Source: Melioribacteraceae bacterium (lineage in GTDB: Bacteria; Bacteroidota; Ignavibacteria; Ignavibacteriales; Melioribacteraceae). From it: a stretch of DNA of 35,840 nucleotides. Positions 1 through 35,840 of the stretch are shown one piece after another. A model generated the notes under the pieces. It was given only the letters and a program-made list of their open reading frames with translations. It ran no database searches and was not told the origin of the DNA. Location: positions 1 through 35,840 of the forward strand of contig JALWGH010000169.1 of NCBI GenBank assembly GCA_027013735.1. Reading direction: 5' to 3'. Within the stretch, counting starts at the first letter, position 1; every line of letters begins with the position of its first letter. Both the position numbers and the translations under genes were made by a program.

Positions 1-1423
1 AAAGCGCATCGTACGGCGTAAAGCGCGGTCGGTCTATTCCGTAATAGTAAAACAAAACAAAAGCTGCAAGCACAATTGCGGGAGTCTTAAATTCCTTCCA
101 CTTCCCTTCGTAAATTAATTCGTAACTTTTAACAATTGCGTAACCGGCGTAAATCATCAATAACGGTGTTATTGCCAAACGGAATCTTCCGTTAACGAAG
201 AATAAAATATTCCCAATCACAAAACCGGTGAGAAGTAAAATAAATGGAGTGTTATTATCCTTAAATCTGTAACTGAAAATCAGCCCGGCAATTGCAAAAA
301 GCGAAACAAAGAAAAAGCCGAACAACGGAAGTTGAAGAATAGTTGAGTAATGCTCCGCAAAATAATCGGGATTCATTATTGACGTCTGTGGGTCTTCGTC
401 CTTGCCAAAAAAGAGTATTAACTTTTTAAATTCAAGTTTGGCGTACTTCCACGGATGTTGTTCAATGAAATCAAATCCCCTGCCGTACCAATAGGAAGAA
501 GCCTCGGAAGACTTTAATCTTTTGTGAAGAATACGCGAGGCATATTTGCGCCCTGCCATGTCCTCGTAAAAGTCGAACTCGCGGGGAGTAACAAAAACGC
601 CAACCGAGCGCGGATTGTTGCCAATGTAAAAGTTAATTCCTCCGTTTGCAGTCAGGAGAACAAAATCGTGCCCGTAAAGGACATTGTGAATTGTAAGCGG
701 CAGTATCATCAAAACCACACCGCCTGTAAAGACCGCAACTTTGTTTAACAAAGCTTTCCGCTCAACCTGCTTGGCTTTGAAAGCTTTCCACAAAAGCCAG
801 AGGAAAAACAATCCGGCAAATACCAATGTGTTTCCCCTAAAGATGCCTGCAATGCCCGTTAATATTCCAACAATTAAATAATCTTTTAACGTGAATTTGG
901 AAATGTCCTGAGAAAGTTTGTAAATGAGAACGGACATAAAAAACATTTGGAACGTCTCGGAGAGGATTGCGCCCGAGTAAAAAATAAAATTTCCGTAAAA
1001 AGCGGCAATAATTGCCGCAACGTAGCCGGCGCTTTTCGAGTGGAAATTCCTTCCTGCCAAATAAATGAAAACAATTGCGGCGGTGCTAAAGAGCGTTTGA
1101 ATAAATTGAACGACAAAAAGCGATTTCCCGAAAATCAAATAAATTACGGCTAAGATGTAAGGATAAACCGGAGCCATGAAAAAAGGTGCATCCGAATGCC
1201 AAACGCCCGTTGTGACCATACGGACAGCCCAATCGTTGTAAATCTTGGAGTCGTCCGTTAGGTAGGTCATAAAAAACGTGCCTTGAATTTCCACGATGTA
1301 AATCAAACGCAACAGTGAAGCAACAGCCAAAATAGCGCCTAAAACAACCGTTTCTTTCGGGTCAAAATATTTTTCTATTAAAGAAGTCTTGTTTTCCTTC
1401 TTTTCGCTTTTTACTTTTTTCAT
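1..1423 (-). CDS. Membrane glycosyltransferase, GT39/dolichyl-phosphate-mannose mannosyltransferase-like (partial, runs off the window start)
   Basis: Open minus-strand frame from ATG at 1423 (MKKVKSEKKENKTSLIEKYFDPKETVVLGAILAVASLLRLIYIVEIQG...APFFMAPVYPYILAVIYLIFGKS...) with many hydrophobic helices; absent from the ORF track because it is truncated at position 1. Confidence 0.75.
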   Translation of the reverse strand, partial: MKKVKSEKKENKTSLIEKYFDPKETVVLGAILAVASLLRLIYIVEIQGTFFMTYLTDDSKIYNDWAVRMVTTGVWHSDAPFFMAPVYPYILAVIYLIFGKSLFVVQFIQTLFSTAAIVFIYLAGRNFHSKSAGYVAAIIAAFYGNFIFYSGAILSETFQMFFMSVLIYKLSQDISKFTLKDYLIVGILTGIAGIFRGNTLVFAGLFFLWLLWKAFKAKQVERKALLNKVAVFTGGVVLMILPLTIHNVLYGHDFVLLTANGGINFYIGNNPRSVGVFVTPREFDFYEDMAGRKYASRILHKRLKSSEASSYWYGRGFDFIEQHPWKYAKLEFKKLILFFGKDEDPQTSIMNPDYFAEHYSTILQLPLFGFFFVSLFAIAGLIFSYRFKDNNTPFILLLTGFVIGNILFFVNGRFRLAITPLLMIYAGYAIVKSYELIYEGKWKEFKTPAIVLAAFVLFYYYGIDRPRFTPYDAL

Positions 1424-1454
1424 CTACAATGTTTTCAGAAATTGTGCGAATTAA

Positions 1455-2819
1455 CTAATTCATAATTCTCGAGCGCCAGTTGTAATCGGAAAGTTCTCCG
1501 CGCTTTGTGGAGTGAATAAGGCGATAATCGTTGAAGCCTGTAAAATCGGCAAAGACAAAAATCACTCCGCCTTCAATATTTTCGTAATGCCAAATCTCGT
1601 AAGGTTTGGAATCTTTTTCGTTCGGGAAGCGTTCAATTTCGGATGGTTGCCCGTAAACAATGTAAACCCTTCCACGGTCGGTTTTCCAACCTTTCTTTTG
1701 CAACATATTTCCGAAGGAAGCATTGGCAAATTTCACTCGCTTGAAGTATTCAATCTCGGCTTCATTTTCAGGCGTTGAGGGATTTGGATCCCGTTTTTTC
1801 CAAAAGCGGTAAAGAAATTTCTTTTTACCCTCAACGTTTGTTAATTTTTTCCAAGCTGAGATTTCCGGCTCCGTTGCAATGTAAGAAGATTGAGCAAACA
1901 TCTCGTCCACTTCATCGGGACTGAATGCCGCAATCTGCGTAGCCAACATATCGGGAGCTTCGGCAATTGGACGGAGTGTGTCTTTGACCCCGGGATTGTA
2001 AATGTAAAACTTTTTGGAGGATTTAATACTTAAATTTTTTACCGTATCGCTCACGGCAACAACAAGCGTGTAAATTCCACTGCCAAACTTTTTAATATTA
2101 ATGGCGCCAATGTCCACAATAGCATTGTTTTTTCGTCCGTAGTAACGGGACTTTAAATATCTTAATCTGTTGGAAGAATCAAAGATGTAATGACTTACTT
2201 TTAACGTGGGACTTTTAACGTCAACATTTACGTTGTAAAGCTCGTTGTAAAAATAAAGGACAGGAAGATTCACTCCGTAAACCATACTCGGATTCGGTAC
2301 GACTTCGAGCGTGTTTTTGTAAAAATAGGAATTCGGGTCAACATCGTAATTTTTTATTTCGCTTGCAAGCTGAATATCGCTGAGTGAGAATCTGTCCGGC
2401 GAAGGAACTCTGATTTTAAAATCGAAATTTGCGCTGTCAGTGTTTGCCTTATTGAAAAAATCTTTCGCAACCAAAACACAACGGTATTTTCCGGGGTTTA
2501 GATTAAACCGCAGAAGTCCCGTTAAGTTTTGTTTGGAGTTTTTTTCGTTAAAAGGAGAATTAAAATTGTACTCCTTTTGAAAAACAAGCGAGTCGTTTTC
2601 AGACTTTTGAATCCGCACACCGAGAATGCCCGCAACGTATTTCTGTTTGTTTTTAACAACGGGCTTCATCGTATTTTGGTAAAAGGCGTAGTAGATTTCA
2701 ACTTGCCCGTACTGTTTGTTTACAGGAAAAACAGCGTAGTCAAAATCCACTTTAAACTTTTCCTGCGCCGTTACTAATATTGAAAATAAGAAAAGAAATA
2801 ATAATGTTCTTTTAATCAT
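1455..2819 (-). CDS. GWxTD domain-containing protein
   Basis: Signal peptide; C-terminal 'KKGWKTDRGRVYIVYGQPSEIERFPNEKDSKPYEIWHYENIEGGVIFVFADFTGFNDYRLIHS' matches the GWxTD domain signature. Confidence 0.85.
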   Translation of the reverse strand: MIKRTLLFLFLFSILVTAQEKFKVDFDYAVFPVNKQYGQVEIYYAFYQNTMKPVVKNKQKYVAGILGVRIQKSENDSLVFQKEYNFNSPFNEKNSKQNLTGLLRFNLNPGKYRCVLVAKDFFNKANTDSANFDFKIRVPSPDRFSLSDIQLASEIKNYDVDPNSYFYKNTLEVVPNPSMVYGVNLPVLYFYNELYNVNVDVKSPTLKVSHYIFDSSNRLRYLKSRYYGRKNNAIVDIGAINIKKFGSGIYTLVVAVSDTVKNLSIKSSKKFYIYNPGVKDTLRPIAEAPDMLATQIAAFSPDEVDEMFAQSSYIATEPEISAWKKLTNVEGKKKFLYRFWKKRDPNPSTPENEAEIEYFKRVKFANASFGNMLQKKGWKTDRGRVYIVYGQPSEIERFPNEKDSKPYEIWHYENIEGGVIFVFADFTGFNDYRLIHSTKRGELSDYNWRSRIMN

Positions 2820-2920
2820 TTTTCTTCCTTCAGGGTATTGCTAATTTTAATTTGCGAACAGCGATATTTAATCTACAGATGTTTTACAAAGTTCAAAAAA
2901 ATAAGTTCGTAAAAAATAAA

Positions 2921-2950
2921 AAAAAAGGCTGAGAAATCTCAGCCTTTTTT
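2921..2950 (-). terminator. Intrinsic terminator downstream of the PorV-like gene
   Basis: AAAAAAGGCTGAGAAATCTCAGCCTTTTTT; GGCTGAG/CTCAGCC stem flanked by A and T tracts. Confidence 0.85.
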
Positions 2951-2967
2951 CTCTATCTGAAAAACGG

Positions 2968-4005
2968 TTAGAAACCTAATTTCAGAGTAATCATGTGGTT
3001 GGAGTTGAAATATCTTACCGTACGGTAAGCGTAATCAACCGCAATATCAAGAGAACCTGTCATTTTAACGCCAACGCCAAACGAAGGTCCAAACAGGAAT
3101 TCGTCTTCATTTCCAACAGCTTCTTTTACATAAGTATAACCGCCGCGAACAAAGAACATATTCTTAAAGCTTAGTTCGCCGGCAAATCTGTACTCATCAT
3201 CGGAGAAGTTGTTGTTCTGGAACATTGTAGAAACAACGCCTTTGAACTGGTCTGAGAAATGAGCTTCGTAAGCAAGTCCCATCTCCAACTGCGACGGAAG
3301 TTCGAAGGCTGCCGCGTCTATCTTGTAATATTGAGGACCTCTTTTAGCGTCATTTTCAACTGCGGTTCTCAGCAAATCCGGTCCGTCCCAATCAATTTGG
3401 GGACCCAGATTTTTAACTGCCACACCTAATTTTAATCCTTCCACGCCGGCAACGCCATTGTATTGGACACCTGCGTCGAAAGCAAAACCGGTGGCGCTTG
3501 TACTTACTATTGTTTCGGAAATAAGGTTCACATTCACACCAACACGGATTCTATCGGTAAGCGCATTCGAATAAGTAACTCCGACAGTAACAAATGTAGG
3601 TGAGAATGTTGCTCCTGTACCGTAAGGATTTTCCTCGTTCGTGACGGGAATGTCACCGAAGTCCAATGACCTTACACTGAATCCCAAAGAGCCGAAGCCT
3701 TCGAAATTCATTCCTACTGCGGCATAGGTAAAACCGATATCGGCAATGTAATTCATGTAAGAAAACATTGCCTCGGCGGAATTGTTCGAAACGCCCAATC
3801 CGGCAGGATTGTAATAAATAGCGTCAATTCCTTCGATGCCGGCAACATACGCACCGCTCAAAGCCATTCCACGTGCGCTAACGGGAATCATTAATTCCTG
3901 AGCGGCTGCAGTACCGTTTCTTTTACCGCCGCCTGCGTAAGTATCAACGAACAAGGTCGATATAGCAAGTAGAATTACTAACCCTTGTATTAATCTTTTT
4001 GACAT
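2968..4005 (-). CDS. PorV/PorQ family outer-membrane protein
   Basis: Signal peptide then 'GTAAAQELMIPVSARGMALSGAYVAGIEGIDAIYYNPAGLGVSNNSAEAMFSYMNYIADIGFTYAAVG', typical of PorV/PorQ (FadL-like) proteins. Confidence 0.85.
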   Translation of the reverse strand: MSKRLIQGLVILLAISTLFVDTYAGGGKRNGTAAAQELMIPVSARGMALSGAYVAGIEGIDAIYYNPAGLGVSNNSAEAMFSYMNYIADIGFTYAAVGMNFEGFGSLGFSVRSLDFGDIPVTNEENPYGTGATFSPTFVTVGVTYSNALTDRIRVGVNVNLISETIVSTSATGFAFDAGVQYNGVAGVEGLKLGVAVKNLGPQIDWDGPDLLRTAVENDAKRGPQYYKIDAAAFELPSQLEMGLAYEAHFSDQFKGVVSTMFQNNNFSDDEYRFAGELSFKNMFFVRGGYTYVKEAVGNEDEFLFGPSFGVGVKMTGSLDIAVDYAYRTVRYFNSNHMITLKLGF

Positions 4006-4077
4006 CGTTAAACTCCTTTTATTTGTACAATTAGAGCAATGGGAAGGGAATAAATCCCTCCCTCACTCACACTAACA

Positions 4078-7000
4078 TTATAATCTATCGATATACTGTT
4101 GTTCTTGAATAATGGCAATCTTAAGAACTTTTGTGCCGATTCCGGGCATATCGATGTAAGCCAAGTAAATACCGCTTGCGACCGGCAGATTGTCTCTGTT
4201 CATTAAGTTCCAGTCAACATATTGCGATTGGCTATTCTTTTCGTATTTCCAAATAAACACACCTGACAATGAATAAATACGAATTGTAGCTTTAACCGGC
4301 AAACCGGTGAAGCGAACAAATCTGCGGTATTTATCCAATTCAAGTCTGTTTGCTCCGAAATATGGGTTCGGAAATACACTTATGCCCTTATCGACTTTTT
4401 CTTTTGCTGCCGCAACATCGTGATTGTTGGGAGCTTTAAGAACAACTTCGTATGCATCGCCTTCACCGATAGGTTTCCATGTCGTGATACGAACCACTGT
4501 TCCTTGCTCGGGGACATCGCCGCTAAACGACAAAGCACCGAACTTGTGATCCTGATATCTGGAAATACCCGATTTAGGCGGTAACGTAGAATCCGGATTA
4601 AATGCTTTTGTTTCGTAAGCGTAAATTTGTTCCCAATCGCCATCAGGCAATTGCGTCCATTTGTGATCCGGAATAGCCTGAGTTGTATCCGTTCTGTTAT
4701 AGTCAAGAATTTTAACTACCAATCTAACGTCATCCGTATCGCTATTAACATCTTTACCTACATCATAGATTCTAAACGGTACGGTTCCAATACCAAGGGT
4801 ATCATTCTTAGTTGCGGGTGCAAATGAGAATGCATAACCGGTAACATAATATTGTGAAGTACCGTCAAATCTTATTTCGTAATCGTCATAACCAAGGCCT
4901 TCCAACGTTTTGGATTTTTGCCAATTTAATCTGTGTTCTTGATTATTAGCCTTAATCATCCATTTCTTCGTGGAATTCAAATGATACCAGACGTTAACCG
5001 GTTCCGAAAGTTCTTTGCCACCGGGTCCTTTAACTTCAAGAACGTTCTTAACCAGATATTTCGTCGGGATAAATTTCATTGAATCGGCCAAAAGGTCCTG
5101 TACAAACAATTGGAATCCATCGTAAATAGGCCTACTTGATGTGTCGGCTGCCGGGATGTACCATTTGCCGTAAGCATCTTGCTCAAATGCGTAGAAATCC
5201 GTTTGCTTTTTAATTAACGTATCGCCTTTTGTGAGGTCGATTAAGTTGTAATACAATGTATCGCCAACCGCAGTTTTGTGAATTTCTACTCTGTATTTAT
5301 CACCGGTTATGGCTCTCGGGTCAATAATCTTAAAGATTACTTTTGCATCGCCATAACCGCTTACGTGTTCAGGCATTACATGGTCACCTGAGTTGTAAGC
5401 AAGGGTGTAGTCAATTCTCGGTTTACCCGGGATTACCTCTTTAACAACAGGGGTACATTCGAGATAGCTCGGGTCACTATGAGGTGAATATCCGTAAGCT
5501 GTGATACCAAAGTAATACGGGTTACCATTTTGTAGCGGTTGATTTGTGTAGGCATCATTAGTAACTATCTTGAATCTCTTGATTCCTTGATTCGGTCCAA
5601 CAATGACAGGTACACGAACCTTTTCACCATTAATCGTTTGGTAACCATAAATTGTGGTAATAGAGTCCACTAAGTCCCAAACCCCTATTAATACAGGGTC
5701 GGAACCAGCTTGGTCTTTGAATTGCCACAAACGATATCCTTCAAATGTGTAGGTTGTATCGTCATACCCTTGCCCATAAGTTAACGGGTCGCCGGCATCG
5801 TAACTTTCAGCATTTGCTTCCCACCAGAGAGTAACACTCTGATCACTCGGCGAAGCGTGTAACTTAGGAGCCGGAGGTGTATCCGTTAATTGGAAGTTCA
5901 AATTGTAAGCCGTTTGAGCTGCGGCATCCTTTCTCTTCAACTCGGTAACACTATTAAGAGAAGTGTTTCCGATTCCAATTAGGAAACCAACCACAACTTC
6001 CTGAGTATCGCCAGGAACCATAGTAAATTTACCGGAAGACATTAAGTGTCTTCTGTCACCCGGTTTTGGTCCACCTGGCCAACCGTCGCCTTCGTACCAA
6101 CCGGTTCCCGCAACAGGATCTCCGGCAAGAACAAATTTAGTAGGTTGTCCCGTATTCGGGTCAACAAAGTCACTACCATCCCAAACTTTTCCTTCGAGAT
6201 AGTAATACATCTGAATAGAACCCTCGGCAGTTCCAAGGTCAGGATCGGAATAGATTGGACTACCATTAATGTAGAAAGCAAATGCTGTCATCGGCAGGTT
6301 ACTCCAGCCTTTTCTCCATTTGCCTTTGAACTTAGCACTATCAGGCAATCCTAACTTAACTGCCAAAGGATCGGTCGAAGGAACAATAGGCCCTTGGAAA
6401 AAGTCGTAACCGTCAGCAGGGCAAGGAGAACCGTATTTCGAATCGGTCTCTTCGCCATTGTAGGTATAACCTAAACTGAGAACAGTATCGCAACCGGTAT
6501 AGTCGTCATTTGCATCTCCAAGGTCAGTATCCGACCAATACCCTAAGATCATATCTCTTACGGTAGTGTTACCTTTATTAATAATCAAATATTTTTTGAA
6601 GATCATATCTCCAAGATCGCCTGTACGGTTAAATCCGAAAACAGTAGCTTGAATTTCAAGCCCCATTGGAAGCGTACCGTACAAGAAGGTTGTTCTGGAC
6701 GGATCCATGTCGTTAGCAACATACCAGAGAACCTCGTCCCCAACATAATCAGGATGATCAATATCAGGATTGTAGGTGCCGTCTCCGTCAACGTCAATCC
6801 ACGGAGCGCCGTCCTCAACCGGCCATTCTTTTACGTCTTTTTCCAAAGCCGTTTTTTCAGGTCCGGGAGGCAATGTTTTCCAATCTTTCCTGATTTTGTA
6901 GATCCTGTATTTATCGAGACTGGGATCGTCGGGCGTACCGTCCGGCAATATTTTACCGGCTTGCAAGCCGTGGCGGTAAGTACTGCCACCTACTCTGGTT

Positions 7001-7290
7001 TCACGACCTACCTTACCACCCCAAATCAAACCGTCTTCGAATACTGCGGTGATAGTAGCATTTTTTCCGCCGGGCCAATAAAGACCGGCACCGCTCGTCC
7101 GAGGGTCAAACGAACAATCACCGTTATTCGACATCCACATAAAGATTTGGTTGATATCGATATACTTATAGTCGTCATTCTTGTACACCTTGTTAAGGGT
7201 TTCCACATCATCTTTGTTCTTGTAGAAGCCCATCAAGGCGAAGCCGAAAACGACCGCCGTGAAAATTATTAGTGATATTTTTTTATACAT
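4078..7290 (-). CDS. Large secreted/surface protein with a C-terminal sorting-like domain
   Basis: 1070 aa, signal peptide, C-terminus 'ISVFPNPYFGANRLELDKYRRFVRFTGLPVKATIRIYSLSGVFIWKYEKNSQSQYVDWNLMNRDNLPVASGIYLAYIDMPGIGTKVLKIAII' resembles sorting-domain-like ends. Confidence 0.75.
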   Translation of the reverse strand: MYKKISLIIFTAVVFGFALMGFYKNKDDVETLNKVYKNDDYKYIDINQIFMWMSNNGDCSFDPRTSGAGLYWPGGKNATITAVFEDGLIWGGKVGRETRVGGSTYRHGLQAGKILPDGTPDDPSLDKYRIYKIRKDWKTLPPGPEKTALEKDVKEWPVEDGAPWIDVDGDGTYNPDIDHPDYVGDEVLWYVANDMDPSRTTFLYGTLPMGLEIQATVFGFNRTGDLGDMIFKKYLIINKGNTTVRDMILGYWSDTDLGDANDDYTGCDTVLSLGYTYNGEETDSKYGSPCPADGYDFFQGPIVPSTDPLAVKLGLPDSAKFKGKWRKGWSNLPMTAFAFYINGSPIYSDPDLGTAEGSIQMYYYLEGKVWDGSDFVDPNTGQPTKFVLAGDPVAGTGWYEGDGWPGGPKPGDRRHLMSSGKFTMVPGDTQEVVVGFLIGIGNTSLNSVTELKRKDAAAQTAYNLNFQLTDTPPAPKLHASPSDQSVTLWWEANAESYDAGDPLTYGQGYDDTTYTFEGYRLWQFKDQAGSDPVLIGVWDLVDSITTIYGYQTINGEKVRVPVIVGPNQGIKRFKIVTNDAYTNQPLQNGNPYYFGITAYGYSPHSDPSYLECTPVVKEVIPGKPRIDYTLAYNSGDHVMPEHVSGYGDAKVIFKIIDPRAITGDKYRVEIHKTAVGDTLYYNLIDLTKGDTLIKKQTDFYAFEQDAYGKWYIPAADTSSRPIYDGFQLFVQDLLADSMKFIPTKYLVKNVLEVKGPGGKELSEPVNVWYHLNSTKKWMIKANNQEHRLNWQKSKTLEGLGYDDYEIRFDGTSQYYVTGYAFSFAPATKNDTLGIGTVPFRIYDVGKDVNSDTDDVRLVVKILDYNRTDTTQAIPDHKWTQLPDGDWEQIYAYETKAFNPDSTLPPKSGISRYQDHKFGALSFSGDVPEQGTVVRITTWKPIGEGDAYEVVLKAPNNHDVAAAKEKVDKGISVFPNPYFGANRLELDKYRRFVRFTGLPVKATIRIYSLSGVFIWKYEKNSQSQYVDWNLMNRDNLPVASGIYLAYIDMPGIGTKVLKIAIIQEQQYIDRL

Positions 7291-7334
7291 TTTTCTTCTC
7301 CATATAAATTCTTTTTACAACATACGATGCAAAA

Positions 7335-10205
7335 TTAGAAATTTATCCTTAAGCCTAATCTAACAATTCTGGGCGTTCCAAAATGTCCTGCGCTGTACGT
7401 CATGGTTTTGTAGAGTTTCTTGTAAGTTTCGGCAAATTGTTCGCCATATCTCTTGTAACCTTCTACAACGGCTCTACCTTGTTTGTAGGTAAGCCAACCA
7501 TCATCGTAAGCATCGCCGGATGTATGAAATACCGCAACAACATTTTGAGTATTAAGTACATTAATTACCCAGAGATAAACATTAAGATTTAACGGGCCAA
7601 CTTTAAAGGATTTGTCTATTTTTGCATCAAGTTGGAAATTCCACGGAGTCGTCGAAGCATTCAAAGGTTCAATCGGATATCTTCCGTTTCCAAAACCATC
7701 CCACCTTGTGTAATTGAATCCGCTATTAAAGGAGAATAAGAAGTTCATTCCAAAGTTGGACAACGGTTGTGTCCCGAAGAGAACCGGACCATCGTTGTTG
7801 CTGAAACGATAATCAATATTGATGAAACCTCTGTGTGTCTGGTTAAAATCAAGCGGAGCAATCTGCATCGGGAAGAATGGTGTGGCAGTAGGAGACTGCC
7901 AAATGGAACGGAAAGCAGTAGAGGGGTTTGAACCAGTGCCTCGCGCATCCGAATATGTATAATCAACTTGGGCAGATACTCTTTCGACTCTTCTCAAATC
8001 GAGTTTAAACTCGATTCCCTTAATGGTTGCAAAGTCGCCGTTTACCCATGCATAATATTGGCTGTGGGCAGCTCCTTCTTCCGCAAAGATAGAACGGATT
8101 TGAACTTGGTCTTTAATGTCTTTGTAGAAACCGGTAATGTCAAATGCAAATACGTTTCCGATTTGTTGACGGAAACCGATTTCGTAAGACGTGGTTCTTT
8201 CGGGACGCAAGCCGAATCCTACGGGCTGCGAAATAGCGTAACCGCCTTTAATATTATCAGCCATTACGTTGTAACCTTGGTAAACGTCACGCAACCTCGA
8301 TTGCTGAACGAATTTTCCGTACTGTGCGTGGAAAACCGTTTTGTCCGTTACAGGGAATGAGAATCCAAGTCTCGGTGAAACCTGAAGCAACGGGTCAACA
8401 TTAACCAATTGAGTTTTGTCAATGTGGCCTTCGTTGTCAAATTTCACATTGTGGGGATCTTTAAAGACTTTTGCGTCTATGTCAATATAATCCAGGCGGA
8501 AGCCGATGTTCAATACTAAATCGGGGAACTCCATTTTATCCTGGATATAGTAAGCTGCAAATGTGGGGTGCTTTGCGGCTTCGAGTCCGCTATCAGTAGG
8601 ATTACCGTAAACGTCATAGCCGTAATTGTCGAGCCTGCTGTAAATATCGTAAACGCTACCATCGGCTATTGCTCTTGCCAATGAAGGCAATTGGAATACA
8701 CGTCCGAACGAATAGCGACGAATTGTGTAGTAATTAAACTCGACGCCTGTCTTGAACTCGTGGTGTAATCCCATCTGATACAAGAAATTAATTTTACCGC
8801 CAAAGGATTGTGTCCTTTGTTTCCGGTAACTGCTAAGCACTCTATCTTCGGGAACAAAAGAAAAACCGTAAGCACTCAAGTTAATCGGTTGGCGACCGTC
8901 GCCAAGCAGGTGTCTTCCGTATTTTGCATTGGCAATAGAGTCACCGTACAAGGTAATTTGATGCTTGAATATCGGGTCCATATCAACGTAAAAATCGTTG
9001 AAGTAGTTTGCAATAACATCGTAGAACGAGTTTTTGCTAAGTACGTGTGTGATTTTTACGCTACCGGACATTGTGCTTGCTTCGTGCAAACCGGCACTGT
9101 TGTAAGCCCGATAATTCGTGATACCAACTCCGTTCCTTCCGGTGTTAACCACATAGTTGCCGTTAACGCGGATGTTGAACGGATGTACCGTCCAAGTAAC
9201 ATTACCTTGTATTTGATATTGATTCCTGTTGTAATTAAGAATATATCCGTCTGGATACTCAATATCAAAAGTATCTGCGGAAGCACCGCGGGACGGGTCA
9301 AAGATATTCTTAAAATGAGCGCCTCGGTAGAAAGCGGCAGGAGAACGTGTAAAGTCATTGCTTGCCGCTAGGAAGAACCTTAACGCTTTGTATTTCGGTA
9401 TTACAGGACCGCCGGCAGTAAATACCATTTCGCTGTAATGCCTGCTGTAAGCGCCAAGGAATTTTTCTCCGAGAGGCACAAAGTTATCCGTAATCCCCTC
9501 GAAACTGAACTGATATTTCTCGCCGCCGGTTCTTGTTTGTGTGGAGATAATACCGCCGTTTGCGCCGCCGTATTCTGCCGAATATCCGCCGGCTTGCACT
9601 TGGATTTCCTCAATTGCGTTACTGATAACGCCGGAACGTGCGCCGCCGAATACGGGGTTGTTTACAAGCACACCGTCAACGTAGAAGGCTACTTCATCAC
9701 CGCGGGAACCGCGAACATGAATTGTTCCTCCCTGCGTTACGATACCCGCCTGCGTTGAAACTACGGCGTTAACGCCGCGAACGGGCAGATTTTCAATGTC
9801 TTCCTTTCTTACAATGCTCGTCGAGTTTGTAACGTTCTTTTCGACCAGCGGTTTGGGGGCTTTTACAACAATTGTTTTCGTCGAATATTCCGTCGTTTGT
9901 AACGCGAAATTCACCTCCGTTGTTAAGTTAACGGATACTTTAATATTCTCAACAATCTGTTCCCGGTATCCGATGTACCTTGCTTTAATTGAGTAGGTTC
10001 CCGGGGGAACATTAAGAATAATATAGTGTCCGCTGGCATCCGTTGCGGCACCTAACATTGTGCCTTCGATGATAACATTAGCGCCGATCAATGGATCGCC
10101 GGTTTGTAGATCGGTTACTTTACCTACTACCTTACCGGTCTGCGCAAAAGTAATCATCGGTACAACGGCTAATAAAATAAATAAAATCTTAAGACTACGA
10201 AACAT
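7335..10205 (-). CDS. TonB-dependent receptor with N-terminal carboxypeptidase-like regulatory domain
   Basis: 'GKVVGKVTDLQTGDPLIGANVIIEGTMLGAATDASGHYIILNVPPGTYSIKARYIGYREQ', plug 'ENLPVRGVNAVVSTQAGIVTQGGTIHVRGSRGDEVAFYVDGVLVNNP', C-terminal Phe (GLRINF). Confidence 0.92.
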   Translation of the reverse strand: MFRSLKILFILLAVVPMITFAQTGKVVGKVTDLQTGDPLIGANVIIEGTMLGAATDASGHYIILNVPPGTYSIKARYIGYREQIVENIKVSVNLTTEVNFALQTTEYSTKTIVVKAPKPLVEKNVTNSTSIVRKEDIENLPVRGVNAVVSTQAGIVTQGGTIHVRGSRGDEVAFYVDGVLVNNPVFGGARSGVISNAIEEIQVQAGGYSAEYGGANGGIISTQTRTGGEKYQFSFEGITDNFVPLGEKFLGAYSRHYSEMVFTAGGPVIPKYKALRFFLAASNDFTRSPAAFYRGAHFKNIFDPSRGASADTFDIEYPDGYILNYNRNQYQIQGNVTWTVHPFNIRVNGNYVVNTGRNGVGITNYRAYNSAGLHEASTMSGSVKITHVLSKNSFYDVIANYFNDFYVDMDPIFKHQITLYGDSIANAKYGRHLLGDGRQPINLSAYGFSFVPEDRVLSSYRKQRTQSFGGKINFLYQMGLHHEFKTGVEFNYYTIRRYSFGRVFQLPSLARAIADGSVYDIYSRLDNYGYDVYGNPTDSGLEAAKHPTFAAYYIQDKMEFPDLVLNIGFRLDYIDIDAKVFKDPHNVKFDNEGHIDKTQLVNVDPLLQVSPRLGFSFPVTDKTVFHAQYGKFVQQSRLRDVYQGYNVMADNIKGGYAISQPVGFGLRPERTTSYEIGFRQQIGNVFAFDITGFYKDIKDQVQIRSIFAEEGAAHSQYYAWVNGDFATIKGIEFKLDLRRVERVSAQVDYTYSDARGTGSNPSTAFRSIWQSPTATPFFPMQIAPLDFNQTHRGFINIDYRFSNNDGPVLFGTQPLSNFGMNFLFSFNSGFNYTRWDGFGNGRYPIEPLNASTTPWNFQLDAKIDKSFKVGPLNLNVYLWVINVLNTQNVVAVFHTSGDAYDDGWLTYKQGRAVVEGYKRYGEQFAETYKKLYKTMTYSAGHFGTPRIVRLGLRINF

Positions 10206-10224
10206 GATCTTCTCCCCTTAATTA

Positions 10225-11046
10225 TTATTTGGAACGAGCTGGAAGAGGATTTTCTTCATTCATGGTAATTACCATTGCTTTCGGCGTTCCGCCAATGAAG
10301 AAATAATATCTTTTATTTGCACTAATAGTTGCGTCTTTTACTACGGCATGAGCAGAATTTTCACTTAAAAAACCGAAATTATATGTGCCTGCTCCCATTA
10401 CAAAACCCGTATATTTACCAAAGCCGATTGCCTCGGCAGAAGCTAAGGTATCGGAAGCTAAAATAATCGTGGTGTCTTGTTGGGCTACTACCGTATCTTT
10501 TCCGATTATTAAAGTATCACCGGCAGCTAAATTAGTATCTTTCTCGGTAAACGCAGCTGGCGCAACTTTCTTTGCCGTATCCGTCGGCGTATCGGTAATG
10601 CAATTAATAAAATAGATTTGCGAGCTGTCTGCCGGTGGAGTTTCTTCTTTGTAAGTAAAACCATCCGTAATATTAAAGAAAGCAAAAGTATTAAGCGTAT
10701 CGACTGCGGAATAGTAACCGCCAAAGACAATAGTCTCTTCCTCATAAGAAATCACGGGAATATTTTTGTTGTAAATAGTATTTCCCGCTCCGTCTTTCAA
10801 AGTAAAGAGCCTTTGGCCCGATTTAACGTCAAAATAATTTGTAATAGTATTTGCCGCCAAATCGCCTATTTTCTTTCCGTCAATCAATACGGTTAGAGGA
10901 TCCACATTACTGGTGAAATTACCTACTCTAATTACAGAGAAGGGGCGTTTCACCGGTTCAATGTACGGTTCGTCCACACATCCGTAAAGGAACAAACCGA
11001 GTAGAAATAAAACAATTAAACTTTTTTGTATTTTTAACCGCATCAT
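10225..11046 (-). CDS. DUF4397-like lipoprotein
   Basis: Lipobox 'LFLYGC'; 'FSVIRVGNFTSNVDPLTVLIDGKKIGDLAANTITNYFDVKSGQRLFTLKDGAGNTIY' resembles DUF4397. Confidence 0.75.
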   Translation of the reverse strand: MMRLKIQKSLIVLFLLGLFLYGCVDEPYIEPVKRPFSVIRVGNFTSNVDPLTVLIDGKKIGDLAANTITNYFDVKSGQRLFTLKDGAGNTIYNKNIPVISYEEETIVFGGYYSAVDTLNTFAFFNITDGFTYKEETPPADSSQIYFINCITDTPTDTAKKVAPAAFTEKDTNLAAGDTLIIGKDTVVAQQDTTIILASDTLASAEAIGFGKYTGFVMGAGTYNFGFLSENSAHAVVKDATISANKRYYFFIGGTPKAMVITMNEENPLPARSK

Positions 11047-11093
11047 TTACCTCTTGTGCTGTTTATTAAAATTAAACTACAGCGACACAACAA

Positions 11094-11140
11094 TTAAAAA
11101 AGGGGAATTGTCCGTTTGAATTTCAAACGAACAATTCCGC
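11094..11140 (-). terminator. Intrinsic terminator downstream of 11170..13389
   Basis: On the minus strand GGCGGAATTGTTCGTTTGAAATTCAAACGGACAATTCCCCTTTTTT; long stem with U tract. Confidence 0.8.
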
Positions 11141-11169
11141 CTATTTAACAAATTACCAATAAACAGAGT

Positions 11170-13389
11170 TTATTTCATTAACATCATTTTCTTGGTGCTT
11201 ACAAAGTTTCCGGCTTTCAATTGGTAGATGTACATACCGGAAGCAAGATTCTTAGCGTTGAATGTTACTTCATACGCGCCTGCATCTTTAACACCTTGGA
11301 TAAGAGTTGCAACTTCGCGACCGAGTACGTCAAATACTTTCAGACTTACATCGGTTCTGTGCGGAAGTGCAAACTTAATTGTTGTTGTGGGGTTGAACGG
11401 GTTCGGATAGTTCTGGCTGAGTTCGAAAGTTTCGGGAGTCAAGCCTTTGATTTGCTTAACGGAAACAGTCGTATCAATACCGAACCACAGAAGTGCTTGT
11501 ACTTGAGGAGCAGCAGCGCTAAAGCCGTACCAGTAGTACTGTGCCGGAGGAGCATCCAAGGAAATAGGATCGTAAGCCAGGAATGCAATCTTGTTGCCTG
11601 CGGGCAATACTCTTGAACCTGCAATATTGTATTCCTTACCGTCATATCCGTAACCTTTCATAAATACTTGTACGTCATCAGTGAAGTCGGCGCCGTCTAG
11701 CCAGTTATTAACACCGATTTCATAAGTAGGATAGTACCACATCGTATCACCTACGGAAGCAAACAATGTTGCAAGAGCACCGCCTAATGTAGTGCCTGCG
11801 ACAGGTGTTACAATGGAAGGTCCCGTGTAACCTGTTTTGTTTACGGGGTCATAATCAATATCATTGTATTCGTGGGTTACACCGAGAATTACATTTGCGA
11901 AGTCGCCGCTGTGGTCCATATCATTCCAACCCGAATAGGAACCAAACCATTCGTCACCGGCTAAGAAGAAGTTGTGTGAGCCGTCTGCAGCTACCCAAGT
12001 GGATTCTGCAGGAACGTTGTCTGCAGCAATACCCTTTGTTGCAATTTCAAATACATTGGTATAGTTGGTTAACAATTCATCTGTTACCTTTCCGTAAGAC
12101 CATACGTCATGATCCCAATAAACGGTGCTGTATGTTGAAAAATCGTCATGTCCGAAATAATAGGACTGAGGATAACCTGCAGGTTTGTCGTATCCGTTGA
12201 ATACTAACAAGTTAGTTGAAGTAACTTCGAAAATGTTGTAGCCATAAGTTTTACTTTGGCTGGTATTTCCTGCAACGTCGGTAGCGGTAATATAATAATC
12301 AACATGAGTACCAGGGCTCTGACCCGGAATTTGTGCAGTATAGGTATCTCCATCATTGGTCATTGCAACTTCAACGAAGTCACCACCGTTAATGCTGTAA
12401 AACAAAGATGCGGAAGCAACGCCTGCATCGCCACCCGAAGGGTTAATGTCGGTAATAGTAGCGGAAACGGTTCTTGCTTCGGTACTTAATGTAGTTTTAA
12501 GATCAGTTACATTTGCAATATCGGGAGCGATATCGCCTGTTAATGTTACTGCAAGAACGAAGTCCCAAGTGTATTTTCTTGTCCACCAACCGTAATCGTT
12601 CGGGGGATCCAAACGACCGTTTGCATAATATTTGAATCCGGGGATTCCAAGTGTGTTGTCAGCGATGAAACCAATTCTTCCTTCATCCATTGTTGCGTTG
12701 TTATTTTTAAGAGCGACACCAATAATGTCACCTTTTTTCACAGTAGGATTAAAACCGAGCAAGCTCATTTCAACCCACTGGTAGTTTCCATCTGCAACGG
12801 GAGTTACAGGTGCACCCATACCGCCGTCAGACCAAAGGTCATTACCAAACGGGCTGCCTGCGCCACTGCCTTCGATATCAACCCAGTCGCCGGTTCTGTC
12901 TAAGTCATCCAAGAATGCGGTTGCATCATGATAACCGTTACCGTCTGCAACATAATAACCCCATCTTTTAACGCCGGCGTTAAGAATTTGATCTTTTGTC
13001 CAAACAACTTTAACCAGCTTCAATTCTGCCGGAGTGTTTTCAACGTCAACAGCGGCAGTATTGTAACCGGCTGCTTTGATGATCATATCTGCAGGAGCTT
13101 CGAACCATTGAACCATTCTGTCCTGCCCGAAGAAACCGAAGTTTACGGAGTGGGGAACGTCATAGCTCAATGTGTCGTCAACATCCTGAACAGTGTTGAA
13201 GTGTTTTTTGAAGTTAGCCTTCTGAGAAGCAAACTTTGAACTAACAGCTTGAATCTCGCCAGCTTTTTCTCCCGGCAATTGTCCGGGTTTAAAAATTTTG
13301 CCGTCAGCTCTGATAATTACATTGCTTTGGGCAAAAAGCATTACTGGGAATGCAAAAGCGACTAAGAAAAAGGAAAGTTTTTTAAACAT
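11170..13389 (-). CDS. Secreted protein with T9SS type A-like sorting domain
   Basis: Signal peptide; C-terminus 'LSQNYPNPFNPTTTIKFALPHRTDVSLKVFDVLGREVATLIQGVKDAGAYEVTFNAKNLASGMYIYQLKAGNFVSTKKMMLMK'. Confidence 0.88.
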   Translation of the reverse strand: MFKKLSFFLVAFAFPVMLFAQSNVIIRADGKIFKPGQLPGEKAGEIQAVSSKFASQKANFKKHFNTVQDVDDTLSYDVPHSVNFGFFGQDRMVQWFEAPADMIIKAAGYNTAAVDVENTPAELKLVKVVWTKDQILNAGVKRWGYYVADGNGYHDATAFLDDLDRTGDWVDIEGSGAGSPFGNDLWSDGGMGAPVTPVADGNYQWVEMSLLGFNPTVKKGDIIGVALKNNNATMDEGRIGFIADNTLGIPGFKYYANGRLDPPNDYGWWTRKYTWDFVLAVTLTGDIAPDIANVTDLKTTLSTEARTVSATITDINPSGGDAGVASASLFYSINGGDFVEVAMTNDGDTYTAQIPGQSPGTHVDYYITATDVAGNTSQSKTYGYNIFEVTSTNLLVFNGYDKPAGYPQSYYFGHDDFSTYSTVYWDHDVWSYGKVTDELLTNYTNVFEIATKGIAADNVPAESTWVAADGSHNFFLAGDEWFGSYSGWNDMDHSGDFANVILGVTHEYNDIDYDPVNKTGYTGPSIVTPVAGTTLGGALATLFASVGDTMWYYPTYEIGVNNWLDGADFTDDVQVFMKGYGYDGKEYNIAGSRVLPAGNKIAFLAYDPISLDAPPAQYYWYGFSAAAPQVQALLWFGIDTTVSVKQIKGLTPETFELSQNYPNPFNPTTTIKFALPHRTDVSLKVFDVLGREVATLIQGVKDAGAYEVTFNAKNLASGMYIYQLKAGNFVSTKKMMLMK

Positions 13390-13797
13390 AACTTTCTCCT
13401 TGTTTGTGAGTGGATTAATTAATTAAGAAACTTAAAATTCCAAATATGACAAAAAACGCCAAAAGAACTTTTCTTCTTTTGTTTAAGACAATAAGATAAT
13501 ACAAACGCTTTTTATTATCAAGCGAAAAACGATTTTTAAAAGCCTCACCTCCCCTGTGGTTATTGAGTCTGCTAAAATCATGCTTCCGAGTAGCTAAATT
13601 TAATATAGTAAATCTTTATTGTCAAGGTAAAAAAGTTGCTCTTTCCTTAATAAAATCAATCCTTTCGGGAACAAGGACAAATTTAAAATCTACAGCAAAA
13701 AAAAATTCCATTTCATTTTGCGACCGATTGTTTTGTAACGATTTTGTTTTCCTAAAAGAGGTTTGCCAAAAATCGCGCCAAAGCTTTAAATCAAAAC

Positions 13798-13967
13798 CAT
13801 CCAATAATCCATCCATCCAATCATCCAAGGAGCCCGTTTAAGCCAGTGCTCTTGGATAATTGGATTATTGGATGACTGGATAAAATTATCACAATTTTTG
13901 AGCAACAATAATTTTTCACTGTTCTCTGTTCTCTGTTCTCTGAGTAGCGCGTGTTGCGTATTGCTTA
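13798..13967. repeat. Composite degenerate repeat, copy A
   Basis: 8-nt units 13799..13830 (ATCCAATA ATCCATCC ATCCAATC ATCCAAGG), inverted 8-nt units 13852..13883 (TTGGATAA TTGGATTA TTGGATGA CTGGATAA), then 13915..13942 TTCACTG TTCTCTG TTCTCTG TTCTCTG, then CGTGTTG CGTATTG running into the trxA stop. Confidence 0.85.
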
Positions 13968-14291
13968 AGCTTGCAATAGCTTCTCAACTTTTTCTTTGAA
14001 CACTTGTCTTGGAGCCGCTCCGATTACAACGTCCTTCAATTCACCGTTTTTAAAGAACAACACCGTCGGTATTGACCGGACACCATATTTAATAGCTGTT
14101 TGCTGGTTAACGTCAACGTCAAGCTTCCCGACTTTCAATTTGCCGTCGTATTCCTGCGCAAACTCTTCCATAATGGGAGCAATCAAACGGCAAGGACCGC
14201 ACCAAACAGCCCACAAATCTATTATTACAGGTAAATCAGATTTTAATACTTCTTCCTCAAAATTAGCATCCGTTATTTCTACCAATGCCAT
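13965..14291 (-). CDS. trxA: Thioredoxin
   Basis: WCGPC active site; full-length 108 aa thioredoxin fold sequence. Confidence 0.95.
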   Translation of the reverse strand: MALVEITDANFEEEVLKSDLPVIIDLWAVWCGPCRLIAPIMEEFAQEYDGKLKVGKLDVDVNQQTAIKYGVRSIPTVLFFKNGELKDVVIGAAPRQVFKEKVEKLLQA

Positions 14292-14313
14292 CTATTTTCT
14301 CCTTGTTTTTATC

Positions 14314-15456
14314 TTAATAAATACCACGTTTCTTAATGATATTCCTTGCAATAATTCCTTTTTGAATTTCATTTGTTCCTTCGAAAATACGATTGATTCT
14401 TGCATCACGGTAAAATCTTTCGATAGGCAATTCCTTTGAGAATCCCATTCCACCGTGAATTTGAACCGCCATGTCGGCAATCTTGCCGAAAGATTCCGAG
14501 CAATAATATTTAACCATTGCCGCTTCACGGGTAACATCTTTGCCTTGTTCGTAAAGCGTAGCCGTTCTGTAAACAATAGATTCCATATTGAAAATCATCG
14601 TAGTCATATCTGCTAACATAAACTGCACGGCTTGGAAGTTACTAATCGTTTGCCCGAACTGCTTCCTTTCCCGCGCAAACTCGGTGGACATTTTCAGCAA
14701 TTCCTTCGAAGCTCCGAGGCAAGCAGCGCCAAGCCCCAAACGCCCGGCATCCAAAGTGCGCATTGCAATTAAGAAACCCCTGCCGTCACGTCCCAAAAGA
14801 TTTTCTTTCGGAACACGAACATTGTCAAAAGTAATTTGATTTGTAACGCTTCCCTTAATTCCCATTTTTTTCTCCGGCGGACCGGGGATAAAGCCGGGTT
14901 GGTCTGTCTCCACAATAAAAGCGCTAATGCCCTGTTTTGTTCTTGCAAAAAGGGAAACCACATCTGCAAGCGCGCCGTTTGTGATCCACAGCTTTTCACC
15001 GTTGATTATCCACTCGTCGTCTTCAAGTTCCGCACGTGTTTTAATGTGGAAAGCATCCGAACCGGCGCTTGCTTCAGTTAATGCAAAGGCAGCAATCTTT
15101 TCCCCCGCAGCTAAAGGCGGAATGTATTTTTTCTTTTGCTCTTCGGAACCGCCGATGAATATTGCGTTTGTGCCAATCGACTGATGTGCGCCGATAAAAG
15201 TTGCAACGGACATATCCGCCCGGGAAATTTCTTCCTGCACAATGCAGTAGCCGATTTCTCCAAAGCCGCCTCCGCCGTATTCCTCAGGGAAAGAAACACC
15301 CAAAAGTCCGAGCTCCGCAATTTTTTTACGCAGCTCCTCGGGAATCATTTCTTCCTTCTCAATCCTTTCGGACAAAGGTTTGATTTCGTTATTGGCAAAA
15401 TCCCTGACCATATCACGCAGCATTCGCTGCTCGTCGTTAAATTTTAATTCAAACAT
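14314..15456 (-). CDS. Acyl-CoA dehydrogenase
   Basis: 'FALTEASAGSDAFHIKTRAELEDDEWIINGEKLWITNG', 'GGMGFSKELPIERFYRDARINRIFEGTNEIQKGIIAR'. Confidence 0.95.
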   Translation of the reverse strand: MFELKFNDEQRMLRDMVRDFANNEIKPLSERIEKEEMIPEELRKKIAELGLLGVSFPEEYGGGGFGEIGYCIVQEEISRADMSVATFIGAHQSIGTNAIFIGGSEEQKKKYIPPLAAGEKIAAFALTEASAGSDAFHIKTRAELEDDEWIINGEKLWITNGALADVVSLFARTKQGISAFIVETDQPGFIPGPPEKKMGIKGSVTNQITFDNVRVPKENLLGRDGRGFLIAMRTLDAGRLGLGAACLGASKELLKMSTEFARERKQFGQTISNFQAVQFMLADMTTMIFNMESIVYRTATLYEQGKDVTREAAMVKYYCSESFGKIADMAVQIHGGMGFSKELPIERFYRDARINRIFEGTNEIQKGIIARNIIKKRGIY

Positions 15457-15468
15457 TTCATTCTTCTA

Positions 15469-16290
15469 TTATTTAATAATTTTTTTAATACCGCTTGTGT
15501 AATTGGAAATAAGCTCGCCGCCGTCAACGGCAATTGTGTTGCCGGAAATCCAATCGGCTTCGGGACGTGAAAGCAGAGAAATTGCATCGGCTACATCCTC
15601 AGGCGTAGTTAATCTTCCCGAGGGGTTTTTACCTTTCGCAAATTCAATCATTAAATCGTTACCCGGTATTTTCCTGAGCGCGGGTGTGTCCGTTACGCCC
15701 GCCATTATTGCGTTTGCCGTAATTCCCATCGGCGCAAGCTCAAAAGCCAATTGACGGATGTGAGATTCGAGTGCAGCCTTTGCCGCTGAGACAGCACCGT
15801 AGGTAGGGAACACAGTTTCCGAACCGGCGCTTGTGAGAGCAAATATTCTTCCGTGTTTTGCAAAGAGGTCTCTCTCAATTAAACCTTGTGTCCAATAAAC
15901 AAGGCTGTGCGCCATTACGTCTAACGTCATCTGCATTTGCGCACGTGTAACTCTCTCGTTCGGCTTCTTCGAAATGAAAGGCTTCAGCGTACCGAAAGCA
16001 AGCGAGTGAACAAGCACGTGGACGTAAGGATGCTCCTTTGTGGCAAACCTTTCTTTTATTTCGTCAAGAATGTCGTCGCGTTTAATCGGGTCGGCAGCAT
16101 TTGCATTAAAGAACACTGCTCTGTTGCCTGTCTGTTGTATTTTCTTTTTGATTTTTTCCACATTCGGCATTGTGCTTTGCCTGTCAAGATGGATGCCCAA
16201 AATGCAGTAACCATCCTTAGCAAGTTTAACGGCTGTTGCTCCTCCAAACCCCGAAGAGGCGCCCAAAATCAAAGCCCATTTTTTTTGCAT
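15469..16290 (-). CDS. Short-chain dehydrogenase/reductase, enoyl-ACP reductase-like
   Basis: SDR glycine motif 'GASSGFGGATAVKLA'; catalytic 'YGAVSAAK' with Y-x6-K spacing as in enoyl-ACP reductases rather than the classical Y-x3-K; 'ITANAIMAGVTDTPALRKIPG'. Confidence 0.8.
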   Translation of the reverse strand: MQKKWALILGASSGFGGATAVKLAKDGYCILGIHLDRQSTMPNVEKIKKKIQQTGNRAVFFNANAADPIKRDDILDEIKERFATKEHPYVHVLVHSLAFGTLKPFISKKPNERVTRAQMQMTLDVMAHSLVYWTQGLIERDLFAKHGRIFALTSAGSETVFPTYGAVSAAKAALESHIRQLAFELAPMGITANAIMAGVTDTPALRKIPGNDLMIEFAKGKNPSGRLTTPEDVADAISLLSRPEADWISGNTIAVDGGELISNYTSGIKKIIK

Positions 16291-16384
16291 TGTGTTTTCC
16301 CCAGTCTAATTAAAAATATGACGGCAAAATTATTAAATAAATGTAAAGAATTCAAATTAGCACCCTGCAAACAAACGGCTGACA

Positions 16385-16447
16385 AATGTTGAATGTTGAA
16401 TGCTTAATGTTGAATTGCTAATTTTCCATTTTCAACTTTCCACTAAT
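16385..16447. repeat. Degenerate heptamer array 3' of dnaE
   Basis: AATGTTG AATGTTG AATGCTT AATGTTG AATTGCT AATTTTC CATTTTC AACTTTC CACTAAT; 7-nt register ending at the dnaE stop codon. Confidence 0.75.
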
Positions 16448-19400
16448 CAAATTGTGAGGTAAGCAATCGATTCCTCGCCCAACAAATTTTTCAGGGAGTT
16501 AACTAACCCGTCGTTGATGTTTACTTTCTTATCGAGAGCAAATTTTCTCCTGTGTCCGTTTTCTCCGAAACTTAAATAAACGGGCACCTGTCCCCTATTG
16601 TTGTCAAATAATTTTTCAAGCTCGTCAATTAATTCTTCTTTTTCCTGTCCCAAAGGAATTTTCAAATGCAGTCTTTTGGTAAAACGGCTGCGGGCTTCTT
16701 CCATGCTAACAACTTCGTTTACTTGAATTTTAATCGAATCACCGCTGCTTTCAACATTCCCTATTACCATCACGGTGGACTCTTCGTAAATCAAATCCTT
16801 ACAAGCCGAGTAAGCTTTGGAAAACGCAAGACATTCGCACGAGCCGGTAAAATCGTCCAAATTAAAGAAAGCCATTTGCCTGTTTTGTTTGTCCATTTTG
16901 GTTTTCATTTTTGTAATGACTCCACAAGCGCGGACAATTTTCTTTTCGCCAAAAGTCTCCTGCTCGCCAAGGTGTACGGTGGCAAAAGAATCGAACTCAC
17001 TCGAATATTTAGCCAGCGGGTGGCTGGTTAAATAAAAGCCGAGCACCTCCCTTTCCTTCGACAATTTTTCCTTGTACTCCCACGGCGGAACGTCCGGCAG
17101 GTCGGGAGTTTTAATGTCAACCTCGTCAATAGAATCTCCGAACAAACTACCCTCAACCTTCTTCTTTGCGTTGCGGTATTTTGCACCGTATTCCAAAGCC
17201 GATTCAATTGCTGCAAAATTTTGAGCGCGTGTACCTTCAAGAGTATCGAGAGCGCCAGCTTTAACAAGCCCTTCCAACACACGCTTGTTTACAATCCTTG
17301 TGTCCACATTGGCGCAAAGTTCAAAAATATTTTTAAAGTCCCGTCCTAATTCCCGCCTTGCCCGTTCAAGTTCTTCTACCGGATGAACACCGACGTTTTT
17401 AATTGCCGACATTCCGAAAATAATATTGCCGTTAGAAACGTTAAAATAAATGGACGGTTTATTTACATCGGGAGGCAGTACCCTTACGTGCAAACGCCGG
17501 CAGTCGTCCAACAAAATCGTAACCTTGTCGGTGCTATTTAATTCGTTTGTTAAGTTGGCGGCAAGGAATTCCGCTAAATAATGAGTCTTTAAATAAGCCG
17601 TTTGGTAAGCAACAATCGAGTAAGCTACCGAGTGACTTTTATTAAACCCGTACTGAGCAAACTTTTTAATGATGTCAAAAATTTCCCGGGCAATTTTTTC
17701 AGGAATTTTCCTTTTAACCGCTCCCTCAATGAATTTGACCTCCTGCTCTTTCATTGCGGCGGCGTCTTTCTTGCCCATTGCGCGGCGCAGGATGTCCGCC
17801 TCTGCAAGCGTCATTCCCGCAAGTTTATTGGCTATTTGAATTACCTGCTCTTGGTAAACAATGATGCCGTAGGTTTCCCTAAGAATAGGCTCTAACTCGG
17901 GATGCGGATATTCAACTCTTTCGCGCCCGAACTTCCTATTAATAAAGGAGTCAATGAAACCCATTGGTCCCGGACGGTAAAGAGCATTCATCGCGGCAAG
18001 GTCTTTAATGCTGGTGGGTCGCAACTTTTTCAAATATTCCCGCATCGGAGCGGATTCAAATTGGAACACAGCCGTTGTTTGCCCGCGCGAAAAAAGTTTG
18101 AACGTTTCCTTGTCATCAAGCGGAATTTCGTCCATCTTTATTTCAATGCCGCGAGTCTTTTTGACAAGTTCAATTGTGTCGCGGATAATCGAGAGGGTGC
18201 GCAAACCGAGGAAATCCATTTTCAGAATTCCCGCGTCGTCCAGCTCTTTCATATTATACTGCGTAACAAACTCGTCGCTGTTGCTCGCCTTTGCCAGCGG
18301 GACAAAATCGCTTACCTCGCCCGGCGTAATAACCACGCCCGCCGCGTGCTTGGAAGCGTTGCGGTTCATTCCTTCCAAAATCCGCGCGTATTTAATTAGC
18401 TCCTGAATCTGCGGGTCGTCGGAGTTCTTAACCCATTCAAGTTCGGGAACTTCTTCCAACGCTTGGTCTATTGTGTAAACCTTTCCGAACTTAATCGGGA
18501 TCCACTTCGTAATGTTGTTGACTACGGGAATGGGGATGTTCAGCACACGCGCAACATCCCGCAAAACCTGCCTGGACGAAAGCCTGTTGAACGTAATGAT
18601 TTGCGAAACGGACTTTTCGCCGTATTTCGATTTCACGTATTCGATCACCTCGCCGCGCTGGTCGTCGGCAAAGTCCACATCGATGTCCGGCATCGATTTA
18701 CGGTTCGGGTTTAAAAATCTTTCGAAGAGCAAATCGTATTCGAGGGGATTTACATTTGTAATGCCGAGGGTAAAAGCCACGAGGCTGCCTGCCGCACTGC
18801 CGCGTCCGGGTCCAACGGGAATCCCTTTCTTCTTTGCGGCATTAATAAAATCCTGCACAATCAGGAAATAGCCCGAATATCCCATCGATTTAATCACGTC
18901 AATTTCGTAATTAAATCTGTCTTCAATTTCTTTTGTTAGCTTGGGAAATTTTTTGTGAAGTCCTTCGAGCGCAAGTTGTTCAAAATATTCGTCGAGCGTC
19001 TTTGCTTTCGATTCGGGGGGAATCGGGAAAACGGGATAATGGAAATTTTTAAATTCCATTTCGAAGTTAACCTTCTCGGCAATGGCAAGAGTATTTTCAA
19101 TTGCGCCCTTGTAATCTTTGAAGAGTTCCTTCATTTCCTCGGGACTTTTGAAATAAACCTGATCGGTACGGTAACGGAGTTTGCGGTAATCCGCCTGACC
19201 GGTTTTGTCCGCCAACAGCAACAAAATGTTGTGAGCAATTGCGTGTTCTTTTTCTATGTAGTGAATATCGTTAGTGGCAACGAGGGGAATACCAAGTTCT
19301 TCGGAAAATTTCGGAAAGACCTCGAGGATTTTGTAATCGTCTTCCATTTGGTGGTTTTGGATTTCGAGGTAAAAATCTTCGCCGAAAATCTCTTTCAGGA

Positions 19401-19902
19401 TGATTGCATTTTTCTTTGCAAGTTCAAGGTTTCCTTGCAGCACCGGCAGGGCAACCGGTCCTTGCAAACAAGCGGAAGTACAGATCAAACCTTCGCTGTA
19501 TTGCTTCAACACTTCGAGGTCAATTCGCGGTTTGTAGTAAAAGCCTTCCGTGTGTCCGATTGTGGAGAGTTTAATTAAGTTGTGGTAGCCTGTTTTATTT
19601 TTAGCAAGCAAAACAAGGTGGTAATATTTTTTCTTCTTCTGTTTGCCGTTTGCTTCGTCTTTCTTTTTGTCGAATCTGCTCCCCTCAAAAACAATGTAAG
19701 CCTCAGTTCCGATAATAGGCTTAATACCTTTCTTAGTTGCTTTTTTGTAAAATTCGGAAACGCCGTACATTACGCCGTGGTCGGTAAGCGCAAGCGCAGG
19801 CATCTCATATTTGTGCGCCGCATTAATTAAATCCTCCACACGTGCGGCGCCGTCTTGCAAACTGTAATGGGAATGATTGTGAAGATGTACAAAGTCACTC
19901 AT
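16447..19902 (-). CDS. dnaE: DNA polymerase III subunit alpha
   Basis: N-terminal PHP domain 'FVHLHNHSHYSLQDGAARVEDLI', 'PGRGSAAGSLVAFTLGITNVNPLEYDLLFERFLNPNRKSMPDIDVDFADD'. Start placed at MSDFVHLHNH (19902), preceded by GGAGAG; the ORF track opens at 19935. Confidence 0.96.
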   Translation of the reverse strand: MSDFVHLHNHSHYSLQDGAARVEDLINAAHKYEMPALALTDHGVMYGVSEFYKKATKKGIKPIIGTEAYIVFEGSRFDKKKDEANGKQKKKKYYHLVLLAKNKTGYHNLIKLSTIGHTEGFYYKPRIDLEVLKQYSEGLICTSACLQGPVALPVLQGNLELAKKNAIILKEIFGEDFYLEIQNHQMEDDYKILEVFPKFSEELGIPLVATNDIHYIEKEHAIAHNILLLLADKTGQADYRKLRYRTDQVYFKSPEEMKELFKDYKGAIENTLAIAEKVNFEMEFKNFHYPVFPIPPESKAKTLDEYFEQLALEGLHKKFPKLTKEIEDRFNYEIDVIKSMGYSGYFLIVQDFINAAKKKGIPVGPGRGSAAGSLVAFTLGITNVNPLEYDLLFERFLNPNRKSMPDIDVDFADDQRGEVIEYVKSKYGEKSVSQIITFNRLSSRQVLRDVARVLNIPIPVVNNITKWIPIKFGKVYTIDQALEEVPELEWVKNSDDPQIQELIKYARILEGMNRNASKHAAGVVITPGEVSDFVPLAKASNSDEFVTQYNMKELDDAGILKMDFLGLRTLSIIRDTIELVKKTRGIEIKMDEIPLDDKETFKLFSRGQTTAVFQFESAPMREYLKKLRPTSIKDLAAMNALYRPGPMGFIDSFINRKFGRERVEYPHPELEPILRETYGIIVYQEQVIQIANKLAGMTLAEADILRRAMGKKDAAAMKEQEVKFIEGAVKRKIPEKIAREIFDIIKKFAQYGFNKSHSVAYSIVAYQTAYLKTHYLAEFLAANLTNELNSTDKVTILLDDCRRLHVRVLPPDVNKPSIYFNVSNGNIIFGMSAIKNVGVHPVEELERARRELGRDFKNIFELCANVDTRIVNKRVLEGLVKAGALDTLEGTRAQNFAAIESALEYGAKYRNAKKKVEGSLFGDSIDEVDIKTPDLPDVPPWEYKEKLSKEREVLGFYLTSHPLAKYSSEFDSFATVHLGEQETFGEKKIVRACGVITKMKTKMDKQNRQMAFFNLDDFTGSCECLAFSKAYSACKDLIYEESTVMVIGNVESSGDSIKIQVNEVVSMEEARSRFTKRLHLKIPLGQEKEELIDELEKLFDNNRGQVPVYLSFGENGHRRKFALDKKVNINDGLVNSLKNLLGEESIAYLTI

Positions 19903-20146
19903 TAAAAGAAACTCTCCGGAATTTAACGGATTCATAAATGATTTTTTGCGGAAAAGAATTCCAAAACCTCGGCGGCAAAATAAAGATTTTTACTTAAACT
20001 TGCCCGCAATTAAAATCGGTTAATCCGCTCCTATTTTGTAACTCTTTTTTGTAATGGAAGTTAATTTAAAATCACACCATTAAAATATTTTTCTCCGCTC
20101 TCTCGGTTTCGAAAGGAAGAAACAACCCGGATTCCGAATAGTTTTT

Positions 20147-20221
20147 CAGTGAACAGATAACAGAGAACAGTGAACAGCAGAAAATTGACTTTTACTTAAG
20201 ACTTGTCACTCAAGACTTTTA
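20147..20221. repeat. Composite heptamer repeat, copy D
   Basis: Plus strand CAGTGAA CAGATAA CAGAGAA CAGTGAA (20147..20174; minus strand TTCACTG TTCTCTG TTATCTG TTCACTG), then ACTTAAG ACTTGTC ACTCAAG ACTTTTA (20194..20221). Confidence 0.75.
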
Positions 20222-20228
20222 GAAAGTC

Positions 20229-20293
20229 TTTGTCATTTGTTCCGCATTCTGTCTCCGCCGCCGGCGGGACAGGCGGAACGTCATTCATTGTGG
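20229..20293. repeat. Dispersed GC-hairpin repeat, copy 1
   Basis: TTTGTCATTTGTTCCGCATTCTGTCTCCGCCGCCGGCGGGACAGGCGGAACGTCATTCATTGTGG; related inverted copy at 33541..33583. Confidence 0.65.
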
Positions 20294-20358
20294 TTAAAAA
20301 GATTGAAGCAAAAAATTAAAATTTGTTAACCAAAACACCACACTCGTCCGGTATTATT

Positions 20359-20442
20359 ACAATTAACAATTTACAATTCACCATTTACCATTCAAAATTA
20401 ACCATTCAAAATTCAACATTAAACATTCAACATTCAAAATTA
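20359..20442. repeat. Degenerate heptamer array of 12 units 3' of dut
   Basis: ACAATTA ACAATTT ACAATTC ACCATTT ACCATTC AAAATTA ACCATTC AAAATTC AACATTA AACATTC AACATTC AAAATTA; ends exactly at the dut stop codon. Confidence 0.9.
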
Positions 20443-20895
20443 CTTTTTCCCGGTATGTCCAAACCCTCCCTCTCCCCTTTTCGTTTGGTTTAATTCCGAT
20501 GCCTCGATTAATTCCGCCTTGTAAATTTTACCAATAACAAGCTGGGCAATTCTCTCGCCCCGTTTAATTGCAAAATCTTCCGTCCCGAAATTGAAAAGAA
20601 TGATTTTAATTTCACCGCGATAATCAGCGTCAATTGTGCCGGGGGAATTAAGCACGCCTATTCCGTGCTTAGCCGCAAGCCCCGAACGCGGGCGCACCTG
20701 GATTTCGTAACCGGATGGAATTTCCACCTGCAAGTTGGTTGGAATCAGTTTAATGTCACCCGGTTTTAAAACCACCTCGTTTTCAACCGCCGCGCGAACG
20801 TCCATACCGGAGCTGTCTTCGGTTTCGTAAGCAGGCAAGGGAATGTCAGAAAAATCCTCGCTTATTCTTTTTACTTTGATTTTAATTTCGCTCAA
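20440..20895 (-). CDS. dut: dUTP diphosphatase
   Basis: 'RPRSGLAAKHGIGVLNSPGTIDADYRGEIKIILFN' and C-terminal 'GGFGHTGK'. Confidence 0.96.
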   Translation of the reverse strand: MSEIKIKVKRISEDFSDIPLPAYETEDSSGMDVRAAVENEVVLKPGDIKLIPTNLQVEIPSGYEIQVRPRSGLAAKHGIGVLNSPGTIDADYRGEIKIILFNFGTEDFAIKRGERIAQLVIGKIYKAELIEASELNQTKRGEGGFGHTGKK

Positions 20896-20912
20896 TTCGT
20901 TCTCCTTTTCTT

Positions 20913-22094
20913 TTACAAATCTCTTTTTAACTTAACGCCAAAAGCACCGAGAATGCTGTCCGTGTCAAAAAAGCTTTGGCGTGCTTTCAGACTGTCTTCC
21001 TTTGTAAAAAAGGACGGCAGACTTCCCAACTTCTTCAAACTTAAGGGGTAAACAAGATATCTTTTCTTGCCTTTAATTTTACCCTTGAAAACCCAAAAGG
21101 GCAAATAAGAATATTCTTTTACAAACAAAGAATCTTTTGTGAAATTTCGACAAAGTTCCACACTAATCGCCACACCGCCGTCGGAATAACGCCAGCGCTG
21201 GTTCGAAATAAAATTTCCCATTGAGTAAATCACAAAAACGGAATCTCCGTTCGCCTTCTTAACAAACTCAACAGGCTGAACAGTGTGAGTGTGACTGGCA
21301 AGTATTAAATCCGCACCTGCCTCTACGGCTCGTTTTACGATTTTCTTCTGCATCGCGTTCGGCAGTCTCTCGTATTCCTCTCCGAAATGAAAATAAACAA
21401 TTACAAAGTCCGCTCCCGCCTTGCGTGCAAGGGCAATCTGCCTCTTAACCCGGGATTGTCTAATAATATCAACGTATTTACGCGCCTGCGGATTTCTATT
21501 GTTCGTAAAATAAGTGAACGGAAGGAAGGCAACTTTTATTCCTTTAAGATTAAAAATTTTAACGCTGTCAATTTGTTCGGGACGCTCAACTGCACCGCTG
21601 AAAGAAAAACCTGCCTCTTTAACTTTCTCTATTGTCCCCAGCAAACCATTTAATCCTCTGTCCAAGATATGATTGTTCGCCAAAATTAAATGCTTGATTC
21701 CTGCGTAACGTAAGCCGTCCAGAAAATCTTGCGGAGTATTAAAAACGGGATAGCCCGAATAATCCGAATCCGACGAGGCAATTACGGTTTCCAAATTTAC
21801 CGCAACAAAATCGGAAGAGTCGAAATAGTCTTTAATCGAATCGAAAACAGGTTTGAAATTAAAACTGTCTTTCTTAACGTAGGCGTAATTAAATTGTGTG
21901 GAGTGGCACATTGCATCCCCGGCGGCGGTGATTTTTACCGTAACAACAGAATCTTTTACCGTTTTTTTAGCTTTTTGTGAAATCGTTTTGATTTCTTCAC
22001 GAGGGTAAAGAAACGTGCCAAGAATTACCGATATGAAAAAAACTATTACCGCAGAATTTATTTTCATTAATGACCTTAAAAGGAAACAAAACAA
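20913..22094 (-). CDS. CapA family (poly-gamma-glutamate synthesis-type) protein
   Basis: 'AAGDAMCHSTQFNYAYVKKDSFNFKPVFDSIKDYF...ANNHILDRGLNGLLGTIEKVKEAG...ASHTHTVQPVE...YSMGNFISNQ'. Confidence 0.9.
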   Translation of the reverse strand: MFCFLLRSLMKINSAVIVFFISVILGTFLYPREEIKTISQKAKKTVKDSVVTVKITAAGDAMCHSTQFNYAYVKKDSFNFKPVFDSIKDYFDSSDFVAVNLETVIASSDSDYSGYPVFNTPQDFLDGLRYAGIKHLILANNHILDRGLNGLLGTIEKVKEAGFSFSGAVERPEQIDSVKIFNLKGIKVAFLPFTYFTNNRNPQARKYVDIIRQSRVKRQIALARKAGADFVIVYFHFGEEYERLPNAMQKKIVKRAVEAGADLILASHTHTVQPVEFVKKANGDSVFVIYSMGNFISNQRWRYSDGGVAISVELCRNFTKDSLFVKEYSYLPFWVFKGKIKGKKRYLVYPLSLKKLGSLPSFFTKEDSLKARQSFFDTDSILGAFGVKLKRDL

Positions 22095-22229
22095 CTTTTA
22101 ATTTAAGAAAGAAAAAGCACATTTTAAAAACGGTCATTAAATTTTGTGGTGTTACTTCGCAGATTGCAAGCAATCTGCGCTACGGTTTTTTGTTACTACT
22201 CCATCCCCGACGTGACAGCGCAAAAAAAA

Positions 22230-22339
22230 CGTCATTGCGGATCTCGACTTGTCGGGATGAAGCAATCTGTTGTTCATTCAACATTGGCTTTTTAAGAATA
22301 CAGATTGCTTCGCTCCACTTCGTTCCGCTCGCAATGACG
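22230..22339. repeat. Inverted-repeat (MITE/REP-like) intergenic element
   Basis: Outer arms CGTCATTGCG...CGCAATGACG; inner GATGAAGCAATCTGT...ACAGATTGCTTCG. Confidence 0.75.
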
Positions 22340-22365
22340 AGTCATGAAAAACGTCGGCGCGACAG

Positions 22366-22513
22366 ATTGGATGATTGGATGAATGGATAATTGGATGGAA
22401 TAATCATTTTTCTCTGTTCACTGTTATCTGTTCTCTAAAAACGTCTTACGTCTTACTTCTTGCGTCTCGCGTTTAACCATTTCTTATTTCTCGTTTCTTC
22501 TTTCTTATTTTAA
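22366..22513. repeat. Composite degenerate repeat, copy B
   Basis: 8-nt: ATTGGATG ATTGGATG AATGGATA ATTGGATG (22366..22397); 7-nt: TTCTCTG TTCACTG TTATCTG TTCTCTA (22410..22437); CGTCTTA CGTCTTA CTTCTTG CGTCTCG CGTTTAA (22442..22476); ATTTCTT ATTTCTC GTTTCTT CTTTCTT ATTTTAA (22479..22513). Confidence 0.9.
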
Positions 22514-22579
22514 CACTTTCTTTAAACCTTTTCACAATTAATTTTGTCTAATCCTTGAAAAATCTTAGGAGGATTTAAA

Positions 22580-24439
22580 ATGAAAAAAATATTGTCTTTT
22601 CTTTTCGTTTTTGCACTCACAGCATCAACTTTAATTTCCCAACCTCGAACACCCACTAATTTAACTGCAACCGTTGAGCAGTGGAGAGGAATTCCCTACG
22701 TTTACTTAACATGGGAAGGCGACACAAACAATCACGTGAAATTCTTTGTTTACAAAAAATTTAAGATTAACAATTTTGAAAGCAAATTCTTCAAACTTCC
22801 GTTTCACACACGGTCAACACATTACAAAGATTTCATTGTAGCCCGGGGTTACACTTATTCTTATTTTGTTATTGCTAAAAACGCATCCGGCGAAAGTGAT
22901 GCGTCCGATACGGTAACCATTGAAATTCCGGCTGTAATTCGTAACGCCGTTCTTGCGGGAACTGTTACAGACGAGAACGACGGCAAACCGTTAAAGCACG
23001 CATGGGTTTACGCGGTTTCGACTAAAGGGGCTTTGCCTAACGTTGCACACACAAATAAAGACGGAGAATTCCGGCTTAATCTTTCCGCAGGTGAATATTT
23101 GGTTAAATTTTACAGATACGGTTACTTGCCGGAGTTTTACGACAATGCAAGATTTGCAAGCAACGCCAAGAAAATTACTTTGGCGGAAAACGATTCGGTT
23201 TGGATTTCCGCAGCTCTCACAAAATTCGACTCAACACAAATAGCCGGATTATCGGGAAGCGTTACGGATTCCGCAGGCAATCCCGTAAGGGCAAAGTTAA
23301 AAGCATTCTCTCTTAGCGGCAGGTCGTTTACGAGAATTTCCCGTCCCGCATTTACGGACTCGCTCGGGAACTACACTCCTACAGTAATTAAGGGCGATTC
23401 TGTAGTTGTCTTTATGAAACCGTTAAACAAAAAATATTTCCGTGAGTTCTACGACAACAAAAGAGATTTCCGCGAAGCGGACAAGATATTCGTGGAAGGA
23501 GACGTAACAGGTATTAACTTTGTAGCGGACGAAAAACCTGTTTACAACAACTTGGTTGCCGGCAAAGTTACGGACGAAGACTCAAATCCGCTCGAAGCCG
23601 TAGTAACTTTAATTAAGTTGAAAGATAATCATCGTGCTCCGAGGTTCAGAAGAACAACGCTGTCGGACTCCCTTGGTAATTACCAATTCAGCAACTTACA
23701 ACCGGGTAATTACATTGCTCTTGCAATTGCACGGGGCGGTTACCTGCCCACATTCTACAGAGCGGACAGCGAACAAACAATTCGTTGGAGAAAAGCCGAT
23801 ACGATTGTTGTTACGGAAAACTCCCAAATCAACGGAATTGACTTTATTATGCACCAGCGTAGTGATAGCGGCTTCGGTTTGATTGCCGGATATGTAAACG
23901 ACGGCTCGAACAATCCGCTTGAAGGTGCAATGGTGTACGCTCTCGATGCTAACAACAATGTTGCGGCTTACTCTTCCACAGATGCAAACGGTCATTACGT
24001 AATAGAAGGTTTGTTACCCGGAGATTACAGCCTTCTGTTCGAGAAAGTCGGATTTAAAGAAAGCTCCGCAAGCAACATTGAGCTTGACTACTCGAGCAAC
24101 ATCACAGCCACGGCAAACGCCAGCTTGAACGAAGACCCGGTAATGGCTGTTGAGGAAAATGAAAATATTATGGTTAAGGATTACAAACTTTACCAAAACT
24201 ATCCCAATCCTTTCAATCCCACAACAAGGATTAAATTTGCTATCCCGACAGAGTCCTTCGTTACGTTAAACGTTTACAATGTGCTTGGTGAAAAGGTAAG
24301 AACATTGTTAAGCGGACAAAAGAAAAGCGGTGTTTACGAAGTAACATTTAACGCCAAAAACCTTGGCAGTGGAATTTATTTCTACTCCTTACGGGCAGGT
24401 AATTACAACGCCGTAAGAAAAATGATTTTGCTGAAATAA
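22580..24439 (+). CDS. Secreted protein with repeated carboxypeptidase-like regulatory domains and T9SS type A-like sorting domain
   Basis: Signal peptide; repeated 'LAGTVTDENDGKPLKHAWVYAV', 'VAGKVTDEDSNPLEAVVTLIKL', 'IAGYVNDGSNNPLEGAMVYALDANNNV'; C-terminus 'LYQNYPNPFNPTTRIKFAIPTESFVTLNVYNVLGEKVRTLLSGQKKSGVYEVTFNAKNLGSGIYFYSLRAG'. Confidence 0.9.
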   Translation: MKKILSFLFVFALTASTLISQPRTPTNLTATVEQWRGIPYVYLTWEGDTNNHVKFFVYKKFKINNFESKFFKLPFHTRSTHYKDFIVARGYTYSYFVIAKNASGESDASDTVTIEIPAVIRNAVLAGTVTDENDGKPLKHAWVYAVSTKGALPNVAHTNKDGEFRLNLSAGEYLVKFYRYGYLPEFYDNARFASNAKKITLAENDSVWISAALTKFDSTQIAGLSGSVTDSAGNPVRAKLKAFSLSGRSFTRISRPAFTDSLGNYTPTVIKGDSVVVFMKPLNKKYFREFYDNKRDFREADKIFVEGDVTGINFVADEKPVYNNLVAGKVTDEDSNPLEAVVTLIKLKDNHRAPRFRRTTLSDSLGNYQFSNLQPGNYIALAIARGGYLPTFYRADSEQTIRWRKADTIVVTENSQINGIDFIMHQRSDSGFGLIAGYVNDGSNNPLEGAMVYALDANNNVAAYSSTDANGHYVIEGLLPGDYSLLFEKVGFKESSASNIELDYSSNITATANASLNEDPVMAVEENENIMVKDYKLYQNYPNPFNPTTRIKFAIPTESFVTLNVYNVLGEKVRTLLSGQKKSGVYEVTFNAKNLGSGIYFYSLRAGNYNAVRKMILLK

Positions 24440-24463
24440 TTTTCTGTTAATTTGTAAAAACAA

Positions 24464-24495
24464 AAAAAAGCCGGGTTTGCCCCGGCTTTTTTATT
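24464..24495 (+). terminator. Intrinsic terminator after 22580..24439
   Basis: AAAAAAGCCGGGTTTGCCCCGGCTTTTTTATT; identical 32-nt copy at 25385..25416. Confidence 0.85.
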
Positions 24496-24554
24496 TTGAG
24501 GAACAACGCATTTTAATTCTAAAATAAATTTGAACAAGTCTTAATTGTTTTTTA

Positions 24555-24842
24555 GTGCCGCTCCTACGGAGCTCAATGTTTTTTGTATTACCTTTTTTCT
24601 ACTAAGATGTCGCTCCTAACGGAGCTGATTATTCTGCGTAATTTTTTCCTAATTAGTTTCAACCACTTCAAGACAAAGGAATTTTAAGAAGAATTCTCTT
24701 CTACGAAAAAAGATGATGAAAATTAAGATTAACTTCAATATTTTTAAGAGTGTAAATTTTAATGAGTCCCAGCGGGACGACATCTTTGTAGTAGTAGTAT
24801 TGCAACCAAGACAAAAAGAAAAGAGCTCCGGCGGAGCGGCAC
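24555..24842. repeat. Nested REP-like palindromic region upstream of the RAYT
   Basis: Outer pair GTGCCGCTCCTACGGAGCTC (24555..24574) / GAGCTCCGGCGGAGCGGCAC (24823..24842); inner pair CTACTAAGATGTCGCTCCTAACGGAGCT (24599..24626) / AGTCCCAGCGGGACGACATCTTTGTAGTAG (24765..24794). Confidence 0.8.
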
Positions 24843-24851
24843 AAAAAAGCC

Positions 24852-25313
24852 ATGGCAAATACGTACACACAAATTTACGTCCAGATAATTTTTGCTGTCC
24901 AAGGAAGATTAAATCTTATTCCCGAAAAACATCGTAATCAATTGGAGAAATATATTTCCGGCATTATTTCAAAAAATAATTCCAAAACAATTGCTATTTA
25001 TTGCAATCCCGATCACACACATGTTTTAATAGGATTACATCCAAGTGTATCCGTGTCTGAAATTGCAAATAAAATCAAATCAAATTCATCAAGGTGGATT
25101 AATGAACAAAACTGGTTCAGGGGAAAGTTCCATTGGAAAAATGGTTTCGGAGCATTTACATATTCAAAATCACAATTGGATTCCGTAATTAAATATATTT
25201 TGAACCAGCCCGAACATCATAAGAGAAAATCATTTAAAGAAGAGTACATTGATTTTTTGAAAAAATTCGAAATAGAATACAACGAAAAATATTTGTTTAA
25301 CTGGGAAGACTAA
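24852..25313 (+). mobile_element. REP-associated tyrosine transposase / IS200-like Y1 transposase
   Basis: 'AIYCNPDHTHVLIGLHPSVSVSEIANKIKSNSSRWINE' (HUH-type HTH) and 'FHWKNGFGAFTYSKSQLDSVIKYILNQPEHHKRKSFKEEY' (Y1 region). Confidence 0.92.
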
Positions 25314-25384
25314 TTTGTTCACTCCCACTCACAAGTACTGATTAAAATCTTTGCTAATTTTTGTTTCTCAAATTTTCCAAAACG

Positions 25385-25416
25385 AAAAAAGCCGGGTTTG
25401 CCCCGGCTTTTTTATT
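25385..25416. terminator. Terminator at the 3' end of the M16 gene, bidirectional-looking
   Basis: AAAAAAGCCGGGTTTGCCCCGGCTTTTTTATT between the RAYT and the minus-strand 25430..27502 gene. Confidence 0.85.
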
Positions 25417-25429
25417 GAGAAAGATTTTG

Positions 25430-27502
25430 CTATTCAACTTTAAACATATCGTCGCTTAAACCTTTATTAATTTCAATCGATTCAACATTAAACGACATTG
25501 ATTGAGGACCCATCTGTTGTTTTATCTTAAACGGGAATTTCAATCCTTTTACATCTTTGTAATCGGAGAAATCAACTGTTTGGTTAAACGAACCTTGGGG
25601 AGTTGAAACGGGAATTACTTGCCTTAAAAGCAAACCCGACTTAACCGAATAATATTCGGTCATTTTTTGCTTCCACGGGGTTTCCAAATCGAGCTTGTAC
25701 GCATCTTCTCCGTTTACTTTCTCGATGCCCGCTAATTTCAACTTAACACCGTACTTGTCCATATTCAGCAGGGCGTGAATATCGGCTTGCAATTTCATCA
25801 TCTTCAACTTATCGCCTTCTAATTCTTTCCTTTGTCCCATTGCCTCGGAGTAACCCTTCTCACCGTCAAAAACGGTTTTTTGTTGAAACACTCCGGCATC
25901 CATAAACTGGTAATACTTGTTCGGCTCCTTCTGGGAAATTGTAATGGAAATGTTCATTCCCTGAACGGTGCCGCTCATTTTTGTTGTTTTGTCTTTCATT
26001 GCAAGATATTTTTCCTTGCCGCCGATTGCTTCAAGGTATTTGTCAATCACGGTTTGAGCGGTAACATTTTTCGGAAGTTTTTTAACCGCCGGATTGTATT
26101 TGTTGCCGTAAACATCGTAATAATCAACCTTTCCGCTAAGACTGAATTTTTTCAACTTCTTGGCAACTTCGGAAGCATTACCCACAACAAGGATGTAAGC
26201 CTTGTTCGGCTTAATGTATTTCCTTGCCATTTTTTGAACGTCGTCAACGGTAACCGCAGCTACGTTTTTCAAATAATTTTTGTAATAATCTTTCGGCAAA
26301 TTGTAGCGCTCAATATTTAAGGCAAAGGACGCAATGGTTTCCGGACTTTCTAACGACCTTGCAAAACTTCCCATAAAATATTTTTTAGTTGAGTTAAGCT
26401 CGTCTTCGGGAATTTTTTCCCTGCGGATTTTCTTTAACTCCTGCAATGCCGCAGATATTGAGCTGTCCGTTACGGAAGTGCGCGCTTCCCAACTTGCATC
26501 GAATTGCCCCACTAATTTATCCGAAGCAATTACGGAATGAGCGCCGTAAGTGTAGGCGTGTTTTTCGCGCAAACTCAAGTTCAACATCGAAGAAAAATTG
26601 CCGCCGAGAATATTGTTCATTACGGTTACGGGAATCACATCAGGGCTTCCTTTCTTTAACTGCACTGGGTAACCGATGTGAATAACCGATTGAACCGCAT
26701 TGGGTCTGTCCACAATTGCCACCTTATTAATTAAAGGCGCTTTAGGCGTTTTGTAAGTATAATGCGGAACATCTCCCTTTTGCCATTTCCCGAAGTATTT
26801 ATTAACCAATTCCTTTGCTTTCTCCGGTGTAATATCCCCGACAACCGCAAGGTAAGAAATATTCGGTTTGAAAAAAGTGTTGTAGTAATTTTTACACATA
26901 TCGAGAGTTACGTTTTTAACCGTCTCTTCGGTCATTATTTCACCGTAAGGATGATTCTTGCCATAGTAGAGAACCCTTCTTACGTTATCGGCAATTGCGT
27001 TCGGGTTATCCTTTGCGGCTTGAAGAGAAGAAATTGTTTGTTTCTTCAGTTTGTCTAATTCTTCCTGTTTGAAATCGGGATGCAGAACGACGTCCGACAT
27101 AATATCTAAGATTTTGTCCGTGTATTCCGATAGAGCCGTAGCCGTAACACCCGTGCTGCTTGTGGAAAGACTCGCACCGATAAAATCAATCTCTTCGTTT
27201 AGCGAATCCTTGCTTCTGTTTTTTGTGCCTGTCATTAACAACTGTCCCGCAAGCTGAACATAGCCGGCATTCTTGCCTTCAAGAATAGGATCGCGGTCAA
27301 CAATCAGACGGAAAGTTACCTTCGGCACTTTGTGATTTTCAACTACTATTACTTTCAAACCGTTGTCCAACTGAAATGTTTCGTATTTACCGAGTTCAAT
27401 TTTCGGCGCCGGACCCGGCTCGGGCATTTTGCTCCTGTCAACCTGCGCATAAAGGAACGAGGTTGCAAGGAAAAGCAGAACTATTAAATTTTTTAATTTC
27501 AT
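25430..27502 (-). CDS. M16 family peptidase-like protein (degenerate zinc motif) with C-terminal lipoprotein-sorting-like domain
   Basis: M16 fold: 'FQLDNGLKVIVVENHKVPKVTFRLIVDRDP', 'VVGDITPEKAKELVNKYFGKW'; the HxxEH position reads 'YVQLAGQLLMTGT'. C-terminal ~200 aa 'YLEAIGGKEKYLAMKDKTTKMSGTVQGMNISITISQKEPNKYYQ...' resembles LolA-like beta proteins. Confidence 0.85.
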   Translation of the reverse strand: MKLKNLIVLLFLATSFLYAQVDRSKMPEPGPAPKIELGKYETFQLDNGLKVIVVENHKVPKVTFRLIVDRDPILEGKNAGYVQLAGQLLMTGTKNRSKDSLNEEIDFIGASLSTSSTGVTATALSEYTDKILDIMSDVVLHPDFKQEELDKLKKQTISSLQAAKDNPNAIADNVRRVLYYGKNHPYGEIMTEETVKNVTLDMCKNYYNTFFKPNISYLAVVGDITPEKAKELVNKYFGKWQKGDVPHYTYKTPKAPLINKVAIVDRPNAVQSVIHIGYPVQLKKGSPDVIPVTVMNNILGGNFSSMLNLSLREKHAYTYGAHSVIASDKLVGQFDASWEARTSVTDSSISAALQELKKIRREKIPEDELNSTKKYFMGSFARSLESPETIASFALNIERYNLPKDYYKNYLKNVAAVTVDDVQKMARKYIKPNKAYILVVGNASEVAKKLKKFSLSGKVDYYDVYGNKYNPAVKKLPKNVTAQTVIDKYLEAIGGKEKYLAMKDKTTKMSGTVQGMNISITISQKEPNKYYQFMDAGVFQQKTVFDGEKGYSEAMGQRKELEGDKLKMMKLQADIHALLNMDKYGVKLKLAGIEKVNGEDAYKLDLETPWKQKMTEYYSVKSGLLLRQVIPVSTPQGSFNQTVDFSDYKDVKGLKFPFKIKQQMGPQSMSFNVESIEINKGLSDDMFKVE

Positions 27503-27522
27503 TTTTTACTCCGCATTTATTT

Positions 27523-28860
27523 TTAATTTTTCTTATTCTTCGCCGTTTTGGGAAGGTAGTAAAGAACGACGCTGTTCTTTTTATTCAAATATTTCTTTGC
27601 CACGTTTTGAATATCTTGCTTTGTAACTTTCATGTAGTTTTGCAATTCCGTGTTAATCAGATTCGTATTGTGGTAAAAAACGTGAAAGTCCGAAAGCGCC
27701 TCGGCAATTCCCAAATCCGTAGAATAGCTCGTAACTATTCTGTTCTTTATTTGATTTTGCAATTTCTCAAATTCCTTGTCGGGAATAGGTTCGGTTTTTA
27801 CTTTTTCTATTTCCGCGTCAATCAATGTTTCCAAATCTTTCGGATTTACTCCGACATTGGCAATTCCAAAAGTTAAGAACAAGCCGGGGTCTTCAAGCGC
27901 AAGCGGGAAAGAACCTGCCTGAAGGGCTTTCTGAGTTTTGTCCACAAGCGTTTTGTAAATTCTGGAACTTCTCCCGCCGGAAAGAAGAGTCGTTAACATA
28001 TCGATTGCGTAATATTCGGGGGAAGTTTCCGCAGGGATGTGGTAAGCCTCCAAAACCAAGGGCAAACGAATGTTGTCGTAAACGGTGTCCCTGATTTCCT
28101 CTTTCTGAGGCGGTTCAACAACATTTGGTCTGTAAATTTTTCTTGTACCACGTGGAATTGTGCCGAAATATTCCTTAATCCATTTTTCGGCTTGAGCCGG
28201 GTTAATATCTCCGGCAATCGAAAGCGTTGCATTATTCGGCACGTAGTAAGTTTTGTAGAAATCAATAAACTCGCTCAGCTTTGCTTTGTCGATGTATTGC
28301 ACCGAACCGATAGGCAGCCAACGGTAAGGATGAACCTTGTAAGCGTGTTTGAAAGTTTCCTCGAGCACCGAGCCGTAGGGCTGGTTGTCAAATCTTTGCT
28401 TCCTTTCTTCTTTAACAACTTTTCTCTGCGTTTCAACGCCCACGCTGTCAATTTTCAGATGGAGCATTCTTTCGGATTCAAGCCAAAGCCCCAACTTAAG
28501 CTGGTTGGAAGGAAGCACCTCGTAGTAAAACGTCCTGTCCCAAGAAGTGTTAGCGTTTAACGTTCCACCGGCGCTCTGAACAATTTTAAAATACTGCTCA
28601 CGCTTGATGTACTTTGAACCTTCGAACATCAAGTGTTCAAAAAAATGCGCAAAACCCGTGCGGTCCGGCTTTTCATTTTTCGAGCCCACGTGGTACGAAA
28701 CGGTAATGGCTACAATTGGCGTGGAATGGTCTTCGTGTAGAATAACGTGCAATCCGTTAGGTAAGTCGTATTCGGTAAATTGGATTTTTCTTTGCCCCTG
28801 CCCAAAGAGTAAGCCGGCAAAAATAAGAAAAACCGCTACCGAAAAAATCTTTTTCTTCAT
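27523..28860 (-). CDS. M16 family zinc metallopeptidase (catalytic)
   Basis: 'GFAHFFEHLMFEGSKYI' with intact HxxEH (HFFEH); 'IAGDINPAQAEKWIKEYFGTIPRG'. Confidence 0.93.
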   Translation of the reverse strand: MKKKIFSVAVFLIFAGLLFGQGQRKIQFTEYDLPNGLHVILHEDHSTPIVAITVSYHVGSKNEKPDRTGFAHFFEHLMFEGSKYIKREQYFKIVQSAGGTLNANTSWDRTFYYEVLPSNQLKLGLWLESERMLHLKIDSVGVETQRKVVKEERKQRFDNQPYGSVLEETFKHAYKVHPYRWLPIGSVQYIDKAKLSEFIDFYKTYYVPNNATLSIAGDINPAQAEKWIKEYFGTIPRGTRKIYRPNVVEPPQKEEIRDTVYDNIRLPLVLEAYHIPAETSPEYYAIDMLTTLLSGGRSSRIYKTLVDKTQKALQAGSFPLALEDPGLFLTFGIANVGVNPKDLETLIDAEIEKVKTEPIPDKEFEKLQNQIKNRIVTSYSTDLGIAEALSDFHVFYHNTNLINTELQNYMKVTKQDIQNVAKKYLNKKNSVVLYYLPKTAKNKKN

Positions 28861-29046
28861 GATTTAACCTTTAGTTTAATTTGGAAAAGAATCTATTTTC
28901 ATTAAAAAATAACTCTGTCATTTTTGACGCCCTTTTAGGCAAAAAAGTTTTAAAAATTATTTAAATTTACTAAAATATTTGCTAAACCGCAGATTTGGGA
29001 ATAATTTACAAAAGTAAATTTCAAAATTATTTTGCCAAAGGCGCAA

Positions 29047-29865
29047 ATGAAAAAAAGCGATTTAAAATATTTAATTGAGTTAATTGACGACGAACAGGAG
29101 GAGGTTCGTGAGAAAGTAGTGGAAGAACTCTTGAACTACGGACTTTCCCTCGAGGCGGATTTGCGCGAATACGGCAATTTGATTGACGACAACAGGCGAA
29201 ACCTGCTGAAACCGATTCTTGAAAAAACCAAGAGAACTTGGTTCAGGCAAAGCTGGCTCGAATTAAGTGGTTTGAAAGACAAGCAGGAAAAAATCGAATT
29301 GGGAATGAATTTAATTTCCGCCTACCAATCGGGCAAGCAATGTTTGAGCGAAACAACATTGCTGCTAAACGAACTTGCCGAAGAATTTTATTACGCTTTC
29401 CCTTACGGCACGGAAGTGGAGTTAGCAAAGTTTCTCTTCCAACGTAAAAAATTTGTCGGCAACGAAAGGGACTACTACAACCCGCTTAACTCAAATCTCT
29501 ACAACGTATTAATTACAAAGAAAGGAATCCCCATCACTCTTTGCCTGATTTACTTTCTCGTAGGCAAACGCTTGGGACTGGTTATTGAAGGGTGTAATTT
29601 TCCAGGGCATTTCCTTGCAAAAACTTTTATCGACGGCGAAATGGTTTTAATTGATTGTTACTCGGGCGGAAGAATAATTTACAAATCCGAGCTTGAAGAT
29701 TTACCCGACATTGACTTTGAAGCGGCGTGGAAAATAATAAACACGGAAGCTACGCCGGAAATCATTTTGCGGAGAGTGTTAAACAATCTGATTTTTTCCT
29801 ACACCAAAAAGGAAGACGAATCAAACGCAAAATTTTTTGAAGAAATCCTAAGAATGCCTCTCTAA
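29047..29865 (+). CDS. SirB1-like transglutaminase family protein
   Basis: 'RDYYNPLNSNLYNVLITKKGIPITLCLIYFLVGKRLGLVIEGCNFPGHFLAKTFIDGEMVLIDCYSGG'. Start placed at ATG 29047 (MKKSDLKY); the track uses TTG at 29032. Confidence 0.88.
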   Translation: MKKSDLKYLIELIDDEQEEVREKVVEELLNYGLSLEADLREYGNLIDDNRRNLLKPILEKTKRTWFRQSWLELSGLKDKQEKIELGMNLISAYQSGKQCLSETTLLLNELAEEFYYAFPYGTEVELAKFLFQRKKFVGNERDYYNPLNSNLYNVLITKKGIPITLCLIYFLVGKRLGLVIEGCNFPGHFLAKTFIDGEMVLIDCYSGGRIIYKSELEDLPDIDFEAAWKIINTEATPEIILRRVLNNLIFSYTKKEDESNAKFFEEILRMPL

Positions 29866-29872
29866 CGGAAAA

Positions 29873-30334
29873 TCATCCTTGCTCATCTTTGTCACCGAAT
29901 TTTTCTTTAATTTTTTCCCACAACGATTTTCCTAACATTTCTTCGGCGTGTTCAAGAATATTCTCAATGGCTTCCCGAATGTCTCTTTCGTTTCCCCAAT
30001 GTTCACGGAGCAATTGCACATCCACCCCTTTGTCAAGTAGCTCTTTCAGGATTAACGCCGCAACGGTTACGTCATCAAGATAGCCGGCGGGACCAATTAT
30101 CTCTTCGGGCAAAAAATCAAAGGGCGACATAAAATACGCAATTGCCGAAGCAAGTTTCAATCTTTTTTTTACGGGGATTCTGTTCTCTACGGCAAGTGTA
30201 CACAACAGCTTGAAAAAGTCGGGAGTTAGCATAATAAAATCAAACCAGCGGTTGTTTTTGGCGGATTCCTGCTCGCCGTATTTCTTAATTTTCAATTTCA
30301 ACCGCTGATAGTAATCGAATTGCCTGTTGTCCAT
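29873..30334 (-). CDS. DUF1232 (YkvA-like) protein
   Basis: 'RIPVKKRLKLASAIAYFMSPFDFLPEEIIGPAGYLDDVTVAALILKELL'. Confidence 0.85.
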   Translation of the reverse strand: MDNRQFDYYQRLKLKIKKYGEQESAKNNRWFDFIMLTPDFFKLLCTLAVENRIPVKKRLKLASAIAYFMSPFDFLPEEIIGPAGYLDDVTVAALILKELLDKGVDVQLLREHWGNERDIREAIENILEHAEEMLGKSLWEKIKEKFGDKDEQG

Positions 30335-30396
30335 TTTTTACTCTCTAATTTTACGTTCTAATCTAAGGATATTTTTTAATCTGAGCAAATGATATT

Positions 30397-30489
30397 AGAA
30401 AGGAGAAACGAGAAAAAGCCTAACGCGAGACGTGAGAGGTAAGACGCAAGAAACGGTTACTCAGAGAACAGATAACAGTGAACAGGGAA
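30397..30489. repeat. Composite heptamer repeat, copy E (inverted relative to A-C)
   Basis: AGAAAGG AGAAACG AGAAAAA - GCCTAACG - CGAGACG TGAGAGG TAAGACG CAAGAAA - CGGTTACT - CAGAGAA CAGATAA CAGTGAA CAGGGAA. Confidence 0.88.
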
Positions 30490-30588
30490 TATTAAGATTG
30501 AGAACTTACTACGAGGGGATTTGTCATTTGCACTGCTTCTGCACGGGCGTGATTGGATCAAGTGGAAAATTTTTATTTTTGCACTCGA

Positions 30589-30945
30589 TTACATTAAATC
30601 AAAAACTAATTTTAAGGCTCGGTCTATTTCAGCAATTTTGTTTTCCGATAATTGCCCACGAATTGTAACTAATCTATGTTGATAATCTATAGGTCTTGTT
30701 TGGAGACAATCGGCAATGGATTTTTTCGTGAGTCCGTTTTCCTTTGAGGGTTCTAAAACAACATTAGTAAGAATTTGAGCTTTTTTCTCGCTCCAACCGG
30801 TTATTGGGACAACTTGAATTACAGGTACCTTTTGGTTGTAAACATCATTGGTAACAACAATACATGGTCTTATTTTACCTGTCTCGGAACCCTTAACCGG
30901 ATTTAAATCCACATCAATAACCATCCCTCTTTTAATTGGTTTCAT
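30589..30945 (-). CDS. MazF/PemK-type mRNA interferase toxin
   Basis: 'MKPIKRGMVIDVDLNPVKGSETGKIRPCIVVTNDVYNQKVPVIQVVPITGW...LTKKSIADCLQTRPIDYQHRL'. Start chosen so it overlaps the antitoxin stop as ATGA. Confidence 0.92.
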   Translation of the reverse strand: MKPIKRGMVIDVDLNPVKGSETGKIRPCIVVTNDVYNQKVPVIQVVPITGWSEKKAQILTNVVLEPSKENGLTKKSIADCLQTRPIDYQHRLVTIRGQLSENKIAEIDRALKLVFDLM

Positions 30946-31175
30946 AGGGGCCAATCCTCAATTGCTGAGTTCGTTAAATCTTTTAATTCCGAATCTTCTT
31001 GATAAATCTCGGCGTAAAGTTTGGCTGAATCTGCCAGCTTTTGTTTTTCTATTGATTTAATATAATTATCAATAGCTGAACGCACCAACGAACTTTTATC
31101 TTTGAATCCGAGCTCTTTATATTTGTTCAAAATTTCAATGTGTTTCTCATCAAAACTTATTTTAGCCTGTTGCAT
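30942..31175 (-). CDS. RHH-type antitoxin paired with MazF
   Basis: Short ORF 'MQQAKISFDEKHIEILNKYKELGFKDKSSLVRSAIDNYIKSIEKQK...' with GGAGG RBS upstream; ATGA overlap with the toxin. Confidence 0.82.
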   Translation of the reverse strand: MQQAKISFDEKHIEILNKYKELGFKDKSSLVRSAIDNYIKSIEKQKLADSAKLYAEIYQEDSELKDLTNSAIEDWPL

Positions 31176-31344
31176 CCTTACCTCCAATGGTTCCTATTTA
31201 AGCACCTATTTATAGCCCCAATATAAGAACTCCAATTTAAACTTCCAAATCAAAAAATAGCCAATATAACAGCGTAGCTTTTTACCCGATTGCCCTTATT
31301 CTTTTTACCGGATTCAGAAAGAAAAAGCCAGCAAGCAGGACTAT

Positions 31345-31776
31345 TCACCCTTTTGCAATTGATTTCCAAGTTTTTAAAAATTCCTCTGCAGTTAAAATTG
31401 TTATTTTGCTTTTCTTGTAATCACGTTTATTTCTCGTTAACAATAACTTGATTCCATTATTAACCGCTGTAAAATATTGTATCGCATCCTCAAAGTCATT
31501 AAAATCCGAGTTTAGTGATTGTTCAATTACTTTTTCGTCTATTGGCAAAATATGTACAAAAGTTTTTAATTTTCTCAAACTCTTTAATGCGGATGCGTTT
31601 GAATTTAATTTGCTTAAAAGATAATGAAGATTAGCAAATATTAAAGGGGAAGTAAATGCTGTAATTTCTCCCTTGTCAATTAGAGTAAATAACTTTGAAG
31701 AATAAACATAGTATGGCTCTCTTTTTGCAAGCAAATCTAAAATTACGTCGGAGTCAACAAATAATTTTGTAATCAT
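31345..31776 (-). CDS. PIN-domain toxin (VapC-like)
   Basis: 'LFVDSDVILDLLAKREPYYVYSSKLFTLIDKGEITAFTSPLIFANLHYLL...SDFNDFEDAIQYFTAVNNGIKLLLTRNKRDYKKS'. Confidence 0.9.
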   Translation of the reverse strand: MITKLFVDSDVILDLLAKREPYYVYSSKLFTLIDKGEITAFTSPLIFANLHYLLSKLNSNASALKSLRKLKTFVHILPIDEKVIEQSLNSDFNDFEDAIQYFTAVNNGIKLLLTRNKRDYKKSKITILTAEEFLKTWKSIAKG

Positions 31777-32021
31777 AAATATTTCTCTTCGAGATGCTTT
31801 CGATAAGTTTCTTTGATATCAATATCTTTAGGCAGTTTAATAATCCCTGATAATTCCAACACATTGGGAGAAATTTCAAGTTCATCCGTGTTTTCCTCCT
31901 CCGTTATCAGGTTAAAATAATTTTCTACTAAAGCCGAAAGACTCTTTTTATTTTTAACTGCATATTTTTTTGCGCGCTCAATTGCTCTCTTATTAAGCTT
32001 TAATGTTAGTTTTGCGTTCAT
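31773..32021 (-). CDS. Antitoxin, DUF6364-like, paired with PIN toxin
   Basis: 'MNAKLTLKLNKRAIERAKKYAVKNKKSLSALVENYFNLIT'; ATGA overlap (31773..31776) with the PIN gene. Confidence 0.82.
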   Translation of the reverse strand: MNAKLTLKLNKRAIERAKKYAVKNKKSLSALVENYFNLITEEENTDELEISPNVLELSGIIKLPKDIDIKETYRKHLEEKYL

Positions 32022-32185
32022 TTGATTTACCGCCTTAATACGTATTAAAAGACACACAAAAGTACGTATCCGCCTCTAAAAAATCAAGAACTTTTTAAAT
32101 TGCATAACTGAATGTTTATTTGCCATCGGATTTAAACTTGTTCTAATGGTCTAATTTCTTTTATTAAAAATAAAATTTAAAATTA

Positions 32186-32215
32186 CCGGGGAAAGCGAAA
32201 AGACGCTCTCCCCGG
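32186..32215 (-). terminator. Terminator-like hairpin after the DUF5320 gene
   Basis: CCGGGGAAAGCGAAAAGACGCTCTCCCCGG. Confidence 0.6.
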
Positions 32216-32223
32216 CAACGGAG

Positions 32224-32487
32224 CTACTCTCCTAATTCGGAAAGTCTTTTTCTCACGGAATCGATTTCCGCCTGTACATCTTTCCTGTGGAGTTCGAGTC
32301 TGTCAAGGTACCTTTCGAGCCATTCTTTTTCACTGCCGAAAGGATAGCCGTAGTCAGCCCAATAGCCGCGACCAAAGCCCCAGCCTCCGCCGAAGCCCAT
32401 TCCGCGGCCTCTTCCGAAACCGGCACCTCTGCCGTAGCCGGCTCCTCTTCCGAAGCCCCATCCGTTTCCATATCCGAATCCGAACAT
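32224..32487 (-). CDS. DUF5320-like Gly/Arg/aromatic-rich protein
   Basis: 'MFGFGYGNGWGFGRGAGYGRGAGFGRGRGMGFGGGWGFGRGYWADYGYPFGSEKEWLERYLDRLELHRKDVQAEIDSVRKRLSEL'. Confidence 0.8.
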   Translation of the reverse strand: MFGFGYGNGWGFGRGAGYGRGAGFGRGRGMGFGGGWGFGRGYWADYGYPFGSEKEWLERYLDRLELHRKDVQAEIDSVRKRLSELGE

Positions 32488-32528
32488 TTTAACCTCCTTT
32501 ATTTTGTTTTTATTTTACTATTAAGCTA

Positions 32529-32550
32529 TTGCACAATATTGCAATAATAC
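32529..32550 (+). promoter_or_regulatory. Candidate ArsR operator, copy 1
   Basis: TTGCACAATATTGCAATAATAC, 21/22 match to the reverse complement of 33382..33403; contains TATTGCA-N6-TGCAATA (32527..32546). Confidence 0.65.
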
Positions 32551-32553
32551 TTC

Positions 32554-32582
32554 AAAAAAAGAGGGGCGTAGCCACCTCTTAA
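32554..32582 (-). terminator. Intrinsic terminator after the NifX-like gene
   Basis: Minus strand TTAAGAGGTGGCTACGCCCCTCTTTTTTT. Confidence 0.75.
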
Positions 32583-32998
32583 TCTGTTCTTTCTCTGTAA
32601 AGATTAATCAATTCTCCTTTAGCGTAAGTAAAAGCCGCTTCGTCGGAATCAAACTTATCAGTTAAAACCACATCGAGTCCGGCTGATTTAAAACTTTGGT
32701 AAGCTCCGGACCCCATTCCGCCTGCAATTAAAGCGTCGCAGTCGGAAATTTCCGCAGCCATCATCGAGTGGCGGTTCATTGCGTCGGGACCGAAACCGTG
32801 CCTGCCCTGTGCATCGTAGTGTTCGTGATTGCCGTGCGAATGTTGTCCCGCATTGCCGGCAAAATGCCCCGTACCTCTCTGTCTCATCTCTACATCCCGA
32901 AGTTGTCCATCTTCAAAGTGGTAAATTTTATAGTAACGCGATCTTCCGAAGTGTTGACTAATTGTTCGTCCGTCGTTTGTAACAATTGCAATTTTCAT
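32579..32998 (-). CDS. NifB/NifX (dinitrogenase Fe-Mo cofactor biosynthesis) family protein with His-rich insert
   Basis: 'MKIAIVTNDGRTISQHFGRSRYYKIYHFEDGQLRDVEMRQ' and 'AAEISDCDALIAGGMGSGAYQSFKSAGLDVVLTD'; insert 'GHFAGNAGQHSHGNHEHYDAQGRHGFG'. Confidence 0.9.
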   Translation of the reverse strand: MKIAIVTNDGRTISQHFGRSRYYKIYHFEDGQLRDVEMRQRGTGHFAGNAGQHSHGNHEHYDAQGRHGFGPDAMNRHSMMAAEISDCDALIAGGMGSGAYQSFKSAGLDVVLTDKFDSDEAAFTYAKGELINLYRERTD

Positions 32999-33013
32999 TT
33001 TGTCTGCTCCTTT

Positions 33014-33361
33014 CTACATAAAATAATCTTGAAAATTCATAAACCAATCTTTTGTGATTTCGGTTGCAAGGTCAATTAACTTAAGAACTCTTTTATCAGC
33101 AAGATTAAAAAACATTGTTACGCCTTCTTTACGTGCGTAAACAATTCCAACGTTTCTTAATAACATCAAATGCCGGGAAACAACCGACGGGTCCAAGCCG
33201 AGCAATGCAATTAACTCTGCAGAACTTTTTTCTCCGTCCTTCAAAGCTTGAATAATTTTTATTCTCGGGTCGCTTGCAAGAGCCATAAAAAAACGACTCC
33301 GCGGGTCCATCATCGGACCGCCACCCATCATCCTACCGCCGCCTCTGTGCCTGTGTCTCAT
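33014..33361 (-). CDS. ArsR-family transcriptional regulator with Met/His/Arg/Gly-rich N-terminus
   Basis: 'SRFFMALASDPRIKIIQALKDGEKSSAELIALLGLDPSVVSRHLMLLRNVGIVYARKEGVTMFFNLAD'. Start placed at MRHRHRGGG (33361); the track's TTG start would run into the palindrome. Confidence 0.9.
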   Translation of the reverse strand: MRHRHRGGGRMMGGGPMMDPRSRFFMALASDPRIKIIQALKDGEKSSAELIALLGLDPSVVSRHLMLLRNVGIVYARKEGVTMFFNLADKRVLKLIDLATEITKDWFMNFQDYFM

Positions 33362-33381
33362 TCTCTCTCTGTTGCTTTGTT

Positions 33382-33410
33382 GTATTATTGCATTATTGTG
33401 CAACAATAAT
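33382..33410 (-). promoter_or_regulatory. Candidate ArsR autoregulatory operator, copy 2
   Basis: Reverse strand TTGCACAATAATGCAATAATAC (33382..33403), overlapping ATTATTG-TGCAA-CAATAAT inverted repeat (33392..33410), about 30 nt upstream of the ATG. Confidence 0.65.
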
Positions 33411-33540
33411 AATATTATTTTTTAAATTTGTCAAGAAAAAAATAAATCAAATTGTACAAGGTTACTCCATAGATTGCGAGTCCCGTAACTTGCGGTATGC
33501 TACGGTTTAATCTCGATTCAGCACCCCAAATCTATTCTAT

Positions 33541-33583
33541 CGCAATGAATGACGTACCGCAGGATGCGGGACAAATGACAAAT
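33541..33583. repeat. Dispersed repeat, copy 2 (related to 20229..20293)
   Basis: Reverse complement ATTTGTCATTTGTCCCGCATCCTGCGGTACGTCATTCATTGCG. Confidence 0.6.
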
Positions 33584-33651
33584 CATTCAATTGCAACTCT
33601 GTTTACTTATCTCACCCTCCTATTTTGCACTTTCCACTAAATAAGTCTTGT

Positions 33652-33914
33652 ATCCAATAATGCACTCCTCCAATCATCCAAGAGTCCCGTTTGGGCAAGT
33701 GCGCAAGTGCTTTTGGATGCATGGATGATCCGCCTTCTCCCGCATTCTGCGGAATTCGGCGCGACAGGTTGGATGAATGGATGGAATTAACACAATTATT
33801 GCGCAACAATCATTTTTCTCTGTTAACTGTTCTCTGTTCTCTGGAGGGGCATCTTACGTCTAGCGTCTAGCCTCTCGCGAAAAGAAATTTCTTATTTCTT
33901 CTTTCTTATTATTC
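33652..33914. repeat. Composite degenerate repeat, copy C
   Basis: 8-nt ATCCAATA ATGCACTC CTCCAATC ATCCAAGA (33652..33683); TTGGATGC ATGGATGA (33713..33728); TTGGATGA ATGGATGG (33769..33784); 7-nt TTCTCTG TTAACTG TTCTCTG TTCTCTG (33816..33843); CATCTTA CGTCTAG CGTCTAG CCTCTCG (33850..33877); ATTTCTT ATTTCTT CTTTCTT ATTATTC (33887..33914). Confidence 0.9.
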
Positions 33915-35477
33915 AAAGAGTTTTCCCAATGCTTCGCTGAGCAAATCGGGATTAAGAGGTTTAGTTAAAATTGCATCGGAGCCGAGATTCTCGTATTCTT
34001 TCTTTAACTTGTCGTCTAATTTACCCGAAATAATAATAATGGGGACTTGGTTATCCGCCTTTTTTTTGAAAGCTTCAATAAGTTGTTTCCCGTTCATCAA
34101 AGGCATTTCGTGATCGGTGATTAACAATGAAGGCAGGTCTTTCTCAAGATGAGTAAGAGCTTCGTAACCGTTGGAAGCCTCAATAATGTAACTATCGGGA
34201 ATGTATTTAAGGATAAGGCGTTTAATTAATCGCCTGCTTTCGGCATCGTCTTCCACAATCAAGATTTTGTTCTTCGCTTCAGGCAAAGTAATATGAAACT
34301 CCGTACCCTCTCCTTCCTTTGAGTAAAACCAAATGTTTCCGCGGTGTTTGTCAATAATTTCTTTCACGAGAGTAAGTCCAAGCCCGCTGCCCTTTTCGCC
34401 TTCCGTACCGTCGAGGGAAAATTTTTCGTCCAGCCGGAAAATCTTGTGCTGCTCTTTTTCAGGAATGCCAATCCCCTCGTCTCTGATTACCAGCTCTATT
34501 ACTCCCTCCTTAAACTTATTTCCCGTAACAAAAATTCTTTTACCCCTTGGAGTGAATTTAATTGCGTTAGCCACAAGATTTTTAACCGCCTCGTGAAACA
34601 TTCTTTGGTCTGCCAGCACGTAAAGGTTATCGGGGATATCGGTTTTGATTTCAACCTCTTTGCGCACGGCATTGCCGGTAAGGACTGAAATAGCAGAGCT
34701 GACAGCTGTTTTTAAATTCAAGCGCTGTGGCTGGATTTTAATCTTGCCTGTCTGTAAACGGGACCAATCGAGCAAATCGTTAATAAGCTCCAGTTCCGTT
34801 TTTGCAGCGTCGTAAATGTATTCGAGATATTCGCGTTTTTCCTCTTCCGGCAAATCCGGTTCTTTTAGCAAAATTTCCGAAAAGCCGAGTAAGGAGGTAA
34901 ACGGCGAACGCAAATCGTGGGAAACAATTGAAAGAAATTTGTCCTTAATCTGTGCTTGGCTCTTTAGCTGTTCGTTAATCTTTACCAAATTGCTTTCGCG
35001 TTCAATAAAATCGCTGACATCAAACAGTGCGCTTTCTATTCTGATTATTTTCCCTGAGGCGTCGGCTATTTGGGAAAATATTTCCCTAAGCCAAATAGTT
35101 TTGCCTTCTTTTGTTTTAATCCTGTAATTAATTGTTTTGTAGCCGCTTGTTTGCTTTTCGCGTAGTCCTGTCTGGACTTTTTTAATTTTTAAAATATCTT
35201 CTTTTGCAATCAGGGAGTTAAAGCCGGCGGGCAGTTTGGATATTTCCTCCGCCGTGTACCCCGTAATATTTTTAATTGAATCGGAAAAGGATGTGACAAA
35301 TTTTCCATCGCCTTTGTACTCTTGAATCTTTAGGAAAAAGCAACAGGAGTTTTCGCCGAATTTTTTGATTAATTCCAACGACTCCTTTGAAGAAAAGGAA
35401 TTCATTAACAGGATAAGTTCTTCCGCAACTTTCCCGTCCTTAACCAACTCCCTTATTTTTTCGCCGATGGAATCCAA
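33909..35477 (-). CDS. Hybrid PAS sensor histidine kinase with C-terminal receiver domain
   Basis: PAS/PAC 'YRIKTKEGKTIWLREIF', HisKA 'FLSIVSHDLRSPFTSLLGFSEILL', HATPase 'LVANAIKFTPRGKRIFV...GSGLGLTLVKEIIDKHRG', REC 'NKILIVEDDAESRRLIKRL...LLITDHEMPLMNGKQLIEAF'. Confidence 0.95.
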   Translation of the reverse strand: MDSIGEKIRELVKDGKVAEELILLMNSFSSKESLELIKKFGENSCCFFLKIQEYKGDGKFVTSFSDSIKNITGYTAEEISKLPAGFNSLIAKEDILKIKKVQTGLREKQTSGYKTINYRIKTKEGKTIWLREIFSQIADASGKIIRIESALFDVSDFIERESNLVKINEQLKSQAQIKDKFLSIVSHDLRSPFTSLLGFSEILLKEPDLPEEEKREYLEYIYDAAKTELELINDLLDWSRLQTGKIKIQPQRLNLKTAVSSAISVLTGNAVRKEVEIKTDIPDNLYVLADQRMFHEAVKNLVANAIKFTPRGKRIFVTGNKFKEGVIELVIRDEGIGIPEKEQHKIFRLDEKFSLDGTEGEKGSGLGLTLVKEIIDKHRGNIWFYSKEGEGTEFHITLPEAKNKILIVEDDAESRRLIKRLILKYIPDSYIIEASNGYEALTHLEKDLPSLLITDHEMPLMNGKQLIEAFKKKADNQVPIIIISGKLDDKLKKEYENLGSDAILTKPLNPDLLSEALGKLFE

Positions 35478-35566
35478 ATTTAATAATCGCCTAATATTCT
35501 TTTTAGTAATTTAAAGATTTTAGAGTTAAAGCGAAATTGATTTTTAAATTTTTCGAAATTTATTTT

Positions 35567-35840
35567 TCTCGATGTTTTTGTAAGACGTTTCTCAAATCTT
35601 CGGGAAGGCGGACTTTTTTAAATCCGTTTTTTGAAACACAAACGTGGACAGTATTCACCTTAACACGCAAATCGTCTTCTTCTCCTAACATTTTGTAAAT
35701 CAAACTAAAAGCCGAATCGCGTATTTGTTTTACTTCCAAAACGACTTTAATTTTTTCGCCGGGTTCAGGAAAACGCTCTAATTTTGAGAGGACCAGTCCA
35801 GCTAAAGTTTCATATTCCTCAGAAACAGGCAGTTCCAGGC
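35567..35840 (-). CDS. Partial acyl-CoA thioesterase (4HBT-like), runs off the window end
   Basis: Open minus-strand frame '...PGEKIKVVLEVKQIRDSAFSLIYKMLGEEDDLRVKVNTVHVCVSKNGFKKVRLPEDLRNVLQKHREK*' resembles the C-terminal half of a hotdog thioesterase. Confidence 0.55.

Follow-up and report, generated by a model that had tools for sequence, protein, structure and literature searches.

Two inverted copies of a short near-palindrome border an arsR-nifX-like gene pair in the 35,840-nt stretch of Melioribacteraceae DNA analysed here (the window). The question they raise is whether they are operators through which the ArsR protein controls its own gene and its neighbours. A first-pass annotation had proposed them as an ArsR operator serving a three-gene metal-type cluster. 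Sequence comparison bore out the repeat itself: the letters at 32529-32550, TTGCACAATATTGCAATAATAC, match the reverse complement of 33382-33403, TTGCACAATAATGCAATAATAC, at 21/22 positions in inverted orientation, and a repeat search extended the pair to 35 nt at 83%. The placement also held, with one copy upstream of the DUF5320 gene, the other upstream of arsR-nifX, and all three genes on the minus strand.

The palindrome pair in the cluster and in the genome

The near-palindrome has the consensus TTATTGCA-N6-TGCAATAA and is better drawn as a 22-bp element, which gives the following layout.

33406..33434, minus strand: arsR promoter, with a -35 TTGACA at 33434-33429, a 17-nt spacer and a -10 TATTAT at 33411-33406
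33385..33406, minus strand: candidate operator 1, TTGTTGCACAATAATGCAATAA, kept in 9/9 ortholog promoters
33014..33361, minus strand: arsR, 115 aa, ArsR/SmtB-family winged-helix protein (PF01022, NF033788, fold, alignment)
32579..32998, minus strand: nifX-like gene, 139 aa, Nitro_FeMo-Co (PF02579) domain with a His-rich insert (PF02579, alignment)
32554..32582, limits approximate, minus strand: terminator-like hairpin and T-run after nifX (sequence AAGAGGTGGCTACGCCCCTCTTTTTTT, fold of the region)
32526..32547, minus strand: candidate operator 2, TTATTGCAATATTGTGCAATAG, found in six genomes, one copy cut by a contig end
32224..32487, minus strand: DUF5320 gene, 87 aa (PF17253, composition)
32182..32219, minus strand: strong terminator-like hairpin after DUF5320, 16-pair stem with 9 G-C pairs

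With a terminator-like hairpin after nifX, the cluster appears to be split into two transcription units, each having its own candidate operator; similar hairpins or T-runs follow nifX in relatives. Operator 2 lies between this hairpin and the DUF5320 gene, and its better-conserved half points to DUF5320, the opposite way to operator 1. No recognisable or conserved promoter was found at operator 2 in the window or in the relatives. Read by eye, the surroundings hold, upstream of arsR, a gene resembling a PAS-type sensor histidine kinase that has a receiver domain at its C-terminus (33909-35477), and two toxin-antitoxin-like gene pairs (30589-31187 and 31345-32057), which encode MazF-like and PIN-domain-like proteins, each with a small partner.

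Frequent occurrence away from the cluster had been named beforehand as an outcome that would count against an operator. The window holds two matches to the pattern TTGCA-N6-TGCAA, where shuffled sequence would give 0.06, and the whole 3.12-Mb genome adds only one more, TTGCACGCCTATGCAA, with an unrelated spacer. Longer forms separated the two sites further. A genome scan with TTGCACAATANTGCAATAAT allowing up to three mismatches found both cluster sites with none and all five remaining matches with three; the 22-bp palindrome matched both cluster sites with one mismatch and five other places with two, and its backwards control pattern gave three per strand. Nowhere else in the 3.1-Mb genome did the 22-bp form match with fewer than two mismatches. 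Outside the cluster, the best matches to the longer motifs were thus two or three mismatches away, much as for the backwards control. The adverse outcome named beforehand therefore did not occur, and these scans revealed no wider regulon. A search of the literature found no link between any ArsR and this palindrome motif.

Conservation of the palindrome with ArsR

ArsR searches turned up close orthologs in four of the family's genomes and at nine named loci, with those four genomes counted among the nine; the loci include Melioribacteraceae, Ignavibacteriales, BMS3Abin04, BMS3Bbin03 and a Bacteroidetes MAG. The window's own genome was the only one of 297 genomes of the phylum to yield this ArsR at E<=1e-20, and the clade is therefore rare. 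Nine arsR promoters, the window's included, could be compared (L047 and L048 belong to one assembly, and L048, which begins inside arsR, was left out); their genomes are related, and the conservation counts are not fully independent.

The window's arsR promoter, TTGACA-17-TATTAT, matched 11/12 consensus positions in a consensus scan, and the layout TTGACA-17-TAnnnT is kept in most orthologs. Directly past the -10 box, the 22-bp motif stood in all nine promoters with 0-2 mismatches. In the window its core (33388-33403) begins after a gap of 2 nt downstream of the -10 box; since the core lies this close, the expected start of arsR transcription, near 33399, would fall inside it. The G028 promoter has no clear -35; with its -10 aligned as TATCTT, the gap is again 2 bp. 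A palindromic candidate operator overlapping the gene's own promoter, the arrangement looked for in ArsR/SmtB repressors, was thus found by sequence and conservation in 9/9 orthologs.

The half of operator 1 reading ATTGCACAA is nearly invariant among the orthologs, and TTGCACAA fully so; the other half varies. In S144_13 the operator is the perfect palindrome TTATTGCACAATTGTGCAATAA, which suggests that the ideal half-site would be TTATTGCACAA. Six genomes carry operator 2: the window's own, G001, G019, BMS3Abin04, BMS3Bbin03 and G002, where the contig end cuts the copy; it is absent in G028 and YP1, in which DUF5320 stands close behind nifX. The G019 cluster lacks nifX and retains arsR, both sites and DUF5320. 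At the BMS3Bbin03 locus L058, an extra near-perfect palindrome, TTCTTGCACAATTGTGCAAAAA, lies outside the cluster (G333:C41:31316-31337), with no obvious target gene adjoining.

As controls we took 15 loci from class-level relatives in which nifX-like and DUF5320 genes share one locus without such an ArsR. The motif was found at the cluster in 0/15 of these loci, each about 3.2 kb, a length that more distant sites would escape; in one of them (L097) a two-mismatch match lies about 1.3 kb from the nifX-like gene. A Fisher comparison of 9/0 against 0/15 counts related genomes as independent and is to be read loosely only. With 9/9 loci carrying the motif where the ArsR is present and 0/15 where it is not, by sequence the motif tracks ArsR rather than nifX or DUF5320. 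Among the neighbours of distant ArsR relatives (L016-L040), a crude motif found no NifX-like protein.

These distributions bear on whether the sites might belong to another regulator, their link to ArsR being coincidental. Palindromes of the TTGCA type are in use by several regulator families, and the assignment to ArsR rests on sequence comparison. However, the sites are confined to the cluster in this genome, present wherever the ArsR is, and missing from DUF5320/nifX clusters that lack it; we judge ownership by another regulator very unlikely.

The encoded proteins and the metal label

The ArsR protein passed the curated cut-offs for ArsR/SmtB winged-helix proteins (PF01022, 43.9 bits against 22; NF033788, 63.9 against 55), and its predicted fold matches SqrR, Rv0081, SmtB and CzrA. 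It scored far below the cut-offs for the CmtR (44.5 against 150) and TsoR (43.1 against 115) equivalogs, for BigR (36.9 against 155 bits) and for SdpR. By sequence and fold, the solved proteins nearest to it are HlyU, Rv0081, SqrR, CzrA and SmtB; HlyU, SqrR/BigR and Rv0081, the closest, are not known as metal sensors.

With the autorepressors SmtB, CzrA and CadC, the window protein shares the winged-helix family and fold and an imperfect palindrome at its own promoter. Unlike them, it lacks the alpha3 Cys and alpha5 Asp/His metal ligands and has no cysteine at all, and the genes under its predicted control are nifX-like and DUF5320 rather than an efflux pump. The protein's last long helix (residues 91-109) contains no His, and the conserved His64 belongs to the recognition helix. 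Without Cys or a last-helix His, the usual metal sites and the cysteine switch through which SqrR and BigR sense are absent. The N-terminal arm is conserved and rich in Met, Gly and Arg, with invariant Met residues; we speculate that it contacts AT-rich flanks or binds a ligand.

The three-gene cluster proposed in the first-pass annotation is real and conserved. "Metal-type" is not supported for the regulator, which has none of the known alpha3 or alpha5 ligands, and the window shows no metal-resistance-type neighbour of the cluster, which leaves the label on weak ground. Such genes adjoin the cluster in some relatives only. As read by eye from the sequences, these are a metal-transporting P-type ATPase-like gene in G019, an arsenic-type ArsR together with a transporter resembling Acr3 in BMS3Abin04, and a chromate-transporter-like gene in G001; this neighbourhood backs the label weakly. 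In two relatives, L045 (2434-5233) and L046 (3386-3754), the cluster has as neighbour a further ArsR, which carries an arsenic-type ICVCEM motif; in L045 an Acr3-like transporter accompanies it.

The NifX-like protein scored 52.1 bits with PF02579 (cut-off 26.3), which places in it the IssA-type IPR003731 domain. Against NifX itself (TIGR02663) it reached 22.5 bits with a cut-off of 112, and we therefore use the label "NifX-like" only. In this protein (gene at 32579-32998 in the window and 340-753 in L048) a variable His-rich insert separates the domain halves, with a long His run in L048; the insert is possibly a metal-binding loop. The DUF5320 protein scored 30.7 bits with PF17253 (cut-off 27). 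Its N-terminal part holds 22 Gly, 14 aromatic and 5 Arg/Lys residues of 49, its C-terminal part is charged, and the literature on DUF5320 yielded unrelated mentions only.

IssA stores iron and sulfur as thioferrate, aided by a Gly/aromatic/cationic tail with 15 Gly, 14 aromatic and 7 cationic residues of 70 (PMC5524996), and the NifX-like domain family also includes the MrpORP proteins (PMC6345978). The Di-Nase/NifX-like domain is common to IssA, ORP/MrpORP and the window protein. The latter has a pI of 6.1, with neither the high pI nor the Gly-rich cationic tail of IssA; a Gly-rich part of similar make-up is found here in a separate protein, as the N-terminal part of DUF5320. It is possible, and speculative, that the NifX-like and DUF5320 proteins form a split IssA, a thioferrate-type store. 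The fuller proposal, that a cysteine-free ArsR, lacking known metal sites and possibly sensing through its Arg/Met-rich N-terminal arm or an iron-sulfur-related ligand, controls such a split store, we regard as unlikely. The regulator also differs from that of the D. vulgaris orp operons, which are under sigma54/IHF regulation (PMC3897727).

Proposed control and competing readings

We conclude that the palindromes are very probably operators of the ArsR encoded at 33014-33361, acting in local autorepression and in control of its neighbours. The operator and autoregulation proposed at the outset are well supported in silico by the start-site position in 9/9 orthologs, by the motif's tracking of ArsR and by its confinement to the cluster. 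The second site in six genomes and the G019 cluster, which keeps arsR, both sites and DUF5320 without nifX, also speak for this reading; against it weigh the failure to find a recognisable promoter at operator 2, the absence of that site in G028 and YP1, the relatedness of the genomes compared and the L097 match. The arrangement is ordinary in kind for an ArsR-type repressor. In the scheme that we infer for ArsR binding, for repression rather than activation, for the role of operator 2 and for the existence and nature of an inducer, an ArsR dimer on operator 1 would sit over the start of transcription, immediately after the -10 box, and block RNA polymerase, so repressing arsR-nifX. A second dimer at operator 2 would control DUF5320 separately, by blocking either a weak local promoter or readthrough beyond the nifX terminator. 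An inducer would free the repressor.

The same two sites, about 860 bp apart, could serve looping, or ArsR could be an activator, like its close solved relative HlyU, which is described as having no metal site (PMC4330345). Operator 1, however, lies over the expected transcription start, a repressor position, and G028 and YP1 get by with a single site; activation or looping is highly improbable.

Could the palindromes instead work as RNA, forming a hairpin in the arsR and DUF5320 leaders that affects translation or stability? Arms of 5-8 bases around a 6-base loop could pair, and readthrough could transcribe site 2. Against this, the expected arsR start would fall inside the palindrome and leave the left arm out of the transcript, the changes in G028, G002 and YP1 disrupt pairing without compensation, and an Rfam search of 31000-35000 returned no match. 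We rejected this reading, which has hardly any probability, on the expected start and the uncompensated changes. That the pair is a functionless chance repeat or sequence artefact is almost certainly wrong: the intergenic sequence is AT-rich, but nine genomes keep the motif at fixed positions, and its count in the window far exceeds the shuffled expectation.

If the palindromes are operators of the local ArsR, the reading we prefer, an uncharacterised ArsR clade of Melioribacteraceae and their relatives would gain a specific operator and regulon, and the NifX-like/DUF5320 pair, so far little studied, would have a switch of its own. The identity of the inducer would then be a direct route to the function of the NifX-like and DUF5320 proteins.
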